Shown here piece by piece: positions 1-64,000 of a stretch of 64,000 nucleotides of DNA (position 1 is the first letter of the stretch; every line of letters starts with the position of its first letter). The position numbers were made by a program, and so were the translations under genes. The DNA is taken from contig NZ_CP036349.1 in assembly GCF_007753265.1 (NCBI RefSeq), positions 5,764,862 through 5,828,861 of the forward strand, written 5' to 3'. The notes under the pieces are model-generated. The model was not told the origin of the DNA, ran no database searches, and saw only the letters and a list, made by a program, of their open reading frames with translations. The stretch is from Botrimarina mediterranea. Its GTDB lineage: Bacteria > Planctomycetota > Planctomycetia > Pirellulales > Lacipirellulaceae.

Positions 1-362
1 TTGGCGTCGTAGTACGGCTTGATGCGGTTGACGAAGTCGGTCGCTTCGTTGATGGCGTCTTGTTTGACCGTCGCCGACAACGGGTTCATTGCCGTGTTGG
101 GGTAGCCATAATGGTACGGCCCGATCGGGATGCCCGCGGCGCGGGAATTGTTCATGTTCGACGCGAACTGGGAGTCGTAATCGACGGTCCCCATCGTCGC
201 CCGGGCGAATCCAAACTGGACGCCGGCGTTTTTCATCGAGTTCCAGTTGACGCTCGATTGCCAAGACGACACGTCGACCCCCAACAACGCGGCGTCGGCG
301 CGGTCGCCGGCAAAAACGCAAAGCGACAAAACCGCGGCGGTCAAAACTTTCTGGTAGCGCAT
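1..362 (-). CDS. GH25 family lysozyme (muramidase), 3' end beyond window
   Basis: The protein starts at an ATG (362-360) and runs leftwards out of the window; about 120 residues are visible. A hydrophobic signal peptide (about residues 1-24, ending near ADA) is followed by the hallmark start of glycoside hydrolase family 25: GVDVSSWQ, then FARATMG, then GPYHYGYP. GH25 enzymes cleave the MurNAc-GlcNAc bond of peptidoglycan, and the Asp of VDVSS corresponds to a conserved active-site acid. Export to the periplasm or cell surface is inferred from the signal peptide. The C-terminal half with the DxE catalytic pair cannot be seen. The next gene is divergent, so the two may share a promoter region between 362 and 491. 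Confidence 0.85.
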   Translation of the reverse strand, partial: MRYQKVLTAAVLSLCVFAGDRADAALLGVDVSSWQSSVNWNSMKNAGVQFGFARATMGTVDYDSQFASNMNNSRAAGIPIGPYHYGYPNTAMNPLSATVKQDAINEATDFVNRIKPYYDA

Positions 363-490
363 CGCACACTGTTCCGGTAGCTACGGGGGCGCCCGCCGCG
401 CCGGCGGTTGCCGCTGGCGTGCCCGGCTGGGCATACTGCCCGCTGATGTGGCCCTTCTCTCAATCCACCCATTCTGACGGAACCGCCGCC

Positions 491-1999
491 ATGACGCCTC
501 ACCCGAGCCGAAACTTCCGCGCAGCCCTCGCATTGCTTTGCGCACTCGCCGCCACCCCTGTGTGCCTCGCTGCCCAGCCGAAGGACGAGGGATCGGGCTG
601 GCAGGACCTGTTGGCCGTGGACGCTCTGACCGACGGCTGGCGGGGCTACAAGACCGACACTCCGCCCGGGGCCTGGAGCCTCAAGGACGGCCTCCTCACC
701 GGCGCTGGCACAGGCGGCGACTTGGTGACCCGTGAGGAGTACGGCGACTTCGACCTGCGGTTCGAGTTCAAAATCGCCAAGGGCGGCAACAGCGGCGTGA
801 TCTACCTCGCCAGCGAAGCGGGCCAGTACGCCTACGAGACGGGCCCCGAGTACCAAGTCCTCGACCCCGAGTACCCCGGCGTCAACGAGAAGAACGGCCC
901 CGGCGCCCTCTACGATCTCTACCCCGTCCCGCTGACGGTCTCAAAGCCCGCCGGCGAGTGGAACACGGGCCGCATCGTCATCCGCGACGGCCACGTCGAG
1001 CACTGGCTCAACGACCAGAAGGTCGTCGACGCCAAGATCGGGTCGGACGAATGGAACCAACGCGTCGCCGGCAGCAAGTTCGCCGACTGGAAAGGCTTCG
1101 GCGAAAACAAGCAAGGCTTCATCGCGTTGCAAGACCACGGCTCGCCAGTCACCTACCGCAACGTACGCATCAAGCGACTGGATGGTGAAGACTCCGACGG
1201 CGATAGCAAGGTTTCGCAAGACGATGGTCCGAAGCGGTTGCTCTTCGTCACGCAGAGCCAGGGCTTCGTCCACTCGACCGTCAATCGCAAGCAGCACGAG
1301 CTGTCACACGCCGAGCAGATCCTCACCGAGCTGGGCGTCCGCAGCGGCGACTTCCGCGTCGATTGCACGCAAGACGTCGCGACCGACTTTACTCCCGAAT
1401 TGCTCGAGAACTACGACGTGGTCGCGTTCTACACCACCGGCGACCTGCCGATCCCCGAGGCGACGCGGGAGTGGTTCCTCAACACCTGGCTTGCCGAAGA
1501 GGGCCACGGCTTCTTGGGCGTCCACTCGGCCGCCGACACCTATCACAACTACGAGCCCTTCTGGGACATGATCGGCGGCACGTTCGTTGAACACCCATGG
1601 ACGGCCGACACCGATGTCGTGATCAAGGTCCACGCCGACGACCACCCCGCGTCGAAGCCCTGGGGCGCCGCTGGGACGCGGATCCCGCTCAAGGAAGAGA
1701 TCTATATGTTCAAGCACTGGCAGCCCGAGAAGGTGCGCGTGCTGATGTCGCTCGACATGGAGAAGACGGCGCTCAAGCGTCCGGTCCACATCCCCATCCT
1801 CTGGGTGAAGAACTACGGCAAAGGCCGCGTCATGCATATGAGCATGGGCCACCGCGAAGACGTCTGGACCAACCCGCAGTACCAAGAGTCCCTGATCGGC
1901 GGCGTCCGCTGGCTGCTCGGCAAAGAAGAGGGCGACGCGACGCCCAACCCCGAGCTCTCGGCGGCGGAGCAGAAAATTGCCGAAACCGCGGCGAAGTGA
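491..1999 (+). CDS. Exported DUF1080 (3-keto-disaccharide hydrolase-like) and ThuA-like fusion protein
   Basis: I chose the ATG at 491 because a clear signal peptide follows (ALALLCALAATPVCLAA); 24 upstream codons in frame do not look coding. The protein is 502 residues. About residues 33-232 form a DUF1080 domain, a concanavalin-like fold with GNSGVIYLAS and the GFIALQDHGSPVTYRNVRIK ending. About residues 248-485 form a ThuA-like amidotransferase-fold domain with FLGVHSAADTYHNY and GRVMHMSMGH. This fusion is frequent in planctomycetes. Family knowledge points to turnover of modified sugars in the periplasm, but the substrate is unknown. The gene stands alone, convergent with smpB across a long palindrome. 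Confidence 0.85.
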   Translation: MTPHPSRNFRAALALLCALAATPVCLAAQPKDEGSGWQDLLAVDALTDGWRGYKTDTPPGAWSLKDGLLTGAGTGGDLVTREEYGDFDLRFEFKIAKGGNSGVIYLASEAGQYAYETGPEYQVLDPEYPGVNEKNGPGALYDLYPVPLTVSKPAGEWNTGRIVIRDGHVEHWLNDQKVVDAKIGSDEWNQRVAGSKFADWKGFGENKQGFIALQDHGSPVTYRNVRIKRLDGEDSDGDSKVSQDDGPKRLLFVTQSQGFVHSTVNRKQHELSHAEQILTELGVRSGDFRVDCTQDVATDFTPELLENYDVVAFYTTGDLPIPEATREWFLNTWLAEEGHGFLGVHSAADTYHNYEPFWDMIGGTFVEHPWTADTDVVIKVHADDHPASKPWGAAGTRIPLKEEIYMFKHWQPEKVRVLMSLDMEKTALKRPVHIPILWVKNYGKGRVMHMSMGHREDVWTNPQYQESLIGGVRWLLGKEEGDATPNPELSAAEQKIAETAAK

Positions 2000-2027
2000 T
2001 TAATCAACGGATTAGCGTCGAAGCGTA

Positions 2028-2151
2028 AGCCCCGGAGGGGCGGCAGCGCGTAGCCAGGGGCGCAAGCCCCTGGTAGTCGGCAGTAAACAAACGGAGAGCC
2101 GCTTACCAAGGGCTCGCGCCCCTGGCTACGCGCTTTCGCCCCTCCGGGGCT
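2028..2151. repeat. Long intergenic palindrome between convergent genes
   Basis: Left arm from 2028 reads AAGCCCCGGAGGGGCGG then GCGTAGCCAGGGGCGCAAGC; the right arm (2105-2151) is its near-perfect complement, ending GCCCCTCCGGGGCT. It fills the gap between two gene 3' ends (1999 and 2172) and could act as a bidirectional terminator. There is no clean T-run, so that role is inferred from position. Confidence 0.8.
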
Positions 2152-2171
2152 GACCTTTGGCGTTTTGACGC

Positions 2172-2672
2172 TCAATCCCTTCCGCGGCCCTTGATGGCCC
2201 GGTCCATGTCTCGCTTGGCAGTCTTTTCTTTCAGCGACTCGCGCTTGTCGTACGTCTTCTTGCCGCGGCAGAGGCCCAGCAGCAGCTTTGCCTTGCCCTC
2301 TTTGAAGTACATCTTGAGCGGCACCAGCGTGAGGTTCTTCTCATAGGCCCGCGCGGCGAACTTGTTAATCTCGCGGCGGTGCATGAGCAGCTTGCGGCGG
2401 CGTTTGGGCTCGTGCTGCTCGTGCGTGGCGTTGCGGTACTCCTCGATGTTGCAGCCGACGAGCCAGACCTCGCCCTTGTCCATGCGGGCGTAGGCCTCGT
2501 CGAGCGACATGCGTCCCTCACGCAGGCTCTTCACCTCGCTCCCCACCAGTACGATGCCACACTCGAGGTGATCGAGCACCTCGTACGCGAACCGCGACTT
2601 GCGGTTGGTGGCGATCGTCTTTTCGTTGGGGTTGTCCCCCTTCTTGGCGGACGATTTTGGTTTCTGGGCCAC
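2172..2672 (-). CDS. smpB: SsrA-binding protein SmpB
   Basis: This 166-residue protein is recognisable end to end: NRKSRFAYEVLDHLECGIVL, GSEVKSLREGRMSL, EYRNATHEQHEPKRRRKLL and the basic C-terminal tail with KKTYDKRESLKEK. SmpB binds tmRNA and brings it to ribosomes stalled on broken messages, so that the nascent chain is tagged for proteolysis. The length is usual for the family. The start is a GTG at 2672, followed by a lysine-rich extension of about 18 residues before the conserved core. No tmRNA gene was seen in the window. Transcription runs towards the palindrome at 2028-2151. Confidence 0.97.
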   Translation of the reverse strand: MAQKPKSSAKKGDNPNEKTIATNRKSRFAYEVLDHLECGIVLVGSEVKSLREGRMSLDEAYARMDKGEVWLVGCNIEEYRNATHEQHEPKRRRKLLMHRREINKFAARAYEKNLTLVPLKMYFKEGKAKLLLGLCRGKKTYDKRESLKEKTAKRDMDRAIKGRGRD

Positions 2673-2733
2673 AGCAGTAATCAGTAGTCAGAGGTCAGCA
2701 GTCAGGCGCGAGGTGGTTAGCCGAACGAGGGGC

Positions 2734-2809
2734 GGCGAGCCGGCGACGTTAGTCGTCGGTGTGAAGCGGGTACTCACGTCACACCGACGACTAACGTCGC
2801 CGGCTCGCC
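2734..2809. repeat. Perfect 31-bp-stem palindrome, GGCGAGCCGG family
   Basis: Arms 2734-2764 and 2779-2809 are exact reverse complements, beginning GGCGAGCCGGCGACGTTAGT, with a 14-base spacer containing GGGTAC. It begins 15 bases past the stop of the DUF1559 gene on the minus strand, where it would form a very stable 3' hairpin. Confidence 0.9.
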
Positions 2810-2824
2810 ATTGTTCGCTATCGC

Positions 2825-3976
2825 TCAATAGTCCCCCGCCGCTAGCGGCGGGAGCGTGCGGAACACCGAGTCGTTGTGTTCAACTGGCTCGACGCACTTG
2901 CTTCCTTGCACCGTGAGCAGACGCTGGTAGACCGAGTAATCGACCGTCGTGGCGATCGTCCGCACGGCGCCGCTCGCCATCACCACGTTGAAGACGCCCG
3001 AGTGGCCGCTGGAGGGCCGGGCGAACTGCGGCGTTGTGGACGGATACTCCGGACTGGGGCCCTCCGCTGAGAAGGGGATCATCGCGCCGCTCGTGAAGGG
3101 GCTCCATTCGCGGTCGCCGCCCCCATGCTGCGCGGGGTCGAGCCACACGACGCCCAGCTGCTGCTCACCCGGCAGACTCAGCGCCGCTGCGGCCCACGTG
3201 TAGGCGCCCTCCTTCTGGATGTTCTCGGCGAGCAGGATCGTGTTCTCGGCGCCGTCTCCCTTGCTGACGTCGCCGGAGTCCATCTTCACGTTGCCGAACG
3301 TCAAGTTGTGGAAGACGCCGTTGGCGCGGTGATCACCTTCGATGGCGGTGAAGGCGGCGCGGTCGAAGGCGCTCGCCAGGGATCCGCTGGTGGTGTACCA
3401 GTCCCACGCGCCGGTGTTCGCCGAGTAGCTCAAGCCTGCGTTGCCTTCGACCGACGTCAGCTCGGTGTCGTCGGGACATATGTACGCCGCGATGGGGCGG
3501 ATCAGGGCGCGGTCGTCACTCACGTCGATCGTGCTGTCCACCATATTGTCATAGATTTGACCGCCCTCGATCTCGTTTAAGATCATCGCCGCCCAACTGA
3601 CGCGGGAGTCGTCGTACACCTTTGCGGGGGTTGTTACGGTGACGGATTGAAACCGCGATCCGCTCAAACCGTTAACTTGGGGCACCAGGAAGTTTTTCTC
3701 GTTGGGCGCCTGGCCCGGCCGCTTGCCTTGTTGCAACGACTGCACGTAACCCGGGTAGCTTTGCTTCTGCGTCTCGTAGTTGATGATCGCTTTGCCGATC
3801 TGGCTCAGGTTGTTGGTGCACTGCGCCCGGCGTGCCGCGCTGCGGGCCGCTTGGACGCCCCCGAGGATCAACGCCGTCAACGTGCCGATGATGGCAATCA
3901 CCACCAGCAGCTCGACGAGCGTGAAGCCGGGGCGTGGACGGTGAGCGCGAGTCGCTTGGCGTGGAGGCGTGGTCAT
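2825..3976 (-). CDS. DUF1559 family protein with prepilin-like N-terminus
   Basis: 383 residues. After a short basic leader ([16 protein letters not shown]) comes [15 protein letters not shown], the class III prepilin cleavage site and hydrophobic helix of type IV pilin and type II pseudopilin proteins; cleavage is expected before GF or after the glycine. The remainder is a DUF1559 (SBP_bac_10) domain. The usual C-terminal H-x9-DG motif is weak here: it reads [17 protein letters not shown], with SG replacing DG. These proteins are hugely expanded in planctomycetes and are assumed to be envelope or surface components handled by a pseudopilus machinery; no precise role is known. A second copy lies at 57959-59005. 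Confidence 0.9.
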
Positions 3977-4047
3977 GGAGGGTTCGTCGCTGGTTGGCGG
4001 ACAGGCGCTACGGACGCCGCACGATAAGCGGAGCGTTCTGGTATTTC

Positions 4048-4129
4048 GAAGTGGGAAGTTGGAAGGGGGAAGTTGGAATAAAGCTCCGCTCGCGCGTCAT
4101 CCCACTTCCCACTTCCAACCTCCCACTTT
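4048..4129. repeat. Imperfect inverted repeat of GGGAAGT-rich sequence
   Basis: The left arm contains GAAGTGGGAAGTTGGAAG and the right arm contains CCCACTTCCCACTTCCAACC, separated by about 25 bases. It lies between the DUF1559 gene and the divergent MscS gene. The word content differs from the GGCGAGCCGG palindromes, so it appears to be a separate family. It may overlap a promoter; none could be assigned. Confidence 0.65.
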
Positions 4130-4269
4130 GGTCGGGTTCGCCGCTGGCGCCCTTGCCGATCGCTCGCCAAGAGGCACGATGGTGCAGTATCGCCGAATCC
4201 CCCCAAAATTGCCAGCAAACCCGCTCGGGACCGCCCACGAGCGGCCCCGATAGCCCCCGTGGGAGCCGC

Positions 4270-6186
4270 ATGCAAAGACGCCCCTCCATGAGTCGTCCCC
4301 TCGTCCGCTGGTCGCTCCTCGGCCTAAGTCTGCTCGCCTTCGGCGCTGCGCTCCCGGTGGCGCGCGCCGACGTCACGGCCGCGGCGAACGGCGAATCGGC
4401 CCCCGCCGAGAAGCCCGCCGAGCCCGAGGTCCCCGCCGAGATGCTAACGCCTCAGGCGGCGCTGGAGGCCTTTGTGAAACGCATGCAGGCGAACGAGAAA
4501 TCGTCCGCCGCCGAGCTGCTCGACCTCTCGCAACTGAGCGCCGTCGCCGCCGACAGCCGCGGCGCCGACCTTGCTTACAAGCTCTTCCGCCTGATCCCCG
4601 CGGTCGGCGACCCGCCAACCCAGGGCGGCGAGAGCGAGATCAACCCCTGGTACCTTCAAAAAGAAGGCTCTTCGGCCAAGGTCGATTTCGAGAAGGCGGA
4701 GTCCAACCCCGACTACGAGCAGTCGTGGTCGCTGGAGAATTGGCTTCTCTACTCGGCCCCGGAAGCCGAGCAGATCACCATCGCGCGCGACGGCGTCGGC
4801 CGCTGGCGGTTTAGCGCCGAGACGGTCGCTGTCATCGACCCCCTCTACGAGCAGTTCGAGAAGCGGATCGACGAACTCGCCGAGAAGCGCGCCGAGTTGA
4901 CTGCCGCCAATGGCGACACGACCGCGACCGAAACCGAACCGACCGAGACCTTCGGCGTCTGGGTCCGCAAGCAGTTCCCACAGAGTTGGCGGACAACGCA
5001 CTTCTTGCTGCCGACCTACCAGTGGTTGCTGCTCGCCGCGTTCATCCCGCTAGGCTGGCTCGCCGACTGGCTGACGCGGAGGGTGATGACCTGGATCGGC
5101 GACATGCTCCTGTTTCGGATCGACCCCGATTTCGTCGAAGAGCACAAAACCACCGCCGGCGTTTGGCAACCGGTCGGCCGCCTCGCCAACGCCGCGGTCT
5201 GGGTGTTTGGGGCGCGGTTTATTGAGTTGTCGCCCACCCTTACGAGCATCCTGCTCAATGGGTTGGTGATCGTGACCATCGTCGCCGCCGTGCTCGCGCT
5301 CTTCCGCGTGCTGGACCTGGTCGGTGATTATTTCACCCGCCGCGCGAAGAGAAGCAGCCGACAGTTCGATAACCTCTTCATTCCGCTGGCGAACTCTACC
5401 GCCAAGATCGCGATTGGCGTGGTTGGCGTGATCGCCACGATCGCGACCTTCAGCGATGAACTCCCTTCCACCTTGCTCGGCGGTCTGGGCATCGGCGGTA
5501 TCGCGATCGCCTTGGCGAGCCAAGAGACGCTCTCGAACTTCGTCGGCTCGATCACGCTCCTCTTCGATCGGCCCTTCGAGGTCGGCGACTACGTAAAGAT
5601 CGACAACGTGGAGGGTTCCATTGAATCCCTCGGCTTCCGCAGCACTCGGATACGCACCCCGCTCGACTCGGAGGTGACGCTCCCCAACAGCAAGCTGGCG
5701 TCGTCGAGCATCGACAACCTCGGCCGCCGCAAGTACCGCCGCTACCTGACGTTGTTGGGCGTCGAGTACAGCACCACGCCCGAGCGGATCGAAGCCTTCT
5801 GCGAGGGCATCCGTGAGCTCATCCGCCGGCACCCCCACACCCGCAAGGACTTCTACGCGGCGTACCTGCACAACTTCGGCGCCAACTCGCTCGACATCCA
5901 GCTGCTGGTCTTCTTCGAAGTGCCCGACTACGCCACGGAGCTGCGCGAGCGGCACCGGCTGCTGGCCGACGTCCTCCGGCTGGCGGCGGAGCTCGGCGTC
6001 TCGTTCGCTTTCCCGACGCAGACGCTCTACCTCCAAAAGGGCGAGAAGTGCGAGGTCCCCGAGCTCAGCGACGAAACCCCCGACCGCAGCGGCGCCCGCA
6101 CGGCCGCCAAGATCGCCGGCGAGCTGCCGAACTACCAGGACCGCCCCGGCCCGGTAAAGTTCCCGGGGGCTACCCAGTTCGAGTAA
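4270..6186 (+). CDS. Mechanosensitive ion channel, MscS family, with long N-terminal extension
   Basis: The start is put at ATG 4270, preceded by GGGAGCC; ATG 4288 is an alternative, and both give a signal peptide (WSLLGLSLLAFGAALPVARA). The product is about 638 residues. Residues of roughly 45-230 are an acidic periplasmic region, followed by about four membrane segments between residues 250 and 400. The MscS core (about 367-585) has TLLGGLGIGGIAIALASQET, the pore-lining helix, and GDYVKIDNVEGSIESLGFRS of the beta domain. Such channels open when membrane tension rises after osmotic downshock and release solutes. Large N-terminal extensions are known in MscK- and YbdG-like members. The gene appears monocistronic and ends just before a palindrome. 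Confidence 0.93.
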   Translation: MQRRPSMSRPLVRWSLLGLSLLAFGAALPVARADVTAAANGESAPAEKPAEPEVPAEMLTPQAALEAFVKRMQANEKSSAAELLDLSQLSAVAADSRGADLAYKLFRLIPAVGDPPTQGGESEINPWYLQKEGSSAKVDFEKAESNPDYEQSWSLENWLLYSAPEAEQITIARDGVGRWRFSAETVAVIDPLYEQFEKRIDELAEKRAELTAANGDTTATETEPTETFGVWVRKQFPQSWRTTHFLLPTYQWLLLAAFIPLGWLADWLTRRVMTWIGDMLLFRIDPDFVEEHKTTAGVWQPVGRLANAAVWVFGARFIELSPTLTSILLNGLVIVTIVAAVLALFRVLDLVGDYFTRRAKRSSRQFDNLFIPLANSTAKIAIGVVGVIATIATFSDELPSTLLGGLGIGGIAIALASQETLSNFVGSITLLFDRPFEVGDYVKIDNVEGSIESLGFRSTRIRTPLDSEVTLPNSKLASSSIDNLGRRKYRRYLTLLGVEYSTTPERIEAFCEGIRELIRRHPHTRKDFYAAYLHNFGANSLDIQLLVFFEVPDYATELRERHRLLADVLRLAAELGVSFAFPTQTLYLQKGEKCEVPELSDETPDRSGARTAAKIAGELPNYQDRPGPVKFPGATQFE

Positions 6187-6203
6187 TCCTCGCCAATTGA
6201 GAA

Positions 6204-6282
6204 CGTCTGAGCCGGGGGCGCTAGCCCTCGGTGGGATTCGGGTACCAGCTACCCACCGAGGGCTAGCGCCCCGGCTCAGACG
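6204..6282. repeat. Palindrome with about 32-bp stem, downstream of the MscS gene
   Basis: Arms begin CGTCTGAGCCGGGGGCGCTA at 6204 and are matched by the complement ending at 6282, with one extra G in the left arm. The spacer contains GGTACC. It starts 18 bases after the MscS stop codon, so it is placed to act as a 3' hairpin for that message. Confidence 0.88.
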
Positions 6283-6383
6283 CACCGTGAGGGGTTAACG
6301 CCGCCCCGGAACCTCTCCACTCGCCGCCCGAGCGGCTACAATCTCCCGCAGCTGCCAACCGCACCTACCGGAATCGCCGCGTG

Positions 6384-7427
6384 ATGACTCCCCTCTTCGC
6401 TGCCGCCCCGCTCACCGCTGCCCCCCTTGCTGCTCAGGCCGCTCCGCTTCTCGCCCAGGGTCTGGCTGAGAATCTCTTCGTGCAGGCGGTCCTGGTCGTC
6501 GTCATCATCGGCGCCGCGCTCCTGCTGGCGTTCTTCTTGCTCAACTACGGGCGCGTCTGGCTGCAGGCGTTCATGTCGAACGTTCCGATGAACCCGTTCG
6601 ACCTGGTGTTCATGAGCCTGCGCCAAGTCCATGCGAAGACGATCGTCGACGCCCGCATCCAGGCGATGCAGGCCGGCGTCGGGCAGGACCCAACCTCGGG
6701 CATCACGACCAAGCGTCTCGAGGCCCACTACCTCGCCGGCGGCAACGTGCCGCGGGTCATCAGCGCGATTATCGCCGCCCACCGGGCCGACATCGACCTC
6801 GACTTCGACCGCGCCGCGGCGATCGACCTCGCCGGCCGCGACGTGCTCGACGCCGTGAAGACCAGCGTCTATCCGAAGGTGATCGACTGCCCCGACCCGG
6901 AGAAGTCGCCGCGCTCGACCCTCAGCGCCGTGGCGAAGAACGGCGTCGAGGTGAAGGTCCGCGCCCGCGTCACCGTCCGCACCAACCTCAAGCAGCTCAT
7001 CGGCGGCGCCACCGAGGAGACAATCATCGCCCGCGTCGGCGAGGGGATCATCACCGCGATCGGCTCGTCGTCAGACCAATTCGCCGTGATGGAGAACCCC
7101 GACCGCATCAGCAAGGCGGTGCTCGAACGCGGCCTCGACGCGCACACGGCGTTCGAGATCGTGTCGATCGACATCGCCGACATCGACATCGGCGAGAACA
7201 TCGGCGCCCGCCTCCAAGCCGACCAGGCCGAGGCCGACACCCGCAAGGCCCAGGCGATGGCCGAGAAGCGTCGCGCCGACGCGATCGCCCGCGAGCAAGA
7301 GATGAAGGCCCAGGTCGCTTACCAACGCGGCCAAGTCGTCGCCGCCGAAGCCGAAGTCCCCCGCGCGATGGCCGACGCGTTCCGGAAGGGAAATCTCGGC
7401 GTCCTGACGAAGAGCTCGACACCCTGA
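6384..7427 (+). CDS. floA: Flotillin-like protein FloA (SPFH, formerly UPF0365)
   Basis: About 347 residues. The ATG at 6384 follows directly on an in-frame GTG at 6381, either of which may be used. An N-terminal membrane helix ([21 protein letters not shown]) is followed by the conserved FloA block [20 protein letters not shown], the SPFH region ([18 protein letters not shown]) and the flotillin coiled coil rich in EA and [11 protein letters not shown]. FloA is a membrane-anchored scaffold that organises functional membrane microdomains. Neighbouring genes are not an obvious nfeD partner, which is often seen with floA in other bacteria. Confidence 0.95.
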
Positions 7428-7432
7428 CGGGC

Positions 7433-7516
7433 GAGATGACAGAGGTTAGATGGCAGATGATAGAGATTGAGCTTGCGGCTCTTCCCTATCATCTACCCTC
7501 TGCCATCTATCATCTC
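7433..7516. repeat. Imperfect inverted repeat, GATGATAGATGGCAGA type
   Basis: The left side holds AGATGGCAGATGATAG and the right side CTATCATCTACCCTCTGCC followed by ATCTATCATCTC. It fills the 90-base gap between the convergent floA and lipoprotein genes. The low-complexity ATGATAG words mark it as a different family from the GC-rich palindromes. Confidence 0.7.
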
Positions 7517-7521
7517 TTTTA

Positions 7522-8226
7522 CTACTGCTTCTTCAACGCGTACTCGATCGCCAGCGCGTTGAACGGCTCGTTCTCTTCGTCGACTTCCGAGACAAGCACC
7601 CATCGGTCGTCGCGATACTCCAGATTAAAACAGCGTTGGGTCTCGCCCGGGTCGATCTCGTGGACGCCCGAGCTGCCCAGGCGGCTGGCGGCCTCTTCCC
7701 GTGAGGGGACGATCAGCGATTCCATCGGGGGCATCCCCTCACCGAGCGGCTCGTCGTCGGCCCGCTTTTGCCGTCGGCTGCTCGACTCCTCGTCACTCTC
7801 TTCCTTCTCCGACTTGGTCGGCAGGGTGACGGTGACCTTCGCCTTGGTGATCAGGCAGAGCTGCGCGCGAGGGACATCGTCCTCGCCGTCGGGCGGCGTG
7901 ATCGTGTGCTTGACTTTCACCTTGGCGGCGGTGATCGGCGTGCCGGCGGGAGCGTCGTATTCCGCTACGGCGTCGGCGGTCCCGAACGCGCTGTCATTGA
8001 GTTTGTCTTCGAGCGCGCCGACGATCCGTTCGAATCGCTCCTCGGGAGTCGGCGGCGGCGGGGGCGGCTCGACGGGCTCGGGCGCCGGCTCACAGCCCGC
8101 CACCAAGCCGAACATCAGCGCCCCCAGTATCAACGTCCCGAATCCCAGCGGTCGGGTCCCCGGGCAGAGGGCCGGCATGCGGCGTCTGCCGCGAGAGGGA
8201 ACGCTCGTCTTCGAGGCCTGGGTCAT
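7522..8226 (-). CDS. Putative lipoprotein of unknown function
   Basis: 234 residues. The N-terminus has an arginine-rich stretch and a hydrophobic segment ending LVAGC, a typical lipobox with the lipidated Cys at residue 45 (residue 29 if the second ATG at 8178 is used). A proline run PEPVEPPPPPPTPEERFERI follows, then a region with two predicted beta-rich parts around VKVKHTITPP and KAKVTVTLP separated by an acidic and basic linker (EKEESDEESSSRRQKR). I do not recognise the family. It is probably anchored to a membrane and matured by Lnt, whose gene lies at 51567. It may form one transcript with the exported protein gene upstream at 8395-9093. Confidence 0.7.
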   Translation of the reverse strand: MTQASKTSVPSRGRRRMPALCPGTRPLGFGTLILGALMFGLVAGCEPAPEPVEPPPPPPTPEERFERIVGALEDKLNDSAFGTADAVAEYDAPAGTPITAAKVKVKHTITPPDGEDDVPRAQLCLITKAKVTVTLPTKSEKEESDEESSSRRQKRADDEPLGEGMPPMESLIVPSREEAASRLGSSGVHEIDPGETQRCFNLEYRDDRWVLVSEVDEENEPFNALAIEYALKKQ

Positions 8227-8394
8227 CGGTCGCCCTACATCACGGTCTTCGCTATCGCGGACCGCAGCGGCCCGTCCTGCTGGGAGGATAGCACCGGGGG
8301 GAAGAGAAGACTATTTCTCTTGGCGCCCGTCGCTCGGCGTCGATCGCCGCAGCGGTCCGGACAGGCCGCAAAATCGCCACAACTGCACGCGTCG

Positions 8395-9093
8395 TCAGAA
8401 CGCCCCGAACGGGTCTTCTTCGTCCGCCGCCTCGGCGCCCGTGTCGCTGCCGAAGGGGTCGGCGTCGGCGCCGAACGGGTCGTCGGCGCCATCGACCTCC
8501 GCCTGCGGCTCGGGGGCCTCGGCAGCTACCGCTCCGCCAAACGGGTTGTCTTCCTCGGAATCCGCCGTTGCCGCCGGCGCCCCGGCCGGCATCGCGTCGC
8601 CGGCCCCGAGCATAGCGCCAAGCGCCTTGAGCGGGTCCTTGCGGAACGAGATCGCGTCGCTGTCGGCGAAGGGATTCTTCTGCGATTCCGACGCCGGGCT
8701 CACGGCCAGCAGCGGGCGATTCGGATCGGGCAGCGGCGCCACGACAACCGCTTGCTTCAGTTCACTCGGCGATTTGACGGTCGCCAACGCCTCTAGCGGC
8801 AACTTGAAGCGACGCCGCAACGCCGCGGTCTGAGCGGGAGTCAACTCGGCGTAGTGGTAGCCAAGAGGCGATGCAGCGGGACCGACTTCCGGCATCGCCG
8901 CGGGGTCGAAGCGACGTTCCACCGCCGGCGACGCGGACTCTGCCGCGGCTTCCCCAGCAGGAGCGTCCTCCGAGGCAGCGCCTAAAGCTGGTGTGCTAAG
9001 GGCCGTTGCGGTAATGGCCGTCGCCGCCAGGCATGCCGGCGCCACGACCAAGTGGACGATGGCTCTCACGGTGGCTGCGAAATGGAACTGCAT
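8395..9093 (-). CDS. Exported protein with C-terminal DPFG repeats, unknown function
   Basis: 232 residues, with a signal peptide (about residues 1-40, ending near PALGA) and an Ala/Glu-rich mature part. One ordered stretch is LTPAQTAALRRRFKLPLEALATVK. The C-terminal third repeats NPFADSD, NPFGGA, DPFGADADPFGSD and DPFGAF, giving a strongly acidic tail. Comparable (D/N)PF motifs are common in intrinsically disordered planctomycete proteins, but no function is established. It lies upstream of the lipoprotein gene on the same strand with a gap of about 170 bases. Confidence 0.65.
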   Translation of the reverse strand: MQFHFAATVRAIVHLVVAPACLAATAITATALSTPALGAASEDAPAGEAAAESASPAVERRFDPAAMPEVGPAASPLGYHYAELTPAQTAALRRRFKLPLEALATVKSPSELKQAVVVAPLPDPNRPLLAVSPASESQKNPFADSDAISFRKDPLKALGAMLGAGDAMPAGAPAATADSEEDNPFGGAVAAEAPEPQAEVDGADDPFGADADPFGSDTGAEAADEEDPFGAF

Positions 9094-9287
9094 CGTCGTC
9101 GCCCTGATCCCACACGTTCCGGATAATAACCGCCGCGCGCCACCTATCCCGATAGCGCCGGAAAGCCTTGATTATAATCGAGGCGGTGGCTAATTCCAAA
9201 TTGCCGGGCCGGGATCACCGGAGCAAATCGCCGCCGCTCCGTCGCTGAAAATAAAGGCCCCTGTACAGCCTCTCCCGCGAAAAAATC

Positions 9288-9362
9288 GGCGAGCCGGGAG
9301 CGTGAGCGACCGGAGGGAATTCGGCGCACTTCCCCTCCGGTCGCTCACGCTCCCGGCTCGCC
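9288..9362. repeat. Palindrome with about 32-bp stem, GGCGAGCCGGGAGCG type
   Basis: The left arm from 9288 begins GGCGAGCCGGGAGCGTGAGC and the right arm ends at 9362 with its complement (one extra C). The short spacer holds TTCGGCGCA. It starts 12 bases past the stop codon of the giant TPR gene on the minus strand. Confidence 0.88.
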
Positions 9363-9373
9363 AACAAACGCGC

Positions 9374-12300
9374 CTAGTTGCTGGTGATGCCGCCGGCCTC
9401 GACCTTCTGCTTCGTCTGGTCGTACTGGTCTTTCTCCAGCCGGCTGACGTTGTCGCGCGAAAGCCCCCGATCGACCGCTTCTTCCCAGGCTTGCTTCGCC
9501 AAGCCGTCTTGCCCCGACAGCGTGTAAGCCGTGGCGAGGTGGAAGTACTTCGAAGCCGTCGGGTTGTCGATGACCGCCAGCTTGAGGTCCTCGATGGCGT
9601 CGTCGTAGCGCTTGCCGGCGATCGAGATCACCGCCCGGGTGTCGAGGATCTCGGTGCCCGGACCGAGGATCTCAACCGCTTCGGTGACCAGCCGGCTGGC
9701 CTCGCTGATGGCGGAGTCATCGTCGCTCGAAAGGGCGAGCAAGTAGGCCAGGTTGTTCAGCACAACCGCCCGCCCGACGCCGGTCAGGTCCTTCCGATCC
9801 AACAGGGCGCGGTAGGCCTCGGTGGCCTTCTCATACTCGTGCTGAACGTCGTAGAGCTCCGCTTGTTGAAGCTTCAGCGCGATCAGCTCGGGGTCTTCGC
9901 GTAGGCCACGCTCGAGCCATCCCTTTACCTGCGCGATCGCCTCCGGAGACACCTCCTCGTTCTTCACCTCCGCCACCCGGAGGACTGCCAGGCCGCCCTG
10001 CACCAACTGCTCGGCGGTCAGGTCGTCGCGTAGTTTTTCCATCGCGTCGAGCCCTTGCTCCACGTCCACCCGTTCGCCGATGAACTGCGCAAGCGCCATC
10101 TGCTCGTTGACGCCGCCTAGCTTGGCGGCCAACTCAAAGAGCTTCTGCGCGCGGGTCAGGTCGTCGAACTCAATCAACCGCCCCGCCACGCGCTTGAGCA
10201 GCGGGATCTGCTTCGCGTCGATCTTGCTCGAATCGCGGGGCAACATCCCGATCACCGCCTGAGCGGCTTCCTTCTTCTTGCCCTTCTCGAACGCCACCCG
10301 GGCGAGCATCTCGCGCGTCGCAACGTCGTTCGGCGCGATCTCCTGCAAGCGCTGGACCTGCCGCACGGCGAGGTCGATCTCACTCGGCCCGCCGCGTTGC
10401 AGCAGCATCTCGATGTAGGTGAGCTTCACGTTCGGGTCGTTCGGGTAGCGGCCGATGATGTCGAGCATCTGCTCGCGGCACTTACGCCATTCGCCCAACG
10501 CGAAGTAGAGCCGGGCCAAGGCCATCTCCGCCTCTCGGGAGAGCTGTTGGTTCGACCCGATCTCTTCAAGCAACTTGGCGGCCTTCATCCGCGACACCGG
10601 CTCGGGACGGGGCGCCAAGATCTCGGCCATCAGCGCGCGGTCCTCCAGCGACAACACGCCGTTGTCGGAGTTCGACGCGATCAAACGTTCGGCATTTCGG
10701 AGGTCTTGGTAACCCCCGCTGCGGGCGAGCAACTTGGCGGCCGTGCTCCGCGCCCATTGGGCGCTGGCGTCGTCCACGGAGATGGTCCCTTCGGCGGCGT
10801 CCTTGAGGATGCTGTTCACCAACGGGGTCGCCTTCTCAACGGCGTCGGGCCGTTTGTAGGTCGGTCCGAGGTAGAACTGGGCGATCATCCGCGAAACCCG
10901 CGCCCTTTCGGCCTCTTCGGCGCCCTCCAGGGCGAGGCGGTACAGCGACTCGGCGTCGATCGTGCGTCCCACCATCTCGTAGCAGCGGGCGAACATCAGC
11001 AGGTTCTGGTCCTCGGGCAGCGCCAGCTGGGCGCTGCGAATCGTATCGTCGGCCTTCACGCCCTCGCCTGTGGCCGCGTAGTAGCCGACCAATGCCAGCC
11101 AGTTCTCCGACGACGTGGGGTCGATCTCCACCGCCTTGGCGAACGCGACGCCCGCCTCGTCGATCAACGTCTTCTTACGCTCCGACTTGTCCGCCTCGAG
11201 CCCCGAGGCCTGGGTCAAGAACCGACCCAGCCAGAGCTGCACCTTGGCGTTGTTCGGCGCCTGAGCGGCGAACTCCTTCGCCGCATCGACCCCCTCGGGC
11301 GCGCGCCCGACCCGCAGCAGCGATTCGGCGTAGTCCGACCCCAACAGACGGAGCAGGCTTTCGCGATTGATCTTTTCCATCTGCGCGACCGCGTCGACAA
11401 AGCGGCCGCGGGCGCGGAGCAGTTTGATGTACTGGAACAGCGCCCGCGCGTCTTGCCGACCGAGTGTCGCCGCACGGTCGTAGCTCTCCAACGCCTTGCG
11501 GACGTTGCCCTGCGCCAGCGCGATGTCGGCCTGGAGATTGATCAGGTCGTTCCAATCCCGGCGCGACGCCAACGCCCGTTCCACCAGCTCGGAGGCCTGC
11601 TTGACGCCGTCGCCCTGACCGCCGCTGACGCGATACTCATTGAGCAGTCGGCTCGCCTCGGTGTACAGCCATGTCGGGTCCTCTTTCGATCCGACGAGGT
11701 CGAGGATCGCATCCTGCGCTCGCTTAACGCCAGCGGGGTCGTTCGCGGCGAGCGAGACGTTGAACATGTCGATCAAGGTCGGCAGGTCGCCCGGCTGGAG
11801 CTCGGCGACCCTCCGCAGACATTCCGCGCGGGCCTCTTCATCGCGGAGCCTGGCGAACTTCTCGGCCAACCCCTTCCAGAGCTGGACCTTCTGCGGGGTC
11901 TCCCAATCGTCGATCCCTTCCGTCAAAGCGAAGAGCTGGTCGGTCAAGTTCTCATCGTTGATCATCGACAAGAGGTCGGCCTTCTCGAGGCGTAGAATCG
12001 GCATGTCGCCAAGGTCTTCGACCACCTTGTCGAGCAGCGTCAGCGCCTTCGCCGGGCCCTGATCCGGGTCGGCGGCGAAGAGCTTCACCGCGGCGCGGCG
12101 GACGCCCAAGTTATCCGGGTCCTTCTTGTAGGCGCCGATGAGCAGCTTGCGCGCCTCCGGGTACTTGCCGCGACGCATCATCACCTCGCCACGGAGGATG
12201 TCGAGCATCGCGTCGCCGAGCTGCATCTTCTCGATGTAGTCCTTGCAGACCTCATCGAAGGCCTCCCAGTTCTGCTGGCTCTCCGGCTTGGCGAGTTCTT

Positions 12301-13714
12301 CGGCAAGCGCCGCGTAGATCGACACCCCCTCGTTGTCGCGGCCGGTGCGGCCGATCTTCTGCATCGTGCGCAGCCGGCCCTGCTCTGCCATCAGGTTGCC
12401 GGGCTCAAGCTGCAACGCCAGGTTGAACGCCTCCAGCGCCAACTCGTCCTGGCCGAGCGCCTCGCGACAGAAGCCGAGCATCACATTAAGCTCCAGCCCC
12501 ATTGTCGGGTTGGACGCAAAAAACTGCTGGTACTTCTCGAACAGCTGGATCGCCTCGAGGTACTTCTTATCATCCATCAGCAGACGACCCTCGAAGTAAT
12601 CGGGGTACGCCGACGGGATCATCTCCCCTTCTCGCATTTCGGCGATCGTCTTGCGGACGTCGTCCTTCTTGCCCTGTTGGAGTTGCAGCCGCGCTTTCTG
12701 CACCATCAGGACCTGCGACTGGTCGATGGCGACCGCCTTGATGCCTCGGTCGCAAGCCGCGAGCGCGCCCTCGAAGTCTTTGTTGACAATCGACGCTTCC
12801 GAAAGAGTCTGATAAAGCCCCGTGTCGGTGGGGTCCCGCTCGAGAGCCTCCTCGATCATTGCGATCGCTTCCTCGGGCCTCTCGTCACGCAACGCCAGCC
12901 GCGCGTTCGCGATCACCACGGTCGTGTTCTCGGGCTCGAGCTCGAGCGCCTTCTTCACCAGCGGGATCGCTTCCTCTTTCTTATCACTCGCCTCGAGCCA
13001 ACTCGCCTTGGCCAGAAGAGCCTCGCCGCTCTCGGGATTGGCTTCGACCATCTGGTCGATGACCTCGTTGGCCAGGTCGCCCTCGAACTGATCGGACTTC
13101 AGCTTGTAAGCCAGCCGGCTATAGACGCCTGCATCGTGTGGAGCGATCGCCTTGGCTTCGTCGAACTCGCCTTCGGCCTTGTCGTAACCGATCAGCTTGT
13201 AGGCGTGTTCGATTGCCTTCGGGTCGTTGGCGGCGAAGTAGCACTCCGAACGCATCACCTCGAGCTCGGGGTCGTTCGGCTTGCGGTTGAGCAACTGCGA
13301 CACGTGGTCGAGCGCCTGCTTGAGCATCCGCACGCGGCGCGACATATACAGGTCCACCAAGCGACGACGCAGGTCGTCGCGCTCGGGGAACTCCCGGACC
13401 GTCATCTCCAGCTGCGCCATCGCGTTGCGGATATGGACGGGCTCCGACTTCGGCTGAGCCGCGATGTCCGCGAAGACATTCGACAGGTCCGCCATCGCCT
13501 CTTCGTCCCGCGGCTTGATCCGCAGGTAGTCCACCAGCAACTCGGACGTTCGCTTGAGGTCGCCCTCGGCCTTTGCGGCCTCCGCGCGGTCGAGCAGCCG
13601 ATTGGCGTTACGCGACTTTTGGAACTTGTAGAGTCCGTACGACCCGCCCAGGATGGCGATCGAGCCGACGACGATCGCGATGAGCAGCGTGAGGTTGACG
13701 CGGTAACGATGCAT
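9374..13714 (-). CDS. Giant membrane-anchored tetratricopeptide repeat protein
   Basis: 1446 residues. A short cytoplasmic start (MHRYRVN) and one membrane helix (LTLLIAIVVGSIAILGGSYG, about residues 8-28) anchor a solenoid that fills the rest. TPR units can be picked out along the whole chain, for example LDRAEAAKAEGDLKRTSELL, EEAIPLVKKALELEPENTTV and AIEDLKLAVIDNPTASKYFH. TPR proteins are scaffolds for protein complexes, so this is probably an envelope scaffold facing the periplasm; no partner is identifiable. The gene stands alone between two gaps. A long open frame on the opposite strand (10397-11995) is a codon-bias artefact. Confidence 0.88.
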   Translation of the reverse strand: MHRYRVNLTLLIAIVVGSIAILGGSYGLYKFQKSRNANRLLDRAEAAKAEGDLKRTSELLVDYLRIKPRDEEAMADLSNVFADIAAQPKSEPVHIRNAMAQLEMTVREFPERDDLRRRLVDLYMSRRVRMLKQALDHVSQLLNRKPNDPELEVMRSECYFAANDPKAIEHAYKLIGYDKAEGEFDEAKAIAPHDAGVYSRLAYKLKSDQFEGDLANEVIDQMVEANPESGEALLAKASWLEASDKKEEAIPLVKKALELEPENTTVVIANARLALRDERPEEAIAMIEEALERDPTDTGLYQTLSEASIVNKDFEGALAACDRGIKAVAIDQSQVLMVQKARLQLQQGKKDDVRKTIAEMREGEMIPSAYPDYFEGRLLMDDKKYLEAIQLFEKYQQFFASNPTMGLELNVMLGFCREALGQDELALEAFNLALQLEPGNLMAEQGRLRTMQKIGRTGRDNEGVSIYAALAEELAKPESQQNWEAFDEVCKDYIEKMQLGDAMLDILRGEVMMRRGKYPEARKLLIGAYKKDPDNLGVRRAAVKLFAADPDQGPAKALTLLDKVVEDLGDMPILRLEKADLLSMINDENLTDQLFALTEGIDDWETPQKVQLWKGLAEKFARLRDEEARAECLRRVAELQPGDLPTLIDMFNVSLAANDPAGVKRAQDAILDLVGSKEDPTWLYTEASRLLNEYRVSGGQGDGVKQASELVERALASRRDWNDLINLQADIALAQGNVRKALESYDRAATLGRQDARALFQYIKLLRARGRFVDAVAQMEKINRESLLRLLGSDYAESLLRVGRAPEGVDAAKEFAAQAPNNAKVQLWLGRFLTQASGLEADKSERKKTLIDEAGVAFAKAVEIDPTSSENWLALVGYYAATGEGVKADDTIRSAQLALPEDQNLLMFARCYEMVGRTIDAESLYRLALEGAEEAERARVSRMIAQFYLGPTYKRPDAVEKATPLVNSILKDAAEGTISVDDASAQWARSTAAKLLARSGGYQDLRNAERLIASNSDNGVLSLEDRALMAEILAPRPEPVSRMKAAKLLEEIGSNQQLSREAEMALARLYFALGEWRKCREQMLDIIGRYPNDPNVKLTYIEMLLQRGGPSEIDLAVRQVQRLQEIAPNDVATREMLARVAFEKGKKKEAAQAVIGMLPRDSSKIDAKQIPLLKRVAGRLIEFDDLTRAQKLFELAAKLGGVNEQMALAQFIGERVDVEQGLDAMEKLRDDLTAEQLVQGGLAVLRVAEVKNEEVSPEAIAQVKGWLERGLREDPELIALKLQQAELYDVQHEYEKATEAYRALLDRKDLTGVGRAVVLNNLAYLLALSSDDDSAISEASRLVTEAVEILGPGTEILDTRAVISIAGKRYDDAIEDLKLAVIDNPTASKYFHLATAYTLSGQDGLAKQAWEEAVDRGLSRDNVSRLEKDQYDQTKQKVEAGGITSN

Positions 13715-13961
13715 GAGAGGACCCTACCTGGGGTTCCTGCTGGACGGTGAAGCGGACGAGCTAGTGTCTCGTGGCGAAGCGCCGGGCCGATTGAGACGCC
13801 CGGGCGACCCAGCGCGTTCCCTCAGTTAGGGACAATCGCCCGACAAGCCTGTCATCGTATCGGGGCATGGGGGGCTGTCAACGAACCCAGCTCGGCGTAA
13901 ACGCCTGTCAAATAGGGACTTTCGTCCGGCGGCGCGGCTCGGGAGGGTTGCGCAGGTTCGT

Positions 13962-15884
13962 TCACTCGACCCGAAGCCAAACCGGCTCCGAGAGGGCTCC
14001 ACCCGGCTCGGCGACTGCCTGGAGCCGCACCGGCCCCTGCCCCAGCAAGTCGGCTGGAACCAACGCGTCGCCTCCATCGCCGTCGATCGTCGCTACCTCA
14101 CGGAAGTTGTGTCGGATGACAATCCGCTCGGCCCCCTCAGCCTGCGCGGCGAGGGCGACCTCGCCGTCCAGCGGCGTGCTGCTTTTTGCATCGAGCTTCA
14201 GAGTTACCCGGGGCGTTTTCGCCCCGCCAGGGCCATCTCCCGAGCCGACTTCCAGCCCCCCGAGCCGGCGCCGCTGGGCTTCGATTGCATCGGGGTTGAT
14301 CCCGACGCAACGCAGGTCGTGCCAGCCCGGGCCGAGCTGATCGGTGGTAAACGCCGCTTCGGTGTCCGATGGCAGCCGCATCCGCAGGCGACCATCGACA
14401 AACAGCTCCCAAAATGCGGTCCCTTTCGCTCCGTTAGGGGTGACGCGGGGCTTAATCCGCAGTGCGGCGGGCGGCGTGTCGGCTGGCGGGACTTCAGCAG
14501 TTGGGGCGGACGGGGCGGGCCCCGCTCTCTTCGCCGGCTTGGTGAGGCCGAGTTGCTCGAAGCCGATCGTGCTGGTCGCGCCCGGCTTAAGGAGGTCCTC
14601 GTCGGCTTCCTCGGGCCACCCTTCGACTTCGAGCGTCGGCCGTTTCGCCCATGGCTGGCATAGCGGGTCGCCGAGAATCAGCAACTGATAGGGCGCCGCG
14701 ACCGACTGGTAGAACGCCTCGGCGAGCGAGCAACCACGCCGGTAGTGGATCGGCAGCATCGGCGAGGGAAACTTCACCTGGATGCCGTAGGGCTCGTTCA
14801 CGGTGCCGCTCGTGCCCGTGGCGCCGGCACGGATCAGCTCGGCGATCGAGGTCTGCTCGCTCTGCTTGAAGAGCATCCCGCCCGTGCTGGTGAGATGCTC
14901 ACAGATGGCGCCCGGTTGGATCGTCATGGCGGCCGTGTCGAGGGCGAGATGGGGCGACCCCATCATCAACCCCGCCACATCGTCGGCGCCAGCGGGACGA
15001 ACGCCCACCTTCACGACCGCCTTGGCGCCCAAGCGCCGCAGTTGCTCCGCCGCCACGTCGTAGCAGCCGTGCCGCACCTGCGAACGGATGTCGTTGTTAC
15101 GCATGAAGTAGAACGTGCCGGTGGGAGGCGACGCCTCGGCCTCAACGGCCCGCTCCAACGAAGCGATGACTTCATCAACGGTGTTGCCCCGCCCCGTCGT
15201 GACGCCGAGCATCGTTGACAACAGGTATCGGCGGACGGGTTGGTCCTCGGCGTCTTCGTCATCGCCGTCCGGACGTTTGACGCTGGCCTCTTTCCCTCCA
15301 GCAGGGTTCCACAGGTACCGCGACCGAAACCCCCGCGACGGTGCGGCGCCCAAGAGTCGGCACTTCTGCTGGTTGGTCGCGCGGGACTGACCCGGCGCGG
15401 TCGCGTAGTACCAGTTCGAGTCGAATGACGTGATTCCCGGGCTCTTCGCCAGCGCGAACCCATAGAGAAAGGTCGCCCCGTTGAGCGACGCCACCTTCGA
15501 CATCACCGCCGGCAGCTTGAGGTCTTCTGGGTACTCCTCCTTGAGCGTGACCCGCCATGGGAAGTCGGTCGAGTAGGCGATCATGTCGATCTGCAACGCC
15601 AGGCCGCGCTCATTGATCGTGTCGATAATCGGCTGCAGGATCTGCTTGCGGAACACCGCCCCGCTAGCCGCTTCGAGCGGCCCCTTGTAATCCAGGGCGA
15701 GGACGTTCGAAGCCGGCACGTCGCGTAGGCGGACGTAGTGGTTGGCGACCGCCTTCGAGCCGGCGCTATTGGCGTTCACCACCACCAGAACGTTCTCCGG
15801 CCCGCCGCCCGCCAGGGCTCCCCGGGCGGCTAGCAACAGCGCGAACGTCGCTGCGATAGCGAGATTTCCGGTCGATCGGGTCAT
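13962..15884 (-). CDS. TIGR03790 family exported protein
   Basis: 640 residues with a signal peptide (ATFALLLAARGALAGG). The N-terminal core is the TIGR03790 pattern: ENVLVVVNANSAGSKAVANHYVRLRDVP followed by TFLYGFALA and a central region with HLTSTGGMLF. Proteins of this family are large, exported and of unknown function, and are enriched in planctomycetes and myxobacteria. The last 200 or so residues contain a beta-rich region (TAFWELFVDGRLRMRLPSD) that may be a separate accessory domain. The gene is divergent from the kinase gene at 15998, with about 110 bases for both promoters. Confidence 0.8.
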   Translation of the reverse strand: MTRSTGNLAIAATFALLLAARGALAGGGPENVLVVVNANSAGSKAVANHYVRLRDVPASNVLALDYKGPLEAASGAVFRKQILQPIIDTINERGLALQIDMIAYSTDFPWRVTLKEEYPEDLKLPAVMSKVASLNGATFLYGFALAKSPGITSFDSNWYYATAPGQSRATNQQKCRLLGAAPSRGFRSRYLWNPAGGKEASVKRPDGDDEDAEDQPVRRYLLSTMLGVTTGRGNTVDEVIASLERAVEAEASPPTGTFYFMRNNDIRSQVRHGCYDVAAEQLRRLGAKAVVKVGVRPAGADDVAGLMMGSPHLALDTAAMTIQPGAICEHLTSTGGMLFKQSEQTSIAELIRAGATGTSGTVNEPYGIQVKFPSPMLPIHYRRGCSLAEAFYQSVAAPYQLLILGDPLCQPWAKRPTLEVEGWPEEADEDLLKPGATSTIGFEQLGLTKPAKRAGPAPSAPTAEVPPADTPPAALRIKPRVTPNGAKGTAFWELFVDGRLRMRLPSDTEAAFTTDQLGPGWHDLRCVGINPDAIEAQRRRLGGLEVGSGDGPGGAKTPRVTLKLDAKSSTPLDGEVALAAQAEGAERIVIRHNFREVATIDGDGGDALVPADLLGQGPVRLQAVAEPGGALSEPVWLRVE

Positions 15885-15997
15885 GCGGGCCTGGCGGCTT
15901 GTCGTTTGCGGGGCGGAATCACGCCGGGCAGGTATAGTGGGGATATCCGCCCACCGGCCGGCGGGCTTCCCTCCCCTTCAGAAACCTAGCTCGGTCG

Positions 15998-16882
15998 ATG
16001 CCCGGTATCGGTTCGTTCTTTCGATCGCTGCTCGATAGCGGCAAGGTCGATGTCGCCAGCCGCTTCGAGATTCTTCGCGAAGCCGTGTCGGGGACGATGT
16101 CCGACTTCAACATGGCTCGCGACCGCGAGACCGGCGAGATCGTCGGCCTCAAGGTGCTCGATAAGCTTAAGACGGAGCAACTCGAGGCCCGGTTCCGTGG
16201 CCTGAAGAAACCGACCGAAGGCGAGATCGCGTCGCGCTTCGACCACCCGACCATCGTCAAGACGCTCCGCCACGGCATGACGACCAAGGGCGAGCAGTAC
16301 GTCGTCATGGAGTTCCTCGACGGCCCGGGCCTCAACTCACTGATCATCGGACGCGACAAACGCCTCGACGGCAACCGCCTCACCCTGATGCGTCAGGCCG
16401 CCGAGGCCCTCGACGTCGTTCACAAAGCGGGGTTCATCCATCGCGACGTCTGCCCCCGCAATTTCGTCTGCGCGAAGGACGCTTCGTCGCTGAAGCTCAT
16501 CGACTTTGGCCTCACCGTCCCCGCCGAAAAGGAGTACATGCAGCCCGGCAACCGCACGGGCACGCCCAACTACATGGCCCCGGAGATCGCCCGTCGGCGG
16601 CCGACCGACCAGCGCGTCGATGTCTTCGCGTATGGGGCGTCGATGTTCGAGATGTTCGCGTTCGAACTCCCCTGGCCCCGCGGCGCCGACGGCCTGGCGG
16701 CCATGTCGCACGGCGTCATCGCCATCCCGCCGCTGTCGGGCCTCGTGCCGGGCGTCCACCCTGAGGTCGAGGCGATCATCACTGAGTGCCTCGCCGCCGA
16801 CCCCGACAAACGCCCCCGCACAATGGAGGCAATCGTCAAACGCCTCAAGCGGCTCAAGAGCGAGTACGCCGACAAGGGGTAA
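15998..16882 (+). CDS. Small Ser/Thr protein kinase with atypical catalytic loop
   Basis: 294 residues, a bare kinase domain with no membrane segment. The ATP-site lysine is K52 (IVGLKVL) and the DFG motif is at 169-171 with TPNYMAPEIARRR after it. Two departures from the Hanks pattern are visible: the glycine loop reads REAVSGTMSDFNMARD rather than GxGxxG, and the catalytic loop is HRDVCPRN (148-155), with Cys152 where HRDLKPEN has Lys. D150 and N155 are kept, so activity is possible but may be reduced. The substrate is unknown. It is cytoplasmic and monocistronic, in contrast to the membrane kinase at 60415. Confidence 0.9.
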   Translation: MPGIGSFFRSLLDSGKVDVASRFEILREAVSGTMSDFNMARDRETGEIVGLKVLDKLKTEQLEARFRGLKKPTEGEIASRFDHPTIVKTLRHGMTTKGEQYVVMEFLDGPGLNSLIIGRDKRLDGNRLTLMRQAAEALDVVHKAGFIHRDVCPRNFVCAKDASSLKLIDFGLTVPAEKEYMQPGNRTGTPNYMAPEIARRRPTDQRVDVFAYGASMFEMFAFELPWPRGADGLAAMSHGVIAIPPLSGLVPGVHPEVEAIITECLAADPDKRPRTMEAIVKRLKRLKSEYADKG

Positions 16883-16938
16883 CGCCAACCGACGAGCCGT
16901 AAGCGTCAGCGCATTGTGCATCCATCGTCGTAAGTGGA

Positions 16939-17019
16939 AGAACCGGACGCTAAGGCGTGCCGGCTGATCTTGGTGGCGAGCGTTGATTAGCCGCGGGGCC
17001 TTAGCCCCCGGTTCTTCGC
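16939..17019. repeat. Palindrome, GAACCGGACGCTAAGG type
   Basis: The left arm reads GAAGAACCGGACGCTAAGGC and the right arm GGGGCCTTAGCCCCCGGTTC. The same element with nearly identical arms recurs at 63001-63065. It lies 57 bases after the kinase stop. The stem is imperfect in the middle (GCGTGCC against GCGGGGCC). Confidence 0.8.
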
Positions 17020-17134
17020 CTATCGTTTGACCCGCACCTCTTGATCGCCAAAGCCTTTGATTAAGACGGGCAGAATGTTCGTCAGCGACCGGAGTGCGCC
17101 CAGCACCAACTCTGATATTCAGTAGCGACCGCCA

Positions 17135-17216
17135 GCGAGCCGGGAGACGTCCCTGCGAGCCGGGAGACGTAAGTCCCCGGAGTGGAGCGGGTAGCAATTT
17201 CCCTCCGGGCGCTGAC
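17135..17216. repeat. Left part of a GGCGAGCCGG palindrome split by a transposable element
   Basis: GCGAGCCGGGAGACG occurs twice (17135 and 17155), then the spacer and the start of the right arm TTCCCTCCGGGCGCTGAC, after which the miniature element begins. The remaining right arm, TGACGCTTCCGGCTCGCC, resumes at 17458. Removing 17217-17457 and one copy of TGAC restores an element much like that at 44840-44915. Confidence 0.75.
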
Positions 17217-17457
17217 CAGGATTATGCAATGGCTAGCAGTGTGAAGTCGGTTCGGCGATGTAATCCAAGAAGCGTTAGCGCGTTGTGTCCCCCTCCCACT
17301 CGTGGGGAGGGGCTAGGGGAGGGGGGCGAAGCGGGTACCCGGATTCTCCCCCCTCCCCCGACCCCTCCCCACAAGGGGGAGGGGAGTAAACGACGCTAAC
17401 GAGTCTGATAGTTCATCGAACTTGCAACAACTGACTGCTAGCGATTGCATAATCCTG
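17217..17457. mobile_element. Non-coding miniature element (MITE-like) with ends of the resident IS
   Basis: It is 241 bases, beginning CAGGATTATGCAAT and ending with the complement ATTGCATAATCCTG. The terminal inverted repeat spans about 24 bases with one mismatch (GGCTAGCAGT against CGCTAGCAGT). TGAC is duplicated on both sides (17213-17216 and 17458-17461), a target-site duplication. No coding region is inside. The first 13 terminal bases are identical to those of the insertion sequence at 27061-28028, so the transposase of that element probably moves it in trans. Most of its interior is another palindrome (17289-17384). Confidence 0.85.
17289..17384. repeat. CCCCTCCC-type palindrome inside the miniature element
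   Basis: The left arm has CCCCTCCCACTCGTGGGGAG and GGGGCTAGGGGAGG; the right arm has CCCCTCCCCCGACCCCTCCC and ACAAGGGGGAGGGG. GGGTACCC lies in the spacer, as in several other palindromes of this window. It is flanked by a further weak inverted pair, GCGTTAGCG and CGCTAACG. Confidence 0.75.
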
Positions 17458-17629
17458 TGACGCTTCCGGCTCGCCGCCCGGCGGTACGCTGACCACTCTC
17501 CGATTCGGCCCAAAATCGCCGCTTGCCCCCTCTCGCCCCAACCGCTAACCTGTGGGGCTCGGCCCGAGGCGCCCTCTCTGGGCGGCCCTGGCTAGTTCCG
17601 CAGCACCGCTAAATCCCCGGCGTGACGCC

Positions 17630-17830
17630 ATGGCGATCGACAAATCTCTGAAAGTGAAGGCCGGCGCGGTCTCCACCCGCAGCGTTCTCACCCGCGTCGA
17701 GCGGATCGAAAAGCTCCGCGAAGCCGACCGCTTCGGCGAGGAAGCGTCCCCCTTCGGCTTGCCGAAGGTCCGCGTCCGCAAGCTCCAGCTCAAGAAGAAG
17801 AAGAAGGTCAAGGGCGAAGAAGGGAAGTGA
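17630..17830 (+). CDS. Small basic protein of the TIGR04137 (planctomycete/verrucomicrobia/chlamydia) type
   Basis: 66 residues with the family's typical order: [20 protein letters not shown], then [26 protein letters not shown] and a lysine-rich tail ([13 protein letters not shown]). The family is restricted to the PVC bacteria and is thought to be associated with RNA or ribosomes because of its charge and conservation; this has not been shown here. The start at ATG 17630 is the only one in frame that gives the conserved N-terminus. A good intrinsic terminator follows at 17895, so it is likely a single-gene transcript. Confidence 0.85.
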
Positions 17831-17894
17831 CCCCCCGCCGCTCGCCGCCCCTGCGAAGGGAGCCGGCGAGCCATTGGCCTCTGCACTACGATCG

Positions 17895-17930
17895 AGAAGC
17901 CGGCCGACATCGTCGGGCGGCTTCTTTTAT
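17895..17930 (+). terminator. Intrinsic terminator after the small basic protein gene
   Basis: The stem GAAGCCGGCCGA / TCGGGCGGCTTC (one bulged pair) is followed by TTTTATTG. It starts 65 bases after the stop codon at 17830 and is on the coding strand, so it should end that transcript. Confidence 0.75.
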
Positions 17931-17994
17931 TGTGTAGTAAATCCTCTAGAAGATGAACCACAATGCCCTCGGTGGCTCTGTGGTTCCCAGAGGC

Positions 17995-19230
17995 TCAGAA
18001 GCCGTCGAACCAATCTGCCTGCTGCGCCCGACGCTCGTCACGCAGGCTCGACGACGAATGGTCGCTGAGCGCCTCGCTCTTGCGACGCACCAGCTCGCGC
18101 ACGACTTCCGCCGAGGGCGAGTCGGGCAAGACCCGCTGCTGGGCCGGCGTGAGGCCCGCCCGATAGAGGTCGAGGAACTGCCGACGCTCGTCGAGCCGGT
18201 TGAGCTCCTCCTCCGCCGCCGCCAGCGCAGCGATGTCGCTCTGCTTCAGCCCCATCACCGCCGATTGCAACGAACGCAGCGCCGAGTTGTAGCCACGAAT
18301 GTCGGCCGACAGCTGCCTGAGGTTCACCTTTGACGAACGCGATCGGTACGACTGGCGGTACTCGGGACGCCGCGTCTCGTGCCTGCTGCCAGAACGCAGC
18401 GGATTGGGGCTCGCGGACGGATCGTCGGCGAACGGGTCGCGCCACTCCAGTGGCGCCGCCGAGGGGTGTTGCGACCACTTGCTGCGCTGTGGTGCATTGG
18501 AATCGGACCCGAACGCTTCGGGCTCGGGCACAACGGGCTTCGCCGTCGCCCGGGGGCCGGCGAACTGGCTCGGCGTCGGCTCGGCGTCGCGCGGCGATCG
18601 TCGGAGCGGGTTCACCGAGGTCTCGGGCCGGGCTCTCGTAGGCTCGGCGTCATTGACGTACGGATTGTTAATCGTGGCCACGGGGTCGCTCACCTTGAGT
18701 CGTGAACGCTCCGGCTCGACCACGGACGTCGTCTTGGGCCCGGCCGCGTCGCGAACCGGCGAAGTAGTTGCCGTCGGGTCGACCACTCCGGCTCCCGTTG
18801 ACGGCGAAGACTTGTCGGCGGGAACCACTTCGGCGGGCTCGCCGGGTTCTTCGAACCGCGGCGCTTCGGGTTGGCGCCGCTCGAAATCGGGAGCGGCGGG
18901 GAATTCGCCCGATCCGCCCGGCATCACAGCGCGGATCGCCGCGTCGAGCCAATCGGCCATCCGATCGAGGTTCTCCGGCGACGCCTTCTCCTCGCCGTTG
19001 GGAGCGATCTGGTTCCAAACCGAGAGGACCTTCTCGGCCGCCGCCCGCTGCGACGCCAGCGCGGGCGGGTAGTGTTGATAGCGACGATAGATCTGCTGCG
19101 CTAGGGCGTCGACGCGATCTTGCAGCGACGGCTCCGGTTGGCCGCTCGCCAGCTCTCGACCCTCTTGCGCGGAGGCGCCGACACACAGACCCAGCGCGAG
19201 CGTTGCGGCGATTAGCGTCCGTATCAACAT
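17995..19230 (-). CDS. Exported protein of unknown function with disordered centre
   Basis: 411 residues. The signal peptide (TLIAATLALGLCVGASA) is cleaved around residue 21. The first ordered part (LQDRVDALAQQIYRRYQHYP and AAAEKVLSVWNQIAP) is helical, followed by a Pro/Glu/Arg-rich disordered region of about 180 residues. The C-terminal part is again helical and charged (LRQLSADIRGYNSALRSLQS, then EEELNRLDERRQFLDLYRAG), possibly a coiled coil. I do not recognise the family. The long 5' gap (19231-19711) suggests a separate promoter. It might be an envelope linker or scaffold, but that is a guess from architecture. Confidence 0.65.
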   Translation of the reverse strand: MLIRTLIAATLALGLCVGASAQEGRELASGQPEPSLQDRVDALAQQIYRRYQHYPPALASQRAAAEKVLSVWNQIAPNGEEKASPENLDRMADWLDAAIRAVMPGGSGEFPAAPDFERRQPEAPRFEEPGEPAEVVPADKSSPSTGAGVVDPTATTSPVRDAAGPKTTSVVEPERSRLKVSDPVATINNPYVNDAEPTRARPETSVNPLRRSPRDAEPTPSQFAGPRATAKPVVPEPEAFGSDSNAPQRSKWSQHPSAAPLEWRDPFADDPSASPNPLRSGSRHETRRPEYRQSYRSRSSKVNLRQLSADIRGYNSALRSLQSAVMGLKQSDIAALAAAEEELNRLDERRQFLDLYRAGLTPAQQRVLPDSPSAEVVRELVRRKSEALSDHSSSSLRDERRAQQADWFDGF

Positions 19231-19711
19231 GGCGATTGCAATGAGCGTCGGAAATAACGCAGTGAGTTGGAGAGCGTTGGGATTGGTGGATCGCGGCCCA
19301 CTTCCAGCGGCTGGGGAACCATAGAGCGCCCCGTCGAGCAGTCAAACAACTAGCATTGAGTTCAGGACACAAACAACAAAACCCCAAGCGAGTTTGGGGG
19401 TAATGGCGATCAACCGGAAAGAGCGGAGTTGAGAGGGCGCCCTTCTCTCTTTTTCCCGTTCCCCGCTAGCGTTTTCTCGCATCTCCATTCGGGGGGATCG
19501 CCGAGATACTACACAGCGACGACGGGCCACGCCCCACGGACCGTCATTTGTCGCAAGCGGCCGAGACCAGCCATTGCGGGCAGGGCGATAGCTGGTCGGG
19601 CGCCTCGAAACCACATCATTGCGACTCACCTAACGGCTAGTCCCGACCGATCGCTGCTGCCCCTTGGTCTCTGTCGATTCACCCGAATCGTCCGTACCGA
19701 GTGGGGTAGAA
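19231..19711. other. Divergent intergenic region, 481 bases
   Basis: It separates the minus-strand exported protein gene from the plus-strand regulator. The only structure seen is a small hairpin CCCCAA-GCGAGT-TTGGGG at 19383-19400, and a GGGCGCCC palindrome followed by TTCTCTCTTTTT near 19436-19456. Promoters for both genes must lie here, but I could not fix -35/-10 boxes. No open frame with plausible coding content was found. Confidence 0.5.
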
Positions 19712-19714
19712 GTG

Positions 19715-20479
19715 ATGCAGGCAATTTATCAAGCATTTGAAGATTTCTCGGGCGCCGAGCAGCGCCCGTGCCAGACGGTGCTTGTCGGCGCGCTGGGAGT
19801 AACACCCTACTGGCACGACGCGGCCGGCAAGCTGCGGTTGCCGCTCTTACAAGCGCCAACCGTCGAAGAGGCCGACCGCGCCCTGGCGAGCGAATCGCCG
19901 GCAGTCGTGGTGGCGCCGCTCGCCCTCTTCATGGACGGCGCGTCGATGGAATCGGCGTGCCGCTGGCTCTCGACGGCCGCGGTGGTCGTCGTCACCGACA
20001 CCGAAGCCAACGCCGCCCTGTGGCGCCAGCTCGCCTGGGACGCGTTGACGCCCCCGCCATCGGCCGACGTCGCCGCTGCCACGCTCACCCGGGCCCTCAC
20101 CGAAGCGAACCGTCGTAGCAAACAGCGTCAACTGATCGCTACCTACGCGCACCGGCTCGCCTCGCTCACCCGGAACGAACGCGACGTGCTCGACGCCGTC
20201 TGCGAAGGCCGCCTCAACAAGCAGATCGCCAGCGAACTCAACGTCAGCGTCCGGACAATCGAACAACGCCGGCGCCGCGTCTTCGACAAGATGGGCGTCG
20301 ATTCGGCGGTCCCCCTCGCGGCGCTGACGGCGGTCGTACAAACCCTCAGCGAGCAGAACAACCGTCGGCGTCGAGCGCCCTCGCCGCCGCCAACGTTGCC
20401 ACGGATGCACCACGCCGCCATGCCGCCGTCCGCCACACCGATGGTGCTCGCCTCGTTGGCCATCGCCGGGATGAACTAG
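19715..20479 (+). CDS. LuxR/FixJ-type regulator with degenerate receiver-like domain
   Basis: About 254 residues from ATG 19715 (a GTG at 19712 directly precedes it). The N-terminal 130 residues look like a receiver fold that lacks the acidic pocket and phospho-acceptor Asp of true response regulators: the segments VLVGALG, VVVAPLALF and VVVVTD mark the strands. Residues about 148-205 are a LuxR-type helix-turn-helix: LTRNERDVLDAVCEGRLNKQ then IASELNVSVRTIEQRRRRVF. A basic Pro-rich tail follows. It probably binds DNA without phosphorylation control. No histidine kinase gene is near. It converges on the radical SAM gene with a 17-base gap. Confidence 0.85.
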   Translation: MQAIYQAFEDFSGAEQRPCQTVLVGALGVTPYWHDAAGKLRLPLLQAPTVEEADRALASESPAVVVAPLALFMDGASMESACRWLSTAAVVVVTDTEANAALWRQLAWDALTPPPSADVAAATLTRALTEANRRSKQRQLIATYAHRLASLTRNERDVLDAVCEGRLNKQIASELNVSVRTIEQRRRRVFDKMGVDSAVPLAALTAVVQTLSEQNNRRRRAPSPPPTLPRMHHAAMPPSATPMVLASLAIAGMN

Positions 20480-20496
20480 CCAACTCCGAATCGCCT

Positions 20497-21663
20497 TCAA
20501 AACAGCGCCAGCTGCCGCTCCGCCGAGGGCGGTCGGAACGACGCGCTGCTGAGCGGCTCGGGCGATCGCTGGAGGCCTTCGCGGTTGGCGAACACCGAGA
20601 ACGTCCGCGCGATCTGGCCGGCGTACGCGCCGCTCCCCGCCATGCGGTGGCCGAACCGCGGGTCGTTCCACCGCCCGCCCCTGGCGCCGCGGATAAGGGC
20701 CTCGACCTTCGGCGCGCGGTCCGGCTCGCAGCGACGCAGCCACTCGATGAAGACGTCTCGCACCGAACTGGCCAGCCGCAGCAGCGTGTAGCTCGCCGAC
20801 GCGGCGCCCGCGTCGCGCGCCGCAGCGAGCAGATGCGGGACCTCGTGGTCGTTGAGCCCCGGGATCATCGGCGCGACCATCGCGTGTGTCGGGATGCCGG
20901 CCGCCGTCAACTCGGCGATCGCCTCGAGCCGCGCGGTTGGCGTGCTGGTGCGGGGCTCCATCTTCCGGGCCAGCTTCTCGTCGAGCGTCGTCAGCGACAC
21001 CGCGACCACCACCGCCTTGTGCCGGGCCAGCTCCGCCAGCAGGTCGATGTCGCGGGTCACCAAGGCGTTCTTGGTGACGACTCCCACCGGCTGCCGGCAC
21101 TCGGCCGCCACCGCCAGACACCCCCTGGTGATCTCCAGGCGGCTCTCCAAGGGCTGGTAGCAGTCGGTGACTCCCGAGAAGACGATCGGCTCGGGACGCC
21201 ACCGCGGCCTCGCCAGCCACTTCCGGAGCAGCTCGGGCGCGTCGGTCTTGGCGACGATCCGCGTCTCGAACCCCAGGCCCGCGTCCGAGCCCAAGAACTC
21301 GTGCGACGGCCGGGCGTAGCAGTAGGCACAGCCGTGCTCGCAGCCCCGGTACGGGTTCACGCTCCAGCGGAACGGCAGGTCGGGGCTGTCGTTGCGGTTG
21401 ACGATCGACTGCGACCGGTCCCCCTCGATGGTGGTGCGTAGCTTGGCCGCCCCGCTGCTTGACGATCCGTCCAGCAGACCATGCGACGCCAAGAAATCGG
21501 CGTCTTCGGCGACTTGCTCCCAGTCGGCCTCGGTGCGGACCGCTTCGTGCGGATTCGCCGGGCGAAACGCGCTGCCGCGTCCCGTCCAGCGGCCCACCGG
21601 CCCGGCCGGAAGCTTCAACTCAACCAAAACCGCAGGGCTCGACGACGACGTACTCGATAGCAT
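20497..21663 (-). CDS. PA0069-family radical SAM protein
   Basis: 388 residues from ATG 21663; a TTG six codons upstream is less likely. The iron-sulfur motif is C108-x3-C112-x2-C115 in GCEHGCAYCYARPSH, followed by IVFSGVTDCYQPLE and SLTTLDEKLARKMEPRTS, both typical of the spore-photoproduct-lyase-like PA0069/Rv2578c group. These enzymes cleave S-adenosylmethionine to a 5'-deoxyadenosyl radical. The reaction and substrate of this group are not known. The start and the divergent fxsA gene share about 130 bases of upstream DNA. Confidence 0.92.
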   Translation of the reverse strand: MLSSTSSSSPAVLVELKLPAGPVGRWTGRGSAFRPANPHEAVRTEADWEQVAEDADFLASHGLLDGSSSSGAAKLRTTIEGDRSQSIVNRNDSPDLPFRWSVNPYRGCEHGCAYCYARPSHEFLGSDAGLGFETRIVAKTDAPELLRKWLARPRWRPEPIVFSGVTDCYQPLESRLEITRGCLAVAAECRQPVGVVTKNALVTRDIDLLAELARHKAVVVAVSLTTLDEKLARKMEPRTSTPTARLEAIAELTAAGIPTHAMVAPMIPGLNDHEVPHLLAAARDAGAASASYTLLRLASSVRDVFIEWLRRCEPDRAPKVEALIRGARGGRWNDPRFGHRMAGSGAYAGQIARTFSVFANREGLQRSPEPLSSASFRPPSAERQLALF

Positions 21664-21796
21664 AGGACACGTCCTCCGCAAGTTGACCGACCGATCGGCG
21701 GGACCCGAACAACCAACTGAACAGACGTAGTATACACAAGTTCACTGCTCGGGTCAAGGTTTCCCCGACCACAGCAACCACCAAAATCCATAAAAA

Positions 21797-22297
21797 GTGC
21801 TGCTAACTCTAGTTCTGCTGTTCACCGTCTTGCCGCTCGCCGAGCTGTTCTTGCTCTACAAGCTCGGCCAGGAGATCGGCGTGTTGCCGACGATCGCCAT
21901 CGCCCTCGGCACGGGCGTCGTCGGCGCGTCGCTCGCCAAGGCGCAGGGGCTGGCGACGCTCAGCAAGCTCTCGCAACAACTGCGGTCTCGTGAGCAGCCC
22001 GCCGACACGCTCTTCGACGGCGCCCTGATCCTCATCGCCGGCGTGATGCTGATCACTCCCGGCGTGATCACCGACGTCACCGGCTTCCTGCTCCTCGTCC
22101 CGCCGGTGAGGTCGATCCTCAAGCCGCTCATCGCCAAGGCGCTGCGCCGCAACGTCCGCAGCCAAGACGCCGGACCTGGCGTGAAGGTTTGGACCTTCGG
22201 CTCAAGGATCGGCTCATCCGTCGATCAAGCGCCGCCGCCGAAAGACCGCGTCATCGAAGCCGAAGTCATCGACGTCCGCACCCGCGACGCCGAGTAG
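21797..22297 (+). CDS. fxsA: FxsA family membrane protein
   Basis: 166 residues, starting at GTG 21797. The first segment LLTLVLLFTVLPLAELFLLY, the glycine-rich IALGTGVVGASLAKAQGL and the segment ILIAGVMLITPGVITDVTGF are diagnostic of FxsA. It is an inner-membrane protein with about three to four helices and a soluble basic C-terminus. In E. coli its overexpression interferes with phage T7 exclusion by F; its normal role is unclear. The TAG stop at 22295 forms part of a GTCCGC-type repeat (22294-22317). Confidence 0.9.
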   Translation: MLLTLVLLFTVLPLAELFLLYKLGQEIGVLPTIAIALGTGVVGASLAKAQGLATLSKLSQQLRSREQPADTLFDGALILIAGVMLITPGVITDVTGFLLLVPPVRSILKPLIAKALRRNVRSQDAGPGVKVWTFGSRIGSSVDQAPPPKDRVIEAEVIDVRTRDAE

Positions 22298-22317
22298 CGC
22301 CGCTGCGCGGACTGTGG
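22294..22317. repeat. Degenerate GGTCCGC-TGT-GCGGACC element at the fxsA stop codon
   Basis: The sequence GTAGCGCCGCTGCGCGGACT, in which TAG is the stop of fxsA, resembles the better preserved copies at 31953 and 44962. It is the left partner of an inverted pair with 23529-23553. Confidence 0.6.
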
Positions 22318-22694
22318 ATAGTGGTTGGCAATTTATTGCGTCGGGTGGCAAGGGTCGTAGGCGTCAGCCGGAGCCCCCGGAGCAGTGGAATGGGCGTCGC
22401 CACAAAGCTTCGCCGCGGGCTCCGCTAGGTTGCGACCCCAGCCAACCAGAATAAGTGGACATCGCCGCTACGTCTTAAACTACGTCGAACGATGAAGCCT
22501 CAGCGCGAAGCAGGCTGGCCAGAATATGTCGGTCTGAGCAACCGCACGACTTCTTCCGCACTCGTTTTTGATTAGGATTTAATCGTCATGGGATGATACC
22601 TCCAAGGTACCCAGAAGAACCATTCGGCCTCTGACGAGCTATTCAGTAGAAGCTTTGAAGGTCATCATTTTCTTGACGCAAAGAGGTGGTCCGG
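22318..22694. other. Non-coding stretch upstream of the orphan secreted protein
   Basis: About 380 bases, visibly richer in A and T than the rest of the window, without a supported gene or RNA. A GAGGTGGT purine run at 22683 just before the start at 22695 may serve as ribosome binding site. The word GGAGCCCCCGGAGCAGTGG near 22360 hints at a decayed palindrome. Confidence 0.4.
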
Positions 22695-23189
22695 ATGTTG
22701 CGAACGCTCGCGAAACTTGCCTTCTGCGTGTGTGTTAGCACGGCTCACGTCACTGCGAGTAGCGCTGAAGAGAACACGTCAGAGGGGCCGTCAGTTTCAA
22801 TTGACGTGATTGCGTTAGGGCCAGAAAAGTCCGGGAGCATGCAAGCAAAGGGGAGTGTTTTAGAGGACGGGTCGGGCGGGGTGCTAGGCCCCAGTATAGA
22901 CGCTGGAATCTCAAAAGATGGACGTATGACCATCAAATACAAGTGGGTTATAAGCACAGACCCCCCCAGAGATTCGACGGTTACTTTGACGAATCTAGGG
23001 GGAGGAAGTTGTCTTGTTCAGGTCAAGACAACTTCGCCGATTCGGCTCTCAGTCCCGACTGGCGTTTCCGTGCTCTGCCCGTGTTGCATGCAGCCTTACA
23101 CGGAGAAAAGAGCGTTTGTTGTCGATAGGGCGTTACGACTTCAACTTTCGAACATGCCCAAGGCAGAGGGCACGCCCACGTCGGATTAG
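22695..23189 (+). CDS. Orphan secreted protein with CPCC motif
   Basis: 164 residues from ATG 22695, which follows an AGAGGTGG ribosome-binding-like sequence. The N-terminus (MLRTLAKLAFCVCVSTAHVT) is a signal peptide cut around ASSA. The mature part has a GSMQAKGSVLEDGSGGVLG segment, a beta-rich centre and VLCPCCMQPY near residue 137, which could bind metal or form a disulfide. I do not recognise the family. Codon usage is less GC-biased than its neighbours, and the gene sits between inverted repeats (22294-22317 and 23529-23553), which suggests a transferred or young gene. Confidence 0.55.
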   Translation: MLRTLAKLAFCVCVSTAHVTASSAEENTSEGPSVSIDVIALGPEKSGSMQAKGSVLEDGSGGVLGPSIDAGISKDGRMTIKYKWVISTDPPRDSTVTLTNLGGGSCLVQVKTTSPIRLSVPTGVSVLCPCCMQPYTEKRAFVVDRALRLQLSNMPKAEGTPTSD

Positions 23190-23528
23190 GTTGCGCCGGG
23201 TACGCAATTGCGCGGGCGTTCCGTCGATCCTGCCTAGACCCCGGGAGAGGAGCACCTCGCCAGTCCGACCGAGCCTAATCTACCAATCGCAAGACGCACT
23301 GCGGACACTAATCGCAAGCGCCTTCAGTTGACTGACAGATGCTCAATCCGAGTTATCGCCAAATCTGCTGAGGCGTGAAACTCCTAAGCAACGTGGCTCA
23401 AGGCAAGATCGCACGATGACGAGCAACGCCAATCGGCGCCCATAAGGAAGCGGCGTCCGTCACTCTCCTGGCGATGACGCTTTCGGCTCGCCTCGGTCAG
23501 TGAGTGGCCGCAACAACAGTGCTCCCAC
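23190..23528. other. Non-coding stretch after the orphan secreted protein
   Basis: About 340 bases without a convincing gene. A fragment TGACGCTTTCGGCTCGCC at 23475 looks like a decayed right arm of the GGCGAGCCGG palindromes. Nothing else was identified. Confidence 0.4.
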
Positions 23529-23553
23529 CGCCCTCAGCGGTCCGCACAGCAGA
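23529..23553. repeat. GGTCCGC-type element after the BshC-like gene
   Basis: CGGTCCGCACAGCAGACGCT followed by ACA, the reverse orientation of the copy at 22294. Read on the minus strand it begins GTAGCG, where TAG is the stop codon of the gene at 23556, so again a repeat copy begins at a stop codon. Confidence 0.6.
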
Positions 23554-25226
23554 CGCTACAAGGTTGCGAGCTTACTCAACCGCTCGTAGATGTTCTCAGC
23601 GGAGAAGAGGCAGAACGAGTGCTCGCGGCTGTCGAGCACCGCCGCGGCGCGGAGGCCGGCGGTCGCGGTGGCGAGCCGATGCTCAATCTCGCGGCGGCGA
23701 TCGACAAGCGACTCCGCCATCGCGCGGTTAGCGGCGGTGATCGCGGTGTGGCGCTCGGCGGCGTTGTCCGGCGTCTTCTCGGTTTCGATCCAGTGCTGCT
23801 TCTCCGCCGCGGCTTCGTGGTCGGGCGCAAACCGCTCGGGGTGATAGTCGAGGTCGCGGAGCATCTGCGCCAACTCGCGGCGGTCGGCTTCGCTGGGCGC
23901 GTCGTGCTCAATCGGCAGGCGGAGCGTCGCCGTCATCGTGGCGTGCTCCGGAGGGCGCACGCCCAGCAGCCGCTCGGCGAAGCGGTCGGTCACCTGGTCG
24001 TACTTCGCGCCGCCGATGCCGTGCAAAAAGAGGTCGGCGAGCGCCAACCGGCAGTAAAGCGTCGTCACCAGCGCCCGGCTGCGGAGCTTGACGCCTCGGG
24101 CGCGGAGCTCGGTGAGCGCTTGCACGACATCGTCGGCGTCGGCGGGGAGCGTGGCCTCCCAGCCCTGACGGTCGGTGAGCCGGATCGTGTTGGCGATCGG
24201 GCGTACGTAGACAGGGCGGCGCGTCGGTGCGGCGTCGGACCAGACCCATAGCGGCGCCTCGACCCAGCCGTCCTGGCGGTGCAGATCGGGGAGCGGCTGG
24301 GCCGCGTTCTTGAGCCCGTGAGCCAATCGGTACTCGGCAAGCGCCGCGTTGTACGCCGCCGCGGTTTGCTCGGACCGCAAGAACATCTCAGCCGCCAATC
24401 GCCGGAACCCCTCACTGTCGGCGACTTCGCTAAACGGCAGTTCGAGCGTGTGGCTCCCCCAGCTGCGCTCGAGCTTGTGACGCGGCGTCGAAAGCAACGC
24501 CGACACACAGTCACAGCCAACCGCCGTGGCGTGCTTCCACAGATGGGTTACCAACGGATCGGCGACGAACGGCGCCACGGCTTCAGCGACTCGCGCGGGG
24601 AACGACTCGAACGTCGCCTGGTCCAACAGCCGCCGCTGTTCGAAAGGGATCGCCGCGGCGCGCTGGTCGTAAGCGATCGGCTCGCGGCGCGGCGTGGCGT
24701 GCGAGCCTGTCGGCGTAAGCACGCTCGCCGAACGGCAGAGATCGCTGTCGATGATGACATGTAGACCGAGACCGCCCGACGCCTTCGCCAGCGAGTCCAA
24801 AGCGAAGTTCTTGAACCACACGCCGGGGTGGAACAGCTCAGGCTGATGGCCGGAGAGGACGATCGGGCCGTCGATGACGGTCGCGACGTCGGCGTAAGCG
24901 CTGGTGTAGCGCGCGGCGGCGTCGACGAGATGTTGCCGCGCCGAGCCGGCGAGCTTCGCTAGGGGGCCGCCCCCCAGCCTGGCGTCGCCGATCTTGCGTG
25001 GCTGCCGCAAGCGATCGAGCAGCTCGGGCCAACCCGGCGCCACTAGCGCGGCGTCGTCGGCGGCAGGCGCTTTGTAGCGCGCGTACTCCGTAGCCGACCG
25101 GTCGATCGACTCACTGGAGGCCCGGTCGCCATCCGCGGGAGTCTGTCCGGCGCGAGCCCCGCTCCCACGAATCGCGTCGCGCGTTCGCCGTTGCTCGGTG
25201 CGGAGTTGGGACTCGGAAGCCGCCAT
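23554..25226 (-). CDS. Unknown protein with BshC-like motif
   Basis: About 556 residues; the true start may lie inside, since the first 60 residues are Arg/Ala-rich and unstructured. The most distinctive motif is VLSGHQPELFHPGVWFKNFA, which resembles the VVTGQQPGLFGGPLY segment of BshC, the enzyme that adds cysteine in bacillithiol synthesis; LHVIIDSDLC follows where BshC has its second conserved strand. The last 100 residues are a charged helical region, as in BshC's coiled coil. The similarity is weak, and a different reaction is possible. The ATG lies two bases from the stop of the upstream glycosyltransferase gene, so the two are co-transcribed. Confidence 0.6.
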
Positions 25227-25227
25227 A

Positions 25228-26046
25228 TTAGCCTACGGCGGGGACAGCGACGCCCGGCGCGACAAGGCCGGCGCACGGATCGAAGTCGGCGGCGGGGTGT
25301 CGCACGCCGGCGCGGGCTTGCGCGCGGTCGATCACCTCGCGGTAATGACGGAGGCGGCGCTGCGCGTCGTCGAGCTCGCCGCCGAAGCTCCGCTTCTCGT
25401 CGAGATAGATCAGCGGCACCGCGGCCTCGATCACATTGAGACCATGGTAGGCGGCCTGCACCCACAGCTCGAGCGGCATCGCGTAGCCGTCTTCACGCAG
25501 CTGCAACGGTCGCAGCGCCGCGACGCGGTAGGCCTTGAAGCCGCAGAACGCGTCGGTCAGCGAGAACCCGAGACGCTCGTTGATCTCGCGCGTGATGGTC
25601 TGGTTGATCGCCTTGCGGTCTTGCGGCGCGGCGAGCCCGCTGGCGGTCGAGTCGGCGAGATAGCGGCTGCCCGACACGATATCGACGTCGCCCTTGCACA
25701 TCGCGGCGAGCTCGCGGATGCGCTGCGGCTCGTGCTGCCCGTCGCAGTCGATCGTCACCAGAAGGTCATAACCGTGCTTCTTGGCGTAGCAGAACGCCGT
25801 CCGCATCGCGGCGCCGTAGCCGCGGTTGGGATCGTGCGTCACGACTTGGATGTCGTCCCGCGAAGCTAGCAACCGCGGCGTGTCGTCGCTGGAGCCGTCA
25901 TCCACCACGAGGACGTCGTCGGCGTGCCGCACCACCTCGTCGAGGACCTTCGGGAGATGCTCCTGCTCGTTGTAGACCGGCAGAGCCGTCAGCAGTCGTT
26001 GTGAACGCACGGAAGGGCCTCGGTGGGATAGCGGGGTAGGAACCAC
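25228..26046 (-). CDS. Glycosyltransferase family 2, dolichyl-phosphate-mannose-synthase-like
   Basis: 272 residues if translation starts at GTG 26046; GTG 26010 is an alternative just before the conserved core. The GT-A fold is shown by LLTALPVYNEQEHLPKVL, LVVDDGSSDDTP and the metal-binding TIDCDGQHEP, followed by DIVSGSRYL and FCGFKAYR. It probably transfers a sugar from a nucleotide sugar to a lipid phosphate or glycan at the cytoplasmic side of the membrane. No membrane helices are present. It is the first gene of a tight pair with the BshC-like gene downstream. Confidence 0.88.
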   Translation of the reverse strand: MVPTPLSHRGPSVRSQRLLTALPVYNEQEHLPKVLDEVVRHADDVLVVDDGSSDDTPRLLASRDDIQVVTHDPNRGYGAAMRTAFCYAKKHGYDLLVTIDCDGQHEPQRIRELAAMCKGDVDIVSGSRYLADSTASGLAAPQDRKAINQTITREINERLGFSLTDAFCGFKAYRVAALRPLQLREDGYAMPLELWVQAAYHGLNVIEAAVPLIYLDEKRSFGGELDDAQRRLRHYREVIDRAQARAGVRHPAADFDPCAGLVAPGVAVPAVG

Positions 26047-26145
26047 GGGCGGCGCCGGTGACGATTGCGGGCAGGTGATGCTTGAATCGGTCGGGCGACG
26101 GTGGTTGCCGTCAGGACAGTTTAGGCGCCGGCACGACCGACGCCA

Positions 26146-26195
26146 AAGAAAAACGCAACCCGCATGCCGTCAGACGGACTGTAGCGGGTCGCGTT
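26146..26195 (-). terminator. Intrinsic terminator overlapping the nif3 coding end
   Basis: On the minus strand the stem AACGCGACCCGC pairs with GCGGGTTGCGTT and is followed by TTTCTTTGG. Its left half lies inside the last codons of the Nif3-like gene (stop at 26170), so coding and termination signals share sequence. Confidence 0.75.
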
Positions 26196-26988
26196 CGGTT
26201 CGGCTTGCCGTCGCCTCGACGCCCGGCAGACCCGCCCGGAGGCGGTCGGCGAGCGTCTCGAGGGCGAACCGCTCGCTGGCGTAGTGACCCGTCAGGATCA
26301 CCCCCACGCCGAGCGACCGGCAGCGCAGGCACTCGTGGAAGCCCATTTCGCCGGTGAGAAACACGTCACAGCCCGCACGGACGGCAAGGTCCAGCAGAGA
26401 CCCGCCGCTGCCGCAGGCGATCGCGACCGTCGCCCCCCGGTCGATGTAGGAAACAACCTCGGGTGTTACGACGCGGACCTGCGGTTGGTTCGTGAGCTGC
26501 TTCACCCTTTCCGCCAGGGCGTCGAAATCCCCGCCCGGCCACCGGCCGACCCGCCCCACGCCGGCGCCGTCGGTGCGGTCTGGGGTGGGGGCAAGCGCAC
26601 GGGTCGCCGTCAGACCAAGCCGGTCGGCCCACTGCTGATTCACCCCACCCGCGGCGGAGTCGTAGGCCGTATGGGGGCTGTAGACCGCCACGCCCGCCCG
26701 GGCGAGCCGCCACAGCGAACCGCCGTCGACGCTCTCGGTCGTCAACGACTTCACGCCACGGAACGGCAACGGGTGATGCGTCACCACCAGGCTGGCGTCG
26801 GCGGCGATCGCTTCATCGACCACATCGGGCGACAGCGTGAGACACGTCAGCACACGGCTCAGCGGCGCCGCCGGATCGCCGACCAACAGACCGACGTTGT
26901 CCCACTCCTCCGCGAGCACGCACGGCGCGATCGATTCGAGCAGGCGGCAAGCGTCGGCGATGGTGGGCGTCGTCGGCATGCCAACCAT
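26170..26988 (-). CDS. Nif3-like dinuclear metal-binding protein (NGG1p-interacting factor family)
   Basis: 272 residues from ATG 26988 (or 270 from ATG 26980). Family motifs are present in order: EEWDNVGLLVGD, SLVVTHHPLPF with the metal-binding His pair, PHTAYDSAAGGVNQQWADRL, IACGSGGSLLDLA, DVFLTGEMGFHE and GVILTGHYASERF near the C-terminus, where His and Glu complete the dinuclear site. The family is universal, but its reaction is still unsettled (phosphatase or GTP cyclohydrolase I-like activities were proposed). The frame stays open upstream into the insertion sequence, which is why longer starts should be ignored. The IS lies 73 bases before the start. Confidence 0.93.
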   Translation of the reverse strand: MVGMPTTPTIADACRLLESIAPCVLAEEWDNVGLLVGDPAAPLSRVLTCLTLSPDVVDEAIAADASLVVTHHPLPFRGVKSLTTESVDGGSLWRLARAGVAVYSPHTAYDSAAGGVNQQWADRLGLTATRALAPTPDRTDGAGVGRVGRWPGGDFDALAERVKQLTNQPQVRVVTPEVVSYIDRGATVAIACGSGGSLLDLAVRAGCDVFLTGEMGFHECLRCRSLGVGVILTGHYASERFALETLADRLRAGLPGVEATASRTERDPLQSV

Positions 26989-27040
26989 CGTAAGGGGTTC
27001 GGTGACCCTTCTGTAGAGGCGCCGCCCACAAAGCAAAACA

Positions 27041-27060
27041 AAGGCGAGCCGGAAGCGTGA
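27041..27060. repeat. Left arm of a palindrome split by the insertion sequence
   Basis: AAGGCGAGCCGGAAGCGTGA is complementary to 28029-28048 with one mismatch (19 of 20). The arms directly abut both ends of the element, so the IS sits at the exact centre of the palindrome. Confidence 0.85.
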
Positions 27061-28028
27061 CAGGATTATGCAACTAGTAGCTGAGGGTTCTTTGCGAGCG
27101 AGCGGGTTCCGGCGATAAGGAGCTTGGCCTGGACCCAGTGTCGGACGCGGTGGAAGCGTCGGACCCAGGCGGGGAGCGAGGCGAGCCCGCCGCCGAAGGT
27201 GACCAGCGTCCCGAAGGAGGTCTCGATCGCCGTCCGCTGGCGGTAGAGAGCCGCCCCGAACGCCGTCCCCAACAGCTCGATGCTCCGCAGCCGACTGGGC
27301 GAATGTCGTTGGTGGCCCAAGCCTTTCCCCTTGCGTTTCTTCGCCACCAGCTGAAACCCTTCGGCTTGGGCCGCGTCGTAGAGCGGGTTGGCGTCGTACT
27401 CGGTGTCCGCCAGCAGGTAACCGCCGCCGGCAAGCCCTTCGATCAACCAGCGGGCCACGCGTTTCTCGCTGACGTTCATCGGTGAGAGGTCCCAGGCCAG
27501 CGGCATCGGCCCATCGCCCCAGATCACATGCAGCTTGTAGCCCAGCTGCTTGCCCCCGGCGCCACGGCCGTAGCCCGCGTCGGGGTCCTTGCTCACCAGA
27601 CTCACCGCGAGCGCCTTGCCATCGATCTTCTTGACGATCCCCTGGCCCAGGTTCAGCAGCCCGATCAGCCGCTGCTCCACGGCCGTCAGCAGCAGCACGC
27701 AAGCGGGCTTACGCAAGCGTCGGCTCAGCGTGCCTTGCGTCGGCAAAGGTTGAGGGCAGAGGTCGGTGGGCCAGTTCTCGGGGCACGCGGCCCAGGCGGT
27801 GGGGCGGTCGTGGACCACCGCCCACAGGTAAACCACCACGATGTCGCCGGTGGAGTACCTCCAACTCCCCCATCCCACGTCCAACTGTTTCACCAAACGG
27901 TACAATAACCGCCAGAGTTCGCGTTCCATCGGATCGTCTCCCCCTGCAAGGAATAGAATCTCTCCATGCAGAATGGGACGCGGACTCCCTCTTCGCCATC
28001 GGACCGTGCTAGCCCTTGCATAATCCTG
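27061..28028. mobile_element. Complete insertion sequence, IS4/IS5-type, 968 bases
   Basis: The ends are CAGGATTATGCAA at 27061 and its exact complement ending at 28028; similarity continues imperfectly to about base 21. A single transposase gene (27066-27929) fills the element. The flanks read GTGA and TTAC, which are not a direct repeat; the flanking DNA is instead palindromic (27041-27060 against 28029-28048). The same 13-base ends are found on the non-coding element at 17217-17457. Size, single gene and catalytic spacing fit the IS5 superfamily; assignment to a named subgroup needs a database comparison. Confidence 0.92.
27066..27929 (-). CDS. DDE transposase of the IS4/IS5 superfamily
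   Basis: 287 residues, apparently intact. The catalytic triad can be assigned to D103 (KKIDGKAL), D175 (YLLADTEYDA) and E236 in the Y-x2-R-x3-E signature YRQRTAIE. The N-terminal part (VYLWAVVHDRPTAWAA) is the usual helical DNA-binding region. The stop codon TAA lies inside the left terminal repeat, leaving no spare sequence. No frameshift is visible, so the element may still be active and may also mobilise the miniature copy at 17217. Confidence 0.93.
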   Translation of the reverse strand: MERELWRLLYRLVKQLDVGWGSWRYSTGDIVVVYLWAVVHDRPTAWAACPENWPTDLCPQPLPTQGTLSRRLRKPACVLLLTAVEQRLIGLLNLGQGIVKKIDGKALAVSLVSKDPDAGYGRGAGGKQLGYKLHVIWGDGPMPLAWDLSPMNVSEKRVARWLIEGLAGGGYLLADTEYDANPLYDAAQAEGFQLVAKKRKGKGLGHQRHSPSRLRSIELLGTAFGAALYRQRTAIETSFGTLVTFGGGLASLPAWVRRFHRVRHWVQAKLLIAGTRSLAKNPQLLVA

Positions 28029-28048
28029 TTACGCTTCCGGCTCGCCTT
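28029..28048. repeat. Right arm of the palindrome split by the insertion sequence
   Basis: TTACGCTTCCGGCTCGCCTT, complement of 27041-27060. The word GCTTCCGGCTCGCC is also found just after the miniature element at 17458. Confidence 0.85.
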
Positions 28049-28086
28049 ACGCTTCGTTGCTTCGAACACGTCCCCCGTCCCTCCCC

Positions 28087-31029
28087 TCACAACGCCTGCG
28101 TCAGCGTCGCTTCCTCCGAATCATCGAGCAACTTCGGCTCGACCTTGAATCGGTAGATCAACTCCCGCTGACCCGCCGTCTCCTCAACCTGCAGGCGCAT
28201 TGTCTTGCCGATGAGGTCGTCGGCGTTGATGTACTTGTAGCGCTTCTTGTCGACATCCGACTCAAGTTGAAACACCTGGGCCCGTTTGGGCCGCCGGTGG
28301 CTGTTGCTAGCGTGCAGCGTGCACTTGAGATCGACCGGTAGCTCACCAGTGTTGGTCATCCGCTGCTCGACAACCAGCGCGCCCTCGGGGGTGAGGAAGG
28401 TCTCAACCTCCAGCGAGATGTTGTCGAGGCCGACGAACAGCTCGCGCCACACGCTGAACTTGTAGTCGCGTTCCGCCGAGATCTCGAACTCGCAGCGGAC
28501 GATCTGCGGGCCGAAACTCGCGTCGTCGAGACCAATCGTCAATGGCGCCTTGAGCGACTCGTTCGTCTTCATCGAGAGCCTTGGATCGTCCATCGAGACG
28601 TTCCACGAGCTGGAGGAGACTTCCGACATCGACTCGTCGCCGACGCCTTGCTCGGGAACAAAAACACGCACCGTCCCCCCAACGCCCTGGCCAAAAGTGT
28701 TGTGCAACAGGAGAGCGTTCTGCTGCTGGACGCCGAAGACGCTCGCCACCTGCTTCGATTCGAATCCCATCTCCATCCGCCAACGGGCGATCCCTTCGTG
28801 CAACCCGTAGACGAAGAGTGGCATCTGTCCGACACGGATCACTTGCCGGCCGTCGCGTTGCTCGGGCCTCTTGTCATCGCCCCAAACGTCGATGACCTGG
28901 ACGTTCTCGCCGAGGTAGAGCGTTTCTTCGACGGGTGTATCGTTGGATTCGGTCGTCGGAGCTTCGAGGTTCCAGAGGACCATGACGACCTGCCCATCCG
29001 TCCGTTTGAAGATCCAGTTGTTGCTGCCGTGCGGCAATCGGATCGATCCGAGATACTTGGCGCCCCCCAACAGCCGCGCGCACGTACGCCACGGCAAGAG
29101 CAGCTCGCCCGGCGAGCCGTCGGTGTTCATGACGCCCGTCTGGCCGTCGGCCATGTCGGGTGATCCCGAGAACGGATTGCTGATGAAGATGCCATCGGCG
29201 CCGTTCATCTTCGCGACGAGGATCTGCTTGACGAAGTCACGGACGCGTTCCTGATGCCGACGCACAAAGGCGGCTCGCATCAAGGGGTCGTTAGGGTCGT
29301 CGGGGTCGGCGCCCTCGGGGGGCGTCATGTCGACCTCGGGTGGCGCGACGACAACCCAGCGTTCGGCCGAGCTCGGCCGCGCCTTGTCGAACGCCGACTC
29401 GAGCCCCGCCGCGTCGAGCGCTTCGCGTCCGGCGAGTTGCTCGAAGTCCCAGCTGAGCGATTTGCCTTTGTCCCGCGGGTGATCCCACCGCCAGCCGATC
29501 CCCATCCGCACGTCTTGGCCGAAGCGGAAGAGCTGGTTGCGTATCGCGCCGATGCGCTCGACGAGCCGGTCGTAACCGACGAAACTCGTGTCGCCGTCTC
29601 GGCCTAGCTGCCACCAGCGGATGCGCAGCGACAACCGCGTGATGATGTGGTCGATCTGCGGCAGCCAGTACGACGGCTCGCCCGATAGAAAGCCCTCGAT
29701 CGGAGGCGACTCCTTCTGGGTCCGTGGGTCGGCAATGACGAGCGACGGGTCCTCCAGGATGCCGATCGTCTCGATCCCGCGCGCCGCGAGTTGCTCGGCG
29801 AACTTCATGATCGACTCGCCTCGTTGCTCGTCGCCCGGGACGAACCAGACCGGCAGCTTCACCTTGCGGACGCCCACCCGAGGCAACAGCTCTTGCAGCA
29901 CCGAGAACGGCAACGGCCGGTCGGCTTTGGGCAGCGTCCACCCGAACTCGCCGCGTTCGCTGGTGACGAGTGCGTCACGCACCACCGCGACGGAAATGGC
30001 GCGTGTCTCGCCGATCGGAACGTCGGTCCCCGTGCGGTACATTCCGACCCGCACGCGATAGAAACCATAGTCTTTAATCGGCGGCTTCCACGCCTTCGAT
30101 CCCTCGTAGCTCGACTTGTCGGTGCCGAACCCGTCCACGATGTCCGAAGCGTGCGCGACCGACTCGGAGATGATCTGGCCGTCGAGATTGACCTTGCCCC
30201 CCTCGCCGATGGACTTGTTCGTGGCGTCGAGGAGCTGGAACCGCACCTCGGGGTTTTGCTCCAGAATGCCCGACAGGCTGCACGTGACCTCCACATCCTC
30301 GACGTTCGTGTAAACGTTGTAGAGGCTGTCGGTATGGATGCGGATGCTTGGTAATCGATAGAGACGCACGTCGGCAATCTGAATCTCGGCGTTGAGGTCG
30401 CCACGCTCGCCGCGCGCGTAGTCAAGGTGCAGGTAGACGCGATCGACCTCGCCGTCCTCCGGCTGATAGTCGCCCATCTCGATGTCGCGCCACCTCCCAT
30501 CGGAAGGGAGCGGATCGGACTGTTCGACCTGCTTCTTGATGTCTCGGTTGTTATGAAACGCCATCCGCACCCGCACGGCCCCGTGCTCAACCCCCTTGAT
30601 CCGAGCCCGCATCCGTAGCTTGTAGCTGAACTTCGGCATGACGTGGATCGGCGGGCTGATCGCCGTCGCCCCCGCCCCGTCCGGCTGGATCAACAGCACC
30701 TTTCCGGAGGTCGCCTTATCGTCCGCCGGGACGATCGCGATCCGGGCGTACTGCGGATGCTCGTCGTCATAGACGCGGGTCCAGCGGTCGGGCCAGCTGT
30801 CATAGTTGATGTCCCAACTCGCGTCGTCAAACTGGCAAGCGAACACTCGGACGAGGTCCACCAGCGAGTCGTCGGAGCCTGGCGATTTGTCCTCCGGCGC
30901 CGCGCCACTCGACTCGGCAAGCGGCTGCGGCCCGGAACTCGAGACGCGGCTTGGCGACGCCGGCGCTATCGTCACCGATGTCAGAGCGATCGTCGCAAGG
31001 GCGAGTCGGCAGTGCGTCAGAAGGGTCAC
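28087..31029 (-). CDS. Large exported protein of unknown function, possibly glycosidase-like
   Basis: 980 residues when started at GTG 31029, which precedes a signal-peptide-like segment (LALATIALTSVTIAPASP). The frame continues open upstream for 260 codons, but that part overlaps the divergent TIM-barrel gene and lacks coding character. Residues of about 60-300 are beta-rich, with FACQFDDASWDINYDSWPDR and an LHLDYARGERGDL segment reminiscent of carbohydrate-binding modules. The centre (RKVKLPVWFVPGD, ETIGILEDPS, DGIFISNPF) looks like a (beta/alpha) barrel, as in glycoside hydrolases. No family was recognised and no catalytic residues are assigned. Confidence 0.7.
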   Translation of the reverse strand: MTLLTHCRLALATIALTSVTIAPASPSRVSSSGPQPLAESSGAAPEDKSPGSDDSLVDLVRVFACQFDDASWDINYDSWPDRWTRVYDDEHPQYARIAIVPADDKATSGKVLLIQPDGAGATAISPPIHVMPKFSYKLRMRARIKGVEHGAVRVRMAFHNNRDIKKQVEQSDPLPSDGRWRDIEMGDYQPEDGEVDRVYLHLDYARGERGDLNAEIQIADVRLYRLPSIRIHTDSLYNVYTNVEDVEVTCSLSGILEQNPEVRFQLLDATNKSIGEGGKVNLDGQIISESVAHASDIVDGFGTDKSSYEGSKAWKPPIKDYGFYRVRVGMYRTGTDVPIGETRAISVAVVRDALVTSERGEFGWTLPKADRPLPFSVLQELLPRVGVRKVKLPVWFVPGDEQRGESIMKFAEQLAARGIETIGILEDPSLVIADPRTQKESPPIEGFLSGEPSYWLPQIDHIITRLSLRIRWWQLGRDGDTSFVGYDRLVERIGAIRNQLFRFGQDVRMGIGWRWDHPRDKGKSLSWDFEQLAGREALDAAGLESAFDKARPSSAERWVVVAPPEVDMTPPEGADPDDPNDPLMRAAFVRRHQERVRDFVKQILVAKMNGADGIFISNPFSGSPDMADGQTGVMNTDGSPGELLLPWRTCARLLGGAKYLGSIRLPHGSNNWIFKRTDGQVVMVLWNLEAPTTESNDTPVEETLYLGENVQVIDVWGDDKRPEQRDGRQVIRVGQMPLFVYGLHEGIARWRMEMGFESKQVASVFGVQQQNALLLHNTFGQGVGGTVRVFVPEQGVGDESMSEVSSSSWNVSMDDPRLSMKTNESLKAPLTIGLDDASFGPQIVRCEFEISAERDYKFSVWRELFVGLDNISLEVETFLTPEGALVVEQRMTNTGELPVDLKCTLHASNSHRRPKRAQVFQLESDVDKKRYKYINADDLIGKTMRLQVEETAGQRELIYRFKVEPKLLDDSEEATLTQAL

Positions 31030-31170
31030 AGCGGCATGCTGGGGCGCACGGGGAGCGGAGGGCCGAGCGCTTGTCGCCCAAGGCCTTTCAACTGTACGGT
31101 GCGTCTGGCGACCCGCCCGACTCCCCGGCGGAGCAGCCGCATCGGACCGACGCCAACCACCGACACAACC

Positions 31171-31956
31171 GTGCCAGCCCCACCAATCGCTATCCAGACG
31201 CTCAGCCTCCGCCAGCCGCTGCGGCGGGCCTTGGAGACCGCCGCGCAGCTCGGCGCCGACGGCGTCGAGATCGACCTCCGGACCGAGCTCCGCATCGCCG
31301 ACTTCTCGCAAACCGCCCTCCGGCAGTTCCGCAAGACGCTCGATGACCTTGGCCTGCGGGTGCTGGCGGCGTCGTTCCCAACGCGTCGCGGCTTCGACGA
31401 CGCCGAGGACCTCGAGCGCCGCGTCCTGGCGACGCGCGAGGCGATGGCCTTTGCGTACAAGCTCGGCGCCCATGTCGTTGTCGGCCGGGCGGGCGAGATC
31501 CCCGAGGGCGAAGACGATGCCCTGTCCGAGATCATGGTCCAGTCGCTGCAACTCCTCGGCGCCCACGGCGAGCGCGTCGGCGCGCGCTTCGCCTTCGCGT
31601 CCGGCGCGGCGCCCAAAGCGCAGCGCCGGCTGCTCGATCGCATCGGCGAGGGCGCCGTGGGCGTCGCGTTGCACCCCTCCCTGCTCATCGGCGGCGGCCA
31701 AGACCCCGCCGACGCCGCGTCGCAGCTCGGCGCCGACACGGTAAGCGTCTACGCCGTCGACGCGGTGCGCGAAGCGTCCGTCAGCGGCAGCCGTGCCACG
31801 GAGGTCCAATTAGGCCGCGGTGAAGCCGACATGCCCGCCGTGCTCGGCGTCCTCGAAGAGCACGCCTTCCGCGGCCCGATAACGGTCACCAGAACCGACA
31901 CGTCCGACCCGACCGGCGAAATCAGCGACGCCGTGCAGTTCCTCCGCGCCTTGTAG
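31171..31956 (+). CDS. TIM-barrel sugar phosphate isomerase/epimerase-like protein
   Basis: 261 residues from GTG 31171, the start that best fits the beginning of the barrel (IAIQTLSLRQPLRRALETAA). The first repeats LGADGVEIDLRTEL and KTLDDLGLRVLAASFPTRRG match the AP-endonuclease-2-like (xylose-isomerase-like) barrel family. The metal-binding Glu/His residues expected late in the chain are not obvious, and the protein is slightly short, so activity is uncertain. The gene is divergent from the 980-residue protein gene. Its TAG stop (31954-31956) belongs to a GGTCCGC-type repeat. Confidence 0.75.
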   Translation: MPAPPIAIQTLSLRQPLRRALETAAQLGADGVEIDLRTELRIADFSQTALRQFRKTLDDLGLRVLAASFPTRRGFDDAEDLERRVLATREAMAFAYKLGAHVVVGRAGEIPEGEDDALSEIMVQSLQLLGAHGERVGARFAFASGAAPKAQRRLLDRIGEGAVGVALHPSLLIGGGQDPADAASQLGADTVSVYAVDAVREASVSGSRATEVQLGRGEADMPAVLGVLEEHAFRGPITVTRTDTSDPTGEISDAVQFLRAL

Positions 31957-31976
31957 GGTCCGCTGTGCGGACCGCA
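31953..31976. repeat. GGTCCGC-TGT-GCGGACC element at a stop codon (left partner)
   Basis: GTAGGGTCCGCTGTGCGGAC starts with the TAG stop of the preceding gene and holds a perfect 7-bp stem with a TGT loop. It is inverted relative to 32197-32220. Confidence 0.8.
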
Positions 31977-32021
31977 CGATCAATTCACCGCAACGAGCGA
32001 ACGAACGTCGGTTGTAACAGA

Positions 32022-32095
32022 GAGCCGGAACGCGTTAGCGCCCGTAGTTGGTCTTGGCACCCGCTACAACTCCGGGCGCTAACGCGTTCCGGCTC
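32022..32095. repeat. Palindrome, GAGCCGGAACGCGTTAGCG type
   Basis: Left arm GAGCCGGAACGCGTTAGCGC and right arm GCGCTAACGCGTTCCGGCTC; the spacer has GGCACCCGCT, close to the GGTACCCGCT of other members. It is nested inside the inverted pair 31953-31976 and 32197-32220 between convergent genes. Confidence 0.85.
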
Positions 32096-32196
32096 CCTTT
32101 CAAGTCGCATCTGAAGCGTGTGCCTGCTTCACTCTCGGCGCTGGCGCTAAGGGCTCCCGAAGAATCGGTGTGCTGGCGATTCTGCAAACCGCCAAC

Positions 32197-32220
32197 TGCG
32201 GTCCGCACAGGGGACCCTAC
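32197..32220. repeat. GGTCCGC-type element (right partner)
   Basis: TGCGGTCCGCACAGGGGACC then CTAC, the complement of 31953-31976 with one or two changes. It begins seven bases after the stop codon of the minus-strand gene at 32227. Confidence 0.75.
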
Positions 32221-32226
32221 AATCTC

Positions 32227-32511
32227 TTAGTGCTTGTAGACCTTGTGCGAGGGCCGGCCCGCCAGGATCTCCGCCTTGCCCCAGTTGGTGACCGCGCGGA
32301 AGGCGTCGCTCGTGATGAACGCCTTGAACGCTTCTTCGTCGTTCCACTGGCTGGTGATCAGATACGACGCGTCGTTCGCCACGTCACGCCACAGCGACGA
32401 GCTGTCGTGCCCCTCGGCCGCGTTGAGGGCGCCGAGCACTGCGGCGAACTTCTCCTCGAACTCCCCCTGCTTGCCGGGCAAGACGACGTAATTCATTCCG
32501 ACAGTGACCAT
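32227..32511 (-). CDS. Antibiotic biosynthesis monooxygenase (ABM) domain protein
   Basis: 94 residues forming one ABM ferredoxin-like fold: VTVGMNYVVLPGKQGEFEEK, SYLITSQWNDEEAFKAF and a final VTNWGKAEIL. Such small proteins dimerise; some are quinol monooxygenases and others bind haem or have unknown roles. No cofactor residues can be assigned with confidence. The gene follows the 300-residue protein gene on the same strand with an 80-base gap, so an operon is possible. Confidence 0.85.
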   Translation of the reverse strand: MVTVGMNYVVLPGKQGEFEEKFAAVLGALNAAEGHDSSSLWRDVANDASYLITSQWNDEEAFKAFITSDAFRAVTNWGKAEILAGRPSHKVYKH

Positions 32512-32592
32512 CGCGGCGCGTCCTTTGAGAAAGCAGTCCTGGTTAAAGCGAGTTGCAGCCTGCAGAGCGTAGCACAGAACGGCGCCGAAGGT

Positions 32593-33495
32593 TTAGTTGT
32601 CGTCCGAGGGCGCGACGGCCAGGGCCTTCAGCGCGTCGAGCGCCCCCAGCAGGTCGTCACGGCTGATCGCGTCCCAGCCGGTCATCTTGTGGCTGAGGAT
32701 CACCAGCTTGAACTGCTCGAACGCGTCCGCCACGTCATCCGGCAGCTTCGCCATGTCGGCAAACGGCCGCACCCGCGGCGCCTTCTCGGCTACATCGCCG
32801 TCGCCGTCGGCTTCGAACGGGGCGTCCGACTCGTCCGCTTCGACCGTCGCGGCGCTCTCGCGCGACGCGGCGGCGACGGTTTCATCGTCGGTGGCGCCGC
32901 CGCTCCGGGCCTCTTCGCTCGACGCCTCTTCGCCGCCGCTCAGCGCGTTGTAGGAGTCTTCGTCGATCTGGGCCTCGATCACCTGGCCGTCGGTCGGGCC
33001 CTCGGGGCCGCCGCCATTCGCCTCCCACCGCGCGCCGCGCATCTGCGAGACGCTCCAGCGATTGTTGATCGCCCCTTCGAGCCACATCTCCGCGTCGTCC
33101 CAATCGAGCGCCGCTTGGAAGTGGCTCCAGAACAGCCCGCTATACTGCGAGCGCACCGCGCCGAACCGCTCGTGCGCGCGACGCAGCCGGCCGACGTGCT
33201 GGCTCGTGACATTGCCCACCAGCCGCGTCCATGCCTCGTCCGAGTACTCGGTGACGTGCGCGCCGCTCTTGCGGACCGCTTCACGCCAGTCGGCGATGAT
33301 GCGTCCCTTCTCCCAGTTGGTCGTGCTGACGAGCTGGTTCCACTGTCCGACGAACGGCGAGGAGGACTCGACCGTCTGGGCCGACAGGTCGGTCTCGACC
33401 CGCGGCTCCTCGCCAACGACATGACCTGTTGAAGGGATTGGGCCGGCGGATGGTTGCGAGAACGATTCGTCCGTGATTGGGTCGCTAGGCAGCAT
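32593..33495 (-). CDS. Unknown cytoplasmic protein with helical N-terminal domain
   Basis: 300 residues, no signal peptide. Residues of about 50-170 form an ordered, Trp-rich helical domain (WNQLVSTTNWEKGRIIADWR, LVGNVTSQHVGRLRRAHERF, LFWSHFQAALDWDDAEMWLE and NNRWSVSQMRGARWE). An acidic low-complexity linker (EEASSEEARSGG, then EADESDAPFEADGDGD) follows, then a short helical end (AFEQFKLVILSHKMTGWDAI). I do not recognise the family. The N-terminal pattern is vaguely like helical parts of ParB/KorB-type or DUF3102 proteins, but that is speculation. Confidence 0.65.
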   Translation of the reverse strand: MLPSDPITDESFSQPSAGPIPSTGHVVGEEPRVETDLSAQTVESSSPFVGQWNQLVSTTNWEKGRIIADWREAVRKSGAHVTEYSDEAWTRLVGNVTSQHVGRLRRAHERFGAVRSQYSGLFWSHFQAALDWDDAEMWLEGAINNRWSVSQMRGARWEANGGGPEGPTDGQVIEAQIDEDSYNALSGGEEASSEEARSGGATDDETVAAASRESAATVEADESDAPFEADGDGDVAEKAPRVRPFADMAKLPDDVADAFEQFKLVILSHKMTGWDAISRDDLLGALDALKALAVAPSDDN

Positions 33496-33709
33496 GGAGA
33501 AACGGGCCTCTTGTCTCGGTAAGCGGCAGGACAGCTAGCTCGATGGCGGGGCGTGCTCGGCCGCCAGCGGCCATCGGGGGGCGGATTCTAGCAGCCCCCC
33601 GCCGCGCCGCCACGCGCCGAATGGGCCAGCCACGCTTGAGTTATCGACACCCGCGCCGCACGACCCTCGCCACCCGCGCCAATTCGCAGAGAACCCCTGA
33701 CGGCGCAGG
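33496..33709. other. Non-coding stretch, no gene recognised
   Basis: GC-rich sequence with CCGCCAGCGG and GCCCCCCG words and one TTATCGACA near 33637, a one-mismatch version of the DnaA box. No coding region or RNA gene could be supported. Confidence 0.4.
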
Positions 33710-33739
33710 AAAAAGCCCTACCCGCGGCACGGGCAGGGC
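33710..33739 (-). terminator. Strong intrinsic terminator without an adjacent coding gene
   Basis: On the minus strand the sequence is GCCCTGCCCG-TGCCG-CGGGTAGGGC followed by TTTTTCC: a 10-bp stem with one wobble pair and a five-base loop. The nearest upstream gene on that strand (CDGSH, 33901) ends 160 bases earlier, behind a palindrome. It may end that message or a small RNA from 33740-33900. Confidence 0.75.
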
Positions 33740-33807
33740 GTGGAAAACTTTCCCGGCGACGCCGTGGATAACACGTCGAGACGCCGTCGACAGCGTGTCG
33801 GTCCCTC

Positions 33808-33876
33808 GTAGGGTGGGTCGTGACCCACCATGAACCCAGGGCTCACGTCGCTGCGGTGGATCACGACCCACCCTAC
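33808..33876. repeat. Palindrome, GTAGGGTGGGTCGTGACCCACC type
   Basis: Left arm GTAGGGTGGGTCGTGACCCA; right arm GGTGGATCACGACCCACCCT ending AC. Each arm is also partly self-complementary (GGGTCGTGACCC), so cruciform or double hairpin forms are possible. It lies 24 bases beyond the CDGSH stop codon. Confidence 0.82.
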
Positions 33877-33900
33877 AACGGATTCGACTAACCGTGCGGA

Positions 33901-34116
33901 CTACGCCACCGGCGCTTTCACCTCGGAAGTGAACTCACACTCCTTATGCGCGCCGTCGCAGAACGGCGCGTTCTTCGACGCCCCGCAGCGGCACAGCGCG
34001 ATCGCCGGCTTCGAGGGGTCGAGTGGGAACGCGTTGCCATCGGCGTCGTAGAGCTCGATCGGCCCCTCGATCTTCAGCGAGCCATTCTTACGAACCGTGA
34101 TCTTGACGTCGGCCAT
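33901..34116 (-). CDS. CDGSH iron-sulfur domain protein
   Basis: 71 residues. The cluster ligands are C42, C44, C53 and H57 in CRCGASKNAPFCDGAH, the 3Cys-1His pattern that binds a labile [2Fe-2S] cluster. The N-terminal part (ITVRKNGSLKIEGPIELYDA) is the usual beta segment of the bacterial single-CDGSH group. There is no signal or membrane anchor, so it acts in the cytoplasm, probably in redox sensing or cluster transfer; the partner is unknown. Confidence 0.95.
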   Translation of the reverse strand: MADVKITVRKNGSLKIEGPIELYDADGNAFPLDPSKPAIALCRCGASKNAPFCDGAHKECEFTSEVKAPVA

Positions 34117-34188
34117 GGGGCGTATCTCCGGGAAATTGTTGACGGTCTGATTGTTGACGGCAGAAGCGGAACCGCCAAGACGCCAATA

Positions 34189-34284
34189 GGAATGACGAAA
34201 TCCGAATGACGAATGACGAACCTGTCGGAGGGGTTAGGCCGCTACCGGCAGGTTCGTCATTCGTGTTTCGTCATTCGTCATTCG
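34189..34284. repeat. Inverted repeat built of GAATGACGAA units
   Basis: Left side GAATGACGAAATCCGAATGA then CGAATGACGAACCTG; right side CAGGTTCGTCATTCG then TGTTTCGTCATTCGTCATTC. Tandem ATGACGA units inside an inverted repeat distinguish it from other families here. The right arm overlaps the last codons of the M28 peptidase gene (stop at 34271). Confidence 0.78.
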
Positions 34285-35266
34285 CTTTCTCAATCAGCCA
34301 CTCCCACGCGACCCACCCCACCTTCGCCAGCGACTTGCCCGAGCACTTGTCCGGCGTATCTTCTGTCGTGTGCCAATAGGGGTAGTCGAAGTCGATCACG
34401 TCGATCGCGCGGATGCCGCCGTATTGGCGCAGCGCGAGGTGGTCGTCGAGCACCGTGTGGCGCACCTGCGGGACGAACTCCTCGACGCCTAGCCGCTCGG
34501 CGACGTCCCACACTTCTCTGGCAATCGGCCGCGACTGGCGCGACGCGAAGCTGTGGCCTTCGAAGTGAATCTGCAGGTCCTTGTCGGCGACCATGTCGAA
34601 GAGCACGGCCGCGTCGTAGTTCCACACGCGCTCCTCGCCGCCATCGCTCGCCGGCAGCGGCTTGCGCTTCGCGTACTGCGTGGCGAACCACTGGCTGCCG
34701 AGGAAGTAAGGGTCGCGGTCGTTGAAGACCAGCTCCTCGCCATCAAAGAAAACGAAGTCCACGCCGAAGTCTTGATCGGGCGCCGCTTCGTCGAACCGCT
34801 CCGCCATCAGTTGACCCAACTCCATGAGCAACGCCGTCCCGCTGCCGCCGTCGTTGGCGCCGATGAAGACCCCATTGCGGCGTGCCTGCGGGTCGCGGTC
34901 CTGATCGGGCAGCGGCCGCGTGTCGTAATGCGCGCACAGCAGCACCCGCCGCGTCGCCTCGGGCCGCCAGCGCACCACGAGGTTCGCCATCCGCACGCGG
35001 CGCGAACGGTTCTGCGGATGGGGCGCCTGAAAACGCTGCTCCTCGACTTCTATGCCGAGCTTCTCGAAATGCTCCTTGATAAGCTTCTGCTGCTCAAGCA
35101 TCCCCCGGCTGCCGCTAACGCGCGGGCCGATGGCGCAGATCGCTTCGAGATAGCCCATCGCCCGATCGGCGTTGAGAGGGTTCGTCGGCGGCTCATCCGC
35201 CGACGCGATCGACGCGGCGAACAGGACGATGGGGAGAACGATCAAGGAGAGATGCCAGTGCTTCAT
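34271..35266 (-). CDS. Exported M28-family zinc peptidase / glutaminyl cyclase-like
   Basis: 331 residues with a signal peptide (LSLIVLPIVLFAASIASA). Zinc-site motifs are LLCAHYDTRPLPDQD, GANDGGSGTALLMELGQLM, FFDGEELV and, near the end, DFDYPYWHTTEDTPDKC, the order seen in M28 aminopeptidases and in bacterial glutaminyl-peptide cyclotransferases. The latter fit better because of the length and the YWHTTEDTPD ending. It should work in the periplasm. The last residues (IEKANDE) are encoded by the right arm of a repeat, so this end may have been altered by the repeat. Confidence 0.92.
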   Translation of the reverse strand: MKHWHLSLIVLPIVLFAASIASADEPPTNPLNADRAMGYLEAICAIGPRVSGSRGMLEQQKLIKEHFEKLGIEVEEQRFQAPHPQNRSRRVRMANLVVRWRPEATRRVLLCAHYDTRPLPDQDRDPQARRNGVFIGANDGGSGTALLMELGQLMAERFDEAAPDQDFGVDFVFFDGEELVFNDRDPYFLGSQWFATQYAKRKPLPASDGGEERVWNYDAAVLFDMVADKDLQIHFEGHSFASRQSRPIAREVWDVAERLGVEEFVPQVRHTVLDDHLALRQYGGIRAIDVIDFDYPYWHTTEDTPDKCSGKSLAKVGWVAWEWLIEKANDE

Positions 35267-35297
35267 GCGAGCATTCTACTCGCAGAATGGAGAATTC

Positions 35298-35374
35298 GGC
35301 GAGCCGGCGACGTTAGTCGTCGGTGGGAAGCGGGTACACGGGTTCCACCGACGACTAACGTCGCGCGCCTCGCC
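35298..35374. repeat. Palindrome with about 31-bp stem, GGCGAGCCGGCGACG type
   Basis: Same arms as the element at 2734, with CGCGCGCCTCGCC at the right end where others have CGCCGGCTCGCC. The spacer holds GGGTACACGG. It starts five bases after the stop codon of the SDR gene on the minus strand. Confidence 0.87.
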
Positions 35375-35378
35375 AAGC

Positions 35379-36218
35379 TCACCGCAACCGGCCGCCGCCA
35401 TCCACCGGTAGTACCACGCCCGTCATGAAGGGGTTCTCCACCAGCATCGCCACCGCGTGGGCGATGTGCTCGGCCTTGCCGTAGCCGCCCTCGTCGCCGG
35501 TGCGGATCAACGACACGTAACGCGCCTCGTCCTTGCGTTCGTCCGGTTCGTCCGGCTCGCCGGGCAGATGCTGGCAGATCACGGGACCCGGCAGCACCGC
35601 ATTCACCCGCACCCGCTTGTTGCGTCTCGACAGCTCGACCGCCAGCATCCGCGTCATGCCGGGAATCGCCGCCTTCGACGGGTGGTAGGCGGGGTAGTCG
35701 CGGTACGGCTTGCCATCGGGCGCCGTGGCGGCGTCGCCGAGATTGATGATCACGCCCCCCGCGTCTTGGTCGGCCATCCACAACCCCGCGTGCTTGGCGA
35801 GGACCAGCGGCGCCACGGTGTTCACGTCGAGGCACTTGCGGACGTCGCTCGCCGCGAACTCCTCGAACGGCGTCTCGGGCCAGATCGCGGCCGAGTTCAC
35901 CAGGATGTCGAGCACGCCGGCATGCTCGTCGCACGCCTCGCCGGTGCTAGCGAAGTGCCGGGCGACGCGGTGCACGAGGTCCTCGGCGGCGCCCTCGTCG
36001 GTCAGCTCGGCCTGGAAGACCGCGACATCGGCGCCGTAGCGCTCTTCCAAGAGGGCGCCCAGTTCATGGGCCTCGCCGAGCGAGGAATTGGCGTGAATCG
36101 CCACCCGGGCGCCCCGCCGGGCCAGCTCGATGGCGATCGCTTTTCCGACACGCCGAGCCCCGCCGGTCACCAAAGCGACCTGCCGCGCTAGCGTCGGGGG
36201 GAGCGGATCGGGGAGCAT
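35379..36218 (-). CDS. Short-chain dehydrogenase/reductase, pteridine-reductase-like
   Basis: 279 residues from ATG 36218, which fits the family start better than one 12 codons upstream. The Rossmann motif is VTGGARRVGKAIAIELARRG, the NAG-like motif is LVNSAAIWP, and the catalytic Tyr and Lys are in YPAYHPSKAA. TGGxRRxG and the ending TGVVLPVDGGGRLR are typical of pteridine reductase / FolM-type SDRs, which reduce dihydrobiopterin or folates with NADPH. The exact substrate is not certain. It is divergent from mtnA. Confidence 0.88.
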   Translation of the reverse strand: MLPDPLPPTLARQVALVTGGARRVGKAIAIELARRGARVAIHANSSLGEAHELGALLEERYGADVAVFQAELTDEGAAEDLVHRVARHFASTGEACDEHAGVLDILVNSAAIWPETPFEEFAASDVRKCLDVNTVAPLVLAKHAGLWMADQDAGGVIINLGDAATAPDGKPYRDYPAYHPSKAAIPGMTRMLAVELSRRNKRVRVNAVLPGPVICQHLPGEPDEPDERKDEARYVSLIRTGDEGGYGKAEHIAHAVAMLVENPFMTGVVLPVDGGGRLR

Positions 36219-36264
36219 GCGGTTAGTGTAGTCGATACCAGACGATAAACCCAATCACCTATTG

Positions 36265-36340
36265 GCGAGCCGGCGACGTAAGTCGTCGGTGGAACCCTGG
36301 TACCCGCTACCCACCGACGACTCACGTCGCCGGCTCGCCG
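36265..36340. repeat. Palindrome, GGCGAGCCGGCGACG type, between divergent genes
   Basis: Arms begin GGCGAGCCGGCGACGTAAGT and end with the complement at 36340; spacer GGTACCCGCT. This is the one well-formed member placed between two 5' ends (SDR 36218 and mtnA 36381), so it must lie in promoter or leader sequence rather than at a 3' end. Confidence 0.87.
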
Positions 36341-36380
36341 TCGGTCGAATTGCAGCACGCTCACAGCAACCTTACCCAAG

Positions 36381-37475
36381 ATGTCACAAGACAACACCAC
36401 CGTCGCCGCTATCAGCTGGACCGGCCACGGCGACGGATTTCTCACGCTGCTGGACCAGACACGTCTTCCCGAAGCCGTGACGTACGTCAACTGCGACAAC
36501 GTCGAGTGTGTCTGGCAGGCGATCAAGAAGCTCGCCGTCCGCGGCGCGCCGGCGATCGGCATCTCCGCGGCGTACGGCGTCGTCCTCGGCGTGCGTGACG
36601 GCGCCATGTTGCCGTCAGGCGCCGCGGCGGCGACCGTCGAAGAAGCCAAGCAGGCGGCGCTGGCCGCATGCGACTACCTCGCCACCAGCCGCCCCACCGC
36701 GGTCAACCTGTTCTGGGCGCTCGACCGGATGCGCGGCGTGATCACCACGCTCGATGAACCCTCGTCAGGCCGGGTCGGCGAACGGCTGCTCGCCGAAGCG
36801 CAGGCGATCCACGAAGCGGACCGCCTGCAATGCGCCGCCATCGGCCGTCACGGCTCCGACCTGCTCGAAGCGCTTGGCAGCGGCGTTGGCATTGTCACGC
36901 ACTGCAACACCGGCATGCTCGCCACCGGTGGCGACGGCACCGCCCTCGCCGTGCTCTTCGCCCTCAGCGAGCGCGGCATGAAGCCCCAGGTTTTCGCCGA
37001 CGAGACACGGCCGCTGTTGCAAGGCGCGCGGCTCACGGCGTGGGAGCTGATGCAGCGCGGCGTCGACGTGACGCTGATCTGCGACTCGATGGCCGCCCCA
37101 ATCCTCCGCGACGGCAAAGCCAAAGCCGTCATCGTCGGCGCCGACCGCATCACGGCCCGCGGCGACACGGCCAACAAGATCGGCACCTACGGCCTCGCCG
37201 TGCAGGCCCACTACCACAAGGTCCCGTTCTACGTCGCGGCGCCAACAACCACGTTCGACCTCACGATCACATTCGGCAGCGACATCCCCATCGAGCAACG
37301 CACCCCAGAAGAAATCACCAACGCCTTCGGCCGCCGCACCGCGCCCGAAGACGTGCAGGTCGACAACCCCGCGTTCGACGTAACGCCGGCGGAGCTGATC
37401 ACCGGCATCATCACCGAGCGCGGCGTGATCTCACCAGTGACGGAAGAAGCGGTGCGGGCGATGATCGGCGCGTAA
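36381..37475 (+). CDS. mtnA: S-methyl-5-thioribose-1-phosphate isomerase
   Basis: 364 residues, usual length. It converts methylthioribose-1-phosphate to methylthioribulose-1-phosphate in the methionine salvage pathway. Diagnostic segments are VRGAPAIGISAAYG, ILTHCNTGMLATGG-like IVTHCNTGMLATGGDGTALA with catalytic C175, DVTLICDSMA, and VIVGADRITARGDTANKIGT with catalytic D255, followed by FYVAAPTTTFD. It is homologous to eIF2B subunits. No other methionine salvage genes are in the window, so the pathway is dispersed. The leader contains the palindrome 36265-36340. Confidence 0.97.
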   Translation: MSQDNTTVAAISWTGHGDGFLTLLDQTRLPEAVTYVNCDNVECVWQAIKKLAVRGAPAIGISAAYGVVLGVRDGAMLPSGAAAATVEEAKQAALAACDYLATSRPTAVNLFWALDRMRGVITTLDEPSSGRVGERLLAEAQAIHEADRLQCAAIGRHGSDLLEALGSGVGIVTHCNTGMLATGGDGTALAVLFALSERGMKPQVFADETRPLLQGARLTAWELMQRGVDVTLICDSMAAPILRDGKAKAVIVGADRITARGDTANKIGTYGLAVQAHYHKVPFYVAAPTTTFDLTITFGSDIPIEQRTPEEITNAFGRRTAPEDVQVDNPAFDVTPAELITGIITERGVISPVTEEAVRAMIGA

Positions 37476-37546
37476 ATCCGAGCCGCGACAAATAGAGAAG
37501 GCTACGAGAGTTCGTCCAACACAACGTTATTGAGGACGCCCGCCCA

Positions 37547-37840
37547 ATGGTCAGCGAAAGTGAAACGGGCAAGATCGAACAATCGGCTCTGCGATTTAAG
37601 CGCCCAGCCTCAAGCCTCAATAGCGTGCCGTTCGCGTCGTTCTTAATGTCGCTTGCGTTCGGAACTATCTACGTCGTCCGAGGCTTCGGAGAGGACGGGC
37701 TGTCCGGCCTTCAACGTTGCGGCGAACCTTTGCCGCTTGGCCTTATGTTCTTGATCGCTGCTCTCTATCAATGGGAGTGCTGGCGACGGCAGAAGGCTCT
37801 TTGCGTTATCAAGAAGAACTTACAACAGAAGGCGGAATAA
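37547..37840 (+). CDS. Small hypothetical membrane protein
   Basis: 97 residues. Two hydrophobic stretches are visible (SVPFASFLMSLAFGTIYVV and LPLGLMFLIAALYQWECW), so a two-helix inner-membrane protein is likely. No motif was recognised. A preceding GAGGACG could act as ribosome binding site. It follows mtnA on the same strand after 70 bases and converges on mazF. Coding content is plausible but not proven. Confidence 0.5.
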   Translation: MVSESETGKIEQSALRFKRPASSLNSVPFASFLMSLAFGTIYVVRGFGEDGLSGLQRCGEPLPLGLMFLIAALYQWECWRRQKALCVIKKNLQQKAE

Positions 37841-37868
37841 CGAGGGATATCGTCTGCAAGCAGATTTG

Positions 37869-38183
37869 TCAGGCGGCAAACATCTCCGCCAGCGCGTCCA
37901 TCAGCTTCTTCGCCGTGGCGCCCTGCAGCTTGCTGACCTTCTTCACCAGCCGCTGCTTATCGACGGTCCGCAACTGATCAACAGCCGCGACGCCCGGCTT
38001 GCCGCCAACGCGGGTCTCGATGCGGAAGGGGTAACTGCGGCCGATCGTCAGCGGGACGACGATCACGGTGTTCAGGTGAGCGTTCAGCTCGTCGGGCGAC
38101 ACGATCACCGCAGGCCGCGTCTTACGAATCTCGCTCCCGATCGTCGGGTCGAGGTTCACTAGCCAGACTTCGAGGCGCTTCAT
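37869..38183 (-). CDS. mazF: MazF/PemK-type endoribonuclease toxin
   Basis: 104 residues from ATG 38183; the ATG overlaps the stop of mazE (ATGA). The core is the MazF pattern: EVWLVNLDPTIGSEIRKTRP, AVIVSPDELN, VIVVPLTIGR and QLRTVDKQRLVKK. MazF toxins cut mRNA (or tRNA/rRNA) at short sequences and halt translation; the conserved Arg of KTRP and the Thr/Ser of the PLT region take part in catalysis. The antitoxin is encoded directly upstream. The target sequence cannot be predicted. Confidence 0.93.
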   Translation of the reverse strand: MKRLEVWLVNLDPTIGSEIRKTRPAVIVSPDELNAHLNTVIVVPLTIGRSYPFRIETRVGGKPGVAAVDQLRTVDKQRLVKKVSKLQGATAKKLMDALAEMFAA

Positions 38184-38425
38184 TGCCACTGGCCATCGAA
38201 GTCGCCGATCGTCGCGTCCCAATCGCCGATCGCGTCGCCACCCTCGGCACGGCAAGCCGCCGCCGCGTCCGCCCAACCCAGCCGCGTCTTATTGACGGGC
38301 CGGATTACTACTCCAGCGGGCGTGACCTCCAGGTCCAACTCCGTCGAGAGCCCCGCCTGCTCAATCACTGCCTTCGGCAGGCGGATGCCCTGAGAATTGC
38401 CGATCTGGACGAGTTCGATTCGCAT
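38180..38425 (-). CDS. mazE: MazE-type antitoxin with AbrB/SpoVT DNA-binding fold
   Basis: 81 residues. The N-terminal AbrB-like swapped-hairpin domain is clear: ELVQIGNSQGIRLPKAVIEQ with LSTELDLEVTPAGVVIRP. The C-terminal part (EGGDAIGDWDATIGDFDGQW) is acidic and would wrap around and neutralise the toxin. MazE usually dimerises, binds MazF, and represses its own operon; a candidate operator lies at 38451-38476. The four-base overlap with mazF secures balanced translation. Confidence 0.92.
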   Translation of the reverse strand: MRIELVQIGNSQGIRLPKAVIEQAGLSTELDLEVTPAGVVIRPVNKTRLGWADAAAACRAEGGDAIGDWDATIGDFDGQWQ

Positions 38426-38450
38426 AGCTACGGAATGCCTGAGGGCAAGA

Positions 38451-38476
38451 TTGTGTAATTACAATGTAATACGCAA
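38451..38476 (-). promoter_or_regulatory. Candidate mazEF promoter/operator
   Basis: The A/T-rich stretch TTGTGTAATTACAATGTAAT (continuing ACGCAA) has two related words, GTAATTAC and GTAATAC, 26 bases before the mazE start. Its palindromic character suits a MazE dimer binding site. This is inferred from position and symmetry only. Confidence 0.4.
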
Positions 38477-38630
38477 ATGCTGCCTTGCCAACACCGAGTG
38501 GCATAATCGACCAGTCAACATCGCCATACCACCCCGGACAGAAGCTACCCCGCCGAGTAAGCCGTTGTGCTCGTCGTGTCCGTCGTGGTGAAGAAATCAT
38601 CCACGAACATTCGCGTGAATTCGCGGTTGC

Positions 38631-40709
38631 TTACCCCACATCCCCAAGCTCCAACGAATCCCCATACCGCCGCAGCATCTGCCGCCTGAGCAGTTTGTGC
38701 TCCGGCGCCTTGAGGCCCGGGTCTGCTGCGAACAACTCCGCAGCGGCGGTGCGGGCCTCGATCAGCACGTCGCGGTCGCGGACGAGGTCGGCGATGCGTA
38801 GCGGCGGCAGGCCCGTTTGGCGGTCGCCAAAGAGGTTGCCGGGGCCGCGCAAACGGAAGTCGATCTCGGCGAGCTCGAAGCCGTCGCTGGTTTGCTCGAA
38901 CGCTTGCAGGCGCGACAGCGCGGCGTCGGAGAGTTCGTGCGGCAACAACAAACCGCAGACGCCCGGGTGGCGGCCACGGCCGACGCGGCCTCGCAGCTGG
39001 TGCAGTTGGCTCAAACCAAAATGCTGTGGTGACGCGATCACCATCACCGTCGCGTTGGGCACATCGACGCCGACCTCGATCACGGTCGTGCTCACGAGCA
39101 CCTGCGTCGCGCCGCTGCGGAACTTTTCCATCACGGCGTCCTTTTCCACCGGCGAAAGACGGCCGTGCATCAGGCCGAGCCGGCAACCCGCCAACTCACC
39201 GTGCGTCAGTTCGTCGAACGAACGCTGCGCGCTCTGGGCGTCGATCGCTTCGGAGTCGTCGATCAGCGGCGCCACGACATAAGCCTGCCTGCCGTCGCCG
39301 AGCTGCTTGCGGACGTGCCCCCACCACTTCGTTTCGTTCTGCGGCTCGACGAGATACGTCTTCACCGGCTGGCGCCCCGGCGGCATGTCCTTGATGCTCG
39401 ACGTTTCCAGGTCGCCGAACTGCGTCATCGAAAGCGTCCGCGGGATCGGCGTCGCGGTCATCACCAAGTAGTGCGGCGAACGGTCCCCGCTCCGCAGCAG
39501 CGCCCGCTGACGGACGCCGAACTTGTGCTGCTCATCAATGACGGCAAGGCCGAGCTTTGCGAACTCGACCTTCTCTTGCAACAAGGCATGCGTGCCGATC
39601 GCAAGGTCCACATCGCCCGCGGCGATGCCCGCGCGAACCTGCGACTTCTCCGCCTCGCTCATGCCGCCCACGAGCAAACGCGACCGCACACGGCTCGCCT
39701 TGAGCATCGCGGCGAGCGTCTGGTTGTGCTGGCGGGCGAGCACCTCGGTCGGCGCGAGCAGCACCGCTTGCCAGCCGCTGGCGACCGTGGCGAGCATCGC
39801 GTAGAGCGCGACGATCGTCTTGCCCGAGCCTACGTCCCCTTGCAGAAGACGGTTCATCGGCTGATCGCTGGCGAGGTCGGCGGCCACGTCGTCGATCGCC
39901 GCTTGCTGCCCCGGCGTCAGCTCGAACGGCAGCAGCCGCTGGATGCGGGCGTCGAGCCGCGTGTCGATGACGATCTCCGGCGCGCTGAACGACACGCTCT
40001 GCTGGTGCCGCCGCGCGGCGAGCGCGAGCTGCAACACGAACAACTCTTGAAACACAAACCGCCGCCGCCCCGCCTCGCGGTTTGCCTCGTCTTTGGGCTT
40101 ATGGATCGCACGCAGCGCGTCGCCGATCGGCAGCAAGTCGTGCTTCTGTCGTAGTGCGGCGCTGAAGACCTCGTCGGGCAGGTCGGCAAAGCCATCGACC
40201 GCCGCGGTTACGAGCCGCCGCATGATGTGCTGCGGCACGCCTTCGGTGAGCGAGTAGACCGGCGACAACCCTTCGCTCGCCGGGTCGTCCGCCGCATCGT
40301 CGCTGAGCCACACAATCCGCGGGTGCACCATCTCCCACCGCAAGCCGGCGAGCTTCGGCTTGCCTGAGAGCTGCACACGCTTGCCGATCTTGAATTTGTC
40401 GCGCAAGAAGAGCTGGTTGAACCACATCGCCCGCATGGCGCCGGTTTCGTCCTCGACGACGACACCAAGCCGGCTCTTACCAAACCCCGTGCCGCGCGAC
40501 TCCACGTCAATCACTTCGCCCGCCACCGTCTGCGGTAGCTCGGCCTCAAGATCGGCGATCTTCCGCCGGTCGCGAAAGTCCTCGTAGTCACGCGGGAAAT
40601 GAAACAGCAGGTCCGCGACATGATGCATCCCAATCCCCGCCAGCGCATCCACAACCCGCCGCTGCACGCGCGGGAGCTGGGCGATCGGTGTTCCAAGGTC
40701 GGGAGCCAT
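38631..40709 (-). CDS. recG: ATP-dependent DNA helicase RecG
   Basis: 692 residues. An N-terminal wedge/OB region (PQTVAGEVIDVESRGTGFGK, AMWFNQLFLRDKFKIGKRVQ) precedes a superfamily 2 helicase core: Walker A RLLQGDVGSGKTIVALYA, VLLAPTEVLARQHNQT, motif II VIDEQHKFGV and MTATPIPRTLSMTQFGDLE. The C-terminal part has LVSTTVIEVGVDVPNATVMV, QLHQLRGRVGRG and DFRLRGPGNLFGDRQTG, all specific for RecG. It reverses stalled replication forks and processes D- and R-loops. Residue 1 is an ATG at 40709. Confidence 0.98.
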   Translation of the reverse strand: MAPDLGTPIAQLPRVQRRVVDALAGIGMHHVADLLFHFPRDYEDFRDRRKIADLEAELPQTVAGEVIDVESRGTGFGKSRLGVVVEDETGAMRAMWFNQLFLRDKFKIGKRVQLSGKPKLAGLRWEMVHPRIVWLSDDAADDPASEGLSPVYSLTEGVPQHIMRRLVTAAVDGFADLPDEVFSAALRQKHDLLPIGDALRAIHKPKDEANREAGRRRFVFQELFVLQLALAARRHQQSVSFSAPEIVIDTRLDARIQRLLPFELTPGQQAAIDDVAADLASDQPMNRLLQGDVGSGKTIVALYAMLATVASGWQAVLLAPTEVLARQHNQTLAAMLKASRVRSRLLVGGMSEAEKSQVRAGIAAGDVDLAIGTHALLQEKVEFAKLGLAVIDEQHKFGVRQRALLRSGDRSPHYLVMTATPIPRTLSMTQFGDLETSSIKDMPPGRQPVKTYLVEPQNETKWWGHVRKQLGDGRQAYVVAPLIDDSEAIDAQSAQRSFDELTHGELAGCRLGLMHGRLSPVEKDAVMEKFRSGATQVLVSTTVIEVGVDVPNATVMVIASPQHFGLSQLHQLRGRVGRGRHPGVCGLLLPHELSDAALSRLQAFEQTSDGFELAEIDFRLRGPGNLFGDRQTGLPPLRIADLVRDRDVLIEARTAAAELFAADPGLKAPEHKLLRRQMLRRYGDSLELGDVG

Positions 40710-40722
40710 GGAAGGAGTTTAG

Positions 40723-40751
40723 CCACAGATGGACACAGATGAACGCGGATG
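40723..40751. repeat. CCACAGATG inverted repeat, copy downstream of the macro-domain gene
   Basis: The sequence CCACAGATGGACACAGATGA then ACGCGGATG matches the complement of 41243-41272 at 26 of 29 positions. It lies between recG's start and the macro-domain gene's 3' end. Confidence 0.85.
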
Positions 40752-40780
40752 CAGTTTTGAGGGGCTACATCGACCCGCGA

Positions 40781-41245
40781 TCAACGCCGCCAGATCACGA
40801 TACGCACGTCGCCATCGTAATCCAATGATGACAGGGCTTCCTGCATCCACTGTTGAACGACCTCTTTCTTTCGACCACCTGAACCAGCTCCGATAAGAGG
40901 GAACGCGATCGACTTGAATCTATGCGTCTGGACTAATTTTATGGCGTTCTGAACCGACTCCTTCGTCGCGTACTGGCTTCCTTGCCATAACAAGTTGATG
41001 CCAGCGACATGGATAATGCCACGGAAAGGCAACCGACCGGCGGTCGTCAGTCGAGCCTCACCCAAAGCCATCGGCCCTGTCCTTCCGATCTCGCGGAATG
41101 GCTGTAAACCACCTCGCTTCTTGATGGCGCCGGACACGCCTTGCGGTAGCAGCAACCACCACGGGATGACATTCCGATTCCAAGCATTGACGATTACGTC
41201 AACATCTTGGTCGAGCAGGTCTCCCTCAGTGATTTCCAATCTCAT
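40781..41245 (-). CDS. Macro-domain protein (ADP-ribose binding)
   Basis: 154 residues, a single macro domain. LEITEGDLLDQDVDVIVNAW has the conserved GDI/GDL and VNA segments, followed by GVSGAIKKRGG (ADP-ribose pocket loop), GEARLTTAGRLPFRGIIHVAG and SIAFPLIGAGSGG. Such domains bind ADP-ribose or remove it from proteins or DNA. VNAWNRNVIPWW, where many have VNAAN, is unusual. The start codon lies in the right inverted repeat (41243-41272) and the 3' end lies 30 bases from the left copy, so the gene is bracketed by repeats and may be a mobile cassette. Confidence 0.92.
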   Translation of the reverse strand: MRLEITEGDLLDQDVDVIVNAWNRNVIPWWLLLPQGVSGAIKKRGGLQPFREIGRTGPMALGEARLTTAGRLPFRGIIHVAGINLLWQGSQYATKESVQNAIKLVQTHRFKSIAFPLIGAGSGGRKKEVVQQWMQEALSSLDYDGDVRIVIWRR

Positions 41246-41272
41246 CCGCGTTTATCCGTGTTCATCTGTGGT
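41243..41272. repeat. CCACAGATG inverted repeat containing the macro gene's start codon
   Basis: On the minus strand it reads ACCACAGATGAACACGGATA then AACGCGGATG, and its last ATG is the initiation codon of the macro-domain gene. It therefore also provides the ribosome-binding region. Confidence 0.85.
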
Positions 41273-41283
41273 TTCCTACCTTC

Positions 41284-41727
41284 TCACAAAAACTGCTGAT
41301 ACGCCGCGACCGCCAGCTCATCGCAGCGATCGTTCTCGGGATGTCCGCTGTGGCCCGCGACACGGGTGTACTTGATCTGGTGCTGGGCGGAGAGCTCGTC
41401 GAGTTGGCGCCAGAGGTCTTCGTTCTTGACCTCCACCAGCCGGCCCTTCTCTTTGCGTTTCCAGCCATTGCGTTTCCAGCCCGCCATCCATTCGCTGAGG
41501 CCCTTGCCGACATAGACGCTGTCGGTGAACAGCTCCACCTCGGTCGGCCGCGTCAGCGTCTTGAGGCCCTCGACGACGGCTTGCAGTTCCATGCGGTTGT
41601 TGGTGGTGAGCTTCTCCCCGCCGGAGCGCTCGAGCTTTTTGCCGGTCGCGGGGTGCACCAGCAGAAACGCCCAGCCGCCGGGGCCGGGGTTCCCGCTGCA
41701 ACCGCCGTCGGTGTAGAGGTGGACCAA
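41284..41727 (-). CDS. rnhA: Ribonuclease HI
   Basis: 147 residues. The acidic catalytic residues are D7 (LYTDGGCSGNPGPGGW), E47 (NNRMELQAV), D69 (ELFTDSVYV) and D136 (ENDRCDELA); H126 is in VAGHSGHPEN. The basic protrusion WMAGWKRNGWKRKEKG that grips the hybrid is present. It cuts the RNA strand of RNA-DNA hybrids during replication. The gene is divergent from the histone-deacetylase-like gene and lies upstream of the macro-domain gene on the same strand. Confidence 0.98.
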   Translation of the reverse strand: MVHLYTDGGCSGNPGPGGWAFLLVHPATGKKLERSGGEKLTTNNRMELQAVVEGLKTLTRPTEVELFTDSVYVGKGLSEWMAGWKRNGWKRKEKGRLVEVKNEDLWRQLDELSAQHQIKYTRVAGHSGHPENDRCDELAVAAYQQFL

Positions 41728-41835
41728 GGGGAGGGGACAGGGGTTAGAGGACAGGGTCGAGGGGGTCGGGTGGTTCGCCGTTATTCGTTCGGAGGCCCTA
41801 TAGTCTACCGCCCATCGCCCTTCGCCTCACCTCCC

Positions 41836-42756
41836 ATGCTCTACGCCTACTACAGCGACCACGTCGCGATGCCGTTGCCGGACAAGCACGCCTTCCCGCG
41901 CAACAAGTACGCGCTGGCCCGCGAGCGCGTGGCGGCGATGGCGACGGAGCTAGCCATCGAGCTGCGGCCCGCGCCGGCGGCGTCCGACGCGGAACTGCTA
42001 CGCGTCCACACGGCCGAGTACATCCGCCGTGTGCGCGTGGGCGAGCTCACGCCGCAGGAGCAGCGCGAGATTGGCTTCCCTTGGTCAGAAGGTTTTGTTG
42101 AGCGCTCGGTCGTATCAACCGGCGCGACGCTCGCGGCAGGACGGGCGGTGTTCACGGCACGCGACGAAGGCCGCGACGCATGGGGCGTCCACCTCGCTGG
42201 CGGCACGCACCACGCCTTCGCCGATCGTGGGCAGGGCTTTTGTGTGTTCAACGACATGGCGGTCGCCGTTCGGAACTTGCGTGCCGAGGGCCGCTTTACG
42301 CGAGCCCTGGTGCTCGACCTCGATGTCCATCAAGGCAACGGCACCGCCGCGATCTTCACCGGCGACCCCGACACGTTCACCGTCAGCCTGCACGGCGCGA
42401 AGAACTTCCCCCGCGTCAAAACAACCAGCGACCTCGACGTTCCCCTCCCCGACGCCTGCGAAGACGCCGAGTATTTGGAACGGCTCGACGACACGCTCAC
42501 CAAAATCTGGCGCAAGTTTACGCCCGAGGTCGTCCTCTACATCGCCGGCGCCGACCCGTACCACGCCGACCGTTACGGCCGGATGAAGCTCACCAAGGAA
42601 GGCCTGCGAGAGCGCGACGAACGCGTCGCCACCGCGTGCCGCGAACGTAACTTACCGGTCATCGCCGCGATGGGCGGCGGCTACGCCCGCGACGTCGACG
42701 CCGTGGCGGAAATCTACGCGACCACGGTCGAAGTGCTGGCTAGTCACGCCCCATAA
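41836..42756 (+). CDS. Histone-deacetylase-superfamily hydrolase (acetoin utilisation-like)
   Basis: 306 residues from ATG 41836. The zinc-enzyme signatures are HLAGGTHHAFADRGQGFCVF with H125 and H126, VLDLDVHQGNGTAAIF with ligands D163 and H165, the second Asp in YIAGADPYHADRYG, and the glycine-rich MGGGYARDV near the end. Bacterial members deacetylate small molecules or proteins such as acetyl-polyamines or acetyl-CoA synthetase; which applies here is not clear. No acetyltransferase gene is near. Confidence 0.93.
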   Translation: MLYAYYSDHVAMPLPDKHAFPRNKYALARERVAAMATELAIELRPAPAASDAELLRVHTAEYIRRVRVGELTPQEQREIGFPWSEGFVERSVVSTGATLAAGRAVFTARDEGRDAWGVHLAGGTHHAFADRGQGFCVFNDMAVAVRNLRAEGRFTRALVLDLDVHQGNGTAAIFTGDPDTFTVSLHGAKNFPRVKTTSDLDVPLPDACEDAEYLERLDDTLTKIWRKFTPEVVLYIAGADPYHADRYGRMKLTKEGLRERDERVATACRERNLPVIAAMGGGYARDVDAVAEIYATTVEVLASHAP

Positions 42757-42834
42757 CGCCGACGATTTGCGTCACCGGCTCTCCATATGCTGGCGTAGCG
42801 AGCCGACGACGCAAGTCGCCGGAGTAACGTCAAC

Positions 42835-44067
42835 CTACGGAAGGCGCTCCGTCTCAACCTCGGGCCACTCACCGCTGAGCTCCTCCAGGAACGCCACCAG
42901 ATCCGCTTGCTCCGCCGCCGTCAGGTTGAGCGGTTCGATGAGCGGACTCAGGAAGGGGTTCGGCTGGCCGCCCTTCACGTACCAGGCGACGACCTCGTCG
43001 AGCGTCTCGAGCGAGCCGTCGTGCATGTAGGGGCCCGTCTCGGCGACGTTCCGCAAGCCCGGCGTCTTGAAGGCGCCGCGGTCGGCCTCGTCCTTCGTGA
43101 CTTCGTAACGGCCCCAATCGAGCGGCTTGGTGATCGCGTCTGCTTCAGGCAGGTCGGCGATCGACTCCATGCCAACGCCAAGGTTGTGATACGCCTCGTC
43201 GGAAAAGTTGGCGCCAGCGTGGCACTGTGTGCAGCCCGTGCGAGCGCCGAAGAACAAGTCAGCGCCGCGCTTCGCCGCGTCCGAAAGTGGCCGGGCGGCG
43301 GCGATTTTTTCGAGTTGGGCTAGTTCGTCAGCCAACTCGGGGTCTTCGTCGGCGTACGCCTCACGGAGCACCCGCAAGCGATCTTCCACGTCCCAAGCGT
43401 TCGGCCCGCTCACCAGTACGCGCTCGAACGCCGCCAGCGCGCGGCCGGCGTTGTCGATCGACACGCCTCCGCCGTCGAACACCGCGTCGAACTGCGCGAC
43501 ATAGGCCGGGACTTTCTTCAGCGTCTCGACGATGGCTCCATGGCTAAAGCCCATCTCTTGCGGATTCGCCATCGGCGCGATGGCTTGCTCTTCGAGCGAC
43601 GAAACACGGCCGTCCCAAAACTGAGCGCCGGAGAGAATCCGATTCGCTGCGGTGGGCGAGTTGCGAACACCCTCTTGGCCATCGACGCCGACGCCGAACC
43701 GAGTTGGGAAGGCGTAGCCGTACTCCGGCGCGTGGCACGACGCGCAGCTCACCGTGCCGTCGCGCGATAAACGCGGATCGAAGAAGAGCTGGCGGCCCAG
43801 TTCGATCTTTGCGCGCGTCAGCGGCTCGGCGTCGAGCCCCTGCATGTCGGCCTCGCCGGCGTTCATCCCTAGCGGTAACTCGGGGCGCAGCTCGCGGTGG
43901 TTCACCGGATCGGCGAGCCAGCCGCGGAGCTGTTCGACCGTCAGCTTGCCCTCGCCCGGCACGCCGCTCAGCAGATTGCCCTCGCCCAGGCGTACCCGTT
44001 CGGGTCCGTCGGCGGTCGCGGCGCCGGCAAGAGCGGCGCAGAACAGCAGGGCAGCGAAGCGTAGCAT
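42835..44067 (-). CDS. Exported di-haem cytochrome c peroxidase (CcpA/MauG type)
   Basis: 410 residues from ATG 44067; a signal peptide (FAALLFCAALAGAATA) follows. Two haem-binding motifs are CASCH (108-112) and CTQCH (279-283), spaced as in di-haem peroxidases. LGRQLFFDPRLSRDGTVSCA, RNSPTAANRILSGAQFWDGR and TPGLRNVAETGPYMHDGSLE are family signatures. It should reduce hydrogen peroxide with electrons from a cytochrome c in the periplasm. Together with tpx, 90 bases upstream on the same strand, it forms a peroxide-defence pair. Confidence 0.95.
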   Translation of the reverse strand: MLRFAALLFCAALAGAATADGPERVRLGEGNLLSGVPGEGKLTVEQLRGWLADPVNHRELRPELPLGMNAGEADMQGLDAEPLTRAKIELGRQLFFDPRLSRDGTVSCASCHAPEYGYAFPTRFGVGVDGQEGVRNSPTAANRILSGAQFWDGRVSSLEEQAIAPMANPQEMGFSHGAIVETLKKVPAYVAQFDAVFDGGGVSIDNAGRALAAFERVLVSGPNAWDVEDRLRVLREAYADEDPELADELAQLEKIAAARPLSDAAKRGADLFFGARTGCTQCHAGANFSDEAYHNLGVGMESIADLPEADAITKPLDWGRYEVTKDEADRGAFKTPGLRNVAETGPYMHDGSLETLDEVVAWYVKGGQPNPFLSPLIEPLNLTAAEQADLVAFLEELSGEWPEVETERLP

Positions 44068-44156
44068 AACGTGGGGGCTGGGTGGCTCGGGCGCGGCGTC
44101 CTGCCTAGACATTCGAGGCTAGACCGCCGGCGCCCGTCGCGCCAACCGCCGCGACG

Positions 44157-44678
44157 TTACGCCGCGGCCGCTTCCAGAGCCGCCAGGGCCTTTGTGTAGT
44201 CCGGCTCGCTGGTCACCTCGGGCACGTACTCAACGTACGTCACCTTGCCGTCCTTATCGAGCACGAACACGGCCCGGCAGAGGATCTTCAGCTCTTCGAT
44301 CAGCGTGCCGAACGCGTTGCCGAATGAACGCTCCTGATAATCGCTGGCGACCTTCAGGTTCTTGATATCCTCGGCGCCGCAGAAGCGATTCATTGCAAAA
44401 GGCAGGTCAAGGCTGATCGTCACGGCGTTCACCTTGTCGGCCATCGACGAGAGCTTGTCGTTGAACGTCTTGGTCTGCGTGGCGCAGACGCCCGTGTCGA
44501 GCGACGGAACGACACTGAGGATGGTCGCCTTCCCCTTGAGGTCCGACAGGCCGAGTGACTTCATCCCGCCCTCGAAGTAGTGGCAAGTGAAGTCGGGCGC
44601 GGCCTGACCGGCGGCGATCGCGTCACCAGCGAGGGTCATCGGGGCGCCCTTGAACGTGATGGCTCCAGAACGGGACAT
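44157..44678 (-). CDS. tpx: Thiol peroxidase (atypical 2-Cys peroxiredoxin)
   Basis: 173 residues. The peroxidatic Cys is C65 in PSLDTGVCATQT and the resolving Cys is C100 in AMNRFCGAED, close to the E. coli Tpx pair. FKGAPMTLAGDAIAAGQAAP at the start and LCRAVFVLDKDGKVTYVEYV near the end confirm the family. It reduces hydroperoxides using thioredoxin. It is cytoplasmic. The di-haem peroxidase gene follows downstream on the same strand. Confidence 0.97.
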   Translation of the reverse strand: MSRSGAITFKGAPMTLAGDAIAAGQAAPDFTCHYFEGGMKSLGLSDLKGKATILSVVPSLDTGVCATQTKTFNDKLSSMADKVNAVTISLDLPFAMNRFCGAEDIKNLKVASDYQERSFGNAFGTLIEELKILCRAVFVLDKDGKVTYVEYVPEVTSEPDYTKALAALEAAAA

Positions 44679-44770
44679 GGCGTGGCTCTCGGGGCTTATG
44701 TGGATTTAGTGGACCGGTTTAGATGCCCCCTCACTATCCCGCGGGAGTCGGGGGCCTGACAAGTGGGCGC

Positions 44771-44793
44771 GCGTCGGGCCGCTGTGCGGACCG
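44771..44793. repeat. GGTCCGC-type element (left partner)
   Basis: GCGTCGGGCCGCTGTGCGGA then CCG. It is inverted relative to 44962-44985 and the two bracket the palindrome at 44840. No gene ends here on the plus strand. Confidence 0.7.
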
Positions 44794-44839
44794 TGGGACC
44801 GATTTTCGATGAGAGGTAAAGTTTGAGTACAAAAATGAT

Positions 44840-44915
44840 GGCGAGCCGGGAGCTTCAGCGACCGGAGGGATGCTGGTACCCACTTCCCTCCGGTCGCTGA
44901 CGCTCCCGGCTCGCC
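44840..44915. repeat. Palindrome, GGCGAGCCGGGAGC type
   Basis: Left arm GGCGAGCCGGGAGCTTCAGC, right arm GCTGACGCTCCCGGCTCGCC, spacer with GGTACCCA. It follows the stop of the gene at 44980 on the minus strand by 65 bases and lies inside the inverted pair 44771 and 44962. Confidence 0.87.
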
Positions 44916-44961
44916 GCTGAGACTATCACCCCTATTGTGTGCGCGCGGGACCTCGTACGCG

Positions 44962-44985
44962 CGGTCCGCACAGCGGAGCTTACGC
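44962..44985. repeat. GGTCCGC-type element at a stop codon (right partner)
   Basis: CGGTCCGCACAGCGGAGCTT then ACGC; read on the minus strand the TAA stop of the gene at 44980 opens the element (GTAAGCTCCGC), as TAG does at 31953 and 23554. Confidence 0.78.
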
Positions 44986-45501
44986 GACCGCTTCGCGCCA
45001 GCAGTGGTCGAACAGCGCCCGCCACTCGGCGCGTTGTCGCTCGGCGCAGACTTCGGCTTGGGCGCCGCCTTGCTTGACGGCGTGGCGTGCCTCATCGACG
45101 AAGGCGATGGGGTCCCAGTCGGCGGCGATCGCCGCGCACGCGGGGTGCTCGCCCGCGCGGCGGAACCAGTACTGGGCGTTGCCGTAGTCGCCCTCGCGGC
45201 GGTGCATCACGCCGTGCCAGTAGCTGCCGGACGGCGTCGGCACGTCCTGGCAGAGCGCATGCGCCTCGCCGAGGTGCCCGTGCAGCAGCCACACCGCGGC
45301 GAGGCAACAGGAGAAGGCGTCTCGATCGACGACTGTCAGCTCTGCAGCGGCCTTCTCCGCGAGCGCGTCGAGCACCGGCCGCATCGCCCGATCGGGCCGG
45401 CCCGCGTCGAGCGGCATCGTGGGCTCATCGCCGATCGCTTCGGCGAAGGCCGCGCCATATTTCGCCGGGTGGTAGTCCGTCAGGTTGAACAGGTCCGCCA
45501 T
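44980..45501 (-). CDS. Conserved hypothetical protein, TPR-like
   Basis: 173 residues. No signal peptide. The region LLHGHLGEAHALCQDVPTPS, followed by YWHGVMHRREGDYGNAQYWF, resembles one or two TPR-like helical hairpins. RAGEHPACAAIAADWDPIAF is the next segment; similar proteins with a YWFRRAGEHP motif are common in planctomycetes and uncharacterised. The TAA stop falls in a GGTCCGC-type repeat. It is 30 bases downstream of the TPR protein gene at 45532, on the same strand. Confidence 0.72.
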   Translation of the reverse strand: MADLFNLTDYHPAKYGAAFAEAIGDEPTMPLDAGRPDRAMRPVLDALAEKAAAELTVVDRDAFSCCLAAVWLLHGHLGEAHALCQDVPTPSGSYWHGVMHRREGDYGNAQYWFRRAGEHPACAAIAADWDPIAFVDEARHAVKQGGAQAEVCAERQRAEWRALFDHCWREAVA

Positions 45502-45531
45502 GCGGACGAGTTTAACCGAAGGACGTCTCGC

Positions 45532-47850
45532 TCAGCGAGTCGTCGTCTTGCTCGGCACCCGAGCCTGCCGAACGCCCTGCTGTTGGTTCGGCTGGCGACG
45601 CTGCGCCGTCGGCGACGCGCCCGGCGCCTTCTGCTGGCGGGCGGCGGAACCGCTCGGCATCGCGCCGGGTACGAGGGTCGCCTTGGGCGCCTCGCTCTTG
45701 ACGCTCTGCACCAGTCGGCCGTACTCGAGGGCCTTCGCCCCGTTCTCGACCTTCTTATACATCGTCGCCAGATTGCCGTAAGGCACGGCCAGGTTGTCGC
45801 TGTCGAGCACCCCGGCCGCGACGGCGCGTTCCATCATCCGCGCGCCGCTCTCGGTCAGTTCGATCGCCAGGTCCTTCTGGTCCTGGCTCCAGTAGCTGAC
45901 GCCCATGCTCACCAGCTCTTCGCCGTCACGACGCGGCACGACGAAGTCGCTCTGGGGTCGCTCGGCGGTGAGCACGTCGCGGCCCTTGTCGTACCAACCG
46001 ACCGCCTCGGCGTGGTCCTGCTTGTGGACCGCGTTGACGGCGCCGAGGTAGAAGTACAGCTGCCCGACCATCATCTCCGCGGCCGGCGAGGTCGTCCGCG
46101 GCGCGGCGCCCTCGGACAACTCATTGATGGCGTACGAGCCGTAGGTGAGCGCTTGCTGCGCGTCGCCCCGGACGTGTTCGATCCGTACCGCGTAGTGGTA
46201 CGCTTCGCCCAACTCCCAATGGATGCGGGCGCGCATCAGCGGGTCGGCGCACTCGGCGAGCAACGCCTCGGCCGTCTCTTTGGCCTCGGTGACCCATGGG
46301 CCGGGGTCCTTGGTCGGACGCAGTTGGGCGAGCGCCTCCAGCGCCTGACGCGCCACTTGCAGCCGCAACTCGAGACCGCCCCCGTCATCGGCGATCCGCT
46401 CTTCGGCGATCCCCGACGCGCGGCCAATCCACTCGGCGACCGTCTCGGCCTTGTTGTTGTAGTTGCGGCGGGCGATCTCCTTGGCGACCGACAGGTGCGA
46501 AGAGACCAAGAGGTCCTTCGCCATCCGCCGCTCGCTGTCGTCCGCGCTGGTGGCGATCTTGTCGGCGATGGTGATCGCCGTGTTGTGGAAGTCGATCGTC
46601 TTGCCGGCGATCGCTTTGTCGCCCATCGCCGCGAGGCGGCCCATCAGGTCGAACGCCCCGGCGCGGACGAGGTCCGACGCCGACTGGTCGTCGAGCACCT
46701 TGCGGGTCTCGAGCACCGCGGCGTCGTACTCTGCCGTGTCGCGGAGCGACTCGGCGAGCGTCAGGCGGTAAGCCGGGTCCGACGGCGCGAGCTTCACCGC
46801 TTCCGCGGCCGCGAGGTTCGCCGCTTCGGACTGCCCCGCGGCGAGGTGCTGGACGGCCTTCGCCCAGTAGGCTTGGGCGCACGCGGGATCGGCCTCAACC
46901 GCCTTTTGCAAGTCGGCGAGCTTCGCCTTAAGATCGTGGGCGCCGCGCTGCTCGCTGCGGAGCACAAACGTGCGGGCGTCGATCGGTTCGAGCACCAGCT
47001 GCGTGACGGTCGCCTTCAGCGGGTCGTCCGACGACCCTTTTTGATTGGACGATTGGGTGAGAAAGGTGAGCCCCTTCTCAGGGAACGCCACCGCGAGCAA
47101 CTCGTCCGACATTGGGTCGGCGATCTGCACGATATCGATCTCGCCCAGCCGCAGCCGATCCCCCATCTGCTGGACCGTGGTCTTCTCGACAAGAGTCACC
47201 CGCACGACGGCGACGACATCGTTCTCGATCAGCGCTTCAACCTGCTTGAACGGCGGCAGCTCGTAGCCGAGCACCTCGCCGCCGGCGGTCTCGCCCTTGG
47301 CGTCGGCGACGGTTTGCGGCTCGCCCCATTCGACGATCAGTTGATCACGGGTTGTGAGGCCGGGTGTGACGCCGTGAAACTTCGCCGCCGCGGGGCCATT
47401 CGTCGGCGCCGCCGCTTCCTTGAGCGTCTTGGCGCCGTTATCGGGGAGCGCGGCGACACGGCTGTCGGTCGCTTCGGCCTGGGCCGAATTGGCGGCGCCC
47501 TTCGTCGACGGCGGCGAGGCTTGATCGACGGGCTCGGCGAGCTCGGGCTCGTACTCCGAGACGTCCGAGATCGGCTCCAGATCGGTCGCCTCGTCGGCCT
47601 CGAGCGGGCTCCCCTCGCGCTTCTCCACCAGCACCGAGTCGACCGCCGGCCGGTCCGACGCGACCGCCACGATGTCCTCTGGCAGATCGTAGACGAGGTC
47701 CACGGCCAACGCGCCCTGCGCGCTCAGCACGGCGGCGCCCACCACCGAAGCGCCCAGCAAAGCGGCGCGGCTCACGCCGGAAAGCCAACGCCCAAGCGGG
47801 TCGTGGCGTCGTGAAGACTCGCCCGTGGGCGTAACAGTTGTGCGACGCAT
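45532..47850 (-). CDS. Exported TPR protein with SmpA/OmlA-like domain
   Basis: 772 residues from ATG 47850, chosen because a signal-type segment (RAALLGASVVGAAVLSAQGALA) follows; the 47 codons upstream lack coding character. An acidic linker (about residues 40-120) precedes FHGVTPGLTTRDQLIVEWGE, GLTTRDQL resembling the lipoprotein SmpA/OmlA-type fold start (GMTREQV). The remaining 450 residues are helical TPR-like repeats (LQKAVEADPACAQAYWAKAV, EAVKLAPSDPAYRLTLAESL). A basic, Gln/Pro-rich tail ends the chain. It is probably a periplasmic scaffold. Specific function unknown. Confidence 0.75.
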   Translation of the reverse strand: MRRTTVTPTGESSRRHDPLGRWLSGVSRAALLGASVVGAAVLSAQGALAVDLVYDLPEDIVAVASDRPAVDSVLVEKREGSPLEADEATDLEPISDVSEYEPELAEPVDQASPPSTKGAANSAQAEATDSRVAALPDNGAKTLKEAAAPTNGPAAAKFHGVTPGLTTRDQLIVEWGEPQTVADAKGETAGGEVLGYELPPFKQVEALIENDVVAVVRVTLVEKTTVQQMGDRLRLGEIDIVQIADPMSDELLAVAFPEKGLTFLTQSSNQKGSSDDPLKATVTQLVLEPIDARTFVLRSEQRGAHDLKAKLADLQKAVEADPACAQAYWAKAVQHLAAGQSEAANLAAAEAVKLAPSDPAYRLTLAESLRDTAEYDAAVLETRKVLDDQSASDLVRAGAFDLMGRLAAMGDKAIAGKTIDFHNTAITIADKIATSADDSERRMAKDLLVSSHLSVAKEIARRNYNNKAETVAEWIGRASGIAEERIADDGGGLELRLQVARQALEALAQLRPTKDPGPWVTEAKETAEALLAECADPLMRARIHWELGEAYHYAVRIEHVRGDAQQALTYGSYAINELSEGAAPRTTSPAAEMMVGQLYFYLGAVNAVHKQDHAEAVGWYDKGRDVLTAERPQSDFVVPRRDGEELVSMGVSYWSQDQKDLAIELTESGARMMERAVAAGVLDSDNLAVPYGNLATMYKKVENGAKALEYGRLVQSVKSEAPKATLVPGAMPSGSAARQQKAPGASPTAQRRQPNQQQGVRQARVPSKTTTR

Positions 47851-47997
47851 CGTGGATTCCCTCCCCTCGGCTCCGCGGCCCTCATCCTTGAGTTCCGCTG
47901 CGTACGGCCACGCGCTCCCCACGCCCGGCCGGCCGTATCCGAAATGTTTCATCGGTATCCGACCGGCGGTCGGCACAGGCAGAATCCTCAAAAACGA

Positions 47998-48031
47998 CCA
48001 ACGGCCCGAGCGTAGGCGCTCGGGCCGTTGG
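47998..48031 (-). terminator. Intrinsic terminator of the large PEP-CTERM gene
   Basis: The stem CCAACGGCCCGAGCG pairs perfectly (GCTCGGGCCGTTGG) around a TAGGC loop, and on the minus strand it is followed by TCGTTTTTGAGG. It lies 68 bases after the stop codon at 48099. Confidence 0.85.
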
Positions 48032-48098
48032 GGAATGGTTCAAGTCCGACCACCCGTCGTGAGCGCCGTTACGCTCACCGTCGTTGGCAGGTGGGAGA

Positions 48099-51000
48099 CT
48101 AGCCGCGACGACGCGCCAGCGGCGCCGCCGCGAGCAGCACTAGCAGCATGCTGGCCGGCTCGGGGATGTAGGTCGCCGAGGAGCCGGCGCCGATCGCTAC
48201 GGGCGTGCCCGTGTAGAGCTGCGTCATCAGGATGTCGTAATCGGCGAGGTCCACCTTGCCGTCGTGGTTGGCGTCACCCTGGATGATCGAGGCGCCGCTC
48301 TCGATGCCGGCGTTGCGGACCCAGACATCGATGTCGTCCTGCGAGACGACGCCGTCGCCGTTGAAGTCGGCGCCGATCGCGCCGGACATCACGACCTCTA
48401 GCCGCACCTCGTCGTTGAGCGTGTCGTAGACGACGTCCCAGTACTTGCCCGCCGGCAGGTCCGGCAGCACGAGGTTCGTGAACAGGCTGTCATCGGCGAG
48501 GTCGCCGGCCGTCAGCAGCGCGACCGAGAAGTCGTTCGGGATCGACGCCGGCGGCGCCGAGTTGAGGAACGCAAACCCGATCGTGCCGCCGTTGATCGTC
48601 AGCCCGCCTTGAACCGTGATATAGGCGGCCTGCGAGCCGTTGGAGCCGAACAGGTCGAAGGCCACTTCGATGTTGCCGCCCGTGTTGTCGAGGTTGCCAA
48701 GGAAGTTCACGACACTGCCGAACGGCCCGATGCCGATCTCGCCTTCATTGACGACGTCGTCTTCGAACGTGACGCTGGTGCCGTCGCCGGAGACGACGAT
48801 GGCGCCGGGGATAAACAGAGAACCGGCCGTCCCGTAGTCCGCCGAGGCGTTGAAGACGGGGCCGTTTACCAAGTTCGTCCCGCCGGTGAAGGCGACGACG
48901 CCCGTATTCACCAATCCCGTCGTGAAGTGCAGGTTGCCGTTGTTCGACACGATGGTGCCTGCGGTTGTCTCGGAGATCACTCCCGGGAGCATCGCGTCTT
49001 CCACGGCGTAACGGGCATTGAAGAAGAAGTCGGAGGTATTCAATCCGCCGGCGGCGGTAGTCGGATTGAACGGCGCCCCCGTGTCAGCGATGTAACCGAT
49101 CTCCAGGTCACCGCCGGTAACCGACATCGAACCGAGGTTCATCGTCCGGTAGTTAACATTCGCACCGCCGCCAACGACCGGGATGCCGGCGCCAGCCGGG
49201 AAATTGGCGACATCGCCGTTCGCATGGATAACGAGCGACTCGCCCTGACGGACTCGCACCTCGGCGCCGGCGTTGTTGAGGAACTGCCCCGCGAGGATCC
49301 GCCCCGTGCCGGCGATCGTGCCGCCAGTAGACGAGTTGTTCGTCGGCGTCCCAATCGGCAAGTAGTTGTCGCCGTTGACGACCCCGCCCGCGATGAGGAA
49401 GTCGAGGTCCCCCTCGATCAAACCGCGATTGTGCAGGGCCCCAAAGCTCGTGCTGCCGCTCACGTCGACGCCCGCCGAGTCACCCGCGCTCCGCGTGTTG
49501 CTCAGTTGCAGGCGAAGCGGGCTGTCGGAACTCGGGAAGCTGCGGATCTGGGAGGTAATGCTCGTGAACAACGAATCGGCTTGGACCTCACCGCTGGTCT
49601 GGATGCGGCCTTCGTTGAAAACGACGCCCGAAACGTCGAGCCGCACGCGTCCGTCGATCAAGCCGCGGTTGAGCAGGGCGGGCCGACCGGGGTTCGTCTC
49701 GTCGTTCAACAGCGTGACCTGCAGCGGATCGGCAAGCGCCGTATTCTGTGCGTTGGGATCGCCGCCTCGGATGACCGAGTATTGCGACGTCGAAAGAACA
49801 TCACTGCGAAGGACTCCATAGCCATTGATCGTGCCGTCCGTCTGCAACTCTTCGTCGATCTGCAGGCGGCCACCCGTCAGCGTGACGAGGCCGCGGTAAC
49901 CAATCGCGGCGTTGCCAACAACGCCGTTGCGACCAGCCACGTTGACGACGGCGTTGGAGCCGATGACGAGACTTCCTTGCTGGATATCGTTGACATCGGC
50001 GGCGGTCGCCGGCGCTACGATGCTGGCGCGGCGGTCGCCGATCACGAGAGCGCGATTACCGACCATCGGGCCGGTGTTGATCGCCGAGGGGTAGATGTTC
50101 ACGGTCGACCCGGCATTGATCACCGACAGAATGCCGGAGCCATCTCCCGGCGAACTGCCGCGTGCGCCGGTGCCCAGGTCGCTGCCGGTGCCGAGGGCGC
50201 CGATCGCCAAGCCATTGAAGAAATCAGCCCGCGCCCCGTTCGAAACGGTCATCGAACCGTTGCCGCGGCCGCCGATAAACGATGCGGTCTCGGTGGAGCG
50301 AATCTCGTTGAGCGTCTGCTGAAGCTCGACCCGTCCGAACGCCGCCAGCGATGAACCCACGCCGTCCACGGTCACAGCGCCGTTCGACTCGCCATCAACG
50401 GCGACCATCAACGCGTCCTGGATTTCCATGCGCCCGCCGGCTTCGATGAGCATGCCTGCTGTGCCATCGAGACCGACGATGACGTCGAATCCGCCGGTCG
50501 TCGCACCGAAGTCGCGAGTGGTTTCCCCATCGATGAAGCCTCCCGTAAACTGTGGTGGGTAGTTGGTCTTATCCACCGCGCTATCGAGATCGACGATGAT
50601 CTCGTCGATATCGACGCCCCTGCCCAAATTGAGCGCGATCTGATCACCGCGGTCGATCAGGTTCGGGTCGTTGCTGTAGAGACTGCCAAAGCCAGACACC
50701 GTCACCAACCCGGTGCCGCCAACGGCATTGGTCCCGCTCCGGTACTGGCTCACACGGAACGTGTCGTCGCCAACCCCTAAATCGTTGCTCACGCTGAAGT
50801 CGAGCCCAATCGCTCCCGGAACCGTCCCTTCGCTCACGGCGCCGATCACCAAGTTCTGGTACCGCAACTTGCCGCCGCCGAAGATCGACAACGTGCCCGA
50901 TTGATTCGCGTCGCCGACGAGGATGTTCTGTGCCGAGTCGTAATTCCGCCAGACCTGAGCGGCGTCCCAGGGGAGACCAATACCCGTAGCGCCGGTCGGG

Positions 51001-51212
51001 TCGGTCTGATTGATGCCGGCCGGGAGGGGTCGGTTGCCGCCCGCTGTCAGCACGTCATCGGCGCCGTCCAAGTTGACGTCGACGCCGCCGACAATCGGAA
51101 AATTCGATGGCGAGGTCGGCTGAACGCTTCCTTGCCAAGCGATCTGCGCGAAAGCCGGCGCCGCGGCGAGCGACAACAGAACGGCGAGAATCTGCGTATT
51201 TCGAGACATCAT
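48099..51212 (-). CDS. Large exported PEP-CTERM protein with dockerin-type repeats
   Basis: 1037 residues. A signal peptide (ILAVLLSLAAAPAFAQ) is followed by about 850 residues of Gly/Asn-rich beta-helix-like repeats with recurring NRGLIDG, NEGRI and TGGTI-type units, resembling autotransporter passenger regions. Near the end are two calcium-binding dockerin-like loops (DFNGDGVVSQDDIDVWV and DANHDGKVDLADYDILM). The chain finishes with the PEP-CTERM sorting signal: PEPAS, a hydrophobic helix and ARRRG. It is exported and probably anchored or processed by an exosortase. A 5' hairpin lies at 51233. Confidence 0.88.
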   Translation of the reverse strand: MMSRNTQILAVLLSLAAAPAFAQIAWQGSVQPTSPSNFPIVGGVDVNLDGADDVLTAGGNRPLPAGINQTDPTGATGIGLPWDAAQVWRNYDSAQNILVGDANQSGTLSIFGGGKLRYQNLVIGAVSEGTVPGAIGLDFSVSNDLGVGDDTFRVSQYRSGTNAVGGTGLVTVSGFGSLYSNDPNLIDRGDQIALNLGRGVDIDEIIVDLDSAVDKTNYPPQFTGGFIDGETTRDFGATTGGFDVIVGLDGTAGMLIEAGGRMEIQDALMVAVDGESNGAVTVDGVGSSLAAFGRVELQQTLNEIRSTETASFIGGRGNGSMTVSNGARADFFNGLAIGALGTGSDLGTGARGSSPGDGSGILSVINAGSTVNIYPSAINTGPMVGNRALVIGDRRASIVAPATAADVNDIQQGSLVIGSNAVVNVAGRNGVVGNAAIGYRGLVTLTGGRLQIDEELQTDGTINGYGVLRSDVLSTSQYSVIRGGDPNAQNTALADPLQVTLLNDETNPGRPALLNRGLIDGRVRLDVSGVVFNEGRIQTSGEVQADSLFTSITSQIRSFPSSDSPLRLQLSNTRSAGDSAGVDVSGSTSFGALHNRGLIEGDLDFLIAGGVVNGDNYLPIGTPTNNSSTGGTIAGTGRILAGQFLNNAGAEVRVRQGESLVIHANGDVANFPAGAGIPVVGGGANVNYRTMNLGSMSVTGGDLEIGYIADTGAPFNPTTAAGGLNTSDFFFNARYAVEDAMLPGVISETTAGTIVSNNGNLHFTTGLVNTGVVAFTGGTNLVNGPVFNASADYGTAGSLFIPGAIVVSGDGTSVTFEDDVVNEGEIGIGPFGSVVNFLGNLDNTGGNIEVAFDLFGSNGSQAAYITVQGGLTINGGTIGFAFLNSAPPASIPNDFSVALLTAGDLADDSLFTNLVLPDLPAGKYWDVVYDTLNDEVRLEVVMSGAIGADFNGDGVVSQDDIDVWVRNAGIESGASIIQGDANHDGKVDLADYDILMTQLYTGTPVAIGAGSSATYIPEPASMLLVLLAAAPLARRRG

Positions 51213-51232
51213 GCGGGCATCAAAGGTTTCAT

Positions 51233-51262
51233 TTAGCCCCCTGTCATTGACCGGGGGCTAAG
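51233..51262 (-). promoter_or_regulatory. Hairpin in the 5' leader of the PEP-CTERM gene
   Basis: TTAGCCCCC and GGGGGCTAA pair around a 12-base loop, 21 bases before the start codon. It may affect translation initiation or be the end of the leader. It could also be a weak terminator, but no T-run follows. Confidence 0.5.
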
Positions 51263-51510
51263 TTGAATTTGGGGACGCGGCAGGCTGTTCCGGAGACATG
51301 CCGACGGTCGAGGGCTCTCATTATCTGACGCTAACTCGCTATCTCCAAACGAGATTAGCCACTTTCTGGGGCTTTCTGGGGCCTCTTGCCTAGACGGCTC
51401 AGTTTCGCTGGCCCGCCAGACCCCGTCAACGATTTCGCCGAGCTGGGGCCGTCACAACCCAATTCGCCGCCCCAAGCGGCCCTTATTGCGACGGCAGCTC
51501 TCAGGACGTC
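51263..51510. other. Non-coding stretch, no gene recognised
   Basis: About 250 bases between the leader of the large PEP-CTERM gene and the lnt palindrome. A TTTCTGGGGC direct repeat occurs near 51363. The promoter of the PEP-CTERM gene must be here; boxes were not assignable. Confidence 0.4.
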
Positions 51511-51585
51511 GGCGAGCCGGCGACGTTAGTCGTCGGTGGATACGGGTACCCGCTCCCCACCGAGGACTAACGTCCCCGGCTCGCC
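51511..51585. repeat. Palindrome whose arm encodes the end of lnt
   Basis: Left arm GGCGAGCCGGCGACGTTAGT; right arm (about 51554-51585) is its complement with two changes (GAGGAC, CGTCCCC). Spacer GGTACCCGCT. The right arm contains the TAG stop (51567) and last six codons of lnt. Confidence 0.87.
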
Positions 51586-53288
51586 GCCCGTCGGAGTTTG
51601 ATAGCCTCAACGCCGCGGCTCCCCGCAAGCAGCCCGCACGCCGCCAGGCACACCCCCGCGAACACGTCCCCCCAGCGGCTGTAGAACGTCGCCCGCGCAC
51701 TCGGCCGCGGGACGTCCGCCACCAGCGCCTGCTCCGCCATCCGCGGCCCCAGGGCCTGGACCTCACCTGTCGCATCGATGACCGCCGAGAGGCCCCCATT
51801 GGCCGCCACCAGCAGCGGTAGGCCGTTCTCCACCGCCCGATAGACCCCGCACGCCAAGTGCATGTCGAGTTCGCTCGAGCCCCAGAACCAAGCGTCGTTG
51901 GTGACGTTCACCAGCACGTCGGGGCGCTCGCCGTCAGCCGTGAGCGTCGCGACCTGCCGGCGGATGACGTGCGGCACCACCGTCTCGTAGCAGATCGACG
52001 GGCACAGCCGCAGCACGCCCCCGTTACCCAGCGGCCCGTCGCGCAGTGGCGCGTCCATCGCCACTGGCCCGGCGCCGACGCCCATGCCGCCGGAGATCGG
52101 CGTCAGGTAGTAGATAATCGGCATCCCGGAAGCAAACGGGATGTACTCGCCAAACGGCACGAGGTGCGTCTTGTCGTAGACGGCGATCGGCTGCCCTTCG
52201 CCATCCGAGAGCAGGACGCTGTTGTAGACACGCTCGTCCCCAACGCCCGCGGGCTCGGACAGGATGTCGAAGCGGTCGATCCCCACCAGCGACGCGGCGC
52301 CGCCCGTCATGTCGGCGAGCACCTTCAGCCACGAGGCGGTGTTCTCGATGCGAGCGGTGTACGCGTCGTCGGCGTCGGCTGGTGGTTCGGCGGCGCCATC
52401 GAAGTAAATGAGCGGCGTGCGGAACATGCTCTCGGGCCAGATCACCAGATCGACCGGCCGCCCGTCACGCCGACTCTGTGCGAACGCCTCGCGCGAAAGC
52501 ACCATGTGGCGGTCCATGATCCGCTGGCCGCGCGCGGGGTCCGGGTCCCACGTGGCGCGGATGTCGCCCTGGATGAGCGCCACCCGCGGCCGTGGCGCTT
52601 TGTCGATTTTGAAGTTCGTCTCGACGGCGGACCTGGCTGCGAAGCCAACCGCGATCACGATCGCGATCGATGCAATCGCTTCTATCAATCGCCGACCACG
52701 ACGCGGGGTCTTCCAAGCAAGGAAGGCGTTTGCCAAGGTCGCAGCAACGAGCACCACGGCGAAAGTCACGCCGTACGCACCCGCGTAGGCGGCGAGCGAA
52801 CGTATCCAGGGCTGGCCCGCTTGCGAATGGCTCACCGCACCCATCAAGAAGCCAGTGAACAACCGCGCCTGCAGCAACTCGAGCCCCGTCCACACGACCG
52901 GCGCCGCCAGCCACAACGGCCAGCGCCAACGCCGCCGCGCGGTCCGCACTAGCGCGACCAGCGCCACGGGATAGAGGCCCAAATAAAGCGCTAGCGGCGC
53001 CCAGCCCAACGGTGTCAACGGGTGCGGCAGCCGCACCCAGTGCACCGCCAAGAGCCAATACAGCGATCCCGCAAGCCACATCTTGAGGTACTCACGGCGC
53101 CGCCATTCGGCAGGCGACTCGGCGAGCCATAGCCACACCCCCGGTGCGATCCAAGCCAGCGGCCACAGCGCCGCCGGCGGCTGCGCGAGCCACAACAGCA
53201 CCGCGCCAATCACCCCGACGAGCAGCACTCGTGGGGGACCGAACTCCACCACGGGAGAGTCCTTCACTGCCTGGTGGTTGGCGTTCAA
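51567..53288 (-). CDS. lnt: Apolipoprotein N-acyltransferase
   Basis: 573 residues. The first 225 residues form the membrane domain with about six helices (WLAQPPAALWPLAWIAPGVW etc.). The nitrilase domain carries the catalytic triad E286 (VIWPES), K373 (YDKTHLVPFGEY) and C433 (SICYE). Lnt adds the third acyl chain to lipoproteins at the periplasmic face of the inner membrane. The ATG overlaps by four bases with the stop of the lipoprotein gene 53285-54832, so they are coupled. The C-terminal RRAASRGR is encoded by a palindrome arm, suggesting an extension by the repeat. Confidence 0.96.
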   Translation of the reverse strand: MNANHQAVKDSPVVEFGPPRVLLVGVIGAVLLWLAQPPAALWPLAWIAPGVWLWLAESPAEWRRREYLKMWLAGSLYWLLAVHWVRLPHPLTPLGWAPLALYLGLYPVALVALVRTARRRWRWPLWLAAPVVWTGLELLQARLFTGFLMGAVSHSQAGQPWIRSLAAYAGAYGVTFAVVLVAATLANAFLAWKTPRRGRRLIEAIASIAIVIAVGFAARSAVETNFKIDKAPRPRVALIQGDIRATWDPDPARGQRIMDRHMVLSREAFAQSRRDGRPVDLVIWPESMFRTPLIYFDGAAEPPADADDAYTARIENTASWLKVLADMTGGAASLVGIDRFDILSEPAGVGDERVYNSVLLSDGEGQPIAVYDKTHLVPFGEYIPFASGMPIIYYLTPISGGMGVGAGPVAMDAPLRDGPLGNGGVLRLCPSICYETVVPHVIRRQVATLTADGERPDVLVNVTNDAWFWGSSELDMHLACGVYRAVENGLPLLVAANGGLSAVIDATGEVQALGPRMAEQALVADVPRPSARATFYSRWGDVFAGVCLAACGLLAGSRGVEAIKLRRAASRGR

Positions 53289-54832
53289 CGCAGGAACGAC
53301 TCCACCCGCTCGTGGAGCCGGATCACGGCGTCATGCGTCTGGTCCGCGTCGGAGCTGCTCTTGAGCACCCGCACCGCATCCTCCCAGAGGAACTTCGGCA
53401 ACATAGCCCGCTCGGCGGCGCCCTCGACCGCACGACCCACCGACGCGGCGAGTTCCGGGTGATCCTGCGCCACGACCAATAGCGCATTAGTCTTCAGCGC
53501 GATCTCCAACAGCGCCGCATGATCGACGCCGTGCGCTTGCGTCAACTCGACGCCGGCGCGCGACGCCGCGCCGAGCATGTTCTGGACGCGCTCGTCGGCG
53601 TCGGTTGCGGCGCCCCCCGTGCTCGGATCGGCGATCCGGAGCGACTTCGACAACCGCTCGACTTCGCTCCGCCACTCGGCGACCTCGGTCGGCGTCGCGC
53701 CGTCGAGGTCCGCCAGCTCGGCAAGACCCAACTTGCCGCCCAACAGCCAGGCCAAGTGCCGGGTGTTGAACTCCAGCACCGGCACCGCCGGCAACGGCTG
53801 CATCACATCCGCCGCCATCGGCGCCGCACGCTCCGCCGCCCGCGGCTTAGCGGCCTCAGGCTCGGGCTCGGGCTCAGGCAACGGCTCGGTCTTCTCCGGC
53901 TCCGCTTCCGGCTCATCAAACAGCGAAGCGTCATCCGCGGGCGCCGTCGGCTCGTCGAGCGGCAGCATCGGTGATTCGTTCGCCCATGGTTCCTCGCCCG
54001 GCGGTTCTTCGAAGGGCGGCTTTGCCGCCGGAGCCTCCGTTGCGGGCTCCTCGGGTTCATCTCCCCACAGCTCGTCCACCAAGTCAGCATTGGCCGAAGC
54101 GGTCGCCGAGGGCTCTTTCGGCTCTAACTCTGGCTTCGGGTCTTCGGCCGGCGCCTCGACGACAGGCGTTTCCACAGCCGGTTTCGCAGCCGAATCGAGC
54201 CACCAACCATCGTCATCGGGTGCGGCGGATTCGGTAGCGGTCGGCGGCGGGCTCGCTTGTTCCTCTGTAACTGCGGGCACTGCGGTCGGCTTAGGCTCCT
54301 CCGCCGGCGGTGTTTCGGCTACCGCCTCGATAGAATCGCTCGCCGGCTCGTCGGTCGTCGAGCTGTAAGCCTCATTCAAGAAGGCACCGAAGCCGTCGTC
54401 CTCCTCTTCCGGCTTCGAATCGTCCGCCACGGGGGGCGTCGCCGACGCTGTTGGGGGTTCGTCCACCGCAGCGAACAACTCTCCCGCTTCCTCCGGAGCC
54501 TCGGCGGGACTCTCAGACGCTTCCCACGGCAGCCGTTCGGGTGGAGCCTCGGCAGTGTCGTTCGCCGGCGTGTCCGCGGGGACCGGATCGGCCTCAATCG
54601 AATCGGACCCGGCCATGTCGGTCCCGGTCGATCCGCCAACGTTCTCGTCCGGCGTGAACGCCGGCGCCTCTCCCGTTGACGCCCCGTTCTCGGACGCCCC
54701 GTTCTCCGGCGCCGCGTACGGAACCTCCTGGGGGCAACCCACGACTAACGGGAGCACCAGCAGCACCGCCGCCAGGGGGGCGTGACGTTTAGCGAAGAAT
54801 CGTTCCGTCCGCACTTTGCGCCTTCTGACCAT
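53285..54832 (-). CDS. Acidic, low-complexity putative lipoprotein coupled to lnt
   Basis: 515 residues from ATG 54832. The start KRHAPLAAVLLVLPLVVGCP has a lipobox (VVGC). The next 330 residues are Pro/Glu/Ala/Asp-rich and probably disordered (for example EPEEPATEAPAAKPPFEEPP). An ordered C-terminal domain begins near LAWLLGGKLGLAELADLDGA and includes VERLSKSLRIADPSTGGAAT and LLEIALKTNALLVVAQDHPE; it is helical. I do not recognise it. The gene overlaps lnt by ATGA. The role may be as a surface-exposed or periplasm-spanning lipoprotein; that is inferred. Confidence 0.7.
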   Translation of the reverse strand: MVRRRKVRTERFFAKRHAPLAAVLLVLPLVVGCPQEVPYAAPENGASENGASTGEAPAFTPDENVGGSTGTDMAGSDSIEADPVPADTPANDTAEAPPERLPWEASESPAEAPEEAGELFAAVDEPPTASATPPVADDSKPEEEDDGFGAFLNEAYSSTTDEPASDSIEAVAETPPAEEPKPTAVPAVTEEQASPPPTATESAAPDDDGWWLDSAAKPAVETPVVEAPAEDPKPELEPKEPSATASANADLVDELWGDEPEEPATEAPAAKPPFEEPPGEEPWANESPMLPLDEPTAPADDASLFDEPEAEPEKTEPLPEPEPEPEAAKPRAAERAAPMAADVMQPLPAVPVLEFNTRHLAWLLGGKLGLAELADLDGATPTEVAEWRSEVERLSKSLRIADPSTGGAATDADERVQNMLGAASRAGVELTQAHGVDHAALLEIALKTNALLVVAQDHPELAASVGRAVEGAAERAMLPKFLWEDAVRVLKSSSDADQTHDAVIRLHERVESFLR

Positions 54833-54952
54833 CGGGGAGAATAAGGAGAGGTCCGGCCACGGAGCGGCGCGCCGTCCTCCCTCGCTCAAAAGTCTACCGG
54901 CCCTCCCGCCCCGACGCACGGCCTCCCGCCTCGCCCGCCCCCACCTCCGCCC

Positions 54953-55819
54953 ATGCCATCTCCCGATCGCCAACCGCTGACCCGACGACAGTGGCTCGGC
55001 CGCATCGCCGCGGGCGGCGTAACGCTAGCACTCGGCTCCTACGCCTACGCGCGGCGAATTGAGCCCCATTGGGTCGAAATAACGCATCACACGATGCCCC
55101 TGATGAATCTGTCGTCGTCGCTCGTTGGTAAACGGCTGGTACAGATCAGCGACCTGCACGTCGGTCCGGTCGTCGATAACAGCTATCTGCGTACTGTACT
55201 GCGCAGTCTAGAAGAGTTGGGTCCTGACTACCTCGTTATCACTGGAGATCTGATGTCGAGCCGCCGCGCCGAGTCGGTCGATCTCGTAATCGACACGCTG
55301 CGCGACTCGCCCGTCATCGACCTGCCGACTTTCATCGTGCTGGGCAACCATGACTACGGGGAAGGATTCCGCAACGACTTCGTCGCCGATGAACTCGTGG
55401 ACAAGGTGCGTAACCTTGGTGTCACTGTTCTCCGCAATGAGTCCATCGATATCGACGGCCTCCAAATCGCCGGTTGCGACGACCGCTGGGCGCGACGCAC
55501 CGACCTCAACGCGACCTTTGCCCGCGTCGATCACACCCGCCCGACCATCTGCCTCGCCCACAACCCCGATATCGCGGACCTCCCCGATTGGTCCACGTTC
55601 GGCGGCTGGATTCTCTCGGGCCACACGCACGGCGGGCAGTGCCGCTTCCCGATCATCGGCGCCCCGGTCCTGCCGATTAAGAACAAGGCCTACGCCCGTG
55701 GGCACGTCTCGCTCAATGGGGGACGAAACCTCTACGTCAATCGCGGCCTCGGTTACACACGCCGTATCCGCTTCGGCGTCCGGCCAGAAGTAACGGTCTT
55801 TACACTGACGCCCGTCTGA
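54953..55819 (+). CDS. Calcineurin-like metallophosphoesterase (YkuE/UDP-diacylglucosamine-type)
   Basis: 288 residues. The N-terminus LTRRQWLGRIAAGGVTLALG is a twin-arginine signal. Metal-binding motifs in order are ISDLHVGPV, ITGDLMS, LGNHDYG, LAHNPDIAD and SGHTHGGQCRFP. The protein thus belongs to the YkuE/PA1-like phosphoesterases with a Tat signal, which act on the outer leaflet of the membrane or in the periplasm. Substrate unknown. The gene is divergent from the lipoprotein-lnt operon and lies 190 bases ahead of the AAA ATPase gene. Confidence 0.93.
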   Translation: MPSPDRQPLTRRQWLGRIAAGGVTLALGSYAYARRIEPHWVEITHHTMPLMNLSSSLVGKRLVQISDLHVGPVVDNSYLRTVLRSLEELGPDYLVITGDLMSSRRAESVDLVIDTLRDSPVIDLPTFIVLGNHDYGEGFRNDFVADELVDKVRNLGVTVLRNESIDIDGLQIAGCDDRWARRTDLNATFARVDHTRPTICLAHNPDIADLPDWSTFGGWILSGHTHGGQCRFPIIGAPVLPIKNKAYARGHVSLNGGRNLYVNRGLGYTRRIRFGVRPEVTVFTLTPV

Positions 55820-56007
55820 ACGGGTCCTGCGGGCGCGCCGGGTTGGATCGCTCCGGTGGCGTCGGCTGACCCCGGCGGGCGCCAGATTGCACAGGTGAAC
55901 CTCGTGATTCGGCGTTGGACGCTGCGGGAATCCGATCGCATGTTTGCGGTATCCCCCGGGCGCCTTCGGCGCGTCCGGCGCCCTGCCGCTGGTCCATCGC
56001 GCCCGTC

Positions 56008-57408
56008 ATGTCGTTCGTCAATTCGTCGCTCGAATCGGCACTTCCCCCCGATCTAGCGGCCGCGCTCGCCAAGCGCGCCGCGGCCAACGCCCCGCAGCTG
56101 CCCGGGGCGATGCCTGCCTCGGCGCCGGCGCGTCACCGCGTTGCCGACGCCCAAGAACCCTTCCCACCGCCGCCGCCCGAGCCACGCGACCTCGCCGAAG
56201 CCGGTCTCACCGAGGGCGCCGTCGATGCCCTGTTGATGAAGACCCTGCTGGGCCGCGTCACCGCGTCCGGCGCCGACCTCGCGCGGCAGAGCTGCCTGTC
56301 GCACGCCATCGTCACCGCGGCGCTCGCGCGGATGCGTGACGAGCTGCTCGTGGTCATCAAGGGCCAGGCGCTCGGCGGCGACTACTCGTATCAACTCTCC
56401 GAAGCAGGACACACCCGCGCCCGGCAACACGCCGAGCACGGCGCCTACGCCGACGCCGCCCCCGTGCCGCTCGCCGCCTACGAACGCGCCATCCGCGCGC
56501 AGGCGGTCGGTCAGACGCGCGTCACGGTCGAGACGCTCCGTCAAGCGTTCGACGAGATGACGCTCGGCGAGAGCATGCTCAGCCTGCTCGCCCAAGCCGT
56601 CTCCGACGGTCGCGGCCTGTTCCTCTACGGCGCGCCAGGCAACGGCAAGACGACCATTGCCGAGCACGTCTGTGGCGCGTTCGGCAAGCATCTCTGGATA
56701 CCGCGGGCCATTTCGATCGGCGGCGATGTCCTAAAGCTCTTCGACGAGAGCTGCCATCAACCGATCGAGTCCGAGGAGCTGCAAGGCGTCCGCTACGACC
56801 GCCGCTGGGTGCTCATCAAGCGGCCCACCGTCGTCGTCGGCGGTGAGCTAACGCTCGAGCAGCTCGACCCCGCGTTCAACGCCGCCAGCGGCGTCAGCGA
56901 AGCGCCCGTGCAGATGAAGGCCAACGGCGGCGTCCTGGTGATCGACGACTTCGGCCGGCAACGCGTCAGCAGCACCGAGCTGCTCAACCGCCTGATCGTC
57001 CCGCTCGAAAAGCAGTTCGATTACCTGTCGCTCGCTTCGGGCCGGCAGGCGCGGGTCCCCTTCGAGATGCTCTGCGTCCTTTCGACGAACCTCGAGCCGA
57101 GCCAACTCGTCGACGAGGCCTTCCTGCGGCGCATCCCCTACAAGGTCGAAGTCGACAACCCCACGCCCACGCAGTTCCGCGACCTCTTCAGGCACTACGC
57201 CAAGCAACTCGGCATCGAACTCCCCTCCGGCGCCGTCGAGACGCTGATGTCGGAACACTACGCCCCGTCCGAGCGGCCCCTGCGCTTCTGTCACCCCCGC
57301 GACCTGTTGCGGCAGGCGAAGAACTACTGCACGGTGCACGACCGCCCGATGGTCGCCGACACCGAGAGCCTCGGCGCGGCGGTGCGGAACTACTTTGCGG
57401 GGTTGTGA
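56008..57408 (+). CDS. AAA ATPase with N-terminal winged-helix-like domain
   Basis: 466 residues from ATG 56008. A proline-rich linker (PFPPPPPEPRDLAEAG) leads into a helical region with GADLARQSCLSHAIVTAALARM, which resembles a winged helix. Walker A is LYGAPGNGKTTIAEHV (208-215 for the P-loop) and Walker B is VLVIDDFGRQ. Sensor-like VLSTNLEPSQLVDEAFLRRI follows. No membrane segment. The order of domains is frequent in planctomycetes and has been suspected of being linked to type IV pilus or secretion genes, but no such genes lie beside it. Function is unassigned. Confidence 0.85.
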   Translation: MSFVNSSLESALPPDLAAALAKRAAANAPQLPGAMPASAPARHRVADAQEPFPPPPPEPRDLAEAGLTEGAVDALLMKTLLGRVTASGADLARQSCLSHAIVTAALARMRDELLVVIKGQALGGDYSYQLSEAGHTRARQHAEHGAYADAAPVPLAAYERAIRAQAVGQTRVTVETLRQAFDEMTLGESMLSLLAQAVSDGRGLFLYGAPGNGKTTIAEHVCGAFGKHLWIPRAISIGGDVLKLFDESCHQPIESEELQGVRYDRRWVLIKRPTVVVGGELTLEQLDPAFNAASGVSEAPVQMKANGGVLVIDDFGRQRVSSTELLNRLIVPLEKQFDYLSLASGRQARVPFEMLCVLSTNLEPSQLVDEAFLRRIPYKVEVDNPTPTQFRDLFRHYAKQLGIELPSGAVETLMSEHYAPSERPLRFCHPRDLLRQAKNYCTVHDRPMVADTESLGAAVRNYFAGL

Positions 57409-57420
57409 GCGTGTGTTAGC

Positions 57421-57559
57421 GAGTGGTGCACTGTTCGTGGCCCACTCCGGGCGCTAACGCATTCCGGCTCTCTGCCCACGGCATGGCTAGCCAATAGGCA
57501 AGTCAGGGAGCCGGAATGCGTAATCGCCCGGAGTAGCCCCCCAACAACGCGCACCACTC
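57421..57559. repeat. Nested palindrome after the AAA ATPase gene
   Basis: Outer arms GAGTGGTGCA (57421) and GCACCACTC (about 57551) enclose inner arms ACTCCGGGCGCTAACGCATT (57444) and AATGCGTAATCGCCCGGAGT (ending 57534), with one to two mismatches. The inner arm shares CGGGCGCTAACGC with 32071. It starts 13 bases beyond the stop codon at 57408. Confidence 0.8.
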
Positions 57560-57586
57560 AATTGGGCCAAATCACCGCGACGCCCA

Positions 57587-57874
57587 TCACGGAATGTAGA
57601 AGTACCGCGCCAGCGGCCGATCGCTGTGCTTGGCGTTCACCATCAGCGTGCCGTAGTGGCGACGACGGATCGTGTTGCCGTAGAAATGGCCCAAGCGGTT
57701 CGGCCGTTCCAGGAGGGGCTGCTCACGGACCTGAGCCTCAGCGCTGAGCGCTCCCGCAACGGGAGCGACGACTGGCGCCACGACGGCAGCAGCCGGCGAT
57801 GCGGGGGCCTGGGCCGGGGCGATCGTAGCTACGGCGCTAACGAGGGCGAGCGAAGCAATCGAGCGAGCAATCAT
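57587..57874 (-). CDS. Small exported protein of unknown function
   Basis: 95 residues. A signal peptide (SIASLALVSAVATIAPAQA) is followed by an Ala/Val/Pro-rich linker (AAAVVAPVVAPVAGALSAEA) and an ordered basic end, LGHFYGNTIRRRHYGTLMVN, then AKHSDRPLARYFYIP. The two ends look selected while the linker is low-complexity, so it is probably a real gene. I do not recognise a family; the C-terminal Tyr/Arg-rich segment could be an interaction motif. It is downstream of the DUF1559/PEP-CTERM pair on the same strand. Confidence 0.6.
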   Translation of the reverse strand: MIARSIASLALVSAVATIAPAQAPASPAAAVVAPVVAPVAGALSAEAQVREQPLLERPNRLGHFYGNTIRRRHYGTLMVNAKHSDRPLARYFYIP

Positions 57875-57958
57875 CGGAATAATCTAATCGGTGTGCGGGT
57901 TCACGGGTGATCCATCGACCCTCAGTCTCTCAGCAAGCCTCAGAGCTTACCTCCTCGA

Positions 57959-59005
57959 CTAAAGATCGTCCGAGTCCCCCCCCGCAACTGTGGCGCCAGC
58001 TCGCCAGGCCGCAGAATCGACATCATCCCCAATAAAGCGCACCGAACCGTCCGCCAGGGCGGCGTTTACGCCGCCTGGATGCAAACTGCGGGCGGCCCGC
58101 CAGCCGAACGCCCGGAAGATGGTTGCCGGCATGCCGCCGATCGCCGCCGCCATGCAGTCCGCTTCCGCCGCGTTGGGCGTGTGGTAGTGGTTGTAGAGCG
58201 CACAACGAAACTCGCCGTTGGCCCAGGCGAAACCACGTGGGTCGGAAACGTTCCAATCAGCCGGCCCCGCACACTTCGCGTCGGTTAGCGGCAGGGTCAC
58301 CATCTTGTACTCGTAGACCGGGTCGTGCGGGTCGCTCGGACGCGGGACACCAAGCGGGCTCTCGCTGGCGAGGACCGTCTTGGAAAGACCGTCGGTGATC
58401 TGCGCCGGCCGCAACTCAGAATTGATCCCAAACAGGCCGCCGGTATCCGCCGGACTGCCGTCGTCGAACGGCGTCGCCGGATCGCCCAGGCCAATGCCCG
58501 CGCAGACGGCGTAGTTGGTGGGCCCGAACTTATCGCTCACGGGCAGTCCCTGATCGCTCGGGCAGAGGTACTCGGCGAGCGTCTGCTTCACCGGCTCGAC
58601 GTTCGCCGCCGAGACGCTGCCGCTGACCCCCGTGTAGAGCGGCTGCGTCATGTCCAGTGCGTCGTAAGCCGCGCCGCTTTCGAGGTACGGCAAGATCGCC
58701 GCCAAAGCGCTCCACCGGTAAAAGTTGTGGGGCGTCGCCGGGTTGTCGGGGTTGGCCTGCGACACGGCGCCGGAAGGGAAGTGTCCCTGCGCGGCGACGT
58801 GGTTCTGCATCGCGACCGCCACCTGCCGCAGCTTGTTGACGCACGACGTCCGCCGTGACGCCTCGCGAGCCGCCTGCACGGCCGGAAGCAAGAGTGCGAC
58901 GAGGATGCCGATGATCGCCACGACGACCAGGAGTTCAACGAGCGTGAACCCTGCCTGATGTGAGCGATCTGCCCGTCCAGCGGTCAAGGGCGTCCTCGAT
59001 GTCAT
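57959..59005 (-). CDS. DUF1559 family protein with prepilin-like N-terminus (second copy)
   Basis: 348 residues. [20 protein letters not shown] is the prepilin cleavage and hydrophobic segment; [20 protein letters not shown] follows. Unlike the copy at 2825, the C-terminal H-x9-DG signature is intact ([20 protein letters not shown]). The start ATG overlaps by four bases with the stop of the upstream PEP-CTERM gene (59002). That coupling suggests a common step in surface display or sorting. Specific role unknown. Confidence 0.92.
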
Positions 59006-60240
59006 ACGCGACGATTGGCAAAGGCGCCGACCATGGCGATCGCGGCGAGCACCACGACCGACGGCTCGGGGACCGACGCCACACCAACGGATTCTGGCGC
59101 GAAGGCGATGGCGCTGATCGGCGGCAAGCCCTCGACGATCGTCCCCAACAGGCCGCCGTCGCGGCCAAACTCGATCAACGCCCCACGGTTGTCGGGACGC
59201 CGCGTCAGGCCCAGCGTGCTCACCAAGAACGTCCCGTCGGGGGTTTCGAGCAGGCCCGACGGCGAGTTACTCGGCGCCGCCTCGTTGGCCGTGTCGGGAA
59301 GCGGATCGGGGATCGCCGGCGGGATGATGGCCAGCTCCATGCCGAACGATCCGTCCATCGTGTACTGCGTCAGTTGGTTGCCGTTGAGGTCGGTGATGAC
59401 GATGGTCGCCTCTTCTCCCTCGGCGTCTCGCCACACGGTGTAATCGGCGGCGTCGACGACGCCGTCGAAGTTGCCGTCGGCGGCGGGGTCGTCCGTCCCA
59501 TAGGCGGCGGCCCAGACGTCGTAGTCGGGCTCATTGACAACCCCGTCGCGGTTATAGTCGGCGGCGGCGTAAACGACGAACGGCTTGCTCCCGCCGCGTA
59601 CGCCGGGCGTCGCCCCGAATGGCACCAGCGGGTCCTCGGCGCCGAGTTGTAAGACCGCGCCCGGCCCGCCGAACGGATCGCCGACCGACACGAGCAAGTC
59701 GCCCGCCGGGGAGTAGGCCATGCCCGAAGGATACGGCAGTCCATCGGCAAGGTTCGTCGCCGGCGCGCCGGTCGCGAGTTCGTAAGGTGTGATCGAACCG
59801 AAGGCGGTCGCCGCCAGCACTTGCCCGTCGCCGGTCAGCAAGAGGTTGTTGTAGCCGTTGCCTTGTTCAACTTCCGCTTGCGGCAAGGCGGCAAACGCCC
59901 CGGGCAGGCCCGGGATGTTCGACTCGAGTGGCGCGCCGGTCAGCGCGTCGAAGTGGAAGATGAGTCCCGAGAGCGTCGAGACGTACATCCGATTCGTCCC
60001 GGAATCGACGACAACGTCGGTCGGATAGATGAACCCCGTCTGCGGAGACTCGGGGATGAAGGTCGAGACCGAGCCTGTCTCGACATTGATCTTCAGCACG
60101 CCGGTGAGCGTCGGGTCGGGGTCAGCGGGCGATTCAACCGGGAAGAAGCTCGTCGCAAAAACGTCGAGGGCCATCGCCTCCGTATTCGCCAGTACGAGAG
60201 TCGCCAGGGCGGCAAGAGCCCCGTGTCCAAGAAAACGCAT
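59002..60240 (-). CDS. Exported PEP-CTERM protein with propeller-like domain and dockerin-type repeats
   Basis: 412 residues. The signal peptide ([18 protein letters not shown]) precedes a beta-propeller-like region ([54 protein letters not shown]). [20 protein letters not shown] and [20 protein letters not shown] are dockerin-type calcium loops inserted in the middle. It ends with a PEP-CTERM signal ([14 protein letters not shown] and FANRRV). Coupled to DUF1559 by ATGA. Its adhesin- or sugar-sensing-like role is inferred. Confidence 0.88.
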
Positions 60241-60373
60241 CGCGTACTTCTCCGCGCCGTAGGTGGGATATCAAGGTGAGAGCAGCGGCCATGCCGGCAG
60301 CGGCGTTCCATCAGAGGTGGGAGGACCGATCATAGACGTCGGACGGCTCCGGGTGAACGGTTGGCCGTAAATG

Positions 60374-60391
60374 CCCACGAAATAGCGTGGG
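60374..60391 (-). terminator. Hairpin after the membrane kinase gene
   Basis: CCCACG-AAATAG-CGTGGG lies 24 bases beyond the stop codon at 60415. It lacks a T-run, so termination efficiency is uncertain. Confidence 0.4.
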
Positions 60392-60414
60392 ATGGAGAAC
60401 ACTGCCCGCTCAGC

Positions 60415-62100
60415 CTATGCGCTTCGCGAACGGCTCTGGCGCCAGTACTTGAGACCCGGGACGAAGAACGTCAGGCCCGACACCACGCCGTAAAGCGTGA
60501 GTCCGTAGGCGAATCCCGCCGACTGCAGCGCCGCCATCCCCAGCGCCGAGGCGAACAACGCGACCGCATGCACATAGAAGGCGCCGGCGAGGATCCCCGC
60601 TTTCACGACGAAGACCATCCCACTGATGATCCCCAGCACGGGCGAGAGCGTCAGCACCGGCAGCCCCAGCAGGTGCTCGACCGCAAACAGCACCATCACC
60701 GCCGCGACGCTCGCCCCCCAGACGTGGGCAATGTGCCGCTCGACCGCCGTCACCGGCCCCGCGCGGTGACGCAGCCGCCAGAAGATCGGCGCCCACACGG
60801 CCAGCGCGCCGCCCCACAAGAGGACGTAGGGCGTCGTCGTCGTCATCACCGGCCACGTCGGCTGCATGAGCTGGAAGACGTTCGTCACCACGCAGATCAC
60901 CAGCAGCACCAGCGCGTGCCACATCCACAACAGGCCCCAGTTCTCAAGCAACGTGGCGTGGTGCGTCTCGCGGAAAACGCGCGCGAGGACCTGCGTGAAC
61001 TGCCCGCTGCGCGCCGCGATTGGCTCGCTACGCAAGAACGCGTCGAGGTCCGCCGCCAGCGCCGCCGCCGACGCGTAACGCAGTTCGCTCGGCTTCTGCA
61101 AGCAGCGGAGGATGATCATCTCAAGGTCGCGATCGACACGCCGGTTGAGCACCCGCGGCGGGGCGGGGTCTTGCTCCAACAATTGCAACACCGTGTCGAC
61201 GCTCGTCGGCCCCTGGAACGGCGGCCGCCCCGTCACCAGCGCATAGAGGATCGCGCCGAGGCTGTAGACATCCGTCACCGGCCCCACGTCGCCGCGCGAA
61301 CCGGCTGCTTGCTCCGGAGCCATGTACGACGGCGTCCCGAGTATAGCGCCAGACATCGTGAGCGACGGCGCCGAACCTTCGCCGAAGCGCTTCGCCAGGC
61401 CGAAGTCGGTGACATGCACGCGGCCTTCGCTATCGAGCAAGATGTTCGCGGGCTTAAGGTCGCGGTGCAGCACGCCCTTGTGATGCGCCGACTCGATCGC
61501 CCGCGCCACGTCGCGCACCACCCGCGCCGCTTCGCGGTCCGGCAAAGGGCCCCGCGCCAATCGCGCCGCGAGCGTCTCGCCCTCGACGAACGGCATGCTA
61601 AAGAACAGCTGCCCGCCGTGGTCGCCCACCTCGTGGATCGGCACGACGCCGGGGTGATCGAGCTGCGCCACCGCTTCGGCCTCGCTGCGGAACCGCAGCT
61701 GTTCCGCCCCCGATGCCAGCGCCCCGCGCAGGATCAGCTTCACCGCTACCGAGCGATCCAGGCTCTCTTGTCGCGCGCGATAGACGATGCCCATCCCCCC
61801 GCGGCCGACTTCCTCGGTCAACAAGTAATCGCCCAGCTGATAAGGCAGTGGAAGCTCTTGAGCAGGACCCGGCGCCGCAGAACCACTGCCGGGCTCATAC
61901 AGCTCGGTCGTCGCCTGCGACGCCGACGCCACCGCGCTAGTGACCATGACCGCGCCCCACAAGTCGCGCAGATCGTCCTTGAGGTCGGGGTGCGAAGCAA
62001 CGGCCGTCTCGAGCCACCCCGCATCACCTTCCATCGCCGCGACCGTCAATTCATCGAGCAACGCAGCAAGACGCTCATCGGCTTCGGTCGAGGTCGGCAT
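60415..62100 (-). CDS. Membrane Ser/Thr protein kinase (PknB-like)
   Basis: 561 residues from ATG 62100 (a TTG two codons earlier is less likely). After an 85-residue N-terminal part, the kinase domain has an intact glycine loop (EEVGRGGMGIVYRA), AVKLI, HRDLKPANILL, VTDFGLAKRF and GTPSYMAPEQAAG. The C-terminal 200 residues contain about six membrane helices (HALVLLVICVVTNVFQLM to VVSGLTFFVPGL) and no extracytoplasmic PASTA domain. It lies downstream of the ECF sigma gene, a pairing typical of planctomycete STK-ECF systems, so it may control that sigma factor by phosphorylation. The repeat at 62126-62236 lies between them. Confidence 0.95.
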   Translation of the reverse strand: MPTSTEADERLAALLDELTVAAMEGDAGWLETAVASHPDLKDDLRDLWGAVMVTSAVASASQATTELYEPGSGSAAPGPAQELPLPYQLGDYLLTEEVGRGGMGIVYRARQESLDRSVAVKLILRGALASGAEQLRFRSEAEAVAQLDHPGVVPIHEVGDHGGQLFFSMPFVEGETLAARLARGPLPDREAARVVRDVARAIESAHHKGVLHRDLKPANILLDSEGRVHVTDFGLAKRFGEGSAPSLTMSGAILGTPSYMAPEQAAGSRGDVGPVTDVYSLGAILYALVTGRPPFQGPTSVDTVLQLLEQDPAPPRVLNRRVDRDLEMIILRCLQKPSELRYASAAALAADLDAFLRSEPIAARSGQFTQVLARVFRETHHATLLENWGLLWMWHALVLLVICVVTNVFQLMQPTWPVMTTTTPYVLLWGGALAVWAPIFWRLRHRAGPVTAVERHIAHVWGASVAAVMVLFAVEHLLGLPVLTLSPVLGIISGMVFVVKAGILAGAFYVHAVALFASALGMAALQSAGFAYGLTLYGVVSGLTFFVPGLKYWRQSRSRSA

Positions 62101-62125
62101 AGTCAAGCGTTAACCCGAAAAGGAT

Positions 62126-62236
62126 TAACCACGAAGGAACTAAGGAACAAAGTAAAGACTTCTTTATTCGCGCTGATCCGCAATATTCGCGGGCTCTCTT
62201 TTTTTAAACCTCCGTTCCTTAGTTCCTTTGTGGTTC
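62126..62236. repeat. Inverted repeat, TAACCACGAAGGAACTAAGG type
   Basis: Left arm TAACCACGAAGGAACTAAGG then AAC; right arm GTTCCTTAGTTCCTTTGTGG then TT. It lies between the sigma factor and kinase genes; its right arm touches the sigma factor's stop codon (62235). Confidence 0.78.
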
Positions 62237-62897
62237 AACCCCCTTCGTTTCCTTCGTTCCGTTGTGGTTCCAAATCGGAAAGCCGTTCGCGAAGACGGCG
62301 CATGGCGCGGAGGTGCCGCATGCTCGCGGCTTGGATGCTGAGGCCGAGGGCTTCGGCCGCTTCGCTGTTGGTGAGGCGTTCGAAGTGCCGCATCAGGATG
62401 ATCTCTTGATCGAGCTCTTCGAGTTCGCCTACCGCCTCGGCGAAGCGGCGCTGCAGCTCGCGCCACGTTGCGGCCGCGGCGGGCGTCAATTCGCCGTCGG
62501 CGAGTTGGGCGGCGAGGTCGAGCACCGACTCCTCATCGTTGCGCGTCGCCCCGGCGAGCGGCTGCTCGCGGTCGATGCTCCGCCGCGCGGCGACCCGGTG
62601 CCGACGGTGCGCGTCGATCAGCCGGTCCTTCGCCATCTGCCGCAGCCACAAATGAAACGGCATCACCGGGTCGGCGAGGTAGTCCGCCAGCCGGCGGTTC
62701 GCCTCCACCAGCACGTCTTGAACGATGTCGCTAGCGTCCACGCGGCGCTCGAGCACCCGGTCCATCCGCAGGTCGATCATCCGCCGCACCGCGGCCCGAT
62801 GGCGGTCGAAGAGCCGGTCGCGTGCGTCGGCGTCCCCCTCACGCACTCCATCCAGCAGCTTCTGCGTGTCGTCGGAGCGGGGCCAGATCGAGGTCAT
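62235..62897 (-). CDS. ECF-like RNA polymerase sigma factor linked to a Ser/Thr kinase
   Basis: 220 residues from ATG 62897. Region 2 is LFDRHRAAVRRMIDLRMDRV and VDASDIVQDVLVEANRRLAD with HLWLRQMAKDRLIDAHRRHR; region 4 is LEELDQEIILMRHFERLTNS and EAAEALGLSIQAASMRHLRA. It directs RNA polymerase to a set of promoters. There is no anti-sigma gene; a membrane kinase gene follows instead, as in planctomycete STK-ECF groups. Upstream is divergent from the BBP7-type gene. Confidence 0.93.
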   Translation of the reverse strand: MTSIWPRSDDTQKLLDGVREGDADARDRLFDRHRAAVRRMIDLRMDRVLERRVDASDIVQDVLVEANRRLADYLADPVMPFHLWLRQMAKDRLIDAHRRHRVAARRSIDREQPLAGATRNDEESVLDLAAQLADGELTPAAAATWRELQRRFAEAVGELEELDQEIILMRHFERLTNSEAAEALGLSIQAASMRHLRAMRRLRERLSDLEPQRNEGNEGG

Positions 62898-63000
62898 TTG
62901 GGGTAGAGCGGTGAGTCGCAGGCGGCGTGGATAGGCTCCTTCACTATCGGCGGACGGCGGAGTAATGGCAACGCGCGGGAGTGTTGGGTGGTGAGTTGAT

Positions 63001-63065
63001 GAACCGGACGCTAAGGCGTCCCGGCTGATTAGCAACATCAGCCGCGGGGCCTTAGCCCCCGGTTC
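63001..63065. repeat. Palindrome, GAACCGGACGCTAAGG type (second copy)
   Basis: GAACCGGACGCTAAGGCGTC and GGGGCCTTAGCCCCCGGTTC, nearly the same arms as 16939-17019. It lies between divergent genes, upstream of both the sigma factor and the BBP7-type gene. Confidence 0.8.
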
Positions 63066-63206
63066 GCGTGCCAAAACGCCCACCCTCCCAAATCGTGTTT
63101 CTGGCCTTGTTTCCCTCAAGTTCCCGCTGCTAAAAGCCGCCGCGTGTGCCCCCGCCGCCGGGGGCGCCGCTGCGCAATCGTTTTGATTCCAACCCCGACA
63201 GCCGTT

Positions 63207-64000
63207 ATGCAACGCTGGCGCCCCCTGCTTACCGCCCTGGTGATCGCCGCCGCGTCGCTGACGCCGGCCCTCGCCCAAGAGGCCAGCAACCCGGCCCCGC
63301 GCGGCGCGATGGGGATCCTTATCCGCAACCCCGACACGTCGCGCGGCGAACCGCCCTTCGCCATCGCCGACCAGTTCGGCAAAGTCCAGCGCCTCGTAGA
63401 GCCTTCGCCCGGCGTGTCCCTCGACCGCTTCGTCGGCGAGCGCATCCGCATCAAACACGACACGGGTCGCACGCTGCTGGCGTCGCAACTCGAACTGCCG
63501 ACGGCCACGTCGTCGCGGAGCGAACCGCGCGTCCAACTAGGCAGCGTCTCGCCCGCGCAGTTCATCCCCCCACGCCGCGCGAGGGAGATCGATCCGCCAC
63601 GGAGCTTCGGCGTCATCCCCACGCAAGCGACCGAAGACGGCGGCGAGGCGATCGATCTCGACAAGGTGCTCGCCGACGAAGCCCGCCGGGGGGAGACGCT
63701 CCCCGAGCCGGTGCGGGGTGGCTCGATCGAGCCCCTTCCCGCCGACGACTACTACCCCGAGGGGCAGTATCACGAATCGTCGCCCGAAGTCATCGACATG
63801 GGAATCGTCTCACCGCGGCGGCGGTCACCGCTCCTCCATCAAGAGCCGGGCCCGCCCATGCCGCTCGGCGGCTACGGCAGGGACTCGGGCTGCGTGACAT
63901 GCAACCCGCCGTCGCAGCGCGGCTTCTATGCGCGGGCCGATTATCTGTTGTGGTGGTTCGACGGCATGGCGACGCCGCCGCTGGCGACGACCAACGACCT
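63207..64000 (+). CDS. BBP7-type outer-membrane beta-barrel protein, 5' part only
   Basis: The start is ATG 63207 and about 264 residues are visible before the window ends. The signal peptide (LLTALVIAAASLTPALA) is followed by a Pro/Arg-rich, probably disordered region of about 200 residues. Then comes GFYARADYLLWWFDGMATPP, the entry motif of BBP7 (planctomycete outer-membrane barrel) proteins, with an earlier SGCVTCNPP pair of cysteines. BBP7 proteins are inferred porin- or adhesin-like barrels. The barrel itself lies beyond the window. It is divergent from the sigma gene. Confidence 0.85.
   Translation, partial: MQRWRPLLTALVIAAASLTPALAQEASNPAPRGAMGILIRNPDTSRGEPPFAIADQFGKVQRLVEPSPGVSLDRFVGERIRIKHDTGRTLLASQLELPTATSSRSEPRVQLGSVSPAQFIPPRRAREIDPPRSFGVIPTQATEDGGEAIDLDKVLADEARRGETLPEPVRGGSIEPLPADDYYPEGQYHESSPEVIDMGIVSPRRRSPLLHQEPGPPMPLGGYGRDSGCVTCNPPSQRGFYARADYLLWWFDGMATPPLATTND

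Follow-up and report, generated by a model that had tools for sequence, protein, structure and literature searches.

A macro-domain gene between inverted decamer arrays in Botrimarina mediterranea, and a possible class of arm-bounded small-gene elements

Why should a small macro-domain gene lie between recG and rnhA, enclosed by the two halves of an inverted repeat, one of which carries its start codon? The question is raised by a stretch of 64,000 nucleotides from the genome of Botrimarina mediterranea, analysed here at its full length and referred to as the window. The main features of the locus are collected in Table 1. A first-pass annotation, made from the sequence alone, had reported an inverted repeat around the gene, an initiation codon supplied by that repeat and a setting within a recG-rnhA neighbourhood. 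These observations are confirmed, with the small correction that the second arm ends at 41271 and not at 41272, while the interpretation then offered is partly supported. The arms are 29 nt each, complementary at 26 of 29 positions (90%) and separated by 491 nt, and each is composed of three decamer units, CCACAGATGN ACACNGATNN ACACNGAT. The ATG of the macro gene (41243-41245) falls inside the gene-proximal arm, and recG, the macro gene and rnhA are all read from the minus strand. The macro ORF is recognized by the Pfam Macro family (E 1.3e-19), with 70.7 bits for PF01661 against a gathering score of 22. A MazE/MazF-like pair is found at 37869-38425, just downstream of recG (Pfam PemK_toxin 6.4e-27, MazE_antitoxin 3.8e-9).

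Table 1. Position of the macro-domain gene, its arms and neighbouring features in the window
Feature	Position	Strand	Remark
recG helicase, downstream neighbour of the macro gene	38631-40709	-	
Outer tetranucleotide TTAG	40719-40722	+	adjoins the distal arm
Distal (downstream) arm CCACAGATGGACACAGATGAACGCGGATG	40723-40751	+	inverted relative to the gene-proximal arm
Macro-domain protein, 154 aa, VNAWNRN subfamily	40781-41245	-	ORF and Pfam
Gene-proximal (upstream) arm CCACAGATGAACACGGATAAACGCGGATG (minus-strand reading)	41243-41271	-	supplies the macro start codon with its final three bases
Outer tetranucleotide GAAA (minus strand)	41272-41275	-	adjoins the gene-proximal arm
rnhA (RNase H), upstream neighbour of the macro gene	41284-41727	-	
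Inverted pair without a gene, from a different arm family, CCACGAAGGAACTAAGGAAC	62122-62240	.	type that brackets a GxxExxY gene at about 946130 in the same genome

The strength of a bracket was expressed as the highest-scoring inverted match that the 300 nt upstream of a gene make with the 300 nt downstream. The macro arms score 20; of 6642 mismatched upstream/downstream pairs taken from 82 macro loci, 0.02% do at least as well. Together with the genome-wide number of arms compared with the reversed pattern, this score rules out a chance bracket. A 14-nt piece of the arm taken alone is not significant within the window: it occurs 5 times where 3.09 occurrences are expected, and 20 of 100 shuffles reach that count. 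In the whole genome (G000; 5.87 Mb, one contig), the 28-nt arm pattern is matched 29 times with up to three mismatches and its reversed control not once, and 28 of these matches form part of 20 inverted pairs. The inverted partner of the 29th match, at 4129498, was identified by eye; the region concerned (4129498-4130036), in which two short elements flank an ORF, is excluded from the analyses of the 20 pairs. The interiors of the latter range from 6 to 493 nt (139 nt or less in 18 cases) and have almost no mutual similarity, the sole exceptions being two 17-nt matches that stem from a nested palindrome. Long ORFs occupy two of them, the macro gene in one case and, in the other, a 124-aa ORF that matches no family; most elements are gene-less. 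Of the 40 outer ends of these arms, 28 are bordered by GGAA or TTAG.

The arm type extends to other genomes. It occurs in 21 of 117 genomes of the order (at most one mismatch), in 8 of 14 genomes of genus g4 (at most two mismatches), in 22 of 199 genomes of the phylum (exact match) and in 43 stretches of viral contigs, which possibly include host DNA. The reversed pattern was again without match in the order, g4 and phylum searches. With a stricter score, 62 of the 126 arms at phylum and viral-contig loci are paired within 1.5 kb, making 31 pairs, a count from which partners can be hidden by contig ends and by the threshold; the interior exceeds 200 nt in four of these pairs. A tandem repetition of an arm unit, the decamer GAACACNGAT, forms a long run in another genome (G137, contig C269, 8669-8816).

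The search for the same repeat around other genes, which the first-pass annotation had proposed, thus disclosed a genome-wide family of paired repeats that brackets further small genes, several of them starting within the arm. GxxExxY genes lie inside window-type arms in four genomes (G023, G008, G019 and G047), as judged by a family match for locus L164 and for the place in G047, and by sequence likeness for the remaining two; PF13366 is confirmed for L164, L246 and the L166 place. Window-type arms also contain a 182-aa ORF in G007 and, in G165, a 143-aa ORF for which the sole family hint is a sub-threshold Mrr-like match, and a DUF2199 gene is present at a site in G003 with degenerate arms. 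The start codon belongs to the arm for the macro gene of two species and for L163, L164, L165, L169, L246 and L427, and lies outside the arm for L019, L062 and L166.

Matching sites in congeners reveal what becomes of such elements with time, with the proviso that most of these sites were located through arm searches, which favours occupied ones. The arms remain in place; what lies between them is inverted in one clear case, and elsewhere cannot be aligned, contains a nested element or has been lost. The clear case is site 374479, where the 82-nt interior is inverted in G001 between flanks of the same sense; 50 of 82 positions are identical in the inverted orientation and 25 of 82 in the flank sense, for a shuffle maximum of 37. 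At sites 5373814 and 4644918, the element is present in both species (G000 and G001) with interiors devoid of likeness, and at site 5381131 a weak likeness is found between species (p 0.026). Site 299977 measures 80 bp in G000; in G003, it comprises several hundred bp and a DUF2199 gene. The element with a GxxExxY gene at site 5081412 is shared by G000 and G001, and corresponds to a single arm in G003 and to nothing in G002. Finally, the element at site 3886133 occurs in G000 and in G001, where another element is nested in it, and is absent from G003 and G002.

The same type of bracket was sought around two families of small genes. As a control, 30 rnhA loci gave a maximum score of 12, equal to the 99% point of their own null, and none exceeded it. 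For GxxExxY genes (PF13366), 24 of 28 loci exceed this ceiling of 12 and 17 of 28 exceed their own 99% null (17.45), which is stricter because shared arms raise it; two of the initial 30 loci were dropped for too little flank. A second set of 21 GxxExxY genes, scored without a null in a slightly different flank window and having at least two genes in common with the first set, contains 19 with a score of at least 13, the exceptions being L247 and L255. For S23 genes (PF05635) located outside rRNA (L313-L342), 27 of 30 are above 12 and 26 of 30 above their own 99% null. The arms consist of units, read by eye, of 9-10 nt around GxxExxY genes and mostly of 7-8 nt around S23 genes, which are alike within a locus and different between loci; the six GxxExxY genes of the Botrimarina genome alone display at least five unit types. 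One of these genes, at about 5081412, is enclosed by a GC-richer variant of the window's arms and has its start codon in the arm. The arrays at the macro locus conform to the proposed GxxExxY type, with about three 9-10-nt units on each side tightly bounding the gene; the gene inside is a macro gene and not GxxExxY. In the open-licence PMC literature, a paper on the Coxiella intervening sequence apart, nothing was found on such elements, and the presence of such brackets around GxxExxY and S23 genes points to a little-described class of small-gene cassette.

Given these data, our leading interpretation, held tentatively and with slightly less than even confidence, is that the macro gene occupies a small inverted-arm element belonging to a class of arm-bounded small genes that resembles the intervening sequences (IVSs) of rRNA, with GxxExxY as candidate enzyme. 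An arm is made of three iterated decamers, and a pair of arms bounds a variable interior. The wider IVS-like class would comprise small genes enclosed by inverted arrays whose units measure 7-10 nt, chiefly the genes for GxxExxY (of the PD-(D/E)XK family) and S23. The arms would be ends acted on by an enzyme, possibly a GxxExxY protein encoded between like arms, here by the gene at about 5081412, and acting in trans; it is the proximity of these genes to the arms that suggests the link. Gene-bearing units such as the macro element may have arisen when a small gene was captured by, or inserted into, a pair of arms. At the RNA level, the two arms can pair as the stem of a structure whose loop holds the gene, like the intervening sequences of 23S rRNA. 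Mobility of the elements is likewise something that we infer. The small mobile cassette imagined earlier finds support in the paired repeat family, in the other genes that it brackets and in the turnover among congeners, but not in the fixed location of the macro gene at rnhA-recG nor in the different arms of G007.

It is on this last point that the distribution of the macro gene bears. Close homologues exist in 5 of 59 relatives, the Botrimarina genome included, and the gene is present in 3 of 43 genomes of the family (E 1e-20), each time between rnhA and recG. At 22 of 30 family loci, recG was found beside rnhA, and the macro gene is present at 3 of these 22. The three proteins group in a single clade (100/93, from a bootstrap that had not completely converged). 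Brackets are rare around macro genes in general: 5 of 82 testable loci score above 12, four of them clearly, and 78 are not clearly bracketed (two of 84 loci had too little flank to be included). The clear cases are the two Botrimarina loci with the window's arm type, L123 with ACGCGGAG-type units, and G007, in which the bracket is made of S23-type units (AGGTCGG/AGGTCAG) and a hairpin, the repeat of the window being absent; the fifth, L102, owes its score to a distant A-rich match. At two further loci (L105, 3793-4283; L116, 5983-6450), inverted matches of 11-12 nt, which may be due to chance, are situated directly at the ends of the macro gene. As to whether relatives carry the gene at the same place without the repeat, the answer is therefore mixed: the place is the same in all three, and the member from another genus, G007, has an inverted pair of its own. 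The occurrence of the macro gene at rnhA-recG with other arms in a second genus is not predicted by a simple model in which arms carry the gene. Either the gene is old at this place and has been lost many times, or it has entered there repeatedly, and either way Botrimarina and the other genus have different brackets.

These facts lend weight to the most serious alternative, which we nevertheless consider unlikely, according to which the macro gene is a long-standing occupant of the space between rnhA and recG, whereas the arms, as palindromes of intergenic DNA, turn over on their own and happen to enclose it. The shared location and single clade of the family proteins and the dissimilar arms of Botrimarina and G007 are in its favour. 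So is the abundance of inverted repeats: many gene-less rnhA-recG intervals contain palindromes of other families (by eye), and the window itself contains 96 inverted pairs of at least 20 nt within 1.5 kb. Among inverted repeats of the window are a 68-nt pair (35297-35364 / 36273-36340, 93% complementary) that flanks an ORF at 35379-36254, a 33-nt pair (27041-27073 / 28016-28048, 97% complementary, 942 nt apart) and recurring palindromes of the GGCGAGCCGG type. The arms of the present family, however, are paired and not single, and because they come in pairs, the enclosure of a gene already in place calls for a special event. Vertical descent would also demand losses in G002, in G003 and in all other members of the family that lack the gene, given that 3 of 43 genomes hold the gene. 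Composition weighs against long residence as well, GC3 being 0.60-0.68 in the macro gene and 0.85-0.93 in its neighbours, as does divergence, four-fold sites differing between G000 and G001 by 0.655 in the macro gene, 0.313 in rnhA and 0.386 in recG. A local regime may explain these values, since interiors that lack a gene have a low GC too (0.513). Composition and divergence do not decide the origin of the macro gene, and a recent foreign origin is at most one possible reading of its low GC, the gene-less interiors being as low.

A variant that we regard as rather unlikely makes the arms chromosomal docking sites that would themselves stay fixed as small genes are inserted, inverted and replaced between them, in a miniature exchange of cassettes that would be IVS-like although located outside rRNA. 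Each arm type would have its specific enzyme, encoded between arms of that type, GxxExxY serving arrays of 9-10-nt units and S23 those of 7-8-nt units. The macro site would then have been held by both systems, and its arms are indeed of GxxExxY type in Botrimarina and of S23 type in the other genus.

Could the arms act as RNA? The cotranscript of rnhA and recG would then contain an IVS-like stem, either cut by RNase III or masking the macro start, and mobility would be beside the point. The three genes are co-oriented, and the predicted fold of the whole element has both arms paired (-229.6 kcal/mol, z -5.8), in keeping with the IVS of Coxiella, which has terminal inverted repeats forming a 28-bp stem and is excised by RNase III (PMC4990558). 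The z-score is not independent evidence, because shuffles lose any inverted repeat. Moreover, arms match no better within elements than between them (23.25 versus 23.66 of 28, p 0.94), and therefore give no sign of selection on their pairing; arm-to-arm covariation of an RNA stem likewise finds no support in the G000 elements. Most elements being gene-less, a role confined to RNA strikes us as quite improbable.

Two readings fare much worse. That the arms are part of, or are carried by, a conventional MITE mobilized by a DDE transposase is suggested by G138, where 15 copies of the arm pair lie within a repeat that ends in terminal inverted repeats and shows 8-bp target duplications (by eye), but the outer flanks of the G000 elements have neither such ends nor target duplications and their interiors are not mutual copies, which makes hitch-hiking very improbable. 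The ends of the G138 element (L293-L307), which presumably resembles IS66, read GTAACCGTTCAC...GTGAACGGTTAC, with the window-type arm pair carried inside. These multiple copies were considered as direct proof of mobility of the arms and rejected, since they ride inside another MITE; they are not counted for mobility. Plasmids, considered as a possible source of near-identical sequence pairs that differ by a GxxExxY element, yielded 7 records, each below 60% identity.

The other reading, a defence or toxin-antitoxin module, had been put forward in the first-pass annotation, along with an unusual pocket and a proposed test of relatedness to DarG, and calls for a closer look at the protein. Macro domains usually display the motif NAAN...GGGVAGAI. 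The protein of the window has the macro fold in common with TTHA0132-like and MacroD-type domains, and has VNAWNRN...PWWLLLPQGVSGAI where these have the usual motif. The VNAWNRN motif is real, but it is no oddity, being the (nearly) invariant signature of a broad macro subfamily: in an alignment of 38 sequences chosen from the window and 80 loci, N20, W22, N23, R24, N25, P28, W29, W30, P34, Q35 and G36 are invariant. The structure model has a mean pLDDT of 89.6, and the closest solved structure is TTHA0132 (2dx6; profile 3.4e-24, fold TM 0.87, 32% identity), so that the protein is likely to bind or hydrolyse ADP-ribose, as judged from the model. Macro domains occur in DarTG, and a weak DarG-like patch is present here, confined to residues 99-142 in the NF048014 profile (30.5 bits against a cut-off of 250) and to residues 97-144 in the PADLOC match. 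All NCBIfam matches are below cut-off, and a DarG macrodomain ranks 35th by fold (TM 0.78). No DarT-like partner was found: the neighbours in the window are recG and rnhA, and the largest cluster of genes shared within 2.5 kb covers 5 of 80 loci, which does not amount to a recurrent partner. Identity with DarG is refuted by the profile score, the short patch, the structural rank and the lack of such a partner, and the idea of a defence module, for the same reasons, is barely credible.

The interest of the locus lies less in the macro gene than in the class that its bracket reveals. Proteins of the GxxExxY and S23 families are common and lack a settled role, as stated for S23 in PMC4990558. If both were mostly encoded between matched inverted arrays, the same arms also occurring in these genomes empty or around other genes, they could be tested as enzymes of small mobile or cassette-exchange elements. 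Were this true, the intervening sequences of rRNA would be one special case of the class, and the presence of unrelated small genes within conserved operons such as rnhA-recG would be explained.

How do these elements relate to known systems? Like MITEs and other non-autonomous elements, they are short, intergenic and present in many copies, and have terminal inverted repeats. They differ from MITEs in that the interiors of the G000 elements are not copies of one another (copies are seen in G138, inside the other MITE), and in that no signal of target-site duplication was detected in the 20 G000 elements for lengths of 4-9 nt at offsets 0-8. REPINs, or REP doublets, associated with RAYT transposases, resemble the present elements in that short repeats located between genes form inverted pairs, are separated by spacers of variable sequence or length and persist at the same sites; window-type arms, unlike the palindromic hairpins of REP sequences, are tandem arrays of units that hold genes.

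The closest resemblance is with the IVSs of 23S rRNA. In Coxiella burnetii, the IVS is 428 nt long, its terminal inverted repeats make a 28-bp stem, heptamers are repeated ahead of the start codon of the S23 gene, RNase III cuts the IVS out, and a mobile element or the remnant of a transposition has been suspected (PMC4990558). In both systems, a small ORF is flanked by terminal inverted repeats that measure about 28 bp, the start codon is preceded by short tandem units, and a stem can form with the ORF in its loop. The window element is located between rnhA and recG and not in a 23S rRNA gene, and its ORF encodes a macro domain and not S23 (PF05635). Because the architecture is common whereas place and gene differ, it is not filed as an IVS and may be termed IVS-like at most, with decamers as units and within a putative class that also houses GxxExxY and unrelated genes.
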